A DNA stretch of 64,000 bases from Siphonodentalium dalli. Lineage: Eukaryota > Mollusca > Scaphopoda > Gadilida > Siphonodentaliidae. A program made the translations under genes and the position numbers. The notes beneath the pieces are model-generated. The model did not search any database. It saw only the letters and a program-made list of their open reading frames with translations, and was not told the origin of the DNA. The stretch lies in contig CP136061.1 of assembly GCA_032622095.1 (NCBI GenBank), forward strand, positions 94,671,345-94,735,344, in the 5' to 3' direction. This document shows, piece after piece, positions 1 through 64,000 of this stretch (within the stretch, counting starts at the first letter, position 1; every line of letters starts with the position of its first letter).

Positions 1-334
1 TAACTACCATTTCTCCAGTGTGTAGTCAAGGACATGGCGACAGTGGGATTATTTTTGTGGTATCTTACCTCACCCCTCCCCCAACAACAACTGTGGTCAA
101 AATTTAGCTTCACACAACATCACTTAGAAATTTCTGACAAAAAATAGGTTGAAATTGTTCAAGTTAACAGGCGGCAAATGCCAACCCAAGGGTGCGTTCG
201 CAAATGGAATTTTGCAAATTGAGGAGTGTCTGGCATAAAAGATGCAGTTGCAGCAAATTCTAAGTTGGACACCCACCCCACCCCAGTCATCAGATCATTA
301 ATTCCCAAAATATTGTCAACCAGAAATTTAGCAG
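1..334. other. No gene recognised
   Basis: AT-rich sequence with no splice-bounded coding signal. The short open frame running into the MITE at 335 is mostly repeat sequence. Confidence 0.5.
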
Positions 335-655
335 TTAAAGATGCATTATCCGAATTAACGCTCCCAAATTACCATTTCTTTGGTTTCGGAGGTCAAAAAT
401 ATTTGATTTGAGTCGAGGAACCCACCCATCAAAGATCAGAGTGATCAGATATCAATTTTTTTAATTTGTTATTTCTCGAGATGTGTAGTTATTGATAAAT
501 AACATGTTTTGGACAATTTTATACTATAGTTGACTGTGGTTAGCATTATTTTTGGGCAATTAATCGATTCCGATAACTGAAGGGGCATTTCAAAAAATTG
601 TTGTTGTTGGAATCTGATGATATAGGAACCATCTAATCAGATTTAGTACCTTTAA
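335..655. mobile_element. TTAA-flanked MITE, family 1, reduced copy
   Basis: Starts TTAAAG and ends GTACCTTTAA. Between them are the family landmarks GAGTCGAGGAACCCACCCAT, CAGAGTGATCAGATATC and TTATTTCTCGAGATGTG. The same element recurs at 2033-2454, 14315-14786, 45267-45665 and 53027-53428, with partial copies near 47120, 55000 and 63870. The ends are TTAA plus AAGGTACTCAATC. Confidence 0.75.
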
Positions 656-1032
656 AATTAAGGAGAGTGATACTGACACATATCAGTCATAGAGCGTGTC
701 ACCATTACTCCTTCATTACCATTCACTCCTTCATCGTTAAAAAAACCAAACATCTTATGTCACATTTGTTTAATATAGAGATTCAAGTATCTTAGGTTTT
801 ACATTTATGTATTTTAAATCTACCATGTGTGGGAAGTTCCTAACCAAAGGAGGGATTTCCATTACTGAACTGAACTGGTTGTATCGGTAGATCATGCCAT
901 GAATCTCTACTCTGGCTAACGTCCGTACTAGTAGAGATCATATATTCCACCAGTACAAAACCTGGGAACTTTTTGAAGTTTTGACAGGGAACCTTATAAA
1001 GTCGAAAATATAACGCAGGGAATATATTTCTT

Positions 1033-1278
1033 AGTTATTACCTGTTCCTTAATAATGTACTTCACTGTAGGTCACGTTGACGGTCCCACGATTTAAGTGA
1101 CTTAAATGTGAGCGATTTTTCTTTGGGTCGATTACAATAATTGAATTTATCATTGGCAATTAATTCAATGTTTATTGCAATATCGGCTCATAAAAGTCAC
1201 AGAAAAACATGCAATTTCGAGTTGGAACCTTTACCTACAGTGAAGTACATTATTACGGAACAGGTAACAACTAAGAAC
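1033..1278. mobile_element. Hairpin MITE inserted in the arm of a larger element
   Basis: Starts TTAGTTATTACCTGTTCC and ends GGAACAGGTAACAACTAA. The arms continue with AATGTACTTCACTGTAGGT and its complement. It splits the left arm of the 880-3565 element; the right arm is continuous at the matching point (TATTCCC next to GAGGGTGACGAC in complement). Confidence 0.75.
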
Positions 1279-1540
1279 TATATGAGGGTGACGACCCCCC
1301 TCCCCCTGGCATCCGGCTTAAAATGGACCCCGGCATCCGGAATACGCCATAACAGAGAGGCGGCATCCGGAATACTATTTGATTAAATTTATTGAAAACA
1401 GACTCGGGAACGAAGTGAACGTTGGCATGAGGTATTGGAATTAGTCTCCGTATTGACTAGTAATGATTTGATTTAGCAGCTTTACGGAAAGATTAAACTT
1501 TTTACTAAATGTATGATCTCATATCATACATATATATATA

Positions 1541-1824
1541 CGCCCTATCTAACTTACTCGCGGCCATATTGGATCCACCAGGTCCGGTTCCGTGGTTTTA
1601 CTGCTACAGTTCAAAGTTTTGGAGTAGCATTTCCATATATGACATAAATGGAAGTCATGAATATTCAAAAGCTCCACATATGGAAATGCTACTCCCGGCC
1701 AGAACTTTGATCTGTAGCAATAAAACAACCGGGACTGCATGGAAGAATCTCTGATACCATGGAACCGGACCTGCATGCATGGTGGATCTAATATGGCCGC
1801 GAGTTATAATGACATGATAGGGCG
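1541..1824. mobile_element. Hairpin MITE (CGCCCTATC ends)
   Basis: Opens CGCCCTATC and closes GATAGGGCG. The arms share CGCGGCCATATTGGATCCACC and ACCGGACCTG or their complements, and a second inverted pair, TGGAAATGCTACTCC, lies further in. It is about 284 bp and non-coding. Confidence 0.75.
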
Positions 1825-2032
1825 TATTGGGTGGGGGTGAAAGGCATAGACCATGTTCCAAATGACAGGAGTGGTATAATATACTGAATGAGGAGAAGTT
1901 GAAGTGGCATACGTGCGGAAACCACATATATAGCAAATCTTGGGTGACCGTTCATGGTCGTACACGGTAGTATTGAACACCAGGGACACGCAAATAGAAA
2001 ACTAACATCTTTTTAATATTTAATATTTCAAA

Positions 2033-2364
2033 TTAAAGGTACTCAATCAGAGGGTCTCCATATCATCACATTCCAACAAAAACGACAACATGTTTTGAAA
2101 TGCCGCTTCAGTTATCATAATCTAATAATTGCCCAAATATAACGAAAAGCACAATCAACTATAGTATAAAATTCCACAAAACCCTGCAAAAACACAAAAA
2201 GCCACTTGATTTTAGAGTTATCCATCTTTACCCGCAATTTGGACAATGGAATTCTTCTCGTTGACTGTCTATTGGGCCACCTAAAATAATAGATTTCAAA
2301 CATCGATATTTGATCACTCTGAGCTGTGATGGATGGGTTCCTCGACTCGAATCAAATATGTTTT

Positions 2365-2402
<38 letters not shown>

Positions 2403-2454
2403 AAGCCAAGGAAATAGTAATTTGCGAGCGTTTATTTGGATTGAGTACCTTTAA
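2033..2454. mobile_element. TTAA-flanked MITE, family 1, full-length
   Basis: Starts TTAAAGGTACTCAATC and ends GATTGAGTACCTTTAA. It contains the family landmarks ATGGGTTCCTCGACTCGAAT and ATAGTAATTTGCGAGCG. An unbroken run of 36 C (2366-2401) has replaced the short C tract of other copies, a likely length-unstable or misassembled site. Confidence 0.85.
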
Positions 2455-2683
2455 CAAACGTATAGCATTATACATGTGCAGTATAGTATAATAAATCTAA
2501 CAATGTTATGATTTCACATAACTCTAGGAGTTAAGATTATAATAATTCATGTTTACAAACACCTCATCATGTCACACCACACACTCGCAATATCATGCAA
2601 TTTGATCAGTGATTAATTATTGAAGCATTTGTGAGGCACGGGCACTCATGGTCCCGCCCAATTATATTTTGTAGCATATTATT

Positions 2684-2945
2684 TCATATCCGTGAACTTG
2701 TAAATATTTGGCACTTGTCGCCTCCCTGCATTCCATGTCGATACAGTACATATGTCCATGCCACTCTTTCTCCGTCTCCGCCTGTAAAAAATCTTCCATT
2801 TGGAGACTCGGGATCTTTTTCAAGCCTCTTCAGTGCAACTTTGAACCTGTAGTTCGAGACTCCGAGTGTCTTAACCCATTCGCCATTCGCCAAGGCCAGG
2901 GCATATTCTTTTGTCAACACCGCCCTGATTGTACTTAGATTGTCT
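2684..2945 (-). pseudogene. Coding-like stretch of unknown function inside a transposon
   Basis: About 85 codons stay open on the minus strand with protein-like composition: a helix-prone part with ALALANGEWVKTLGVSNYRF and VALKRLEKDPESPNGRF, then FTGGDGERVAWTYVLYR. An AG acceptor-like site (TACAATCAG) lies just upstream. It sits in the middle of the inverted-repeat element at 880-3565, so it could be a remnant of that element's protein. It could also be a captured exon or chance. I do not recognise the family. Confidence 0.35.
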
Positions 2946-3639
2946 TCTCCGTTGAAGTTTTAATGGTGTTATTAAATTGAAGTCGCATGCAGGCTTCTAA
3001 ATACATTTTTCAAAATTTATTAAAAATTAATTACATATTCAAAATTATTGCCAAGCAGACATCAGATGGGCGACAATTCTATCGGATAATATAACAAACC
3101 GATATCGCAGATCAGCATTGCGATTTATTTTAACAGTAGGTACTAAATATTAATTATCACTATTTAGATATGTCAGATGTGATAACGAGACGTATAATTA
3201 GCTAAATTGTGGGAAATAGAGTGTCCGAGCAAAGAAATATAAATTAGCGGACGTAATTTCGTTGTGTTTTTGCGGTTTAACGTCAAGAAAAATTATCAAT
3301 GGAAGCATCCGGCATCCGATATATGTGCCTGACGGCATCCGGCGTACGGTGGTCTGGCATCCGGAATACGCCATAACAGACCCCGCATCCGGCGTACGAA
3401 AAGGGGGGTCGTCACCCTCCTATATTCCCTGTGTTATGTATTCGACTTTATAAGGTTCCCTGTCAAAACTTCAAAAAGTTCCCAGGTTTTGTACTGGTGG
3501 AATATGATCTCTACGGGCGTTATCTAGAGTAGAGATTCATGGCATGATCTAGTTGTATCGGGTGCTTAGAAATTCAACAACTTTACCTGGGACTAATATG
3601 TATTGGTCCCAGACTATACCAACTCCCTTACCGAGCATG

Positions 3640-3880
3640 AAGGCTTAATAAGCCTTCAACAAGGATTCGCCAAGGATTCGAGTGCTTATGTCAATCACAA
3701 TAAGCATTCGCTTAGGACTCGAGTGCTTATATCGATCACAGTAAGCACTCGCTTAGGACTCGAGTGCTTATATCGATCACAGTAAGCACTCGCTTAGGAC
3801 TCGAATGCATCGCTTAGGACTCGAGTGATTAAGATGCAGTGCAGGTATAAGCACTCGATAAGGAATCGAATCCTTAGGTC
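3640..3880. repeat. Short tandem repeats of CGCTTAGGACTCGAGTGCTTA type
   Basis: About five units of roughly 38 bp, each with CTTAGGACTCGAGTGCTTAT followed by ATCGATCACAGTAAGCACT. The motif itself is partly palindromic (AGCACTCG and CGAGTGCT). The same vocabulary returns at 10370-10790, about 6.5 kb away. Confidence 0.8.
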
Positions 3881-5385
3881 TCCCACATAAGCACTCTGGA
3901 AAATGAGGGCTTGTGGCGAAGGCTAACATTTTCTGTTAACTAATAAAATTTAGACTTCAGCCAGACATATGACTCTAAAATCAGCATTCAAATTAAGGCT
4001 TCAATATATTGTTGGCCTCTTAGCCCTCGATGCTCGACTTAGAATATTTCAATACAAAACTGTTCTGAATCTGAAGCTGCAAATTAACCAAGTCCAACAT
4101 GGAGAAATATATGGAAAAATTAATAATTATATGGCAAATTTGTAGTTTTAACAATTTGTTTGGCAATATACATTTGAAAATATTCAGAATTTGTCAAGTT
4201 TCACATGGTGTAAATATTGTGGTTTAATCCGAATTTTAATAAATTAAAATTAATTAAATAATTAATACAATTAAAAAAAATTCAACTTGTAGGACCCCAT
4301 ATGGAAATGTCATATAGGAACCTATAGGAAATTCATATTGGAAATGACGATTCACATTAGGAAAATTATAGGACCGTATTTCCTATAGGAAAATTGCCAT
4401 GGATAAGAACATTTTGAGACAACCTAAAGCAATAAATAATTTTATAGGAGATTTTGCAATTTTCTCAAGATCTCTATATTTTTCTCAAGATGTGTTGGCC
4501 CACTGATAATTCAGAACAGCTAGTCTATATCATCCAAGGTACCAATGGAGACCCTCTAGCCACATCCCTGTATAAGTCTGATTCATCTCATTGCCAGTAA
4601 TAAACATTGTAATCAATCCTACTATTTAAAGTGATGTGAAACGTAAATTGAACCTCACAATTGAGTTCCCTGCGTCATTCTGTGGGAAGAGTGAATAAAA
4701 TAACTCAGATACACGAAATCCCCCATCCTGAAGTCAGTTTGTACACATTATACGGCCATTCGGCTAACTATTTATATTCATCAATCGTCCCGATTAATCT
4801 CACCATAATAACACGAAAATACAAACCGATGCGTTGTCTTGTGCAGTCACGGAAATGCCCGAGCACTTCCGACTCGATTGGGATTGAATCGGGTTTCGTT
4901 CTCAGAAATGGCTTCTAGGGAGGATGACCGTTCGCTGGAATAGCGTCATGCACATCAGAATATTAAAGCGAAACACAAATTGACATCGCAATCGGTAGTC
5001 AATTCGACAGGGAAGGAATAGAAAGGGAATTGTTGCGTGAAATCACAAACGGAAGAACATTGGCCGAGTTAGTGGCAAAGATTATAATCGAACAGTGATC
5101 GAGAGGTAATAATTCCAAAATGTTACTATTTATAGAAAATTGTAAGCGCATTGACCGAATTTTTACATCAATCTGGCCGCAAGCACAGTACCGTGCAGAA
5201 AGAGTTGTCTTACTTTTGTAACTCAAAACTGTTTAATTACATTATACCTGTACAATAGTACAAATAATTGGTATTCAATATGCCAGTACAGAACATTTGT
5301 TAGCTCATTGGCCATGAAATGTTTTTAATGGCAAATTCTGTTGTCAAGCTTTAGTAAGCACTATTCATTCTGATGGATGATAACT
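3881..5385. other. No gene recognised
   Basis: AT-rich intergenic or intronic DNA. Several short palindromes built on TCCTATAGGA and TTGGAAATGAC are visible near 4300-4400; the same TCCTATAGGA core returns near 9470. No convincing exon. Confidence 0.5.
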
Positions 5386-5389
5386 ATAA

Positions 5390-7570
5390 TGGAAAGCCTT
5401 TTTCACATGTATTAGCTAATTGCACATTAGCGTAAGTGAATTACAATTAAGCGTAATGTATTACACTCAGGTGTAATGAACACATATAAAGCGTACTTCA
5501 CTTACGCTTAACCGTATGATGTAGATAAAGCATTACTCCTATGAGTAATAGAATTATGACTAGTGTGCTTAAGCGTAATTGATTAAAGTGTGCTTAAGCG
5601 TAATTGATTTACGCTTAAGCTCACTGGTCATTTATTTTCATTGATAGATTAATTACACTTAATCATAAATGAATTATGCTTAAGCGATTATACGAGAAGC
5701 CGTTTTCACATTTATTCTGATTCTGCTTAATCGCAAATCATTTACGCTTAAGTGTAAATCATTTGCACTTAAGAGCAAATCATTTATACTTAAATACAAA
5801 TCATATGCGCTTTAGCGGAAATAGTATGGGAGGCCCTTTTCACATTTATTATTTATATGCGCTTAAGCGCAAATATTTGTGCTTAAGCATAAATCATTAA
5901 GTGCAAATATTTGTGCTTAAGCGTAAATCATTTGCGCTTAAGCACAAATATGTGTCTATCAATTTATTTGCGCTTAAGCGCAAATACCTAACACTCCATT
6001 ACATCCCTCTGATGTGAATGATTGAGTCCATCTCATATTATATTAGCATGGGCCCATAGTAATAGCCCCATACAGACTCGAAGTTGAAGAAAAAACATAT
6101 TTCCATATGCATATCAGCATCTCTGTCCCTGGTGTCCCAAGATTTGGTGCCTCACTCCCAGAGCTCATGTATATTTTATTATCTCCTGCACAGATATATA
6201 CCATTTCCATGGCCATAAATAGGGAATTAGAGGTTACTGGGGTTTGCTTCCCTCATATGGTGTACTCATTGACTTGAAGTTGGGGAAAAACCCCTATTTT
6301 CATAATATCAGCATCCCTGTCCCCAAGAATTTGTGTCGCCATCCCAGAGATATAGTATATTTTATAAAAGAGACATATCCTACACAGATCTATATCATTT
6401 CCATGGTCATAAAACAGATCTTGGGGTTTCTGGGGGATTGTTTCCCTCATATGGTGGGGCTATATCAACTTTAGTGATGTGTTTAGGCCTGTGCCATGTA
6501 AAATTAATTCAGGGGGGATCATTGCATATTGATTTTTATTTGCGCTTAAGTGCAAATGATTTGCGCTTAAGCGCAAATATGATCTATTTGCTTAATTGCA
6601 AATGATAGAGGTTATTTGCGCTTAAGCGTAAATAAATAATAAATGTGAAAAGGGCCTCCCATATAATAGATCACATTTATGGCAATTTTTATGCTAAAGC
6701 GCAAATATATTATTAGACACATATTTTTTACGCTTGAGCGCAATTGATTTACACTAATAAATAATATATTTGAAAAGGCTGTCTCCCATGCGATTTCCTC
6801 TAAACTCAAATTTACTCTGGCAATAAGACATCAATCAAACATCGGTTTAGACTCCCCCATATACTATGAGATGGACTCAATTATTCAGACAGAGGAAATC
6901 AGTTGGAGTTAGGTATTTGCTTAAGCATTATTCATATTAATTATGCTTAAGTGTAAATGAGTTCCGCGCTTAAGCGTAAATGAAGTACGCTTAAACGTAA
7001 TTCATATACACTCTCATTGAACTCCCCTCAAGCTGAAATGGATGCAACCGCATTACTAATGCCAGTAACCTACATCAGGTTATACCAATATACATGAGGT
7101 ATATGGGGAGCCAAATTAACATTTAATAAATAATAGAGCTTAAGCGATATAATTGAGCTTAAGCGATATAATAAGGGAAGATATAATTGCGATTAAGTTC
7201 AATAAGGAAATATCTAATTGCGCTTAGCACAATAAGGAATATCTTATTGCACTTAAGCACAAAAAGGAATATCGTATTGCACTTAAGCGCAATAAGGAAT
7301 CTCTAAGCGCAATAAGGAATCTTCTTATTGCACTTAAGCGCGATAAGAAATATTCTTATTGCACTTAAGTGTAATTAGAGATTCCTTGATTGGGGGGGGG
7401 GGGGGGCTTTAGCTCAATTATTTATTAAATGTTAATTTGGCTTCCTCCCATAGAGGTGAGATAGCTGATGAACCCAATTACACTCAAGCGTAATTCAAAT
7501 GTATTACGCTGATCGTAAGTTAATTATGCTTAAACATAAATAATTTATGCTTAAGTGTAATTAGCTACTA
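5390..7570. repeat. Field of palindromic GCTTAAGC motifs with nested inverted repeats
   Basis: Over 2.2 kb, dozens of copies of the palindrome TGCGCTTAAGCGCA and variants (ACGCTTAAGCGTAAAT) are scattered at 10-40 bp spacing, often beside CAAATCATTT. Longer inverted pairs are layered on top: GGGAGGCCCTTTTCACATTT at 5828 against its complement near 6660, GAGTCCATCTCATA near 6020 against 6870, and CCAAATTAACATTTAATAAA near 7110 against 7430. A 14-15 G run starts near 7390. No protein is encoded. Confidence 0.85.
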
Positions 7571-10365
7571 TAAAGTGAATCTGGGATAAGGGGAGTACTC
7601 TAAATTGTTCTTTCGACCAGCTGTTTCTACCAATTAAAAAAAATTCTCATTTATTTTGAAACTAATGAAAGACAATGGTATATTTTTTTACTAGTAATAT
7701 TCATTATAAACTTGTACAAATCTGAAAACAAACAAAATTTTAATATTTAAGAAATTTAGAGTTCCCTCTCTTACAGCAGCAACCACTATGCCAGGAAGAC
7801 CAATCGATCTAGTTCAGCCCGATTGGGCTATTATAATTTATAGATCGATCGGTGGTTCATGCACTCTCTGCGTTTGAAATATTGCTAATAATTTCCATTT
7901 ACATAAGTCAATAATGCCATTGCAGATAACTTCATCTTAAATTCGACCAAATGTGTTGACGTTTGATAAGAAGGGCAGGAATTCCCCGATTTGTTTATTT
8001 TCAATCGATGAGAAGCATGACGACCTGGATCAGCTTATCGGTTCGGAGGTGTGCCAATCGTATTTTGCATGCTGTGCACGAATACCCATTCACGCCTAAA
8101 TTTGCAAACAATCCATATATAACATATACACAGGGTGTACACTTTGTTAGTTGCCAATTAATTCTCGACATTTCAATTAGAAAACATGAGATATCGATGC
8201 AAAAATCAAGACATAATCACATTATCTAGTTTGTGTTTTGTTGAATCTACTTTCGGTTATCGACATGTCGGCTATTGTTTTGGCTGTTCTCTTAACCGTG
8301 CGTGCCAGCCGATCGTCGTTTTTCGGGCGGTTCCGATTTCTTCCGAATATAATTCCATGACCTCCACGCGATGATTCGCGCCGAAAATGTGGTTGTATCT
8401 GAGAAGATTTCTTACTCTGACCGCAGTTTTCAACAATTTAATACGGGGCGAATACCGCATCAATAATATGCAACCTTGGGGTTTTATTTCTAGTTTTTTA
8501 TGACCTTTCTTATGGTATATCGGATACAGTTCTGTCTGACATGAAATATATACCCACCGGGAGTGAAGCTAATGACTTTAATTGGGACAACTGCTTCACT
8601 CTGTGTCTATGAGTACCTGTTATGTAATCACCCTGACTTTCCCTCAATGCAAATTGAGACCAGATGGAATTTTCTCAAATTTCACAAACTTTGGATGGCT
8701 CACAATGGGAAGTCATGGTTTATATTGGTTTTCTTTATGTCACATGCAGGATTATTTACTTATAGTTTAAATTCAGGTGAGAAAATACTTTGCATTTATT
8801 TTATCAAATTATAACATATAGGATGATGTTTATATTTATACTTTATTCGTAATTTAAGTATTATAAATCACTGGCAATTTAATTTATAGTTAATAACATT
8901 TTAAATTGACAGGTCTCCAAAAAATATGAAATTTTGCTGAGGTTGCCTGACAGATACAGGTCAATTAATTGTCAGCATTACAATTTGCATGGAGTTACAA
9001 AAATAATGTTGGGGTCAGCAAAGAAAATAATTATACCATCTATTTAACTGTTATTTTAAAAATTCAGCATTAAATAGATGCATGGTATCATAATTTTTCT
9101 TTAAAATAACTGCTCAATTTTGTGCATTGATTTTTAAACTGACAATCTCCATCTGTTGACAATTAACTGCATGAATTGATATTTGGGTAAATACTAAAAA
9201 GGTTGTGTGGACTTCTGGTGTTTTATGAATTTTCAGTGTACATAATCTATTTATTATTCATAATTAATTAATTATTAGTATATGCATGGTAACATCAATT
9301 TCAGAGGAAGATAATGTTGGCATATTGAACAAGTACATTATACACGTCTTGTTTGAACCTATGGTAATTTGAATGCAGGGGAGCCAATGGGTTCCAAAAC
9401 TAGTAATATAGAGCGTTCTTAATCACGTGATTGGATACGGGACGCGCCGCCATGTTGGATTTATATCCTATAGGAGCAATATTGATATAGGAACCTATAT
9501 GAGACCATATCGCTGCATGGTCCAATGATTTCCTATTTAACAAGAAAATGACATCAAAGGGCATTAATGCAAAAAGTAAGTTATTAGCATTGTAAAACTA
9601 GCATTATATTATAAATTGGATATCTTATTTTCTTATTATTTGAACCATTTCCTTCCAGTTAATGCACACATTTAGAATATCTAATCAGCTATCTAATCTC
9701 AATTTTGGATATGCCTGCATTTTGATATCATAAACTGAGTATCACTCAAAGGTTGGTTTATCAGATGTTAAATCCACAAAAAACATCACCAATATCATTT
9801 TTTGGGCATTTTAATAGTTCAATGCTAGCTAAAAATATTAATATTCAGTCCAATACAATTTTGATATATTTACAAACAACTGTATCATTCACATAACTCA
9901 TTTTCTGAAACAAATAATATCATTTCAGTTATTTCTGATGTAAACATAATTTAAAATTTGTTTACTATTTCTCATTTCAGAATTTGAAAACGACTCCCAG
10001 AAAAGAAGACTGAGACTACATGCATCGCCAGTGGAATTGACATATATCCTAAACAATTTATTAGCTTAAGGGGCGACCTACACGGAGCCTGAGAGTACAG
10101 AAATCAAATTGCATTAAACATGGACATGATAGTGACAGCTAACATAAATTCTTGATATACATATATACTCAAAATTGTTCATTTCACAAATATAAAATTG
10201 TTATCACTTCATAATTGTTTTGTTATTTCTAGCATCTCCAGAATGGATATCCAATTTTGATGACACCACCCATATTCCCATGCATCCTGCATAGAGTTAT
10301 CCATCATTTCCATGCAGTATAGGTAACTCTATGAAAACAGGCCATCATTTCACCATAATCTTTAG
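7571..10365. other. No gene recognised
   Basis: Mostly AT-rich sequence. A somewhat GC-richer patch (about 7960-8460) has short open frames on both strands but no recognisable domain or splice pattern. A partial palindrome with TATTTAACTG lies near 9040. Confidence 0.5.
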
Positions 10366-10369
10366 CATT

Positions 10370-10790
10370 CGGGGACCAATTTAAGGATTCGAGACATGGT
10401 TCGTAAGGCTTCATTTAAGCCTTCATCATTTGCATATAAGGCTTCGAAGCCTTAAATATAAGCCTTCGAAGCCTTATATGCAAATTATGAAGTCTTAATT
10501 ATTTAGCCTTCGAGTGCTTACGGGAACCAACAAGCCTTCTATAGGGCCGACTTATTTAAATGAGCTAAACCCACGAAGGCTTAATAAGCCTTCGAGTGCT
10601 TATGTGAGTACTTAGCTCATTTAAATAAGTCGGCCCTATTGAGGGCTAAATTCTGTTTCGAGTGCTTATTTTGCCTGTAACTGGCCCATTGCATTGATTG
10701 AGATAAGGATTCATTTAAGTCTTCATTTGTAAGCATTCGAATCCTTCCTGAATGCTTACCGAGGGCTTGTGATTTCGGTAAGGGCTATTG
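10370..10790. repeat. CTTCGAGTGCTTA repeats with a 100 bp hairpin
   Basis: Contains many copies of AAGGCTTAATAAGCCTTCGA-type palindromes. The segment 10541-10640 is a long hairpin: TATAGGGCCGACTTATTTAA facing TTAAATAAGTCGGCCCTATT, with AATGAGCTAA and its complement inside. It is related to the repeat at 3640-3880. Confidence 0.8.
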
Positions 10791-10799
10791 CCACTTTGA

Positions 10800-11216
10800 A
10801 TGATTGGTTAACTGCGAAGTCGCTCCCAATCACATTTCCGTATCCGACAAAGCAGGAGTCTTTGGAAGTTTGATCGTATTAATTGGCGGTGTTGCTTTAC
10901 CATGTTGCTTGCCGTGACGCAAGAATTGTGTTTTTCGCGCCCATGCATGCATTCACATAATAGAGTTATCCCAATAACACAATACGATTGGCGGGAAAAT
11001 GTCGAAAGGTCATGGCAACTAAAAACAAAATGTTTCTTCACGAAAATTGGACGCAACGTTGTGTGTGATAATATGTGCTGACTGAGTCTTACTGACAATA
11101 TAATCAACCATAATAACCTAGTTTAACTCTATTTCAATTCAGAAATTGTATATAAGTATCACCTGTCTGAACTTCGACGTGTTTGCGTTGAATGAGTTAT
11201 TCCCCTTACATTGTAA
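10800..11216. other. No gene recognised
   Basis: There is an open minus-strand frame of about 99 codons (10808-11107), but no domain, signal or splice evidence supports it. Confidence 0.4.
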
Positions 11217-11300
11217 TCATTCTCAACGACTCGGCTATTTCCGCTTCGCTGAGGAAATATTTCTCCGGCAAAGCGGAAATGGCCGAGTAGTTGAGAATGA
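11217..11300. repeat. 84 bp hairpin
   Basis: TCATTCTCAACGACTCGGC faces GCCGAGTAGTTGAGAATGA, with ATTTCCGCTT and AAGCGGAAAT further in. A compact palindrome, probably a small MITE. Confidence 0.8.
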
Positions 11301-11659
11301 ATTTATTGGGTCTCATCTCATGATTGAGAGTCATCGGGGTCCAGTGACATTTTTTTGAAATTTTATAATATATTATATTGTAATAATTAATATATAACAT
11401 AAACAATGTTCCGGTCGCCGACGCAGGAGCTATATACGATCCCTGACTGCGGGGTGGGGGTGGGGAGGCTATATGATCCCGGAAGCTACATGGCAGACCA
11501 TTGCAGATTTTCCCTGGGGGTGGTGCCGGGGGCTAACCCTCCCCGATAGGGTTCTTTAGCCCCCACCCCTCAAATGGTGCGTGGAGATTGGAAATAACAG
11601 TAACCCAACATGGCATTCTCAATGTGCTGCATGATCAGAATCAAGGATGTGGTTAGAGG

Positions 11660-12375
11660 GTCTTCGTGTGTGAGGGGGTGTCAACCTTGGAATTTCTCCC
11701 CCCCCCCCCATGCCCCCCTTGGAATCTGAACCTGAAAACTACAAAACCCTTGCATCTAGAGTTCTATTTAACTCCAGGCAAATTCAGGCCCCGATTTTTT
11801 TCCCGCGAGAGAGGGACTAGGACCCCTCGGCCACAGTGGGAGAAAAAAATTGAAATATGAGCCTGCAAACTGCAAAATCCTAGCATCTAGAGGTCTAACT
11901 CTAGACAAATCAGGCATCAATTTTATGTTTAAAAAAAATAGATAAGCAGCTTTCAACTGCATGGCCACAGGAGAGGGAATAGGCCCCCTCGGCTGCAATG
12001 CGAGAATTTTTTTTAATCTGAACCTGAAACTGCAAAAATCCTAGCAGCTATATATAGAGGTATAACTCCAAGCAAATTCAGGAGTTGATTTTTGTTTTTA
12101 TTTTAATTAATTGGCAGTTTTGACTGGCCATTGGGGAGGAATTTTCCAAAACCCCTCAGCCTGGACAGTGGGAGAGAAATTTGAAATCTGAATCTGAAAA
12201 CTGCAAAAACCTAGAATCTAGAGATGTATATGACTCCAGGCAAATTCAGGCCTCGATATAAAAAAATTAATTAGCAGTTTTTGACTGGCCACCGAGGAAT
12301 GATCAGGACCCCTCATAACCAGTGGGAGAAAATATTTTCAACTTGAAAACTGCAAAATCCTAGCATCTAGACTGG
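11660..12375. repeat. Degenerate tandem repeat, about 150 bp units
   Basis: Four to five diverged units share CTGAACCTGAAAACTGCAAA, ATCCTAGCATCTAGAG, ACTCCAGGCAAATTCAGG and a GGGACTAGGACCCCTC block. Divergence is high, so the array is old. C-rich and A-rich runs cause the short open frames here. Confidence 0.8.
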
Positions 12376-12959
12376 CACCAAGCTCTCCAATTGTTGGAAA
12401 TATCCTTACTGACATCCCCTGAGGTTGGAAAATTTCCAACTGATTACTATTTCAGTCCAAGATATTGACCAAAAGCCATTGGGGCAGGAAAAAACTCCAG
12501 GATACAAGGTCAGGGTGGGTGTGTGTTTCCTGAGCACCGATAGCAGATTTTTTCCAAATCCATGTTTAAAGATAAAATATGACATTACTAAAATCACGAT
12601 CTTAAATGTACAGTCTTATAAACTGGTCAAATATAGAGCATTAATAAAGAGAATGTGGCTCCTAATTTCAATATTTACCCAATAATTGTTCTTTTATCAA
12701 ACAATATCATGGGGTAGATCCCACTTCAGTTCTTATGAGGAAAAATTTGAACTTATAAAAATAAAAGATTTTCCATCAGTTATCATGTTGTTTTTGACAT
12801 TCAATTATCGTTGCATTGATGCTTTAGCGATGCTTTTGAGACACACCCAACATCATGTCGCCACGTCCCTGCAAAGGCTGTGTATATATGAGTACATCTC
12901 CCCAATCTCTAACCAAAATACAAAACTTTCATCAGTTGGAAAATTCATGCCAGCCAGAT

Positions 12960-14045
12960 ATGCGACTGTTGGTCTAAATCAGCAAAATTCCCCCGATATT
13001 ATATACTGGTTGGGAAATCTATATTATAAAAATCTCAGGGGGGAATCACGTGGTTTCGAGTTGGTGAGTACCACGTATTAAAAATGTGAAAACGCACAAA
13101 AACATAATATATGAGGAACAAAACATAATATATGAGGAACTGACACAAAACATAGCATTTTGACTGTTATGTTTATTTTTAAAACAAGTTGATACCTAAT
13201 TTGTTCGGCAATATATGCAGTAGTTTTCTATAACATTCAGACCAAAGTTGCCAGGCGGAGGTTCGTGAATACACCAGTCCATATATATACATATCAAGGA
13301 GAATCCTTCGACTGACAACTTTGGTCAGAATGTTAAAGCAAACAACTGTGAGTTTGGACACAAATGAGGAATCAGCTGTGACCCGCCATATCAAATCCAG
13401 TCGTAAGTCGGGATTTGTTTACCCTGTGCCAATGCATTCTCTTATATATGCGAGTCGACCATAGGTCGCCTCGCATATATAAGAGAATGCATTGGCCTAA
13501 CAATTTGTTATAATTTTAATAATATTTTCTTGTATTCTTTAACAATTTTATAATTTCACCCATACAGAGCCCCAGACAAACATGAGCAGACGACACTCTT
13601 CTATATGCTTCTATATGTGTGTGGGGCTCACTGCAGGGTAATGGATGTTTTTTATTGTATGTCCTTAAAATTGTAAGAAACATTTATTTTTAAAAAATGA
13701 TAAAAAATTGTTAGGCCAATGCATTCTCTTATATATGCGAGGCGACCTATGGTCGACTCGCATATTTAAGAGAATGCATTGGCACAGGGTAAAAAAATCC
13801 CGACTTACGACTGGATTTGATAGCTGCCAAAATACTATGTAATATATCATTATCCTAGTTTATTATCTTTTCCCTCATTTCTGGTCCGTTTGCGATCGCC
13901 TCGGCCATTTTGAATGCGTGGTACTCATCAACTCGAAACCACGTGATTTCCCCACTGTGAAAATTATGATTGAGAGCAATTTCAACCTTATTGTGAAATA
14001 TCCGACTAAGTTGGGGGGGTTGTTGCTTTTAGACAAATAGTAGTA
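12960..14045. mobile_element. Inverted-repeat element of about 1.1 kb carrying a MITE
   Basis: The arms face each other: ATCACGTGGTTTCGAGTTGG at about 13046 matches the complement of CAACTCGAAACCACGTGAT at about 13930, and a more diverged outer pair (GTTGGTCTAAAT near 12969) matches the complement near 14030. The MITE at 13376-13829 sits in the middle. An open frame crossing the left arm (12686-13081) is not supported as a gene. Confidence 0.6.
13376..13829. mobile_element. MITE of the TGTGACCCGCC family, copy 1
   Basis: Starts TGTGACCCGCCATATCAAAT and runs to ACGACTGGATTTGAT; the extreme right end is changed here. Just inside each end lies the palindromic module CCAATGCATTCTCTTATATA ... AAGAGAATGCATTGG, in opposite orientation at the two ends. 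The centre holds CATACAGAGCCCCAGACAAA. Other copies: 33457-36399 (interrupted) and 47823-48281. Confidence 0.85.
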
Positions 14046-14314
14046 TATTTTATGTTCTGAATTGACCGTCAATTAAATTATTAAATGTTTGATAAAGTAC
14101 TGGATGAGAGTATGATACCCCTACCCACTGTAACCACACCCCTGAGCCGATTGGGCACACTCGCATGCTAAACCAACCCACCGGTCACCACAGGCCCCTG
14201 GGGTAAAATACCAATATATAGACTATACCAGTGACTGGTATAGTATTTATTGGTATTTTAGTATTTTCCCCTGCCGGTCACAGCGTGTGTACTGTACATT
14301 TCGATAGAACGCAT

Positions 14315-14786
14315 AGATAGTCAATCCGATCAGACGTTCCCCATACCATCAAGATACAACAACAATAACATTTCTTCAAAATATGCTTTAGTTATCAGAA
14401 TCGATTTATTGCAACAAAATAATGCTAACCAATGTCAAATATGGTATCAAATTTCCCAACACTTGTTATTTATAAACATTTTGTTCAACAAAATATGGCC
14501 GTATTATCACTAAACTATCATGAAATTTGGCCGTATTACCACTTGACTTAAGAGTTATCCATCTTCATCTGCAATTTTGTCCGAGACCCTCCGTTTGACC
14601 ACGTGTTTCTGGATCACATATTATTACACATCTCGAGAAATAACAAACTTCAAAAATCGATATCTGATCACAAGAGCTTTGATGGGTGGGTTCCTGGAGT
14701 GGAATCAAATATGTTTTACCCCCGAACTTGCCCGAAGCCAAAGAAATAGTAATTTAGGAGCGTCTGATCAGATTGAGTACATTTAA
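14315..14786. mobile_element. TTAA-flanked MITE, family 1
   Basis: Left end AGTCAATCCGATCAGACG, right end GATTGAGTACATTTAA. The interior has TATCAGAATCGATTTATTG and TGGGTGGGTTCCTGGAGTGG. It ends 27 bp before the EGF exon at 14814. Confidence 0.75.
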
Positions 14787-14813
14787 GCAATATATATCAA
14801 TAGAGTTATGTAC

Positions 14814-14924
14814 CTTGTGTGCACAGATCTCCCGCCCATCCGGTAGTACACGTGCAGGTGAAGCTCCCGTAAGTGTTGGTGCACACCCCGTTGTTACAAG
14901 GATTGGGAGTACACTCGTCATCGT
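14814..14924 (-). CDS. Calcium-binding EGF-like domain (internal exon)
   Basis: This 111 bp exon encodes a second EGF module. It begins with Asp codons and DEC, then NPCNNGVC, CTNTYGSFTC (hydroxylation consensus C-x-N-x4-F-x-C), CTTGWAGDLC and TQ. Six cysteines are in EGF spacing. The acceptor is TTTCAG/ACGATG and the donor CAAG/GTACAT. It is a symmetric 1-1 exon in phase with the module at 16430-16549. A TTAA inverted-repeat element ends 27 bp beyond the donor (at 14786), so only a short piece of original intron separates exon and transposon. No further exon was recognised between here and base 1, so the gene either continues outside the window or its next exons are of an unfamiliar type. 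Confidence 0.93.
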
Positions 14925-16429
14925 CTGAAACGAAAAATGTTACCCCAAGTCAGGTCACAACCGCAAATCAATTGAGCAGGAAATGGACAAGTCAACCAAC
15001 AAACAATATGAATTGGCCAATGCGATTGACCCTACCATGGAGCCTGACGCATGCATATTACTATAGACGAGCATCATTTTTATCACGCAACAACTCAATT
15101 ATTGAAAACTCCCCACCACTCTCATCATTTCACGATTCATCTGCCCCCCCCCCCCTCCTGTCTTCTACTTTCTCACCCTATCTCTCTCTCTCCTTTACCG
15201 TCTGATCGATACCCCCTCCCTAGCTCACTTATTGGGGAAGGGGCATGTCGCCAAAGAGGAGAAGACTTCATATAAGCCCTCGGGCTTGTTGTCTGATCCT
15301 CATTTCCATACATTATCTCTTCTATTTTGCATATTTGTATCACCTGTATATTATGTTATGTTATGTTGGATTTGGAAATAAAAATATGTTTACACCAACA
15401 AACAAGCCTGGATTTAGTGTGTCTGATATTTGCAGAATGAGGTCCCCATGGGGTTAATTTAGTGACGCTATATATCCTGCACATCCTAGCATCACCAAAT
15501 TCACCCTCTGGGAACCTCATCCTGCTTAGGCCTCAACTGCTATGGGAGACCTAGGATCATATTGAAATTCCCCAGTTGAAGATGGTGATGTTCACCCATC
15601 AGTCACATCGATTATGCATTTTATCTGCTGCAAATTAGGGGATATAGAAACTGAACAAAAGGGAAAAAGTTAATAAAACAATGTTAATTTGAAATTATAG
15701 AAACCAGTACTTCCCAGAAGATGAGGCCTATATTATATATAATCAGAATGAGGTACACAGAGGGTGAATTTGGTGATGCTATAGCCCGCTGTGTGGGATA
15801 TCGTTACTAAATTCACCCTCTGGGGAACTCAGTCTGCAACATTTTGACACAAATGAAACTACAGCTCATAGTGCCACGTCAATAAGATATGGTATTGGAT
15901 TATTGTATGAAATTATTAATTATTCTGGCAGTTCTTGTACCTAAAGGGACAAAAAAGAAAACATACAGTAATGCCCTAAATAATCGACTCCTTAACCACA
16001 GCAGAATTATGGATAATTTTTCAGGATTTAGTTGGAAATATGACTTGTCGCCATTCATCGTAAAGCTCTCATTGAGAGCTTTCCGATGAATGGCAACTGG
16101 CCATAATTACCCATAATTATGCCGTGGTTAAGGAGTCGATTATTTAGGGCATTACTGTATTTTAAACCTCCCAAATGTATTAAAATCCATTGTTTTGGTA
16201 AGACTGTTCAGATTCTATATACAATGAAGATGATGATGTGTGAAAGTTTTTTTGTCTGATATATAGATCCAGAGAAATTCTTTGTTGAAAATGTCATGTA
16301 ATTTTGTCAGCATTTATGCAAAATGGTCATCTGGTCCTTAAACATGTATAAATGTACCATAAAATGTTAGTCTTTATTATTCCATTGTTCCTCTTTTCAC
16401 GTTTCATGGTGATATTGAGGTGTACATAC
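14925..16429 (-). other. Intron between the two EGF exons
   Basis: Bounded by a phase 1 donor and acceptor. It contains a pyrimidine-rich stretch (15120-15220), a pair of related hairpin-forming segments that share the text TTCACCCTCTGG (about 15430-15530 and 15740-15835), and a TA-flanked hairpin element (15964-16159). No coding sequence was seen. Confidence 0.8.
15964..16159. mobile_element. MITE with TA-flanked inverted repeats (mariner-like ends)
   Basis: A near-complete palindrome of about 196 bp. It opens TACAGTAATGCCCTAAATAA and closes with the reverse complement TTATTTAGGGCATTACTGTA, and the arms continue through CGACTCCTTAACCAC. The TA ends and ACAGTA start fit Tc1/mariner-type target choice. 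A decayed relative lies at about 33340-33390. It is too short to encode protein. Confidence 0.8.
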
Positions 16430-16549
16430 CTGTATCACATTTAGCTCCTGTCCACCCAGTTTGGCACGTACAACTATACGACTTGGCACTGTTAGTACAG
16501 CTCGAGCCATACACACAGTACTCATATGCAAATCTACATTCATCCAGAT
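16430..16549 (-). CDS. Calcium-binding EGF-like domain (internal exon)
   Basis: This 120 bp exon encodes one EGF module. It starts DLDEC, the calcium-binding signature, and has six cysteines in EGF order (DEC, EYC, SSC, YSC, TC, AKC) ending in GWTGAKCDT. The stretch CTNSAKSYSC fits the Asp/Asn hydroxylation consensus C-x-N-x4-Y-x-C found in calcium-binding EGFs. The acceptor is CATTTCAG/ATCTGG and the donor ACAG/GTATGT. Both borders are phase 1, so the module is a symmetric 1-1 exon, the usual form for shuffled EGF domains. It follows the SRCR exon by about 1.06 kb and is followed by a second EGF exon. Such modules act in extracellular adhesion or receptor proteins. Confidence 0.93.
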
Positions 16550-17605
16550 CTGAAATGAAAGATAGCGTATCACTTATAAAAATAACTCTGGTAAAAGCCA
16601 GGTAAACCATGGTGTACATGACTCTACTCTGGTAAAATATGATAAAGTCAGGTAAACAACGATATACTCTGGTAAAAGCCATGTAAAGTACAAGTCCAAA
16701 TGACATACCCTTATAAAGTCCATGTATATACAAGGCATGGTGTACCCCACTTTACTCTCGTAAAATGTTGGTGAAACAGAATATACATTGGTAAAACCCC
16801 CATGTAAACCCATGTAAATCAACATACTCTGATAAATTCTTGATGGAGTCATGGTGTGACAAATTATACTCTGGTAAAGCCATGTAAAGTCCATGTAAAA
16901 ATGACATACCCTTATAAAGTCCATGTATACAAGGCATGGTGTACCCCACTTTACTCTCGTAAAATGCTGGTGATACATGGGTAAAAACCCATGTAAACCC
17001 ATGTAAACCCATGTAAATCAAAAAAACATACTCTGGTAAATTCTTGATGGAGTCATGGTGTGACAAATTATACTCTGGTAAAGCCATGTAAAGTCCATGT
17101 AAAAAGGACATACCCTTATAAAGTCCATGTAAATGCATGGCTTTGACTCTCGTAAAATGCTGGTGAAACAGGGCATTCATGTGTAAAACCAATGCAAACC
17201 CATGTAAATAAGAACACACTCTGATAAATTATTGATGGAGTAATGTGTGACAAATTACACTCGGGTAAAAGCCATGTAAAGCACATGTAAAAAGGACATA
17301 CCCTTGTAAATTCCAAGAATAGGCATGGAAAAAATTACATCGGTGGGTCTACATGTGTGCATATAATATGGTGACCATTCACTGGATGAATTTTACCAGA
17401 GTGAAATTACCTGGTTCCGAACACCCTGGTATAATACTTCCTTACTAATTGGGTATGTTGGGTGCCCGTGCATGCACATGTATAATAGGAAGGTTTAGTT
17501 AGGCGAAGTTGGAATGGAAGTTTTTCAATCTAATCATCCCTATATTTTACCATTTGCAAAATGTTGTGTGACCGCGTGTGCATACATGTACATGTTATCA
17601 CTTAC
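16550..17605 (-). other. Intron between SRCR and EGF exons, with a tandem array
   Basis: This intron is bounded by GTAAGTG at the SRCR donor and CATTTCAG at the EGF acceptor. Most of it (about 16590-17400) is a degenerate tandem repeat of roughly 200-240 bp containing many short runs such as CTCTGGTAAA, CCATGTAAA and CATACCCTTATAAAG. About four long units are visible. Open frames here only reflect this simple composition and are not coding. Confidence 0.8.
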
Positions 17606-17775
17606 CACACGTGACTCCTGCTTCGTGGTTAGGTCCACAACCACCGATTGTTCCCCATCCATCGTTTGGACAGGCGTCTAGCAGCAGCTCGTCTCCGGTG
17701 CATTCGACCTCATCCAGCCAATAATTGTTGCCGGTGTCAACCGTGTCATAATTTGTATTATCATATGTCCCTGAC
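17606..17775 (-). CDS. SRCR domain, second half (internal exon)
   Basis: This 170 bp exon completes the SRCR domain: NNYWLDEVECTGDELLLDAC, then NDGWGTIGGCGPNHEAGVTC (family pattern IWLDDVQCTG..L..CPH.GWG..NC.H.EDAGV.C). With the preceding exon the domain is about 113 residues with six cysteines and lacks the extra pair of eight-cysteine group B domains. Division over two exons is also typical of group A. The acceptor is TATATTCAG/GTCAGGG and the donor GTGTG/GTAAGTG. The first base G completes the split codon and the last base G starts the Asp of the next exon. A second AG five bases into the exon would break the frame, so I chose the upstream one. Its 5' border is the apparent source of the satellite at 17776-22497. 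Confidence 0.92.
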
Positions 17776-20700
17776 CTGAATATAAAATCGTTGCTGGCTG
17801 TTATAATAGGAGTTATCGTATATGTCCCTGGCCTGAATATAAACTCGTTGCTGGCTGTTATAATAGGAGTTATCGTATATGTCCCTGGCCTGAATATAAA
17901 ATCGTTGCTGGCTGTTATAATTAGGAGTTATCATATTTGTCCCTGGCCTGAATATAAAATCGTTGCTGGCTGTTATAATTGTTACTATTATATAATATAT
18001 GTCCCTGACCTGCATTAAAATCGTTGCCGGCTATATGTTATAATTCTATTATCATATGTCCCTGACCTGCATTAAAATCATTGATAGCTATATGTTATAA
18101 TTCTATTATCATATTTCACTGACTTGCATTAAAATCGTTGACGGCTACTGTATATGTTATAATTGGTATTTTCATACGTACCTACAGTAGTTGACCTGCA
18201 TTAAAATCGTTGACGGCTATATGTTATAATTGTATTATCATATGTCCCTGACTTGCATTAAAATCGTCGACGGCTATATGTTATAATTGTATTATCATAT
18301 GTCCCTGACTTGCATTAAAATCGTTGACGGCTATATGTTATAATTGGAATTATCATATGTCCCTGACCTGCATTAAAATCGTTGACGGATATATGTTATA
18401 ATTGGAATTACCATATGTCCATGACCTGCATTAAAATCGTTGACGGTCATGTTATATAATTGGTACTATCATATGCCCCTAACCTGCATTAAAATCGTTG
18501 CCGGCCATATGTTATAATTGTATTATCATATGTCCCTGACCTTCATGAATTTAAAATCGTTGGCGGCCATGTTATATAATTGTATTGTCATATGTCCCTG
18601 ACCTGCATTAAAATCGTTGACGGCTATATGTTATAATTGCATCATCATATATCCCTGACCTGCATTAAAATCGTTGCCGGCTATATGTTATAATTGTATT
18701 ATCATATGTCCCTGACCTGCATTAAAATCGTTGACGGCTATATGTTATAATTGGTATTTTCATATATCCCTGACCTGCATTAACATCGTTGCCGGCTATG
18801 TGTTATAATTGTATTATCATATGTCCCTGACCTGCATTAAAATCGTTGGCGGCTATATGTTATAATTGTATTATCATATGTCGCTGACCTGCATTAAAAT
18901 CGTTGACGGCCATGTTATATAATTGTATTATCATATGTCCATGACCTGCATTAAAATCGTTGACGGCTATATGTCATAATTGTATTATCATATATCCATG
19001 ACCTGTATTAAAATCGTTGACGGCTATGTGTTATAATTGTATTATCATATGTCCATGACCTGTATTAAAATCGTTGACGGCCATGTTATATAATTGTATT
19101 ATCATATGTCCCTGACCTGCATTAAAATCGTTGATGGCTATGTCACCTATGTGTTATAATTGTATTATCATATGTCATTAACCTGCATTAAAATCGTTGA
19201 TGGCTATGTGTTATAATTGGAATTATCATAATGTCCCCGACCTGCATTAAAATCGTTGCCGGCTATATGTTATAATTGTATTATCATATGTCGCTGACCT
19301 GCATTAAAATCGTTGACGGCCATGTTATATAATTGTATTATCGTATTTCCCTGACCTGCATTAAAATCGTTGCCGGCTATATGTTATAATTGTATTTTCA
19401 TATGTCCCCGACCTGCATTAAAATCGTTGGCGGCTAAATGTTATAATTGTATTATCATATGTCCCTGACCTGCATTGAAATCGTTGACGGCTATGTGTTA
19501 TAATTGTATTATCATATGTCCCTGACCTGCATTAAAATCGTTGATGGCCATGTTATATAATTGTTATTATCATATGTCCCTGACTTACATTAAAATCGTT
19601 GACGGCCATGTTGTATAATTGTTACTATCATATGTCCCTGACTTACATTAAAATCGTTGACGGCCATGTTTTATAATTGTTATTATCATATGTCCCTGCG
19701 TGCATTAAAATCGTTGATGGCTATGTGTTATAATTGGAGTTATCATATGGCCATGACCTGCATTAAAATCGCTGACGGCCATGTTATATAATTGTATTAT
19801 CATATGTCCCTGACCTGCATTAAAATCGTGGACGGCTATGTTATATAATTGGTATTTTCATATGTCCCTGACTTGCATTAAAATCGTTGCCGGCCATGTT
19901 ATATAATTGTATTATCATATGTCCCTGACCTGCATTAAAATCGTTGCCGGCTATGTGTTATAATTGTATTTTCATATGTCCCAGACTTGCATTAAAATCG
20001 TTGACGGCTATATGTTATAATTGTATTATCATATGCCCATGACCTGTATTAAAATCGTTGACGGCCATGTTATATAATTGTTATTATTATATGTCCCTGA
20101 CTTACATTAAAATCGTTGACGGCCATGTTGTATAATTGTTATTATCATATGTCCCTGACTTACATTAAAATCGCTGACGGCCGTATGTTATATAATTGTA
20201 TTATCATATGTCCCTGACCTGCATTAAAATCGTTGACGGCTATGTTATATAATTGGTATTTTCATATGTCCCTGACTTGCATTAAAATCGTTGCCGGCCA
20301 TGTTATATAATTGTATTATCATATGTCCCTGACCTGCATTAAAATCGTTGATGGCTATATGATAATTCCAATCATATCATATAGCCGCCAACGATTTTAA
20401 TACAGGTCATGGACATATGATAATAGAATTATAACACATAGCCGCCAACGATTTTAATGCAGGTCAGGGACATTTGATAATACAATTATATAACATGGCA
20501 GGCAACGATTTTAATGCAAGTCAGGGACATATGAAAATACCAATTATATAACATAGCCGTCAACGATTTTGATGCAGGTCATATGTCCCTGACCTGCATT
20601 AAAATCGTTGGCGGCTATGTGTTATAATTGTATTATCATATGTCCACGACCTGCATTAAAATCGTTGGCGGCTATGTGTTATAATTCTATTATCATATGT

Positions 20701-22497
20701 CCATGACCTGTATTAAAATCGTTGGCGGCTATATGATATAATTGGAATTATCATATGTCCACGACCTGCATTAAAATCGTTGGCGGCTATGTGTTATAAT
20801 TGTTACTCTCAAATGTCCCTGACCTGCATTAAAATCGTTGGCGCCTATGTGTTATAATTGTATTATCATATGTCCCTGACCTGCATTAAAATCGTTGATG
20901 GCCATGTTATATAATTGTATTATCATATGTCCCTGACCTGCATTAAAATCGTTGATGGCTATATGTTATAATTGTATTTTCATATGTCCCAGACTTGCAT
21001 TACAATCGTTGGCGGCTATGTGTTATAATTGTATTATCATATGTCCCTGACCTGCATTAAAATCGTTGATGGCTATATGTTATAATTGTATTATCGTATT
21101 TCCCTGACCTGCATTATAATCGTTGGTGGCTATGTGTTATAATTGTATTATCATATGTCCACGACCTGCATTAAAATCGTTGGCGGCTATGTGTTATAAT
21201 TCTATTATCATATGTCCATGACCTGTATTAAAATCGTTGACGGCTATATGATATAATTGGAATTATCATATGTCCACGACCTGCATTAAAATCGTTGGCG
21301 GCTATGTGTTATAATTGTTACTCTCAAATGTCCCTGACCTGCATTAAAATCGTTGGCGCCTATGTGTTATAATTGTATTATCATATGTCCCTGACCTGCA
21401 TTAAAATCGTTGATGGCTATATGTTATAATTGTATTATCGTATTTCCCTGACCTGCATTATAATCGTTGGCGGCTATGTGTTATAATTGTATTATCATAT
21501 GTCCACGACCTGCATTAAAATCGTTGGCGGCTATGTGTTATAATTCTATTATCATATGTCCATGACCTGTATTAAAATCGTTGGCGGCTATATGATATAA
21601 TTGGAATTATCATATGTCCACGACCTGCATTAAAATCGTTGGCGGCTATGTGTTATAATTGTTACTCTCAAATGTCCCTGACCTGCATTAAAATCGTTGG
21701 CGCCTATGTGTTATAATTGTATTATCATATGTCCCTGACCTGCATTAAAATCGTTGATGGCCATGTTATATAATTGTATTATCATATGTCCCTGACCTGC
21801 ATTAAAATCGTTGATGGCTATATGTTATAATTGTATTTTCATATGTCCCAGACTTGCATTAAAATCGTTGGCGGCTATGTGTTATAATTGTATTATCATA
21901 TGTCCCTGACCTGCATTAAAATCGTTGATGGCTATATGTTATAATTGTATTATCGTATTTCCCTGACCTGCATTATAATCGTTGCCGGCTATGTGTTATA
22001 ATTGTATTATCATATGTCCGCTGACCTGCATTAAAATCGTTGATGGCTATATGTTATAATTGTATTATCGTAAGTCCCCGACCTGCATTAAAATCGTTGC
22101 CGGCTATGTGTTTTAATTGTATTATCATATGTCCCTGACATGCATTAAAATCGTTGATGGCTATATGTTATAATTTTATTATCATATATTCCTGACCTGC
22201 ATTAAAATCGTTGATGGCCATGTTATATAATTGTATTATCATATGTCCCTGACCTGCATTAAAATCGTTGATGGCTCTAATCTAATTATGTTATAATTGC
22301 TATGTTCGTATGCCCCTGGCATGAATAAAAATCGTTGCCGGTTGTGTTATAATTGATTTTATCATAAGTCACTAGCTGACTTGCATTAAAATCGTTGGCG
22401 GCTATATGTTATAATAGTTATGTTCATATGATCCTGACCTGAATAAAAACCGCTGTGTTATAATTTATATTAGCATATGTCCCTGTCCCTGACCTGA
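17776..22497 (-). repeat. Satellite of about 80 units derived from an exon acceptor border
   Basis: Tandem units of about 56-60 bp run for 4.7 kb, abutting the SRCR second-half exon. Read on the minus strand, a unit goes CAACGATTTTAATGCAG then GTCAGGGACATATGATAATAC, the same intron tail, AG and first 20 or so bases as the real exon border. Homology appears to extend some 10 bases further into the exon with small changes. The three or four units nearest the exon keep the exact intron spelling (TTTTATATTCAG); distant units have shifted to TTTTAATGCAG. A block of about four units (roughly 20361-20580) is inverted. A multi-unit pattern including a TGTTACTCTCAAATG variant recurs three times between 20640 and 21680. 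There are no unique spacers, so this is not a CRISPR array. Confidence 0.93.
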
Positions 22498-23375
22498 CAA
22501 ATATTTCAGGAACAAATGACATGCATTATATATTATTGAGTCATGTCACTCGTGGTACATCAGTCTCGTTCAAACTAGACCAAGGTTTCATTATACGATC
22601 AACATCACACGGTGGAATCGATGGAAGGCCGCGCCAAACAACCGAAGGCCGCTCCGAGCACAGGTCCCCAGAACAAAAATTTACCCCACCCCCAATAGTA
22701 CTTAATCATATGATTAAGTAATATTGGGGTAGTGTCAATGTTTGTTCTGGGGACATGCGTGTGGCTCCGAGCAGCCAACGAGGCACTCCGAGTATTTGAG
22801 TCATTTTTAGAGACAGAAATTTAGAATTCCACACTAAACCAAAGATTCAGGACAAATGGAGAGGTTTTTGTTTTAGGTTTTCCAATTAATATTGTTATTG
22901 TTCAGCACGCAGTGTGTAGTGGAATGAGAGACAAAACGATATGGAATGCTGGTGTGTCAACAAAATGGTCACCCAAGACGAAAATACCGGCAGTATTGAC
23001 AACACATTTATTATTTTGCACGGAAAAATACAATAATCGCTATTTACGATTAAATTTACTTGAAGCCAAATATTACCCCAAGCCGCCCCAGAAGTTTTAG
23101 CCCAAAATTCTCCTCAGAATAAGCGCCCGACGGAGTTATAAACCTGAAGGGTTTTACGTTTTGGTACATAAAATGGCACTGATATAGCCCGAGTCTCTCT
23201 GACTCGCAAATGCTATACTTCTTGGTGATGACAAGATGGCACAATTCACATCAAATAAGTTGGCTTACATTGATTGTTGCCTACAGACAATAGCTCAAAA
23301 AATCGGATTGCTTCAATGGCTGCTCGTCGCGGCCTTCGATCGATTCCTCCGTGTGAACATCTAACAGTTGAACGA
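22498..23375. mobile_element. Inverted-repeat element with internal hairpin
   Basis: GATCAACATCACACGGTGGA near 22600 faces the complement of ATTCCTCCGTGTGAACATC near 23342, both beside a GAAGGCCGCG block. Within it, 22664-22753 forms a tight hairpin from GTCCCCAGAACAAA to its complement TTTGTTCTGGGGAC around TTAATCATATGATTAA. No protein seen. Confidence 0.6.
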
Positions 23376-24494
23376 AATGAGATGGAGTCTGGATATTTAT
23401 CAGACTGATTTTACATGAGTTGTAATAATAGTAATGAAATTAGTTTATCGGGCATTGCGGTTCTATTATATTGCGGCCCTTCAGAAATTATTAACAGCCC
23501 GCCTTCGTCGCGGGGCCCATATAGGATGTTGGGCTGTTAATCATGCATGTCGCTCGGTCAGCTACTAAACAGTAATGCCCCCCCCCCCCAATCATGTTAT
23601 TGTTATAGTATTACCACTTTAGAGTGCGTTCTCTTGCAGCTCAACTGTATTTTACGAACACGTTAAGATTCCATACTATTGTGGCGACGTTGGACGGACG
23701 CGAATGATTGGGTTAACTCTTTCAGTGCCAGGGGCCGATCTCATCGGCCCTAATTTACGGTCTGTAAAATCGGCCCTAAAAAAATAAAAAACAAAATATT
23801 TTGTTTATTTTTTTGGGTTGAATTTTGTTTGGGTATGTTTAAGCATGCTATAGCAAATTTAAAAACAAACTTGCTAAAACCTTAGGGGCATGTTATAACT
23901 CAAAACTATCACCAAGTATTCAAAGAGTTAATGAAGAACATGTCATCCTCTTTTGTTCAGTTTCGTACCCAGCTTTCTGTGATACTTAGCGTTATTCAAA
24001 TTTCGAATTACTTATGAGTGGAATTTTGAGGCTAGATTAGTACGCACTAAAGGCTAATTCGAGGACATTAATTAGTTTTTTGTTCTTATAATTATACATT
24101 CAAGTTTATGGCATGCATGTCGACATTTATTCTGATTTCAGGACATATGTTCTCTGCCGACAATTCTTCTCAGGCATTATGTTCAAGCATCGAGACGAAT
24201 ATATAAATGTGAAATTTCATAAAGCTGGATACCCAAATGTAAAGTTTATAAAAGCTGGTAGCCAACTGAAAATTTAGTAATAGCTGGGTACCCAACTGAA
24301 CAGTGCAGTAGCCTTTGTTTTCATTAACGTCCGGTGCCCGATTCCGGTATGCGAGCTAGGACGGAGTGGTAATCATAGTATAGAGCGTTTTATGGTTTAT
24401 TAACGGCCCTCCATTTATGATTGACAGCCATTGGATTGGGCCTATTGACAGCCGCTAATAAACCGTTGCCATCAGTGTTATGTATATAATTGGC
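23376..24494. other. Intronic DNA, no gene recognised
   Basis: AT-rich intron sequence with a short C run (23580-23590) and an inverted pair around 24396-24470 (TTTATTAACGG and its partner near GCTAATAAAC). No coding signal. Confidence 0.5.
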
Positions 24495-27400
24495 ATTTAG
24501 GCACATTAGGCATGAAAGGGGAAAAGTAAGGAAATAAATAGGGGAAAGCTGATTTTTTAAATATTATTTAGGCCATAACATCGCGGATGCGTCACGAAAA
24601 GTCCCCTAAAATCGGAGTTGAGCTTTCGGAGTTAACCAATTTTTTCCAAAAAAAAAAAAAAAAAATTTTAGATTTCACAATCATAGGAATAATGGGATGA
24701 TATAACAATTTTTCAGCCGAAACATATACCAAATGTACTCAATATTGTTCAATACACAATTCTCGAACCAGAGATACACATTCAACGGGGGATTTGAATG
24801 AATTTCGCAAATATGGATATAAAATAACATAATGACCCCAAAAAATGACGTTTTTTTTCAGACAAACTGTCCTATTCGTGTCAAATTTCTCGGGCTATTC
24901 ATTACATAGGCGCAAGCAATTTGTTTTTAAATTGCACAGACATCACTTCTGCAATATAATATGCGGGATTAGCAACTATACCTATGATAAGTGGTCAATA
25001 CTTGTAAAAACATAACCCTACCCCATAAACTGGCTCTCATCACATTTTGCTCTTCCGCTAGTCCAAGTGCTTGTTGTAGAAAACACACCAACAGTGAAAA
25101 TGGTGATTAAAGCATGAAACATGGCACATATGTTCCTTATACGCTACTGCTCATTTTCACATGTGGCGACGGGCTCTTCTTGGCAAAGGTTGCTAGGCAA
25201 CTACACGGCATCGGATTAATGCATATGACTGATATTATATGTGTTCTAACAAACTAAACTACGTCGTGTAGCATTTTTATGGTGAAAATAAATTATTGTT
25301 GTCAGTTTTGACCTGACTGACAAATTACCATATTTCTTACTTACAAGGGGGTGACACACACACAATCTAAAATGCACATATGACTGATATTATGGTAGCT
25401 CTAACAAACTAAACTACACCTAATAGCACCTTTATGTTGAAAACAATTAGAATAGTTGTTGTTAGTGTTGAGCTGGCTGAAAAAAATACCATATAATTCT
25501 TACTTATATGAGTGGTAAATGTTGCCAGGGTCATACCCGAAATACAAAAATGCACATATGACTGATATTATGGTAGTATTAACGTTTCTATGGTGAAAAC
25601 AATTATAAATGTTGTTAGTGTGAGCCTAACCAGAATGTGCTACAAATTTAGTTTTCATATGGGTACAATTATCCGTTATGCTCCATCAGTTCAGATATCG
25701 GGAATTCAAAGTGAGAGTTGAAAAGTTGTTGCTTATATTTAATATGAGGCATGACCATAATAGTTATATAAGCCATAGACCCACACATCTAGATGTATAA
25801 TGTAAGTCACGGACCCACTCTACTAAATATGAAGAACATAGGGTCAGCCACCAATATGTTAGCCATGGGCCACGTCTCTATATGCATACCATATACGTAC
25901 GTCCGTTTTCAGCCATTCGACCAACGCTCTATTGGATGGGTGTCCCATTCGATTGGCCGTGTGCACCACCATAGCTTGGCTATGGACCCAGGCTCATATA
26001 GGTAGGAACTTGAGACGGGCCACTATGGCCAGCCCATGTATCCAGGCTGAGTTAGTTATGACCTTATCCAACAGTTATGACCTTATTACCAGACATTTAC
26101 CCATCCCATGAATGTACATGTTACATGACTATCTAGGTTATAACCACAGCCACGCATACGCCATGGACCCATATGAACACCACATGTAGTGCAAATACAC
26201 AGGTGCCTATAGTTATGAACGCATAACATGTACCCAGGTCTATCCGGCAAATCAATAAAACCAGCCCTAAATAGTATATCATCGGTCCAGGCCCCTTTCT
26301 ATGACATGGACACAGTAGTTAAGACGCGGCATTGGATGCAGTTCCTTAAGCCCCTGTCACACTCAGACCGGCGCTCTCATTGCGCTGCAAAAGTATCAAA
26401 GCGCCCACCTAAACGCACTAAGGTCTCCAAGAACCGATTGGTGACGCAGTGGACACTGGCTACAACGGGCGAGGATCTCCATGGTCGCCCATAGGTGCCA
26501 GAGCGCCGCGCTTGTTTTATGCATGCACAAAACAAGCGCAGAGGCTCGGCGTTCTGACCAGGACGTAGTACTGTCGCCGTGACAGCGCAAAGCAAAGCGC
26601 CAAGCGAGCGACGTGAGCGTTATGTGGACGTAGCAAGAGCGCATATTAGCGTCTCGTGGTCGCAGCAAGAAATTAATCTTGTCTTTTGCGACTACAGTAA
26701 GCTTAATCAAATTCTCACTACGTGCCTTTCCCGTCCTTAATACGCTCAATGAGGCTCTGTCCAAAACTTATTGCGCTCTTTCTGCGCTGTCATGGGGTGT
26801 TATGGGCTGGTTCCCGTCCACATTGTGCTGCCACTGCGACTCTGGCGCTCGCTTTACGCCCAAGCGTTATACATGGCGTTCTTCCGGCGTTTACAGCAGG
26901 TTTACGGTACGATCCCACTTTGAAATGCGGTCTGCTCATATCACTGTCACACTCCGCTGCGATCAGGCTGGTGTTTGCTTTGAGTTGAAAAAGTATCAAA
27001 ATACGAGTAACGCACAGTGGAAGCGCGGAAAATTGTCAGAAATTTTCAATCTGTTAAAACAAGAGAACCAATGTCAGAAATGGTAACGCTCTCAAGATCA
27101 TATATTATAAACCCAAGAAGGTAATTGTAGAATATAAAATATATTGGTTTGCGAATGACCAACTCTAATTAACGAACCAGTGGCCGAATCGACCGTCTCC
27201 GACCACAACCCCCAGTGGGCTGCAGAAATTTCTTTCATTTGTAATTGACATATAGTTTATCACAAACCAAAAATCAACATTAATCAACGTTGATTAACAC
27301 AATAAACGAAATTGAATTTCCCCAACTACACCTTTTACGGGACTCGGCCTCCAGCTCGCAGTTTTAATCATCCCAAAAATTCCCATTCTATAAAACTAAT

Positions 27401-30061
27401 AAAACACCCATTGATAATGTCAACCCGCACGCGAAACGAGAAACTCCCCACCAGTTATACATGCGGCGCGCGTGACAAGCTATGCTCATATCCCGCTTAC
27501 CATATCACGTTTTCATCGCCCACTTTGTACGACCCATTGCGTTCCTGTTTTGTCAAGTCTCACGCTCTCACTGCGTTTCCTCCACGCCGTAAACGCCCTT
27601 AATGCGTTCAAGTCGTTGTCATTGCGTTGTTAGTACGCTTTGCGCTGTCATGGCGACGGTACTACGACTTGTCAGAACGCCGAACCTCTGCGCTTGTTTT
27701 GTGCATGCACAAAACAAGCGCGGCGCTCTGGCGCTCTGGGGCGATCACGGAGACCATCTCCCGTCCTAGCCAGTGTCCACTGCGTCAAAAATACGTTCTT
27801 GGATACCTTACTTCGCTTTGCTTGGCGCTTTGATTATTTTTCAGCGCAATGCATGCGCCGGCCTGATCGCAGCGGAGTGTGACAGTAGTTTAATCGGACA
27901 GCTGATCTATTGCGGAGTGGTGGGTGTTTTCCCCACAACATAAAAACCCACTATGACTGGAGAACGCAGGAGGCGCTATCTGTACTCTCCGCGCCCGCGC
28001 AGAGAACGTTTTGCGAACTTATTGAGAACGTACTAGCATCACAATGACAGCGACTTGAACGCACTAAGAGCGTGAGACTTGACAAAGTAGGAACGCAATA
28101 GGAGCATACTTTGTTTTAAAAGTTTGACAATTTTCGACAGTTTTCGGCGCTCCTCCTGCGTGTTACTCATATGTTGGTACTTTTGCAGCGCAGTGAGAGC
28201 GCCGGCCTGAGTGTGACAGGGGTTTTAGTAACTATGGGTTGGTTTGGGCTGCCCATGTAAATGGGAAATGGTCACCGGTTTCAAAGGGTAGTTCATGTTA
28301 TCTCAGTCTGAAATATATAGGCCACGCTCATGTCCGAACTCCTATAGACTTGTAAATGACTCATGACCATGTACTGACATATATGTAGTTATGGCATGGA
28401 TAGGACGGAAACACAGTTAGTTCCTACCGTACAGCAACTAGTATGCGAATGCTACCACACCGTGCGTAATAAAGTGTTCTGCATGGATGCCATTGCCAAA
28501 TGTAGTGCGAATGTCCGATTTCATGGGGGGATTCAGGTGGTATCGACATACATGTGGGTCAATATTTTTACATGTCTCATTAAAATGTATTCCAACAATA
28601 GATTGATGGAAGAAACAATAATAAACTCCACACAGGTATGTGATTATGATAAAATTAACTGAATAGTCTGTCAGTTTAAAGAATATTTGTCAATGGTAGG
28701 TGGTAACCTAGCAACAATGAAACCTCAATACCAATTTGCCGCATGAGAATCACGCGAGAATGCATCAGTACACAATACAACAACCTTTGGTTATGCATTA
28801 TGGTCAATATAAGCATAATATGGCATATTATGAAACAATTATATCATGTAAATTTCCAGAAACTAATACCATATTATGAAACAGTTATATCAGTTAAATT
28901 ACCAGAAACTCATTCTTGGTATGTTTTCAAAGGTGGACATGTCCATAGCAACCACTACACCACCCGTTAGGTAACGAATGCGGCAACTTTACTGTCATGT
29001 TCACACTAACAACAATTATAATAATTGTTTTCAATATAAAAATGTTACATGACGTAGTTTAGTTTGTTAAAACTACCATAATATCAGTCATGTGTGCATT
29101 TTTCGATGTCTGGTATGTCCCTAGCAACCGTTACCAGAAATATATAGTAATATTTAAAGTCGAACCAACACTAACAATAACTATTATAATTGTTTCACCA
29201 TAAAATGACAATGACGTAGTTTATATTAGTTTGTCAAAACTACCATAATATCAGTCAGCTCGGCATTTTTCGATTTAGGGTATGTCCCTAGCAACCGTTA
29301 CCACCCCTGTAAGTAATAAATATGGTAATTTTCCAGCCAGATCCACTCTAACAACAACTACTATTATTTTCACAATAAAAATGCTGCATGACGTAGGTTA
29401 GATTGTTAAAACTGCCATAATAAAAGTCATAATTGCATTTCTTCGATGTGGGACAGTTGCATAGCAACCGTTGCCAAGGAATGACCTGCCGCGATGTCTA
29501 CACATCTGAAAATGATTAATAGTGTATAAGGAACCTATGTGCCAAGTTTCATAGTGTTATCACCATTTGCACAATTGTTACGCCAAACGCCATGACTATT
29601 ATGTGGTATTTTTGCCTTTCAGACACTCAAAGCCATGGCGTACGTTTTAGGGGGTAGTGTTATGTTTCCGGCTATACAATCTTAAGGTCTTTTGTTAGGA
29701 AATTTTTTAATCACAATGCGATTTATATGCTCTCTTCGGCAATAAATGTCATCACAATTATGGAATATCGACTGTTAGTAAGCTCTAGCATCAATTACGC
29801 ATATATATCGACACCTGCTCCATGATGGACTGGAATGTGTGAAGATTTAGTCCATAAATTAGCCTACATATGACTGCATTCGCATATGGTTTAATGGAAT
29901 TTCGTCAGAATTTGCACCATTACGAAAAATCATGATATCTCAAAAAGCTCAACTCGGATTCTAGGGGACTTTTGCCAAGTTGTACATAAACATGTTCTTA
30001 TTAATCCCTGAAAAATTCAGCTTTCCCCTATTTTTTGCCGTAGTGAAACCTAATGTGCCTG
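24495..30061. repeat. Large fold-back: two inverted arms around a GC-rich core
   Basis: The left arm (24495 to about 25720) is the diverged complement of the right arm (about 28690-30061). Shared landmarks are GGCACATTAGG, ATAGGGGAAAGCTGA, GTTCCTTATAC and CGGTTGCTA or their complements. Each arm has about three internal units of roughly 175 bp carrying ACTGATATTATGGTAG, AACTAAACTACGTC and TAGTTGTTGTTAGTG. Between the arms lie less clearly inverted segments and the GC-rich element at 26351-28222. No transposase was recognised. Confidence 0.75.
26351..28222. mobile_element. GC-rich non-autonomous inverted-repeat element
   Basis: Ends are CCCCTGTCACACTCAGACCG and its near-exact complement CGGCCTGAGTGTGACAGGGG, continuing for about 45 bp through GGCGCTCTCA. 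Subterminal inverted pairs include AAACAAGCGCGGCGCT-type blocks (about 26500 and 27715, each with a GCATGCACAAAACAAGCGC core) and GTGTGACAGT near 27877. Base composition is far more GC-rich than the surroundings. Several open frames run through it on both strands but share these repeats and look like composition shadows. No clear target duplication. Confidence 0.8.
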
Positions 30062-30412
30062 GACTAATTATCACATGTCCCTGACCTGCAAATCCAGAGG
30101 TCGCGTCAGCCAAATCAAATATAAAGGTCAAATATGAGTAGTATATCATTGGAAATGACTTTGAGAAAAATAACGGTGTATAATAAACTTTTGCGCAACC
30201 GAAATCATAATTATATATAGATAAATCAGCATATACATGTATATAACCAACCAACAACGGCCGATAACACGATCAGATGGACCGGACCAGAAAGTACAGG
30301 ACCGGACGGTTGGACCTATCCAAGGCGGTCCAGCGATGGCGGCCCGGTCTGCGGTCCAGGGCTGAACCGCCGACCGGATCGGCATATAGCGGTCCAGCCT
30401 GTATCCCCATTA

Positions 30413-30684
30413 TAGGGTTCATACGGTGGAACTCACGTATAACCAAGTTGTTTGCACACCACGTTCGCGCCATTGTCGTTAATACGGTGGAAACTCACGT
30501 ATAACCTAGTTGTTTGCGCACCACGTTCGCGCCGTTGTCGTTAATACGGTGGAAACTCACGTATAACCAAGTTGTTTGCACACAACGTTCGCGCCGTTGT
30601 CGTTAATACCGTGGAAACTCACGTATAACCAAGTTGTTTGCACACTATGTTCGCGCCCTTGTCGTTAATACCGTGGAAACTCAC
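30413..30684 (-). repeat. Four 62 bp tandem copies of an exon end with splice donor
   Basis: The 62 bp unit contains the last roughly 38 bases of the SRCR first-half exon (codons for NGANVVCKQLGYT), the donor GTGAGT and a short intron piece. ACTCACGT on the plus strand marks the donors at about 30431, 30493, 30555 and 30617; the genuine one is at 30679. The copies differ by only a few bases, so the expansion looks recent. Reading past the true donor meets TGA at once (ACG TGA), so only the first donor gives a productive product. Confidence 0.92.
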
Positions 30685-30853
30685 GTATAACCAAGTTGTT
30701 TGCACACCACGTTCGCGCCGTTGTGGTTGTCCTTGAACTTGTCTTTGCATAAAGCTCTCCAGTCGTTGTTGTAATATATCTCCACCGCACCCTCAGCATA
30801 TTCTGTCGTCACAGTTGAGCCTGTACCTGATATTCTAAGTTGATATGATTGAC
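30685..30853 (-). CDS. SRCR domain, first half (internal exon)
   Basis: This 169 bp exon encodes the N-terminal half of a scavenger receptor cysteine-rich domain: a LRISGTG strand, AEGAVEIYYNNDWRALC (family pattern GRVEVYHNGQWGTVC), then GANVVCKQLGYT (family pattern ANVVCRQLGF). The acceptor reads TTTTACAG and the donor GGTTATAC/GTGAGT. The exon opens with two bases of a split codon (phase 1) and ends with AC, which the exon at 17606-17775 completes to ACG (Thr). SRCR domains are extracellular ligand-binding modules. The last codons and donor are copied four more times just downstream in the transcript. A TTAA element begins only about 25 bp before the acceptor. No upstream exon was recognised. 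The domain call is strong; the parent protein is unknown. Confidence 0.9.
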
Positions 30854-30878
30854 CTGTAAAATATGTTATATTGAACGT

Positions 30879-31763
30879 TTGAAGGCCCACTTAATTTTCG
30901 AACCCCTAGATAATTTTATATAAAATATATGCCATATTTTATACCACTTGAAAGAGGAAGCTCCAACATATTGTATGCCTGATGGTTATTTATGCCAGTC
31001 ACCTTTGACTCAATCAATATGAAATTACTTCAACTTATTCGGTATAATAAACTGTGAATATATTGTTCTGTGCTCAAGTTTCTTTATTTTCAAAGGAAGG
31101 GGAATAACTCTATTTCTTAAGATATAGAGTTATTTCCCTTCCATTGAAAATACATTTTTAGTTTGAATTCTGTTTTTGTATGATTTCAGCTGTTTTCTAT
31201 TTCTCTATGGTCATCTTCTGAGACACAGACGTTTCAAATGGTGATGCATTATAGTATTTTAATCATATATTATGGCACAGATTGTTATTAAAACCGTATA
31301 TTAACCCTTTACCCAACAGAACGGCCCTGTGCCAATGCATTCTCTTTAAAACTTCAGCATAATGAAGGTTAGGGGACCATAGGTCGCCTCGCATATATAA
31401 GAGAATGCATTGGCTTAACACATATTAAAAATGATCAAATTGTCAAAGAATGTAGAAAATATTATAAGAAAAAATGGTAAAAAGTGTTAGGCCAATGCAT
31501 TCTCTTATATATGCGAGGCGACCTATGGTCGACTCGCATATATAAGAGAATGCATTGGCACAGGGCATAACTGTAGCCATCACAATGTGGTCAACGAATC
31601 GGTTCCAATGATATCCATATTTGTATGATGTTATTGAGACAGACCGAAGATATTTTAGGCTGTTGAAGCTTTATATGGGCGTTTTTGGCCGGTTTGTTGG
31701 GTAAAGGGTTAAGGCACTATAAAAAAAAAATCGGTGACTCGAAAATTAAATGGGACTTTAAAA
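30879..31763. mobile_element. Inverted-repeat element, AAGGCCCACTTAATTTTCGA ends
   Basis: The left end GGCCCACTTAATTTTCGAAC faces TCGAAAATTAAATGGGACTT at 31739. It shares ends and interior (TGAAAGAGGAAG, AATAAACTGTGAA) with the neighbour at 31817-32541. A TTAA-flanked MITE (31301-31712) is inserted in its right half. The left end is about 25 bp from the SRCR exon acceptor. Confidence 0.75.
31301..31712. mobile_element. piggyBac-like MITE (TTAACCCTTTACCCAACA ends), copy 1
   Basis: Starts TTAACCCTTTACCCAACA and ends TGTTGGGTAAAGGGTTAA. TTAA target sites and CCCTTT-type termini are typical of piggyBac/looper elements. It carries two copies of the GCCAATGCATTCTCTTATAT palindromic module in opposite orientation. 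It has no coding capacity. Related copies: 41499-41908 and 52633-52969. Confidence 0.82.
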
Positions 31764-31816
31764 GACACTGGCGTCCACTTCACCGTTGAAATGAGTTTAT
31801 AAACCGGTAATCCGAA

Positions 31817-32541
31817 GTTAAAGGTCCACTTAATTTTCGAACCATCAGATCACATTATATACAACATATTCCATATTATATACCATGAACCATCAGATCA
31901 CATTATATACAACATATTCCATATTATATACCATGAACCATCAGATCACATTATATACAACATATTCCATATTATATACCATGAACCATCAGATCACATT
32001 ATATACAACATATTCCATATTATATAGCATGAACCATCAGATCACATTATATACAACATATTCCATATTATATACCATGAACCATCAGATCACATTATAT
32101 ACAACATATTCCATATTATATACCATGAACCATCAGATCACATTATATACAACATATTCCATATTATATACTATCTGAAAGAGGAAGATCCAAATCATTG
32201 TATTATCAACTGATCCGGTCGAATAAACTGGGAACATTGTTTTTGTCGAGGTACTGAGGTGTGTTCTGTGATTAATTTTGATCCAGATTGTCTATTATTC
32301 TCAATGAAAGTGGAATAACTCTATCTCTTAGTTTGAACTCTGATGCATTTTGTGTTGAGAAGGGGGGAAGTCTTGGAAAGAATCTGAGAACCTCTATCAC
32401 TTGGTGGACACTCCAAGGCCACAGCTGTTCCGTATTCTGATGGAATATATATATTTTTGGTTCCTCTTCCAAATGGTATATAGTATGGAATATGTTGTGT
32501 ATAATGTAATCTGGTCATTCGAAAATTAAATGGGCCTTTAA
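31817..32541. mobile_element. TTAA-flanked element with internal 48 bp tandem repeat
   Basis: Starts TTAAAGGTCCACTTAATTTT and ends AAAATTAAATGGGCCTTTAA. Seven units of 48 bp (about 31838-32172) with CCATCAGATCACATTATATA begin directly inside the left end. The long open frame through the array, repeating MNHQITLYTTYSILYT, exists only because 48 is a multiple of three. Confidence 0.8.
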
Positions 32542-33200
32542 TGTCATTGGACTGTGATAGGCCTATATATATGCTAGGATATTGAACGGTTTAAAGACAT
32601 ATTATGTACTTGTTCGGGTGCGTGAAACTGATAAGTTAGTATTCAGGTGTTATGCCAACTGGAGGAATGTAGCATTCTACTAACATCACCGAAAATCTAA
32701 AGCAAGTCGACCATACCACTCCACAGAAAACATTGTCTGAACTACGCTAAATTATAAATATTTACTACTCGAATCGGGACGCTTCTATCGGCGATAAACT
32801 AACGAAAACGATATCGCCATCGGCAGTTACTGCATTTAATTAATATATAGGAATGACGGTGTGTGTTGTCAATTTAGATATAATATTTGTAAAAATAACT
32901 ACTTTGAACAAGATTATTCTCCATTTCTATTTGATCACCCAACTGGAGTGTTTCACATCACTTTAACACTTTCTGTGCTAAATACTAATTGACGAGTACC
33001 CCCCTTAGGAGATAGTCAGATAATAAGATCAACAATCGACCATCGTTTTGCATGCAATTTTAGACAAGGTCGTATTACATTGAACGACTGACTGGTGTTT
33101 GTTTCCGAGTGAATATAATGGAATTATTGGGCGAAAATGTATCATAATACACGCTTGACAACCCTTTCATGACGGGAGCTGCGCTGGTGCAGCACTAAAT
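32542..33200. other. No gene recognised
   Basis: AT-rich sequence without clear exons or long inverted repeats. Confidence 0.5.
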
Positions 33201-33204
33201 ATCC

Positions 33205-33456
33205 TGCAAATCCATTCTCTTATATATGAGAGTATCCCATAGGGAGCCTCGCATATACATGTATAAGATAATGCACTGGCTTACGATGTCAAGGTTACTA
33301 TTGTCAGGCCAATGTATTTTCCGACTAAATCCTGAAAAATTACCCATAATTCTGCTGTTGTTAAGGAGTATATTATTTAGGACATTACTGCATGCATTTG
33401 TCGAAGTCTTCTCATTGTCACGAACCGCCCCATGTATATATAAACGTATTCTTATA
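33205..33456. repeat. Degraded hairpin module and first unit of a tandem array
   Basis: About 33205-33285 is a decayed copy of the CATTCTCTTATATA hairpin module. About 33335-33390 resembles half of the TA-flanked MITE seen at 15964. From about 33410, CCATGTATATATAAACGTAT matches the start of the repeat units that resume at 36400. Confidence 0.5.
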
Positions 33457-33854
33457 TGTGACCCGCCATATCAAATCCAGTCGGAAGTCGGTATTTTTTT
33501 ACCCTGTGCCAATGCATTCTCTTATATATATAAGAGAATGCATTGGCTTAACAATTATCATGTTTTTTAAACAAATGTTTCTTACAATTTTTAGGACATA
33601 AATTAAAAAACATCCATTACCCTGCAGGGAGCCCCACACATATATGTCATATATAGAAGAGTGTCGTCTGCTCATGTTTGTCTGGGACTCTGTATGGGTG
33701 AAATTATAAAATTGTTAAAGAATACAAGAACAAATTATTAAAATTGTAAAAAATTGTTAGGCCAATGCATTCTCTTATATATGTGAGGCGACCTATGGTC
33801 GACTCGCATATATAAGAGAATGCATTGGCACAGGGTAAAAAAATCCCGTCTTCC

Positions 33855-36366
33855 CAGGGGGGGGGGGGGTGAAAAAAAAAATTCCGGCACGTACGCCGGG
33901 GTGGGTGGTTATGAAAGCGTATTGGTGCCATTTTTAAAATAAAAATTTGCCCAGTAAGTGCTAATTAGCACATACGTATCAGCTAATTAGCTGATAATAA
34001 CAGCTAATTAGCACATAGTAAGTGCTAATTAGCACATACATATCAGCTAATTAGCTGATAATAACAGCTAATTAGCTGATAATATCAGCTAATTAGCACA
34101 TACGTATCAGCTAATTAGCTGATAATAACAGCTAATTAGCACATAGTAAGTGCTAATTAGCACATACATATCAGCTAATTAGCTGATAATAACAGCTAAT
34201 TAGCTGATAATATCAGCTAATTAGCACATACGTATCAGCTAATTAGCTGATAATAACAGCTAATTAGCACATAGTAAGTGCCAATTAGCACATACATATC
34301 AGCTAATTAGCTGATAATAACAGCTAATTAGCTGATAATATCAGCTAATTAGCACATACGTATCAGCTAATTAGCTGATAATAACAGCTAATTAGCTGAT
34401 AATATCAGCTAATTAGCACATACGTATCAGCTAATTAGCTGATAATAATTTTCGAGAACGGTAAGGATTTCGACCGATTTGACGGCATGGGTGGATGGCC
34501 GGCCCCAAATACCACCTAGAAACACCCCGACCCCCACCCATCACCCCGGGGGTGCCACCCCGAGGTGGTGAAAATTGGGTATGGACCATTTTCGAGAACG
34601 GTAAGGATTTCGACCGATTTGACGGCATGGGTGGGTGGCCGGCCCCAAATACCACATAGAAACACCCCGACCCCCCACCCATCTCCCCGGGGGGGTGCCA
34701 CCCCGAGGGGGTGAAAATGGGGTATGGACCATTTTCGAGAACGGTAAGGATTTCGACCGATTTGACGGCATGGGTGGGTGGCCGGCCCCAAATACCACCT
34801 AGAAACACCTCGACCCCCACCCATCACCCCGGGGGGTGCCACCCCGAGGGGGTGAAAATGGGGTATGGACCATTTTCGAGAACGGTAAGGATTTCGACCG
34901 ATTTGACGGCATGGGTAGGTGGCCGGCCCCAAATACCACCTATAAACACCCCGACCCCCACCATCACCCCCGGGGGGTGCCACTCGAGGGGGTGAAAATG
35001 GTGTATGGACCATTGTCGAGAACGGTAAGGATTTCGACCGATTTGACGGCATGGGTGGGTGGCCGGCCTCAAATACCATCTAGAAACACCCCGACCCCAC
35101 CATCACCCCCGGGGGTGCCACCCCGAGGGGGATGAAAATGGGGTATTGGTCGGGGTGTTTCTAGGTGGTATTTGGGGCGGCCACCCACCCATGCCGTCAA
35201 ATCGGTCGAAATCCTTACCGTTCTCGAAAATGGTCCATACCCCATTTTCACCCCCTCGGGGTGGCACCCCCCGGGGTGATGGTGGGGGGTCGGGGTGTTT
35301 CTAGGTGGTATTTGGGGCCGGCCACCCACCCATGCCGTCAAATCGGTCTCGAAAATCATTATCAGCTAATTAGCTGATACGTATGTGCTAATTAGCTGAT
35401 ATTATCAGCTAATTAGCTGTTACTATCAGCTAATTAGCTGATACGTATGTGCTAATTAGCTGATATTATCAGCTAATTAGCTGTTATTATCAGCTAATTA
35501 GCTGATATGTATGTGCTAATTAGCACTTACTATGTGCTAATTAGCTGTTATTATCAGCTAAATAGCTGATACGTATGTGCTAATTAGCTGATATTATCAG
35601 ATAATTAGCTGTTATTATCAGCTAATTAGCTGATATTTATGTATGTGCTAATTAGCACTTACTATGTGCTAATTAGCTGTTATTATAGGTTAATTAGCTG
35701 ATACGTATGTGCTAATTAGCTGATATTATCAGCTAATTAGCTGTTATTATCAGCTAATTAGCTGATATGTATGTGCTAATTAGCACTTACTATTTGCTAA
35801 TTAGCTGGGCCAATTTTTTTTTCCAAAATGGCACCAATACGCTTCCATAGGTGGTCAAAGCAACCAACAAGCTATTTTTTCCGCAACTAAAAAAAAAATT
35901 CCTGCTTGTTTTTTAGTGTTTTGGCAACGAGTTGGGCTTCAAACCCACTTTGAATGAGAGAACTACTGTAATTCTAACTGTAAACTGACTGCAGGCAGTT
36001 ATCGTGTTGTATTTTGTTGCAAATTTTGAAATCCAAGATGGCCGCTGGCAGCCATGTTTTTTTGGCCGAATGACCTCAAAATGACTCATTCCTATTTACA
36101 TGTCCATGTTAACATCCATGATAAATAGTATGCACAGAAATTCATATACAGTTGTTTACAGTGAATTTCCCCCCGCAAATCTCTGTTTTAGTGTTAAAAG
36201 GGGGGGTGGGTGTCAAAAAATGGTCGGAAAAAACTGCTGAAAACGGAAAAAAATTTGGCGGTGGGGGTGGGTGGGTACAAAAATGATCGAAAGGGAAAAA
36301 ATGCCATACATGCCTGAATTTTTTTTCCGACCCCCCCCCCCCCCCCGCCCCCCCCCCCCCCCCCTG
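33855..36366. mobile_element. 2.5 kb hAT-like element with 7 bp target duplication
   Basis: Starts CAGGGG in a G run and ends CCCCTG in a C run. The inner termini match as inverted repeats (TGAAAAAAAAAATTCCGGCA against TGCCTGAATTTTTTTTCC). GTCTTCC occurs immediately on both sides (33848-33854 and 36367-36373) and once only in intact MITE copies (in the form GACTTCC), so it is a target duplication. CAGGG ends fit hAT elements, although those usually duplicate 8 bp. The interior is two opposed repeat arrays with no protein. Confidence 0.8.
33953..35815. repeat. Giant palindrome of GCTAATTAGC and 141 bp arrays
   Basis: The left arm has a field of CAGCTAATTAGCTGATAATA repeats (33953-34447), then five units of about 141 bp (34447-35150, marked by TTTCGAGAACGGTAAGGATT). 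The right arm has about one and a half units inverted (35150-35352), then an inverted field of the AATTAGC repeats (35355-35805). The 141 bp unit is G/C-rich and itself has palindromes such as CACCCCGGGGGGTG. Frames through it look long on both strands because unit lengths keep phase; they do not resemble proteins. Confidence 0.9.
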
Positions 36367-36399
36367 GTCTTCCGACTGGATTTGATATGGCGGGTCACA

Positions 36400-37245
36400 T
36401 ATAAGAAAAATACAACACTCAGCTCATGCAATCAGACAGTCAGAATGAGTAATAGTGACAAATTAAATAGCGTTTGTCGCAAGAATATAAATAAATTCAA
36501 AACCAAGTTCAAACAGACTCGGAATGCCCTGTGTGACACATTGATCCGACCCATTTATAAACGTATACTTGTAAGAAAAATACAACACTTGGCTCAATCA
36601 GATATTCAAAGCGTATGGTGTTGACAAATTAAATTTCGTTTATTGCAAGAATATATATTAAAAAACTCAAAACCAAGTTCAAACAGACTCAGAATGTCCT
36701 GTTTGACACAAATATAGATCCTAATCCGCTCCATTTATAAACGTATACTTTTAAGAAAAATACAACACTTGGCTCAATCAGACACTCAAAGTGTATAATA
36801 TTAAAAAATTTAATATCGTTTATTGAAAGAATATATATTTTTAAAAAAACTCAAAACCAAGTTCGAACAGACTCGGAATGCCCTGATGTGACACCCAGAT
36901 CCGACCAATTTATAAACGTATGCTTGTAAGAAAAATACAACAGTCGACTCAATCAGACATTCAAATTGTATAATAATGACAAATTAAATTTCGTTTGTTG
37001 CAAGAATATATATATAAAAAAACTCAAAACCAAGTTCAAATAGACTCAGAATGCCCCGATGTGACACCCAGATCCGCCCCATTTATAAACGTATGCTTGT
37101 AAGGAAAATACAACACTCGACTCAATCAGACATTCAAATTGTATAATAATGACAAATTAAATTGCGTTTGTCGCAAGAATATAAACAAAACACACAAAAG
37201 CAAGTTCAAACAGACTCAGAGTGCCCTGATGTGACACACAGAAAC
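36400..37245. repeat. Tandem repeat, five units of 160-180 bp
   Basis: Each unit has CCATTTATAAACGTAT, GTAAGAAAAATACAACACT, CAATCAGACATTCAAA, TTAAATTTCGTTTGTTGCAA and CAAAACCAAGTTCAAACAGA. The first unit is interrupted by the MITE at 33457-36399, so the array is older than both insertions. Confidence 0.85.
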
Positions 37246-37745
37246 CTAATTTCCGTCAGCATTACCGTGAGATAATTATCATATTAATTAAGAATTCGGC
37301 GCCCGCGTATTTAGGGAGTTGATCTCGATTGGCGAACGTCGACCCATGTTGATCTCAGCATCGGTCTGGGTGTATTTCTTCGCCTGTTTGTTCTCGCTTT
37401 TTACAGACCTATCGATTCGTATGATTCAATTGGACAAACTTTCTTTGCCACGGTGGCCGAGATCGCGCGTCAATGACCATAACGTAAAACGATTCACGCG
37501 TCATTTGACATGCGTACTGAGGCAACACGAGTTCCCTTCTCGGTGCGTTTTACTCACAGCGAGTACGAGTTCATCAATATCATTTATAATATATACAGTC
37601 CATCTGTACTATAACTCATCAGGTGGCTCAGTCGGGAATGTGCATATATAGGGCTTTGGGTCATCATAAATTGCCCAGCGAAATTTTCTTTTCACTATAT
37701 AAAAGTGCGATAATGTGGTCCAATTGCAATGAACAATTAACTTCC
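37246..37745. other. GC-richer patch without a recognised gene
   Basis: About 37300-37570 has higher GC content and CG dinucleotides and is open on the plus strand for 110 codons. No domain, signal or splice border supports coding. It might be a regulatory or exon-like segment of an unseen gene. Confidence 0.35.
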
Positions 37746-37757
37746 ACATGTTAGAAA

Positions 37758-38327
37758 GATTCGATATAAAAGTTTATTTCTTGTTGATATTTGTTACAAT
37801 TCTAGTGACTTCCAGAACGGTCTTGTCTGGAGGACATGTAGGAGGGCCCAGTTGTCACGGTATACCCCCCATGTAAAAAAAAACAACAACTCACAAGGTC
37901 CCACCGCTATAGACCAAGTCTTCTAGGTCCACAACATGCATCTTGTGACATCGGGATGGCCGCTTTGCGTATATGAATATATATAGAAGGCAGACTTTCC
38001 CAAGAATGACGATATCAAACATGCGTATATCATGCAGGGGTCCGTTGAATATCAAAGCAACGATATTTAAAAGTAAACAAAGCCTTTTTCCATATAATTT
38101 CGATTTGTGGACTATTATATAGAACATAAATGTAAACAATATGTTCTATCTCGGTAATTTCGGTTAATGACATATATATGATTTTAAAGACATATCAGAT
38201 GATTAATCACACCCAGGAGTTTGTTTGAATGCCCGGATCCACGTGTAAATGTAGAACGTCTTTCAATGAAAGTCTGTTTTAGAAGAGTAACGGGACTCGA
38301 TCCAAAAACAGCATCAACCCGATATCA
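37758..38327. repeat. Direct repeat, left copy, flanking a dead LINE
   Basis: Shares long stretches with 39205-39763 in the same orientation, e.g. GAACGGTCTTGTCTGGAGGA, ATGAATATATATAGAAGGCA and AGTAACGGGACTCG. Small indels separate the copies. Confidence 0.85.
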
Positions 38328-39211
38328 TTGAGTTCAGACTCTGCGTCGTCACAAGCAAATGGTCTTAAAAATATGATGAACTTCAATGATGTATTTCTCC
38401 GTGACCAAACTGACATTCTTTCAGCATGGATGTCGTATTTCGAGTCTCTCTACAAACCAGACGAGCACCATGACCTTTATTTCGAACAATCCATACACAT
38501 GCGACTTGCATCTTTACTTGACAATTCACACGCAGACTACAACTGCGTCATGCTCTGTGAGAAGATCGGTTCCGACGAGTTAAACTCGGTTCTGCATGGT
38601 CTCAAACGGAAAAAGTCTGGTGGCATCGATCATGTGGTTAACGAACATCTATAGTTCATGGAAGTGAACTGCTCTCGACATTGCTCCTTCGTCTTTTCAA
38701 TGGTATCTTGGCGGTTTAGAGTGGATACCACCAGCACTAAAAATTGGAATAATCGTTCCCTTATATAAAGGTTCACCGAAGCCCAAGCATATCCCGGACA
38801 GCTACAGAGCAATAACTCTTTTGCCGGTGATATACAAAACATTCGAGAGCATCCTCCTAAACAGATCTTAAAGGAGATCTTTTTTTCTACCTTGTATTTA
38901 TCAACGACTTGCTAGCGCGTCTCAGTTCAGTGAACGAAGGATTGTCAGTCGGTCATGTTAACTGCACTGCTCCAACAACTGCTGACGATATCTCCTTGAT
39001 TTCTGCATCAAAAGCTGGTCTAGATCATCTCATCGATATATGCAACCCATACGCTCGGAATTCGCGATTTATGTTCTCGAACACCAACAGTTTTGTTGTG
39101 GTATTCAACGAGTCGGGGCGTCAACACGAGCGCAGCAACAGAACTTGGTCTATCGGAGACCAAACGCTCCCTGAGACGACAGACTGTGTGCATTTAGGGA
39201 TAAAACAGTAA
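38328..39211 (+). pseudogene. Dead non-LTR retrotransposon, reverse transcriptase fragments
   Basis: Plus-strand fragments of a LINE reverse transcriptase. The first (38328-38654) has WMSYFESLYKP, a DELNSVLHGLKRKKSGGIDH block (family pattern: LK..K..G.DG) and a stop. The frame then shifts to LLRLFNGIL, an in-frame stop and IPPALKIGIIVPLYKG, PDSYRAITLLPVIYKTFES (RT motifs 1-2), ending near 38869. A deletion follows. The last piece (38880-39211) starts YLVFINDLL and carries TADDISLISASKAGLDHLID, the catalytic ADD region, with Thr where Phe or Tyr is usual. Frameshift, stops and missing palm sequence make it inactive. It is Jockey/CR1-like in text; the clade is uncertain. Confidence 0.88.
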
Positions 39212-39763
39212 AAGTTTATTTTATCTTGTTGATATTTCAGGCATTTGTTACAATTCTAGTGACTTCCGGAACGGTCTTGTCTAGAGGACAGATGGGAGGG
39301 CCCCAGTTGTCAAGGTATATACCCCCCAGGTAAAAAAAACCAACTCACAAGGTCCCACCGCTATAGACCAAGTCGTCTAGGTCCACAGCATGCAGCTTGT
39401 GACATCGGGATGGCCGCATTGCGTATATGAATATATATAGAAGGCAGACTTTCCCAAGAATGACGATATCAAACATGCGTATATCATGCAGGGGTCCGTT
39501 GAATATCAATTATTATACAGAAAATAAATGTAACCAATATGTTAAACGATCGTGGCATTACTTTACATTTTTATATCACGGTAATTTCGGTTAATGGCAT
39601 ATGATTTTAAAGACATATCAGATGATTAATCACACCCAGGAGTTTGTTTGAATGCCCGGATCCACGTGTAAATGTAGAACGGCTTTCAATGAAAGTCTGT
39701 TTTAGAAAAGTAACGGGACTCGGTCCAAAAACAGCATCAAACCAACCGATATCCTAAGCATCA
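39205..39763. repeat. Direct repeat, right copy, flanking a dead LINE
   Basis: Second copy of the segment at 37758-38327. It begins exactly where the reverse transcriptase text stops. Differences include an extra short AT segment near 39530-39590. Confidence 0.85.
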
Positions 39764-40555
39764 ATGGAAAGCTAATGGTAACTGTCAGCAGTACCAGCAA
39801 CGATTGCCGGCAATCGGCCATTAGTGGCCCATAACTGGACAACACTTTCTACAGTCCTTAAAATGATACCGGACTTCGGCGGAAAGATAATGGTAACCGT
39901 GAAACAAATTCAAACTCTGGGGAGTAAATATTCCAATAAATTTATTTTCCATTAATCAGTGTTTTAAGGTCACATATAGGAATACAATTACCCGCACTGT
40001 CGTCTAGTCGCCATTCGAGACCCATATCTGGTCTTCAGTGCCAAACCGGGACTAATAGTTTACGATATACCAAAAAAATTGCCAAAATGGCCCATTAAAT
40101 GCGGCCTGATTTGTGTGAAAGATAATTTCCTGATCATCGATGTATTCAGAGGAATGTTATTCTATTAGATGAATGGTAGATGATTGGCTACCTATTAATA
40201 ACGGAGGTATATACTACATATACATACTACATAGTTATACCCAATCAACATGCCATTAATGGGCCATAATGGCCAAGTCATGACATTAATTTCACCTACT
40301 CATGACATCCATTGATGGGCATTTAATGGTGTGCTCATGCGGGACATTTAATGGATATACCATTACAGAGAGATAACTATATACATATATACAAAAAGCG
40401 CATTATCATGTGTATCGTCCGTTGTCGATTGGAAAACGAAAGTAATTATCTGATACCTATTTAGAGCAAGACAAATTGAATATATGGTTTTCAAAGGTTA
40501 AATAATTGGGCAAGAATGTTGTTACAATTAAGAGGTCAGTAAATGTGTAACACCT
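39764..40555. other. No gene recognised
   Basis: AT-rich sequence. Short palindromic words based on CCATTAATGGGCCATAATGG recur at about 39820, 40090, 40250 and 40310. No exon. Confidence 0.5.
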
Positions 40556-40559
40556 AACG

Positions 40560-40985
40560 TAATTTCAATTACATTGACGTATACCTGGATAGCTTCGACA
40601 GTGTTTCGAAGGTTTCTAACTTTCTCTTCCCCTTGGGCGGATGCCTTTCTGCAAAGGCCATACAAGTCCATGCTGTACCCACACTCCTTAATTGAGTGTG
40701 ACCCTGAGCAATCTTTGTGACGTCCAGCAATCGTCTCACCGAAGAGCTCCCAACAGAGCTCCCAACTCGGTGCTAGTTTGTGGACATGAAACACGATATT
40801 GGGAACTTAATGGGAACACGATCTAACCGCCCCTACACTTGGTGTACGTTTCAGACATATAATCCCACGCGTGTCCGTGTTGTTGGTGTGGTAAGATTGT
40901 ATTACCACACCAGTTTCAAAATCAAACCCGTTCAGAATCAACTGAATCAGGCGTACACCTCTGTCTGGATTTATGACTAAATCCT
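40560..40985 (-). repeat. Partial copy (D) of the 2 kb dispersed repeat
   Basis: In minus orientation it matches the left part of the repeats at 42590, 57600 (inverted) and 58141: GTGTACGCCTGATTCAGTTG, AATACAATCTTACCACACCA, TGTCCACAAACTAGCACCG. A translated stretch with GETIAGRHKDC recurs (GETIAGRQQAC) in the copy near 57390, which hints at former coding sequence, but I do not recognise the family. Confidence 0.65.
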
Positions 40986-40999
40986 TTGACACGGGCTAC

Positions 41000-41390
41000 A
41001 GGTCGTACCTTTGGTCAGATCATCATAAAATTTGTCATGGATGTTAACAATGACATGTAGATGGGAACGAGTCTTTTTTGGGTCATTCGGGTAAAAAACA
41101 TGGCCGCCAGCAGCCATCTTGGATTTTACTCTTTGTATGACTAAATCCTTTAGCACGGGCTACAGGTCGTACCTTTAGTCTGATCATCATGAAATTTGTA
41201 ATGGCTGTTGAAATTAGAATGTAGATGGGAACGAGTCATTTTGGGGTCATTCGGACAAAAAACATGGCCACCAGCAGCCATCTTTGATTTCAAAATTTAA
41301 TCCATTAGCACTGGCCACAGGTCGTACTGTTCGTCTGATCATCATGAAATTTGTCATGGATGTTAATATTATGCTAGCCTCCCCCAGAAC
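41000..41390. repeat. Tandem repeat, about 150 bp, two and a half units
   Basis: Units share GGGCTACAGGTCGTACCTTT, GATCATCATGAAATTTGT, TGTAGATGGGAACGAGTC and a GGCCGCCAGCAGCCATCTT block. A single related copy in the opposite orientation lies at 36030-36125 (GGCCGCTGGCAGCCATG). Confidence 0.8.
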
Positions 41391-41498
41391 TCGTGTATAT
41401 ATATATAATATAAAAGACGACGTCTTTGATAGTTAGTGTGAACAATATTTTATTCTCAAGAACTAGCACATAAGACATAATATAAAGACATTTCAACA

Positions 41499-41908
41499 TT
41501 AACCCTTTACCCAACAAACCGGCCAAAACCGGCCAAATAAAGCTTCAACAGCCTAAAATATCTTCGGTCTGTCTCAATAGAACCATACAAATATGGATAT
41601 CATTGGAACCGGCTCCTTGACCACATTGTGATAGTTACAGTTATGCCCTGTGCCAATGCATTCTCTTATATATGCGAGTCGACCATAGGTCGCCTCGCAT
41701 ATATAAGAGAATGCATTGGCCTAAAAAAAATCTGTTTTTAACACTTTTTACCATTTTTTCTTACATTCTTTAACAATTTTATAATTTTTAATGTGTTAAG
41801 CCAATGCATTCTCTTATATATGCGAGGCGACCTATGGTCGACTCGCATATATAAGAGAATGCATTGGCACAGGGTAAAAAAAATCCCGACTGTTGGGTAA
41901 AGGGTTAA
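41499..41908. mobile_element. piggyBac-like MITE, copy 2
   Basis: Starts TTAACCCTTTACCCAACAAA and ends TGTTGGGTAAAGGGTTAA, with two inverted copies of the GCCAATGCATTCTCTTATAT hairpin module. Its subterminal sequence (GCTTCAACAGCCTAAAATAT) is shared with the other two copies. Confidence 0.87.
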
Positions 41909-42585
41909 AGAACAAGATGTGGCATTAAGTTAAGTGCTTATAGGTGACCATTTCCTTGTATATATATTGCATCATGGTTTTATTGGGTCTCAATGATGAA
42001 TTGACTGTTCCACAAGCACCCGCGACCAATTGCTGCATGTTCGCCCCCCCCCCCCCCCCACACACAGACAATCACGATCTCTGTCATATATGAGTATACG
42101 AGAGCACAATTTTGTTTAGGCTTTGATAGTTCGGTGGTATATGTCATTCAAAGAATGAAAGTATGTGTTCTCATCCACGCGGGGGGTTTGTTTTAGTACA
42201 TGTGTGGTATGATTCCAGGACTGGGAAATAGCAGAAACTCTCGGTGGCAATTGTCTCTGGAAGTTAGGTGAAATCCGTCAAATGTCGAACACGAGATGCA
42301 CCATTAATATTCCGAGAGTGCAGCTTTAGAAGATTGTTATTGTGTCTCAGGCACATATGATCGGAATGGTGGTGTACCCATGCATCGTGACCTGGAATGA
42401 TTGTAAGAACTCGTCAACACAACATTCCGCCAGCTAGCCGTTCTTTACGTGGAACATGTCATCATTTTGCTGAAATCATTCAGATTTTCTTAATACCTTA
42501 TAATTATTTGAATGACATATCACCAAACTATCAAAAACATCGGTCTTTAAGACTGGACACCAGTTAGGCTTATACATAGTATTAT
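41909..42585. other. No gene recognised
   Basis: AT-rich sequence with a C run at about 42046-42059. No supported exon or long inverted repeat. Confidence 0.5.
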
Positions 42586-42589
42586 CTAA

Positions 42590-44600
42590 AGGTACACGCC
42601 TGATCAAGTTGATTACGAACGGCCTCCGAACGGGTGTGTAAATCTACCTTAGCACCCAAAGAAAGCAACGCCACGCATGAGATACTGCCTCTATCTGAAT
42701 CACATCCCTGGTGTAGAGGCAATGCAGTTCAGAATTCCATTTAATTTCTACTATCATGACGCATGACCAAAAACTAGCACCGCATGTGTTCTAGTCTGCT
42801 GGTATACATATAGCTCTTCGTCGAGACGAGTGATGGACGTCACAAATATTGTTTGGGATCATGCATCATCATGGTCAAGAAGTGTGGGTACATTATGGTG
42901 TTTGAACCTTCGAAACCATACATAAGTTTTCCAGGTACGTCATAAATGCGTTCTCTGTGTTTGCGAATTAACGAACTATCTATTGAAAAAGAGGCTAGCT
43001 GATAGTACACTCATCGACCGTATTTGCCATTCTAGTTTATCTGGCAACATGACACTCAATTCCCATATGTAGCAGATTAATTATACCATGTGCTTCGATG
43101 TGTGAAGCTAATTGCCAAGCATAATTGGAAAAGTCATTAGCTGGACACTGGCATGTGTATTTTTAGAAACGTTTTTATTGGTGTAGAACAGTAGAAGACT
43201 TTGTTGGTGCGAGTGAGATATATTAATCCGATAAAAAGTCGGAACCTGGTCCAGATAATTCTGAATTTGGCAAACCAGAATCAACTCATATAGTTGTTCT
43301 GAATCATGCAAGTCATATATTCGGCGCACCTATGGTTACGGACATTATCGGAGCTTACTGGAGAATGGATTTCGAAATGGCACATCGCGATTATCCATTG
43401 TGGGTTTTCGTCCTCCCATGTTATTCATTTTCTGACTACAATCTTGGCGCTAGTAACAATTGCCCAACTGAGACGAATAATTCGAATTAATCTTCCCTAC
43501 CCCCATATGTAAATGTGGGTAGAATTCGCGTAAAAATAACGCCCATTGTCAGAAACTAAATAGATATAGGTGTTTTCAAATTTCGGTAGCCATTTTGGCC
43601 ACCATCTTGGATTTTGGAATCTATTACTTGAACTTATTACTTCGGCTCAGTATTCCCAAATCAACTGTAAGCATGTGTACTTTTTTTCATGACAATAACG
43701 TCCATTAATGTGAATATGAGGGATTTTCTGAAATTTTTCCAAGTTTCCATTATGAGCGCCATTTTGGATTTTGGGATTTTTTTGTTGTTGTTGGGTGAGA
43801 TAAAAGTTAAGTATTTCGCCTCGGTGTTCCCAACTCACAACAGTAAGCATGAATAGAGTTGTCCTGACAATAACGCTCACTGGTGTGAAAATCAGCGATT
43901 TTCGGTGATTTTAAATTTCTGATCGCCATTTTGGCCGCCATCTTTGTTTGGGTGAATATTTCTCAACTCAAGTATGAGATGAATCCTATTCCGGGTATCT
44001 TCTACACATTTGCATGCATGTGTGGAGTTATAATAACAATAACACTCACTTTATCTAAATAGACATTACACTATTAGGCGGAGTCGATTTGGCCTTGACA
44101 GGATTATACCGGCATTTTGAAAACTATCCGGCAAAAATGCATATTATGGCCTCATAGTGTGCGAAAATGACTATTCGGTTATATACATGTATACAATTCC
44201 GCCAAGATGCCTATGTTTTCCCAAAGAGACAAACGGTAGGTGGTGAAATGTCGAAAATTTATAAAACTTTTCACATTTCGACCGCCATCTTGGCCCCCAT
44301 ATTGGATTTTTGTGTCGGATTTTTGGATAGTTTGTCATCGTTATTTATTACCATAACTAATGGAGAGGAATATACCAGCGCCTGTGATATTATATTTACT
44401 ATAATGGCGATCTGGTGCATATCAAGCAAAATGGCCGCCATGATGGACGCCATCTTGTCTGGAGTCTCTACGGCCACTTTTGTTTTCTTGTTAACAGCCC
44501 AAAACAATTAGAGGAGACCTAATTAAGAAAGAAAATTAGTGGGGTGAAGTTGGGTCATGGGGTGGGGTGGGGCAAGGATCGACCAATATCTCCCGGAATA
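42590..44600 (+). repeat. Dispersed 2 kb repeat, copy A
   Basis: The left part matches copies B and C (ACTAGCACCGCATGT, GGTCAAGAAGTGTGGGTA, ATTCGGCGCACCTATG). The right part is built of diverged units of roughly 180 bp with CCCAACTCA, GACAATAACG, TCAGCGATTTTCGG and a GCCATTTTGGCCGCCATCTT block. It ends near AATTAGTGGGGTGAAGTT and TCGACCAATATCTCC. A minus-strand frame of about 70 codons (43108-43329) in the left part is preserved only in this copy. Element class unknown. Confidence 0.75.
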
Positions 44601-44985
44601 AACAGTTTAGCGTAGTAAAATAACGGCGCGAATAACTTAAACATAGTTCATATACAGAATGTCCATGCAATATAAGTAAATCTATATCCCATTTACCATT
44701 ATGAGAAATATTCGTGCACACCGTGCGATGTGCATTATATTAATATACACGACGAGGGGACTAATGGAACAAAGAGCGATAACGTGTCATTTGTACCCTC
44801 ATATAAGGTATAAGTACACAAACCTGTGGCGAAAGTGACTAGATAAGATCCAAGAATCGCAATTAAAAGGTGCGTAAACACGTCTATGTGATGACCGTCC
44901 ATTTTACGGGGAATGGATGTACAAAAGTGAAATCTCGAAAATCGAAAGTATGGGGTCGCACATCAGTTAGATTTCATGAAACAAT
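44601..44985. other. No gene recognised
   Basis: AT-rich sequence following repeat copy A. No supported exon. Confidence 0.5.
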
Positions 44986-44989
44986 CACC

Positions 44990-45211
44990 CTATGTACTGG
45001 GTGTCAACGCAAGCTGCCTTATGGATGGCGTATATAGTCTCGGTGGGGTCTCCATTATATCAAGTCGCTCTCTCACTTGATTAAGTCCGAATTGAGCTGC
45101 TGGGGTTAAGCGCAGTTTCTTTGATGTTCTAGGTGTTTCACATTGTGTGACTGGAAATTGTTGTGGCGGTACGTCTGTACGTTGGTCGAAACGAGGAGTT
45201 CCAAAACTCAT
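44990..45211 (-). CDS. Possible small coding exon or ORF, unknown protein
   Basis: A 73-codon minus-strand frame from ATG to TAG, reading MSFGTPRFDQRTDVPPQQFP at the start, KKLRLTPAAQFGLNQVRERL in the middle and TPSIRQLALTPST at the end. Composition (Pro, Thr, Arg, Gln rich, with a mid-region helix) is more protein-like than neighbouring frames, and it lies outside the repeats I could define. A TATAG acceptor-like site lies just before the ATG. No family is recognised and no partner exon was found, so it may be chance. Confidence 0.3.
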   Translation of the reverse strand: MSFGTPRFDQRTDVPPQQFPVTQCETPRTSKKLRLTPAAQFGLNQVRERLDIMETPPRLYTPSIRQLALTPST

Positions 45212-45266
45212 CCTATATAGAAAGATCCAGTGTCCAGTTAGATACTAAATTAGTCTAATACAGCAC

Positions 45267-45665
45267 TTAAAGGTACTCGATCCGATCCACATATCAAGAT
45301 ATAACAACAACAACATTTCTTCAAAATACACTTATTTATCAGAATCGATTTTTTGCAACAAAATAGTGCTAACCACTGTCAACTATGGCATCAAATTTCC
45401 CATCACTTAAGTATCAAGAAATTTGGCCGTGTTACCACACTTGATTTTTGAGTTATCCATCTTCATCCGCAATTTTGTTCGAGAGCCTCCGTTTGACGAC
45501 GTTTTTCTGGGTCACATATAATTGCACATCTCGAGAAATAACAAACTTCAAAAATCACTCTGAGCTTTGACAGGTGGGTTCCTCGACTAAATCAAATACT
45601 TTTTTTTACCCCGAAGCCAAAGAAATAGTAATTTAGGAGCGTTAATTCGGACAATGAATCTTTAA
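45267..45665. mobile_element. TTAA-flanked MITE, family 1
   Basis: Starts TTAAAGGTACTCGATCCGAT; the right end has decayed to GACAATGAATCTTTAA. Family landmarks GAGTTATCCATCTTCATCCG and GTGGGTTCCTCGACTAAAT are present. Confidence 0.78.
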
Positions 45666-45849
45666 TTTCTTAGGGTAATTTTCAGTTTACTCGCGTCAAA
45701 AAAAAGAAGCAAAAAAGATCAGAAAATTACTTGCTTTCACCATGCATCAAGCAGCATCATTGGTATGTCAAGTGCATCGCGAAAATCCTATATTCACCCA
45801 TTAGATATCCTCTTATGTCAAGATATATATATGACCATGGCTAATGGCT

Positions 45850-46260
45850 ATTGATTGATTGATCTATTGGGGTTTTATGTCGCTTTCAGCAAATAAGGCC
45901 ATATCACGACATTGCCAGTTTTATTGGTGGAGGAAATCCGCACACTAACGGCTAATCTAACAGTGATTTCAATGGCTGATAAACTCGTCGACCATGTGCG
46001 GCAAACCACCGGCCATCGGCGAGTAATTGGCAACTCCACCAGATAACGATTTCGGGTTACAAAGTGGTTTTTGGTGGCTTTCCATGACACTCGGCACTGT
46101 TATGGCCACTAAAGTTACCCTATGCACCACAGGGGGCGGTCCGGACATATTCGTGCGGTTTTTAGGCACACCGACTGCTGTAGATACATGGTCCGGGCTG
46201 TGTTATAGTCACACCAGCTTATTACGCCCGCCAGGATGTATACTGCCGGGCTGATCTGGT
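45850..46260 (+). repeat. Possible SINE-like dispersed repeat
   Basis: TTGATTGATCTATTGGGGTT followed by TTATGTCGCTTTCAGCAA resembles the head of SINE-like repeats known from molluscs and relatives (TTTTACGTCGC..TCAGCAA). The rest, with TTTATTGGTGGAGGAAA, fits less well. No second copy in this window, so the call rests on resemblance alone. Confidence 0.3.
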
Positions 46261-47115
46261 CGTGTCCATCGAGGTGATGGAGCAAATGTGATTAAAATGT
46301 ACTCGCTATATTGTGGGACATCTCAATGTGCCATTCCGATCGACACATGGTCATTTCGATAAGAAATGAGAATTTGTTCACGCTCATTGAGTTAAGCAAA
46401 TATGAAGCAATGAACACTCATATTGAGTCCGTGCCTCCATAATTCTGACATATATATAGAGGTTATATACCGGCCCCATGCACCATTGGCCTCGTATATA
46501 AGATTATCACGTGGAGAACAACTGGTTACATGTATTTTCCAATAAGCAGGTCATGCATGTATGCTTTCAAAGAAAATTTCGGTAGACATCATACAAAGTT
46601 GCTCGGTTGCCATGACAACCGTTTTCGAAAATACCAATAAATGTGTTACTTTGGACTAAATTATCGGAGGTGTTTCGGTTTCGTTGAAATTGTCGATTTC
46701 CGTCAACGAAAACTATAAATACAAAAACACGTTATTGTGAATATACATCGCAGGATACAACTGGTCTTAACAGTAGTAACATTATATTTCTCTAGTGTCA
46801 ACTAGACACAAGATTGCAAGGCTGTCTTAAATAAAACAGCATTTGGATATAATAGACATTACATTAAGTTGCTTGTTTGCCATGGCAACCATTTTTAAAA
46901 TACCAAGAAATTATGTACCATTGATTTAATCGGTTTTCAGAGATTTCTCACTGCAATAAAAAAAATGTGTAATTGGCAGTTAGCTTGAGCTAGAACAAAA
47001 TAAAAAATCATTCCTTATTAGGATTGTATACTTATTTGCTGTATGATACAGCTCGTTGTGAACATGCATGGTATATTTTCTACGCGGAATGGATTAGATT
47101 TGTTCGTAAATCTAA
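46261..47115. other. No gene recognised
   Basis: AT-rich sequence. Two related short segments (near 46600 and 46870) share GTTGCC-ATGGCAACC palindromes. No exon. Confidence 0.45.
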
Positions 47116-47119
47116 CAAC

Positions 47120-47353
47120 ACTAACCACTTGATTTTAGAGCTATCCATCTTACACCCGCAATATGTCCGTTTTAAGCACGTGGTTCTGTCAACTTGTGGC
47201 CCACATCTCCGAAAATTAATAGATTTCAAAAATCGATATCTAATCACTCCGAGCTTTGATGGGTGGGTTCCTCGACTCGAATCAAATATTTTCTACCCCC
47301 AAAGCCAAAGAAATAGTCATTTAGGAGCATCTGATCGGATTGAGAACCTTTAA
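47120..47353. mobile_element. TTAA-flanked MITE, family 1, right part only
   Basis: Contains CTTGATTTTAGAGCTATCCA, GATGGGTGGGTTCCTCGACT and the right end GATTGAGAACCTTTAA. The left part is not recognisable. Confidence 0.7.
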
Positions 47354-47822
47354 TGAGGAACAACCGTGTCTCTTCTGATTATCTTCATAATATAAGTAAT
47401 AACTATTTATGTTGTGAATATGAACAGCAGGCTCCCTGTAATGCCATTCAGACTGATGTGTCTATATATATATACTTGCATTTTCTCAGATGTTACCTCC
47501 ACTGGTCAAGTGATGCTCCTATAGTCTGATATGATGTTGGTGGCTCCTGCTGAATTGCTGGTAGGGCAAGCTGATGCCGTAACGAAATGTAAGGTTATTT
47601 TTTCTAAAGTTGTCATTTAGAGGTGCTAGGCTAATTCCAGAAATTTGATAAAAAGTCAGTGTCTGTATGAAACATTCAAGAATTTATAAATTTTGAAAAA
47701 TGTAATAATTTAGTCTCCTCTTATAATCATCAGATATTTATCATGGATATAAAAACTGAACTTTGAAAAACAAATATTTTGCAGAAGTTCTTGGTACTGG
47801 AAAACAGTGAAATTTTTATATA
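47354..47822. other. No gene recognised
   Basis: AT-rich sequence without supported features. Confidence 0.5.
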
Positions 47823-48281
47823 TGTGACCCGCCATATCAAATCCAGTCGGAAGTCGGGATTTTTTTACCCTGTGCCAATGCATTCTCTTATATATGCGAG
47901 TCGACCATAGGTCGCCTGGCATATATAAGAGAATGCATTGGCCTAACAATTTTTTTATCATTTTTAAAAAATAAATGTATCTGACAATTTTTAGGACATA
48001 AAATTAAAAACAATCCATTACCCTGCAGGGAGCCCCACACATATATAGAAGCATATAGAAGAGTGTCGTCTGCTCATGTTTGTCTGGGGCTCTGTATGGG
48101 TGAAATTATAAAATTGTTAAAGAATACAAGAAAAAATTATTAAAATTGTAAAAATTGTTAGGCCAATGCATTCTCTTATATATGCGAGGCGACATATGGT
48201 CGACTCGCATATATAAGAGAATGCATGGCACAGTGTAAAAAAAATCCCGACTTACGACTGGATTTGATATGGCGGGTCACA
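47823..48281. mobile_element. TGTGACCCGCC MITE, copy 3, intact
   Basis: The best preserved copy: TGTGACCCGCCATATCAAAT at the left and its complement ATTTGATATGGCGGGTCACA at the right, flanked by TATA/TAT-like sites. Both ends contain the 70 bp palindromic module with CGAGTCGACCATAGGTCG at its centre. About 459 bp, no coding capacity. Confidence 0.9.
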
Positions 48282-48289
48282 TATTCCTT

Positions 48290-48760
48290 CATGCCATAAA
48301 TTGTAAAGTAAATGAGGTTATATATCCAATGGACTGATGGTTATAATATCCAATGGACTGATGGTTATAATATCCAATGGACTTATGGTTCTTAAGATGT
48401 TGTGTGTCAAAATAATCGCTTGTACCAAATTTCACAAAGAAATTCCTGACAGATTTTGAGAAAATCCATTTTGAAATACCAAGACATTTTGGCAAAACGT
48501 GCGTCTGACCCTTAAAATTATATGTGACCTTGGTATACGATATTTACCATATTCTCCATCTAGAAATTGAATGCACAAACATTCTCACGTACAAGTCTAA
48601 CCTATTGTGATGTACTACAACTAGGGAAGAAAAAGTTGTTATAAGTCCTAACATCGTACAAAACACATCTCACATGTTTTCACAAAGAAATTCCTGATAT
48701 ATTTTGAGAAAATCTAATTTTGAAATATCAGGAAACTTTGACAAAACGCGCGTCTGACCC
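48290..48760. repeat. Short tandem repeat and a duplicated segment
   Basis: Three units of about 22 bp with TATCCAATGGACTGATGGTT (48318-48392). Then a segment with CACAAAGAAATTCCTGACAG and CGTCTGACCCTTAAA near 48430-48515 is repeated near 48680-48765 in the same orientation. Confidence 0.75.
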
Positions 48761-49790
48761 TTAAAGGTGGATTATCTCTTTGTAAACATGTATGGTATAG
48801 TTACCAGGGTATAAAGGTGGATTATCTCTTTGTAAACATGTATGATATAGATACCAGGGTATAAAGGTGGATTATCTCTTTGTAAACATGTATGGTATAG
48901 TTACCAAGGGTATAAAGGTGGATTATCTCTTTGTAAACATGTATGATATAGTTACCAGGGTATAAAGGTGGAGTATATCTTTGTAAACCATGTATGATAT
49001 AGTTACGGGGTACAAAGGTGGATTATCTCTTTATAAACATGTATGATATAGTTACCAGGGTATAAAGGTGGATTATCTCTTTGTAAACATGGTATATATA
49101 GTTACCGGGGTATAAAGGTGGATTATCTCTTTGTAAACATGTATGATATAGTTACCGGGTATAGAGGTGGATTATCTCTTTGTAAACATGTATGATATAA
49201 TTACCAGGGTATAAAAGGTGGATTATCTCTTTGTAAACATGTACTATATAGCTACCGGGGTATAAAGGTGGATTATCTCTTTGTAAACATGTATTATATA
49301 GTTACCAGGGTATAAAATATTAGATCTGAATCGAAGACTCCTGTCCGGAAATGCTTCTATCGATTAATATTTATTTTATTTCGAATATGTTTCTGGTCTG
49401 AAAATGTGTGGTTGTTGGCTAACGAACAATAGTAGTTACTGTTAACAGAGACCAGAAATTTTATTATGTAATTTTGTCACAAATAAACATTAATTATACC
49501 CATTATCGCTTATAACTATGGAATAAACAATACAACCAATCAATCTTGTACATTTGACGTTCGGTGCGTAGCTATAGAAACAGCCTAATGCCTTCTATCG
49601 CTATATGGTATCACCCGAATGGTCTGTTCTACAAAATAGACAAATAAACGGGCCCAATAAAATATTCGAAATAAAATCAATATTAATTGATAGAAGCCCT
49701 TTCCGGACAGGGGGTCTTCAGTTCATATTGATTATTTAATACACACGCAACTATTCAACTTTGATATTTAAAGAGATAATCCATCTTTAA
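48761..49790. mobile_element. TTAA-flanked element whose left end is tandemly amplified
   Basis: Left end TTAAAGGTGGATTATCTCTT; right end AAGAGATAATCCATCTTTAA. A second inverted pair lies further in (TCTGAATCGAAGACTCCTGT near 49325 against 49700-49730). Between 48765 and 49316 about 11 units of roughly 50 bp each begin with the terminal sequence AAAGGTGGATTATCTCTTTG, followed by AACATGTATGATATAG. No protein seen. Confidence 0.83.
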
Positions 49791-50365
49791 CAAAGACGAA
49801 TGTTGAAAAATAAAATTAAGGTCTGACCCGATCTGACGAGAATTCCGAACGTTTTTAGACTTCCATTTTTTAAAATCGATATCTGAAAATTGGAAACTAC
49901 TATTAAATCACGATCTAATTAATTTCTTGTAGAACACATACATGTACCAATGGTAACACAATCGGACCGTGTATCTTTAATAGTTATTTAAAACATGGTC
50001 GCGGTTGGGCTACATTCCATACCCAGTTGGAGAATTTCTTTCAAAGAACAAATGCTATTTGCCCGAAAATATATGCAGTTCAACGCGATAGGTAGCAAAC
50101 GCACTATTTAATATCACATATAAGGTGACATTGGTTAACGATAATTATGCAATGACTTACCTGTACTTACAAACCTGTTCACACCCCTCGGCCAATCAAA
50201 TTGCTCCAATCCTTGATCACTATATTTTCTTGCATGAATCTGTATTTCGCCGGGGGCAAATTATAGACTTGGCGTACGTTCATACACTCGCAAATTTGTC
50301 AGGTATTCTTTTGCGGGCATTTCGATGTAGAAAAGGCTACAATGTGCAGAAACCGAATTCGAAAT
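49791..50365. other. No gene recognised
   Basis: AT-rich sequence; an open plus frame of about 106 codons (50125-50445) shows no domain and runs into the dispersed repeat that follows. Confidence 0.45.
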
Positions 50366-50369
50366 CTCA

Positions 50370-51405
50370 TATATATTTGGGACTTCTGTTTGTTTGTTTG
50401 TTGTTTGTCTGTAGCTATGGCCGGGAAAACTGTTGGACGGATTGAGCCCAAAACTTCCCTATCTAAGGGTAAAGTACCAGACGGAATGTCATCGCACCGC
50501 TTCTGAGAACGTCAGAGCACTCATTCTCCAACTTCCCCGCCACCGCAATGTGTAGTTCATGGGTTAATCGCGTGATAGTTAAAGAGGCGTTCGTTATCCG
50601 CAGTGTCGTTGATAAAGAGCGTTTAGACACTGTTAAACCGTTGCATAGGCAATATGCATGCTCTTCCATTGCATAGAACTCGCTTCTACGAATCTTCCCA
50701 AGGCTGGCAAAATTGTTAATAATGCGTTTAGGTCTCTTCGATAATTGCCTGATACAATTAAAGCGTGGAGTCTGTCCATTTTCCCCATGAAAAATCCAAT
50801 TCTACGACCACCGGGTTCGAGATATGTTATATTTCCGACATCGTCATTTTTGTCACTCGAAATCACTTCGGCGTCAATTCATCCCTTGCGAGGACTTCTA
50901 AATTATGTCTTCACCTTCCCAGTTATGCCCCAGGGTGTGGACTATGAGGAGAGATTTATTGCAAGTCATAAGATATGTTTTATTGCCCAGGAACAATACT
51001 TAATAGTTGATTCCATCGATCGTCTTATGTTTCCGTTTCGACGCATCGCGTAAATAATGTACTTGCACTAAATCGTACCTCTTGACTCATCGGCGAGAGG
51101 CTTTATCTGTATGACATCATAAGGGTGCTGCTTTGTTTTGGACGGGTCAAAACAGTCATAATCGTTACCGCGACCTGACCTTGACCTTCAAAATGGTCAA
51201 TCAAGGTCAGATCGGGTAAAACCGGACGGATTTCGACGGGTACTTTCGTCGGGTACTTTTGTCCAGGGAGTGTTTTGAACGGGTCAAATCGTGACCCCGA
51301 CATGACCTTGACCTTCAAAATTGGTCAATTCAAGGTCAAATCGCGCAATTCGCCGAAAAGCAGAGGGGAAACAGCCCGGACGAAGTCGGGTCCACCAGCT
51401 AGTTG
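50370..51405. repeat. Dispersed repeat with coding-like frames on both strands
   Basis: Starts TTTGGGACTTCTGT with a TTTG/TCTG run, then GCTATGGCCGGGAAAACTG and GTCATCGCACCGCTTCTGAG, all also present at 61443-61600. From 50463 to 51053 GC is raised. The minus strand has two overlapping open frames (50463-50669, 50633-50866) and the plus strand one of 102 codons (50745-51053); a minus peptide contains TYLEPGGRRIGFFMGKMDRL. The end (51130-51405) has two half-related units with TGACCTTGACCTTCAAAATG and closes GTCGGGTCCACCAGCTAG, a tail typical of dispersed invertebrate repeats. No family assigned. Confidence 0.6.
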
Positions 51406-52140
51406 TTTATAAAATGCTCTGTACCACATCTAAATACACGAGAAGTAAAAACAATGTAGTTCCAATATAAATATAGTAGCGATATATTATCGAAATTTGC
51501 CTGTAAATAGCATGCAATTATCTCATAAGAATCAATCATACAGGTATTTAAGGCAATGTGTAAGTAGTAACGTCACGTGTGAAACTGTCGAATTTTTACT
51601 TCTCGTGTCGTTAAGGGGTACTGTGCGCCAATTTAAATAAATTCCAGGTAATATATAGCAACGATCTAGACGATGTATTCTGTAAACGTTCAAGTTAACA
51701 GGTTATCTTAAAATCAAAGTTAATAATTTGATATAAATTTAATTTATGGCTTCAGCCATATATTAAATTACGAATTTCCGTGTACAAACGTAATCAAATT
51801 AATTGGCGGGCAGTGGATTGGGCAATGCGTGGCACACATGATCGTGTAAAAAAATATATGTTGACACGGCGCTTAAACTCAAGCCACTCACTGACTAGTG
51901 ACTATACAATATAACTTACAATAACTTAAATGAGTGTATGTGACTAGCATGCAAGTAATGTGACATTTATTTGACACATTTGCTTGAAAACTGTACAAAA
52001 TTACTCCGAGGCTCTAGAAACCAACAACAACATTTGAGTACGCTTTATCTTGGGTATAATGTAATGTATATATGCATGATGCCGTTCATAGATAGTTTAA
52101 TGAAATAAAACGTCCACACGAGACCGATGTCAAAATAACA
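51406..52140. other. No gene recognised
   Basis: AT-rich sequence without supported features. Confidence 0.5.
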
Positions 52141-52262
52141 AATATATATAACAATGTCAATAATGATTCAACATAATACATATACTATAGTAACTATTTC
52201 ATTATTATATCAGTATATAGAATTTGGCCTTTCTTTGAAAAATGTCCGGACCATGTTAGAGA

Positions 52263-52508
52263 TTATGTTGCATGTATATGAGGCTCGTTGTTTTGTATTA
52301 TGTATTGGAATTTTTGGCCATCATTCAATCCAATAAATTTATCACTCATCATCCCTATCTCACAAAAGAAGTGTTTACGCATCTTATCACATGTGTTGCA
52401 GCGCATAAGGAAGTGCTCTTCATTCTCAACCTCCATGTTAAATTTCCTACAAATTCTTTCATCAAGTGACACTTTTGGCTGTTTATGGCGACCCTTTTCA
52501 ATTTCCAA
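52263..52508 (-). pseudogene. LINE fragment, C-terminal region of the polyprotein
   Basis: An 82-codon minus-strand piece with EKGRHKQPKVSLDERICRKF and VENEEHFLMRCNTCDKMRKH, then FFCEIG and KFQYIIQNN. This matches the region after the reverse transcriptase in CR1/RTE-like LINEs, where a short C..C....HFL..C motif follows a basic GR.K.P...R.C segment. There is no reverse transcriptase domain next to it, so it is a 5'-truncated dead copy. The first Cys of the usual pair appears as Arg-Lys-Phe, a further decay sign. Confidence 0.8.
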
Positions 52509-52632
52509 GTTATGATTACTAACTAATTATTAAAATCGTATGAATTGATGCCGTTCATATACTGGAACCATAGTGGTCTCTATCATAAAATGCCTGGAAA
52601 ATATACCGTGCAAAATTGCCAGTGTATGCCAT

Positions 52633-52969
52633 TTAACCCTTTACCCAACAAACCGGCCAAAACCGGCCAAATAAAGCTTCAACAGCCTAAAATATCTTCG
52701 GTCTGTCTCAATAGAACCATACAAATATGGATATCATTGGAACCGGCTCCTTGGCCACATTGTGATAGTTACAGTTATACCCTGTGCCAATGCATTCTCT
52801 TATATATGCGAGTCGACCATAGGTCGCCTCGCATATATAAGAGAATGCATTGGCCTAAAAAATGTGTTAAGCCAATGCATTCTCTTATATATGCGAGGCG
52901 ACCTATGGTCGACTCGCATATATAAGAGAATGCATTGGCACAGGGCCGTTCTGTTGGGTAAAGGGTTAA
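52633..52969. mobile_element. piggyBac-like MITE, copy 3, shortened centre
   Basis: Starts TTAACCCTTTACCCAACAAA and ends CTGTTGGGTAAAGGGTTAA. The two hairpin modules (about 52790-52855 and 52870-52945) are separated by only a few bases, whereas copies 1 and 2 have 70-90 bp there. Confidence 0.88.
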
Positions 52970-53026
52970 AACTCACACAAAAATTGACATTATATACATG
53001 TATAGCCAGGTTCAGCCACGCATATG

Positions 53027-53428
53027 TTAACGGTACTCAATCCGATCAGACGCTCCTAAATTACTATTGCTTTGGCTTCGGGGGTAAAAAATATTTGATT
53101 CTAGTCGAGGAACCCACCCATCAAAGCTCAGGGTGATTAGATGTCGATTTTTGAAGTTTGCTATTTCTATTGTTTGTGGACCATGCAGACCCTAAAATCA
53201 AGTGGCTATTGTTACCATTTGATTTTAGAGTTATCCATCTTCATCCACATTTTCGTCCGTTTGACCACGTGCTTCTAGTCCGCAAACAATAGAAATAGCA
53301 AACTTCAAAAATCGATATCTGATCACTCTGAGCTTTGATGGGTGGGTTCCTCGACTCGAATTAAATATTTTTTACCTCCGAAGCCAAATAGTAATTTAGG
53401 AGCGTCTAATTGGATTGAGTACCTTTAA
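53027..53428. mobile_element. TTAA-flanked MITE, family 1, best inverted copy
   Basis: Starts TTAACGGTACTCAATCCGAT and ends ATTGGATTGAGTACCTTTAA. The inverted arms are about 150 bp (through CAAAGCTCAGGGTGATTAG and GATATCTGATCACTCTGAGC, to ATTGTTTGTGGACC), so it can fold into one long hairpin. Confidence 0.9.
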
Positions 53429-53925
53429 CGTGTAACGTGTGTTATACTGTGGTATTGCTATGGATACGCACTTGGCGGAAAAAAACATGTGGCGCCAAAG
53501 CTATACTTTTTGAAAAGATAAAACTTTCGACTGTATACATTTTGGTTTGTCTGGAGTGGGTGGTGTGTGATTGGAAGTTAACTGAACGAAGTCCAAATTT
53601 GTTTGCAATGTATAATCCACAATAATCACTCAATAATCTTTGGAATAATAACGTTGATAATACATGTATAGTCAACAAACTTTTTTCTTTCTCGTATGGT
53701 TCTTCCAGAAGTATTCGGGGATATATTGTTCTCTATTTTCTCAAAAAATGACTGAAAATAATAACTAAATGGTATTCGTCTCCTAAATATTCTCCACATA
53801 TATGTTAGACTATAGCTGAAACAGGCTCTCGGGAGCATATACTCGGCGTCGGGGAGAGGGTGGGGACCGTGGCGCATGCACGAAGGGGCGTGTGACCCTG
53901 TGAGCGCTTCGCGCACATGACAGAC
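53429..53925. other. No gene recognised
   Basis: AT-rich sequence; short frames on both strands have no domain support. A GC-richer patch lies at 53830-53915. Confidence 0.5.
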
Positions 53926-53929
53926 ATAT

Positions 53930-55145
53930 ATCTTACTCTTTATATATATATATTGATAATATTAGTATGCGACTTCAATATATCATCGGGCAAATATGTT
54001 CATATTGCACCTAAATATTGATATTGGTTCAGATTGGACTTATTTGGTTCTGATATAAGCCCATAGTGGACATATACCCGTTATTATGTTGGATGGCCCG
54101 GGCCAAAGTGAAAACACATATATAAAGAGCGTACATATGGTGCTTAAATATAGGCCCATAGTGAGTGTATTTATTTTTTTAGGTATTTATTTAATTAAAT
54201 TTTTTAAAATCAAACTTTTGAAAAACTAACATCGTTATAACCTCCGCCAGTGTACCCCGAGTCACCACATACCAAATTTGGTTGAAATCGGAACAGCAGT
54301 CTTGGAGAAAAATCCGGACAGACAGACGGACAGACAGATCCTACTCTTTTTTAAATATATTGCATGATAGAAGATAATTATCATATTGGCCTTATCATTC
54401 GGAGATATCTTCTTCCATCTTGCGCATTCTATATGGGCGGTTTATGATTTGCTGTTCTGAGCTTCAGAATGTATATGTAATTCATCGCACGGATGGTGAA
54501 TCTTTATGGAGTTTTGTTTTCGTTTGATTAGTTTTATTGACTTATCGTGTCGTTATCTAAGCTTGAGTTCTGTGTACTCAACGTCGTGAAGACATTCGTA
54601 CTCAGCAGCATAAACCATATACCATAACAGAAAAACATTCTTAACAGGTATATGTTACTGTCTATTCAGAAAGTTCATCTCCCTGTTAATAAACTAATTA
54701 CCTTAATCAGCATGAAGAATAATAAGAGCCTCCAAAAACCAACGATTTAAGTACCTTGTTGAATAGGCGTCAAAAGGCGACTGTAATATATTAGGTACTT
54801 CCAGTAACCGAAATTATCGACCTATGACCCAATATTCATGGGAGTATCTGGGAACGGTGCGATAAATCAGCAGAGTTCTGGCATGTCGTATCTTACAGTG
54901 AATTGTCAACTCAAATTCATATATAAGGGTGCAATCCGGCACGTATGTATACATACACCGGCAAATTTACGATGACAATTGTTCAGGCAATTAAGGCCAC
55001 ACAGTCCGATTCGATGGCCCGTTCCCATATCATCAGATTCTAACAGCAACAAAATTTCTTCAAAATACACTTTAGTTATCAGAATCGATTAATTACCAAA
55101 AAATAATGTTTACCACTGTCAAATCTAGTATAACAATTTCAAAAC
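53930..55145. repeat. Duplicated segment, copy 1 of a pair with 62-64 kb
   Basis: The first part (53930-54360) has ATTGGACTTATTTGGTTCTG, CCGTTATTATGTTGGATGGC, AATTTGGTTGAAATCGGAAC and a GACAGACAGACGGACAGACA run before CTACTCTTTT, a tail typical of invertebrate LINE/SINE repeats. The rest (54390-55145) has ATCTTGCGCATTCTATATGG, GTTTGATTAGTTTTATTGAC and TTGAATAGGCGTCAAAAGGC. All reappear in the same order and orientation at 62480-64000. It ends in a fragment of the TTAA family 1 MITE. Confidence 0.85.
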
Positions 55146-55384
55146 GTGTTATATATGGGTGATTCTCGCTTATGGGGAACAATATAGATGAAGCAGCCAT
55201 CTAGCATAAAATGTGTGCATGTTACCATGACATAGTGCATATGTGAATTTCAGGTAGAGTGTGCGACATCAAAAAAATAAAATATCACTGCCCGATAGTC
55301 AATCCGCCAAAGACCAGAGCAGCTTCAGTATGCAGAATCGATACCTACGTTATATAATATACTGAAGCCAAGACTACTAGTCCA

Positions 55385-57600
55385 GGAGATATTGGTCGAC
55401 CTCTTCACCCCCCCCCCCCACAGGACTTAACTTCACCCCACTAATTTTCTTCCTTAAGGTCTCCTCTAATTTTTTTCACTTGTTAACAAGAAAAAAAAGT
55501 GGCCGCAGAGACTCCAGACAAGATGGCGTCCATCATGGCGGCCATTTTTTTTAAATGCACCAGGTCTCTTTGATCGCCATTATAGTAAAGATGATAGCAC
55601 ATGCGGTCTTGTTTTCCGCTCGATTTGTTATGCTAATATACAACCCTTACAAATTAGCCAAAAATCCGACCCCAGAATCCAATATGGCGGCCAAGATGGC
55701 CTCCGAAATGTGAAAATATGCTATTTTTCTGACATGTTACCACCTTTCGTTTGTCTCTGTGGGAAAATGTTAGAATTTTTGCGTCATGTTATACATTTAT
55801 CATATAGAGGAGTCATTGGCGAATACATGGGGACCATAATATGCATTCATTGCGGGATATTTTTGTCCGATATCACGTTTTCCCAAATGCCGGTATCATA
55901 GGTCAAAGCCGAATCTCCGTTAATAACGCGATGTTATGTTTCGAATCAATGAATGTTATTGCTATTATAACAACACCCATGCATATATATTTGCAGGAGA
56001 TACTCGAGCTAGGATTCCTCTTATACCTGAGTTGAGGAATATTTACCCAAATCCAAGATGGCGGCCAAAATGGCCACCAGAAATAAAAAATCGCCGAAAA
56101 TCGCTGATTTTAACATCAGTGAGCATTATTGTCATGACAACTCCACACTTGCTTACTATTGTAAGTTGGGAACACTTAGGCGAAGAACTTTCCTTGTACC
56201 ATATCCAAATAAAAGTCCCCCAAATCCAAAATGGCGCCCACAATGGCGGACAGATTTTGAAAAATCACCGAAATTCCCTCATATTCACATCATTGGGCAT
56301 TATTGTCGAGACAACTCCATCCATGCGTACAGTTGAGTTGGAAATACTGAGGTGAAGTAATTACCTTACATCTCATGCAAGAAATGGTTTTCCAAATCGA
56401 AGATGGCGGCCAAAATGGCGACCGAAATTTGAAAATAAGTCTACATTACTTTACTTTCTTAGGATGGGCGTTATTGTTTCGCGATTTCTACCCACCATTA
56501 CATGTTGATATGTATGAATTATTCATTAGAGTTTGGCAAGTGATACTCACAGTCAATATGGCGGCCAACTGGCGGGCAGAAATTGAAAATAAGCCGATAT
56601 TATCACATACTAATTTCAACTTTTTGTCATAATATTGATTTGTATAAACGAAACGGTACATAATATAAGCCATATATTAGTTCCAATGTAAGTCGTAGCC
56701 TTTTTGGAAGGATGAAAACCCACAATCGCAATGTGGCATTTCAAAATCCATTCTCCACTAAGGGCTCATACTGGCCGTAACCGTGTATAGGTGCGCCGAA
56801 TAGTCATATTATGACTTCCAAGAATCAAAACAACAGTACCTGAGCTTATTCTGAATTGCCACATTCAGCATTATCTAGACTCGTTTCCGTCTCTTCGTCA
56901 GATTAATCTATCTCACGCACAACAACAGTTCAGTACTCTTCTTTGTATGAGTGTGCCACTAATCGGAATGTTTCAAACAATACATATGCCGGTGTCCAGC
57001 TCACGTGTTGGTTTCGAAAGCTTGGAATTCTTAGCGAGCTTCATTCGTGGTATAGCTTATGGTGAAATTCAGTTGCTACATATGGGGTATATGCGTCATC
57101 GTTTGCGATACACTATACAGGTATTCGGTGACCTAATGGGGTTAACAACGTGTACAGCTGGTGATCTTCCAAAAGAGCCACTTCTCAATATATGGTTCAT
57201 CAATTCGCATACTCATCTAATGCACTGACGTACCCGGACAACTTCTGTATATGGCTTCGAATGTTGAAAGCCCGATATTTGACGGATGCATTTCTGCTAA
57301 GGCGTAGAAGACCATAATGCATAATATATCCAAACTCCTTGAACATGATCATAAGAACAAGCTTGTTGGCGTCCAGCAATCGTCTCACCGAACAGATCCA
57401 AGCAGATGATAACAATACACACGGTGCTAGTTTGTGGGTATGTGTCATGATAGTGGAAATGAAATTGGACCATGACTGCACCGCCCCTTATTTTGTTATG
57501 TTGTAGATTCAGACATGATCTCATGTGTGGCTTTGCTTTCCTTGTATGCTAAGATTGTATGTCCCCATCCGTTTGGAAGCCGTTCCTAAACAACTGGACC
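55385..57600 (-). repeat. Dispersed 2 kb repeat, copy B (inverted)
   Basis: Complement of copy C. The outer part (about 55385-56520) is almost identical to 59190-60305: open frames of 64 codons (55841-56035 and 59655-59849) translate identically, and a 63-codon frame (55710-55901 and 59789-59980) differs at two residues. The inner part is much more diverged. The inner end shows TCGTCTCACCGAACAGATCC and GTGCTAGTTTGTGGGTATG, also seen in copies A, C and D. Confidence 0.87.
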
Positions 57601-58140
57601 AGGAGTATGCCATTGGCTACTGCTGTATAAGCCCAACCAAGACTGGGGTGTAGTCTTAAAGGCGATACCTTTGATAGTTGGTTGATATGTCATACTCACG
57701 CTGGGTGGTATGGTTCAAGAAAGTACAAATGCCATCAACAAAAGGGTGAAATGTTCAACGCGAAGAACATCCAGAGGAATGTTACGTTGATGAGCTCTTG
57801 CATTCAGTTCAACAAACGTTGGTACACCAAGTGATTTCTTGGTAACATCACCAATGCGACCATTTTCCTGCATGAGACATTAACTACTATATTCTAAAGT
57901 TATATATATATAAAGCTATATGATCATAAAGGTCGCCCTCCAACGGCCACAGCCATTGCCATCGAGACTGTAAATTGTTCTTTAAATACATAGTGAAATA
58001 AATGCACCACAGTTCCTGACATTTTCTTGAATAATACCGCCCACATACTGACACTAACCCCGAGAGAGGATAACAAAACACGCATACATTCATGCTATAA
58101 AGACATTATCCTTTAGTTCATCCGACTGTTTTGAGGGAGG
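57601..58140. other. Spacer of a large palindrome, no gene recognised
   Basis: About 540 bp between the opposed copies B and C. No supported features. Confidence 0.5.
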
Positions 58141-60310
58141 CTAGCATATTATTATCCAGACAAAAGTGTACGTAGTTGAATCAGAAAGGCTTCGAAACGG
58201 ATGTGGAAATACAATCTTACCACACCAAATAAAACCGACACGCACGACATTCGATATCTTAAACATGCACCAGGTGTAGGAGTGGTGTATACAGTGGCCC
58301 ATTTCATTCCCACTATCATGGCGCATGTCCACAAACTAGCACCGCGAGCATTGTTCTTCTCTGCTGGGAGATATTCGACGAGACAACTGCGGGGCGTCAC
58401 ACAGTTTGCTTCGGATAATGGTCAAGAAGTGTGGGTAGTCTGTACACTCGGGTCTTCTCCTTAGCAGATAGACATCTGTCCAAGTAAAGGGAATGAGACA
58501 GCTAGCAACCTTCGAAACACTGTCGAAGTTGTCCACATATGCCAATGCGTTCGCTGAGTTTGTGAGTTGACGAACCATCTATTGAGAAGTGACTAGTTAA
58601 CTGGTTCGCCAGGTGTACATGTCGTTATCCCATGGGGTATGAGACACATACATAGAGATGACCTTCTGTAAGCTAGACACCGGAAAATGAATTGTTTGAA
58701 ACGTTAAGATTAGAGGGACCCTACTCACAGGAAGTGGTGAATACTTTGTCGGTGTGCGCGACCTAGACTTTTCAGACAAAGAAATGGAAGCTGGTCCAGA
58801 TAATTATGGACGTGACGTGGCATATCAGAATCTGTTATCATGTAATTGTTCTGATATAACTATTCGGCGCACCTACGCTTACGGCCATTATCGGCGCTAA
58901 GTGGAGACTGGATTTCGAAATGCCACATCGCGATATTAATTGTGGTGTTTCATATTTCCAGAAGGATACGAGCTATGTTATGCGTTTTGATACCTTTAAG
59001 TTAAATAGTAGATGGTTTATGTACAGTTTCGTCCATACATACCGATATTATGACAAAAAGTTGAAATTAATATGTGAAAATATCGATTTCTTTTCAATTT
59101 CTAGCCGCCAATTTAGCAGCGATATTGGCTGTGAGTATCAATTGCCAAACCCTAATGAATACTTCATGTCACTATTCCATATCAACATGTAATGGTGGAT
59201 AGAAATCGCGAAACAATAACGCCCATCGTAAGAAAGTAAAGTAATGTAGACTTGTTTTCAAATTTCGGTCGCCATTTTGGCCGCCATCTTCGATTTGGAA
59301 AACAATTTCTTGCATGAGATGTAATGTAATTACTTCACCTCAGTATTTACAACTCAATTGTAAGCATGGGTGGATTTGTCTCGACAATAATGCCCAATGA
59401 TGTGAATATGAGGGAATTTCGGTGATTTTTCAAAATCTGTCCGCCATTGTGGGCGCCATTTTGGATTTGGGGGACTTTTATTTGGATATGGTACAAGGAA
59501 AGTTCTTCGCCTAAGTGTTCACAACTTACAATAGTAAGCAGGTGTGGAGTTGTCATAACAATAATGCTCACTGGTGTTAAAATCAGCGATTTTCGGCGAT
59601 TTTTTATTTCTGGTGGCCATTTTGGCCGCCATCTTGGATTTGGGTAAATATTCCTCAACTCAGGTATAAGAGGAATCCTAGCTCGAGTATCTCCTGCAAA
59701 TATATATGCATGGGTGTTGTTATAATAGCAATAACATTCATTGATTCGAAACATAACATCGCGTTATTAACGGAGATTCGGCTTTGGCCTATGATACCGG
59801 CATTTGGGAAAACGTGATATCGGACAAAAATATCCCGCAATGAATGCATATTATGGTCCCCATATGTTCGCCAATGACTCCTCTATATGACAAATGTATA
59901 ACATGACGCACAAATTCTAACATTTTCCCACAGAGACAAACGAAAGGTGGTAACATGTCAGAAAAATAGCATATTTTCACATTTCGGAGGTCATCTTGGC
60001 CGCCATATTGGATTCTGGTGTCGGATTTTTGGCTAATTTGTAAGGATTATATATTAGCATAACGAATCGAGCGGAAAACAAGACCGCATGTGCTATCATC
60101 TTTACTATAATGGCGATCAAAGAGACCTGGTGCATTTAAAAAAAATGGCCGCCATGATGGACGCCATCTTGTCTGGAGTCTCTGCGGCCACTTTTTTTTC
60201 TTGTTAACAAGTGAAAAAAATTAGAAGAGACCTTAAGGAAGAAAATTAGTGGGGTGAAGTTAAGTCCTGGGGGGGGGGGGGTGCAGAGGTCGACCAATAT
60301 CTCCTGGACT
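58141..60310 (+). repeat. Dispersed 2 kb repeat, copy C
   Basis: Same order as copy A: GTACGTAGTTGAATCAG, CATGTCCACAAACTAGCACC, GGTCAAGAAGTGTGGGTA, ATTCGGCGCACCTACG, then diverged units of about 180 bp, each with a GCCATTTTGGCCGCCATCTT or ATGGCGGCC-type block, ending AATTAGTGGGGTGAAGTTAA, a run of 12-13 G and GGTCGACCAATATCTCC. With copy B it forms an inverted pair spanning about 4.9 kb. Confidence 0.87.
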
Positions 60311-61438
60311 ATACATTCAGGTGTTTCAACACGATTTACATTGACTAAATACGCCACTGAGCTATTCGTATCACCTCAGAATTACAGCGCCCGAGGCAAA
60401 CATTTAGAAAACGTTTGAGTTGCAACTGTCAGAAATATTACATCAGAATTAAGATCAGTTTATGCCATGAAGCCAGAATGTGGATAACTACGTTACCACC
60501 GAGGACAGCGAGGTGTAATTTGTAACAAACGCAATAGATACATGTCTACAACCATACACACATACCCACATGTAATTATTATTCGGGTGGGGTGATGAAA
60601 TATAACAATTGATATTCCACATTGTGAGTGTTACCATATATATGTCAGGAAACCAATGGTTGTAAAACTATCGATACCTACGTTACCATGGTATTTTGAC
60701 ACTACGACCTACATATTTTCGTTTTATTTATGTTATATATATCATCTGGTACCCACCAAGGATCATTATGGGTGGTGGCTTACTTTTGACATCCAATTGT
60801 TGTATTTGCTGTACCCAGATGAAGTGTGAAATCGATACATACGTTACCGATGCCTACGTTACCAAACTTTTATGTTTATTTTTAAGTCGCCCAAAACGTT
60901 CCATTTTTTGGCGTAGAATCAGATTAATTAAAGGCCGCACGTAAACAGATGTGAAAGTTAGCACAACATATCAGCAATCAATATATATATGAGGTTTAAG
61001 AAGATTCAATCGAGTTTGTTTTAAATAGACCTAGCATATCTGGATATCTGTTTTGTTTTTGGAAGTGTAGACGAAGAACTACTTGCGAGTCCGCTGTTGT
61101 TGTGGGTATCAAACTTACATTTATGACAAATGAGAAAAAAACATCAGGGCATGCATGTCTTCTTTGTTAAGTTTTAATAATATTGTCACTTTAGCACGAT
61201 TAAAATGTGCTTATATAATCAATAAGTGTACATTATGCAGGTCGAAGATGTACCATGATTCGAACTCACAGCCCCCTGTGATCAGTATCACGATGCCAAC
61301 GAAAAATGTGACATTTGACCTACTACCCGCCATAACATAACACCATAAACGAAATACTATTTTTCAAATGTATATATAACTTACATCGATGTTTCAATGC
61401 ACCATATAAATAATTATAGAATATACACTGATATATAC
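60311..61438. other. No gene recognised
   Basis: AT-rich sequence. The text GATACCTACGTTACC recurs at about 60665 and 60835, with variants near 60490. A GATTCGAACTC box near 61257 resembles a tRNA B box but no tRNA fold is apparent. Confidence 0.45.
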
Positions 61439-61439
61439 T

Positions 61440-61610
61440 ATATATTTTGGGACTTCTGTCTGTCTGTTTGTCTGTTAGCTATGGCCGGGAAAACTGCCGG
61501 ACGGATTGAGCCCAAACTTCATATCTAAGGATAAAATGACTAAAATCCCACATGAAGTGTCATCGCACCGCTTCTGAGAACGTCAGAGCACTCCTTCGCC
61601 ATCCCAGTCA
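61440..61610. repeat. Partial copy of the dispersed repeat at 50370
   Basis: TTTTGGGACTTCTGTCTGTC, GCTATGGCCGGGAAAACTG, GGACGGATTGAGCCCAAA and GTCATCGCACCGCTTCTGAG match the first 150 bp of the 50370-51405 repeat in the same orientation. Confidence 0.85.
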
Positions 61611-62035
61611 CCAAAATGATATATATAATTGCACGATAGATCGTCCAGAATTGTGTTTGACCGTGGCCTGGTGGTAATTCCTCATTGCCTCACATATCAT
61701 GCATGTGGTACGTTTTTTGTATATGATCTCAATGCATGCATGTTTATCTACTTATATTAATTTCACCAATAAGAACAATCATGGCTGTTGACAGAAATGG
61801 GTTATTCATTAATTTATCAAGTGGACTTGTATGTTAGCATGCAAAATATAACACTGCGTGTTGATTGAAGATCAACAGCGACAAGACATTCACAGGTAGA
61901 TGCATCCTTGAGAAATAGACCGTCGCTGGTAGACTCATTGTGCGAATTTGCAGAGGGCGACATTGCTTGCTATGGCATATTAATTATGACGACCAATTGT
62001 CACCAAACTCCACCATAATAAATTGCCACACCTAC
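61611..62035. other. No gene recognised
   Basis: AT-rich sequence without supported features. Confidence 0.5.
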
Positions 62036-62039
62036 TATG

Positions 62040-62470
62040 ACATCGCTACTGTGGTACATATGTCCGCAGCCAATAATTGACATTGGTTCACATTGGACTT
62101 ATTTGATTCTGATATACGCTCATATAGTGGACTTATACCCGTTTTTATGTTGGATGGCGCGTGCCACAGTGAAAACACATAATATAAAGAGCGTACATCT
62201 GGTCTGAAAATAAGTTGATGTTGAACCTAAATATTCACATTTATTTGGTTCTGAAATAGGTCCATAGTGAGCTTATTTATGTGGGGTTTTTTTTTATTTA
62301 ATTAAATTGCTTTAAATCAAAATTTTGAAAAACTAACGCCGTTATAACATCCGTCAGTGCATATCCCGAATCACCACACAAAATTTGGTTGAAATCGGAC
62401 CAGCAGTCTGGGAGAAAATGCGCACAGACGGACAGACGGACGGATAGACATGCAGATCCTACTCTTTTAT
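62040..62470. repeat. Dispersed repeat with GACGGACAGACGG tail
   Basis: Third version of the segment at 53930-54360: CACATTGGACTTATTTGATT, TTTTTATGTTGGATGGCG, AAATTTGGTTGAAATCGGAC, then the GACGGACAGACGGACGG run and CTACTCTTTTATATAT. The next copy (from 62475) follows directly. Confidence 0.8.
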
Positions 62471-62474
62471 ATAT

Positions 62475-64000
62475 ATTGATAATAGTATTATGCTACTTCA
62501 ATATAGCATCGGGAAAATAGGCTAATATTGGACCCAAATGTTCATATTGGACTTATTTCGTTCTCATATAAGCCCATATATAGTGGGCTTATATACCCGT
62601 TATTATGTTAGATGGCGCGGGCCACAGTGAAAACACATATGTAAAGTGCTGAAATAGGCCCATATATATAGTGAGCGTATTTGTGTTTTTGTTATTTGTA
62701 TAATTAAAAAATTTCAAATCAAACTTTTGAAAAACTAACGCTTTTATCATTCGGAGATTACTTCTTCCATCTTGCGCATTCTATATGGGCGGTTTATGAT
62801 TTGCTGTTCTGAGCTTCAGAAAGTATATCGATAGATTAGACGGGTAAATCTTCAAATAATTCAGATAACCAGCAGTTAATTTTAAAGAGCTTCATGCAAA
62901 TTAACTGTATAATAACTATAAACTTTAAGTTATTTGAGACTTTTAAACGGGGCTTGCCATTCCAGTCTGAGCGCAAATGCACGTTTTGTGAAATGAATGC
63001 TATTGGCGATGAATACCACGTATTACTTGAATGTCCAGAACTGGCCCATACCAGAAAAATGTACATCAAGAAATCTTATTGGAACTTCCATAATCAGAGA
63101 AAACTTACCATTCTTCTTTCAAATAGTAAACCAAATATAATCCGAAACTTGTGTAAATTTATTTGCCACATCAATGAAAGAGCTAATTGCTCTCCTGTGT
63201 AATTATTATCTTGTGTTAATTATATTATCTGTGTAATTATTATCTCATCTTGATCGTCTGGGGTTGCGAGCAATGATATGTTATGTGTTTAACCTATGTT
63301 TATGCATATTTATATTCTTAAAACCATGAATTTGGTCGAAGAATTAAAATGAATCTGATCGCACGGATGCATGGTGAATCCTTGTTGACTATTTGTTTCC
63401 GTTTGATTAGTTTTATTGACTTGTCGTGTCATTATCTGAGCGTGAGTTCTGTGCACTCAACTTCGTGACGACTTTCGTACTTAGCAGCGTCAACCATGTA
63501 CCATAACAGAAAAAACATGCTTAACAGGTATGTTACTGTCAGTTCAGAAAGTTTATCTCCATGTTAATAAACTAATTACCTTAATCAGCATGAGACATAA
63601 TAAGAGCCCCCCAAGCCAACGAAATAAATACCTTGTTGAATAGGCGTCAAAAGGCGACTGTAATATATTAGGTAATTTCTGTAACAGAAATTGTCGACCT
63701 ACATCATGACCCAATATTCATGGGAGTCCCTGGGAACGGTGCGACAAATCAGCAGATTTCTAGCCTGTCGTATCACATTGTCAACTCATATCCACATCTA
63801 AGGGTGCAATCCGGTACGTATACACACACCGGCAAATTTATGATGCAATTTTTTCAGGCAATTAAGGCCACACAGTGCGATTCGATTGTTCCCATATCAT
63901 CATATTCTAGCAGCAAAAACATTTCTACAAAAGATGTGTTTGTTATCATAATCAATTAATTAACAAAAAATAATGCTAACCACTGTCAAATGTAGTATAA
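62475..64000. repeat. Duplicated segment, copy 2, with a LINE inside
   Basis: Same order as 53930-55145: AAGCCCATATATAGTGG, ATCTTGCGCATTCTATATGG, CTGTTCTGAGCTTCAGAA, then (after the LINE piece at about 62829-63345) CGCACGGATG, GTTTGATTAGTTTTATTGAC, TTGAATAGGCGTCAAAAGGC and a partial TTAA family 1 MITE reaching the window end. Confidence 0.85.
62829..63345 (+). pseudogene. 5'-truncated LINE tail inserted in a duplicated segment
   Basis: The plus-strand frame (about 62894-63202) reads FKRGLPFQSERKCTFCEMNA, GDEYHVLLECPELAHTRKMY and KLTILLSNSKPNIIRNLCKF, the C..C....DEYH.LLECP region at the C-terminus of CR1/RTE-like LINE proteins, then a stop and an AT-rich 3' part ending GAATTAAAATGAATC. It is absent from the matching point of the 54 kb copy, so it inserted after that duplication or was lost there. 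No reverse transcriptase is present; it is inactive. Confidence 0.82.

Follow-up and report, generated by a model that had tools for sequence, protein, structure and literature searches.

Tandem duplications spanning an exon–intron boundary are described from lancelets, where these minisatellite-like arrays, termed 'mirages', lie at the 5' or 3' boundary and affect Adh3, the globin genes BflGb6 and BflGb9, TnC, and PGBD5 (PMC3087553, PMC3902484). The type is further characterized by copy-number instability between haplotypes and by mRNA splicing that proceeds normally. The human CBS gene carries a 31-bp VNTR, c.1444_1467+7(16_21), which by its name comprises the last 24 exon and 7 intron bases in 16–21 repeats (PMC2630376). 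Internal tandem repeats at exon–intron boundaries are also reported from human segmental duplications (PMC2812944), and a report on potato RdRp describes an intron gained through tandem duplication across an acceptor (PMC4974935). Minisatellites that span such borders have been proposed as a source of new introns through tandem duplication.

We analyzed a window of 64,000 nt from the scaphopod Siphonodentalium dalli, whose 2.2-Gb genome, in 9 contigs, differs from that of Branchiostoma, which has about 0.5 Gb and some 19 chromosomes. The gene lies on the minus strand, and one complete SRCR domain is formed by its exons A (30685–30853; GQSYQLR...CKQLGYT) and B (17606–17775; SGTYDNTNYD...GVTCG), with exact limits at the first base of exon A, 30853, and the last of exon B, 17606. 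Exon A, the N-terminal half, starts in phase 1 and ends in phase 2; exon B provides the C-terminal half. Between them lies a phase-2 intron of 12,909 bp (17776–30684), whose putative 5' splice site is GTGAGT at 30679–30684. The joined domain matched Pfam SRCR (PF00530) over residues 18–113 (E = 5e-21; 75.3 bits against a cut-off of 26.1), a complete match that identifies an SRCR domain gene. It also matched 26 PDB sequences, including M130 (CD163), MARCO, and DMBT1, while a homologue search in a large protein collection returned 3 candidates, none at E 0.001. An EGF_CA exon (16430–16549) and a second EGF exon (14814–14924) follow downstream on the same strand; TRF lists no border array at either.

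The original prediction, made from the letters alone, placed about 80 copies of the intron end plus exon start at the acceptor of this intron. A profile search with unit alignment bore this out, detecting 82 recognizable units of ~57 bp at 17777–22488 on the minus strand, each combining ~25 nt of intron end (...TTTTAATGCAG) with ~32 nt of the start of exon B. The profile was made from three units, and units were counted within the window above 12 bits; a fuzzy unit search (25 and 2 matches) undercounted and was not used for the count. The 92 profile matches in the window comprised the 82 units, exon B itself (E = 3e-6, 23.9 bits), a 16-nt scrap within the array (9.9 bits), and 8 matches elsewhere (≤9.5 bits). 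Gene orientation was found for 78 of the 82 units; the other four are inverted (20354–20576, plus strand), two of them overlapping at the inversion edge.

Identity to the exon bases themselves, on which the prediction depended, was significant over the first 32 bases of exon B. These agree with the unit consensus in 30 of 32 columns (score 52), whereas dinucleotide shuffles reached at most 26, none of 2000 being as good, and the reverse complement scored 13. The remaining ~25 nt of the unit do not clearly resemble the exon and are best read, from their sequence and position, as the intron end. An nhmmer alignment over 54 exon bases had suggested that the whole unit is exon-derived; its second half is just 0.29–0.54 identical to the exon, so we claim exon derivation for 32 nt only. 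Of the 82 units, 3 were dropped from the alignment; among the other 79, 61 retain the G of the acceptor AG.

Part of the array (20603–21861) is block-duplicated: a lag of 859 bp gives identity at 300 of 300 bases, and lags of 515 and 344 bp give 99.3%; this is recent turnover. The block pairs were seen by direct comparison at fixed lags, as a megablast self-comparison printed none. The tail is TATTCA in edge units u01–u04, u80, and u82 and AATGCA in most interior units, although u79 and u81 carry the interior type. Such differing edges are expected if edge units escape homogenization, as described for the BflGb6 mirage; the comparison here rests on the unit tails and on the block duplications. 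Tandem arrays are prone to misassembly, and identity across 300 bases in some blocks would suit copy numbers inflated or collapsed by the assembly. However, most units are diverged and mosaic, an inverted block interrupts them, and similar arrays occur at independent places, which makes such an artefact extremely improbable.

The donor border had been predicted to carry four extra copies of the exon end plus donor. An array of 62 bp × 5, the real border and four extra copies, occupies 30417–30728 on the minus strand. GTGAGT is intact in all five copies: at 30684, the real donor, and at 30622, 30560, 30498, and 30436. Its unit combines ~35–40 nt of the end of exon A with 22–27 nt of donor and intron start. 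The donor array contained no match to the acceptor profile, and the two arrays therefore look unrelated, in line with the prediction.

Both arrays resemble the lancelet mirages as those reports describe them. By sequence, the unit appears to span a real exon–intron boundary; a 5' or 3' boundary is affected, here both, together with donors at three further SRCR loci (L011, L016, L017); the extra copies lie inside the intron; and many, not all, units retain AG or GT (here the 61 acceptor and five donor units given above). Unlike the mirages so described, both borders of the same intron are affected here, and the 82 units at one acceptor contrast with 6 and 3 units in the two reported haplotypes of the BflGb6 mirage. 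The CBS VNTR is parallel in its donor-spanning unit, but as reported it affects the donor only, is polymorphic in people, and belongs to an unrelated gene. The repeats in human segmental duplications are likewise minisatellite units at the borders of recently duplicated genes and can alter splicing; according to that report they differ in averaging 30 bp × 4, in varying between paralogues, and in being transcript-supported. The potato case, as described, shares a duplication over the intron–exon boundary that yields spare splice signals. There, a single duplication became a new intron, whereas here many copies are present with no sign of a new intron. The locus is a large example of the repeat type known from lancelets and human genes and was probably produced by ordinary repeat expansion.

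A genome-wide satellite that invaded the border, the outcome named as contrary to the prediction, was searched for and rejected: every match, 44 for the acceptor unit and 1 for the donor region, fell at this locus, in a search that skips very common words. Judged by eye, five split SRCR relatives (L010, L012, L013, L016, L019) appear to share the position and phase of the AG and exon start. No N-terminal half was identified in three of the five, and the intron position there is presumed. The spacer from LGY to W has 19 residues here, against 18 (16 sequences) and 15 (2 sequences) among 18 distinct single-exon SRCR sequences. A shared exon start would make the border older than the array, and the acceptor array has probably grown from an old border. 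The normal domain length, the five relatives, and the restriction of both arrays to this locus support the predicted origin of both arrays from exon–intron borders.

Alternatively, the satellite may have come first and the exon start been captured from it by exonization or gene conversion. Exon B is indeed nearer the interior consensus (30/32 columns) than its neighbour u01 (25/34). Yet the unit is private to the locus, the spacer length is normal, the intron position is apparently common to relatives, and the SRCR match covers the complete domain, so that we regard capture as very unlikely. A small effect of gene conversion on the start of exon B, covering ~11 codons of a variable loop, is possible.

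We therefore consider it highly probable that these are two independent, locally seeded minisatellites of the mirage type, tolerated because they are spliced out. In this presumably old SRCR intron, tandem duplication at the acceptor would have taken in the last ~25 nt of the intron with the first 32 nt of the exon; at the donor, ~35–40 nt of exon end and 22–27 nt of intron start. Slippage or unequal exchange, together with block duplication, may then have added copies. The copy joined to each coding exon would stay functional under selection, while the others would sit within the intron, be spliced out, and evolve freely, the mRNA presumably being spliced correctly.

Selection could also maintain the repeated sites as a splice-choice device, yielding SRCR isoforms or slower splicing, which is compatible with local seeding. 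SRCR proteins are often immune receptors, which we counted for this idea. A 57-nt unit preserves the reading frame, which stays open for the first 51 codons (~2.7 units) going upstream from exon B, and the acceptor G persists in most units. However, the frame is closed further upstream by 134 stops up to 22560, every later donor contains an immediate TGA, and conservation of the acceptor G (0.77) falls below the column mean (0.915). We strongly doubt a selected role.

The original prediction further suggested a special process at splice borders. A splicing- or transcription-tied process, such as R-loops or lariat-linked breaks, would favour duplicating borders and supply one cause for both. 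The two affected borders, donor-border arrays in two further SRCR groups, and the occurrence of lancelet mirages at 5' and 3' boundaries, as described (PMC3087553), are in its favour. However, tandem arrays covered 3 of 90 SRCR match edges, whereas 6.6% of 9000 points drawn at random from the flanks lay in arrays. This weak test covers SRCR loci, with match ends standing in for mapped splice sites, several lying tens of bases off the true border and 15 loci having one edge inside an exon. Self-similarity likewise showed no enrichment at these edges (22/90 against 37/180 flank windows), and tandem repeats other than the two border arrays make up 10% of the window. The predicted placement of copies on the intron side was seen; as a sign of a border process it does not hold, since geometry accounts for it: copies are removed by splicing, and tolerated, only where they fall within the intron. 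A rate of ~3% per border would roughly give ~0.1% of introns with both by chance, perhaps ~100 per assumed 100,000 introns. That both borders of one intron are hit is still a notable coincidence. A border process is very improbable, and the splice borders appear to have had no special role.

The 22 self-similar edges were rejected as proof of many border arrays. Twelve belong to six C5 loci in which both edges repeat at one lag and probably represent neighbouring SRCR exons. Five (L076, L077, L081–L083) share one paralogue pattern, and L081, the one examined, is a decayed partial SRCR copy. The L013 self-match is a dispersed element, and the L085 repeat starts just beyond the donor.

The broader possibility that borders of the expanded SRCR family in this genome have repeatedly and recently become mirage arrays, at donors and acceptors and lineage-wide, providing extra splice sites from which new introns or SRCR isoforms could arise, with a mechanism linked to splicing striking borders more often than the rest of the intron, is very unlikely. 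Several SRCR border arrays in one genome, including an intron with both borders affected and ~82 acceptor copies, nonetheless form a good natural test of spliceosome choice among near-identical sites and of whether border arrays turn into introns. They also caution that exon-like repeat units are not necessarily exons. The search for other border-derived arrays proposed in the prediction was productive: three of the self-similar edges are true arrays, all at donors, in two further SRCR groups. The array at L011 has a 112-bp unit, and those at L016 and L017, 365 kb apart, consist of 9 and 12 units of 47 bp.

The splice sites of the SRCR gene, as read from the sequence, define two putative exons on the minus strand, exon A (30853-30685; 169 nt) with the first part of the SRCR domain and exon B (17775-17606; 170 nt) with the second. 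Joined, they give 113 codons in frame and one complete SRCR domain, which was recognized as SRCR at 75.3 bits (Pfam) and matched by 26 PDB sequences, including M130 (CD163), MARCO, and DMBT1. The outer introns of these exons are in phase 1, and the 12,909-bp inner intron is in phase 2. Two EGF exons (16549-16430 and 14924-14814) lie downstream of exon B, also on the minus strand.

At the exon B acceptor, a search with a profile built from three units detected 82 tandem units above 12 bits (17777-22488; u01 nearest exon B, u82 outermost), four of them inverted (20354-20576), and also picked up exon B as one more, diverged copy. Over its first 32 bases, exon B agrees with the unit consensus in 30 of 32 columns, with a local score of 52; the 2000 dinucleotide shuffles averaged 14 and reached no more than 26, and the reverse complement control scored 13. 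The nearest unit, u01 (28; shuffle maximum 24), and the outermost, u82 (47; shuffle maximum 26), also scored above all 2000 shuffles. In its second part, the unit shares just 0.29-0.54 identity with the exon, and this part is read as intron end, so that the unit would comprise ~25 nt of intron end and 32 nt of exon start. The original prediction, which had described copies of intron end plus exon start and had set unit identity to the exon bases as its test, was borne out. Of the 79 aligned units (three of the 82 were left out), 61 retain the G of the acceptor's AG, a conservation of 0.77, below the column mean of 0.915. Interior blocks are duplicated with 300/300 identical bases at a lag of 859 bp and with 99.3% identity at lags of 515 and 344 bp. 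A TATTCA tail marks u01-u04, u80, and u82 at the array edges, and most interior units have AATGCA instead. The interior tail is also found in u79 and u81, which lie close to the outer edge.

The donor array consists of five 62-bp copies with GTGAGT intact in all five; the first is the real border, leaving the four extra copies that had been predicted. Any later donor, if used, would include TGA immediately past LGYT. An upstream acceptor, if used, would lengthen the exon by 57 nt, in frame; the open frame upstream of exon B spans only 51 codons, ~2.7 units.

Occurrence of the unit elsewhere in the genome would have suggested that a satellite invaded the border. A search of the 2.2-Gb genome, which skips very common words and thus gives a strong rather than absolute result, returned 44 matches to the acceptor unit and one to the donor region, all at this locus. 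The spacer between LGY and the next tryptophan has 19 residues in the A/B gene, as compared with 18 in 16 and 15 in two of 18 distinct single-exon SRCR sequences, chosen by motif within the fetched loci. In five relatives with a probably split domain (L010, L012, L013, L016, and L019), inspection by eye placed an AG plus exon start at the same position and phase and gave spacers of ~17-22; only for L010 and L019 was the N-terminal half seen within the same locus. In other relatives, such as L020, L021, and L024, a single exon encodes the domain. Together, the locus-only matches, the spacer length, and the apparently shared exon start indicate that the acceptor border is probably old and that the array grew from it.

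Among 45 other SRCR loci (the 15 closest relatives and 30 of 150 scored matches), three carry a tandem array across an exon edge, all in the closest-relative set (3/30 edges, against 0/60 in the other set). L011 has a 112-bp unit with four visible copies and partly decayed donors. L016 and L017, a related pair 365 kb apart with paralogous SRCR exons, have donor-border arrays of 47-bp units (9 copies at 1580-2004 of L016 and 12 at 1580-2146 of L017, by TRF), each unit being largely exon end plus the donor GTAAGT. These two loci are 93.9% identical over 1,997 aligned columns, exon and array included; L011 and the L016/L017 pair are two independent cases. None of the 45 loci showed an acceptor array of multiple copies; in one paralogue group, a partial, decayed copy lies upstream of the exon.

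The original prediction also proposed an amplification process acting at splice borders, which the edge counts do not favor. Taking match ends rather than mapped splice sites as edges, and related SRCR loci only, 3/90 edges lay inside TRF arrays, as compared with 6.6% of 9000 random flank points. Self-similarity hits occurred at 22/90 edges and in 37/180 random flank windows, and 12 of those 22 edges appear to reflect neighbouring SRCR exons, given equal lags at both edges. Borders are thus not over-represented, and no excess of tandem arrays was found at the edges of the 45 loci. The intron-side design was indeed seen at both borders, but geometry explains it: once a border has been duplicated, only the exon-joined copy is used, leaving the rest intronic, and exon-side copies would break the protein. 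At ~3% per border, chance would roughly place arrays at both borders of 0.1% of introns, or about 100 introns if 100,000 are assumed. Tandem repeats make up 6.1% of the 45 SRCR loci and 17% of the window, a share that falls to 10% once the two border arrays are set aside. Further arrays in the window are 204 bp x 3.3 (16663-17315) and 50 bp x 11 (48762-49316).

The double-border array is real and large, yet of an already known kind. In published work, PGBD5 is added to the examples of mirages, the lancelet minisatellites spanning an exon-intron boundary, with TnC cited (PMC3902484); a human CBS 31-bp VNTR is named c.1444_1467+7(16_21) (PMC2630376), a name that reads as 24 exon and 7 intron bases in 16-21 repeats; and repeats at exon-intron boundaries of human duplicated genes (PMC2812944) and a new intron born from duplication across an acceptor (PMC4974935) are described. 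None of the openly accessible papers listed for border arrays in SRCR genes (ten of 165 matches) carries the SRCR term. Very probably, two minisatellites were seeded locally, one at each border of the intron, grew by ordinary repeat turnover, and were tolerated because they are spliced out; not all of the competing explanations exclude this one.

The window also contains a 1.85-kb palindromic element (33953-35807), whose two ~300-nt arms (34162-34460 and 35344-35642) show 98% complementarity and are built largely of 64/128-bp tandem repeats (GCTAATTAGC...) and which includes a 140-bp x 5 array (34448-35146). A MITE-like element (13389-13822) has 129-nt inverted arms and internal palindromes (GCCAATGCATTCTCTTATATATGCGAG...), with a close stretch in L013 on a different contig. 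Genome-wide, the first look gave 593 SRCR candidates, 150 of which were scored, with large clusters at C5:66.9-67.1 and 144.58-144.95 Mb, C1:2.2-5.0 Mb, and C3:236.5-237.1 Mb. On contig C5, minus-strand hits near 144.58-144.63 Mb and plus-strand hits near 144.70-144.80 Mb have identical scores, a pattern as in an inverted duplication.
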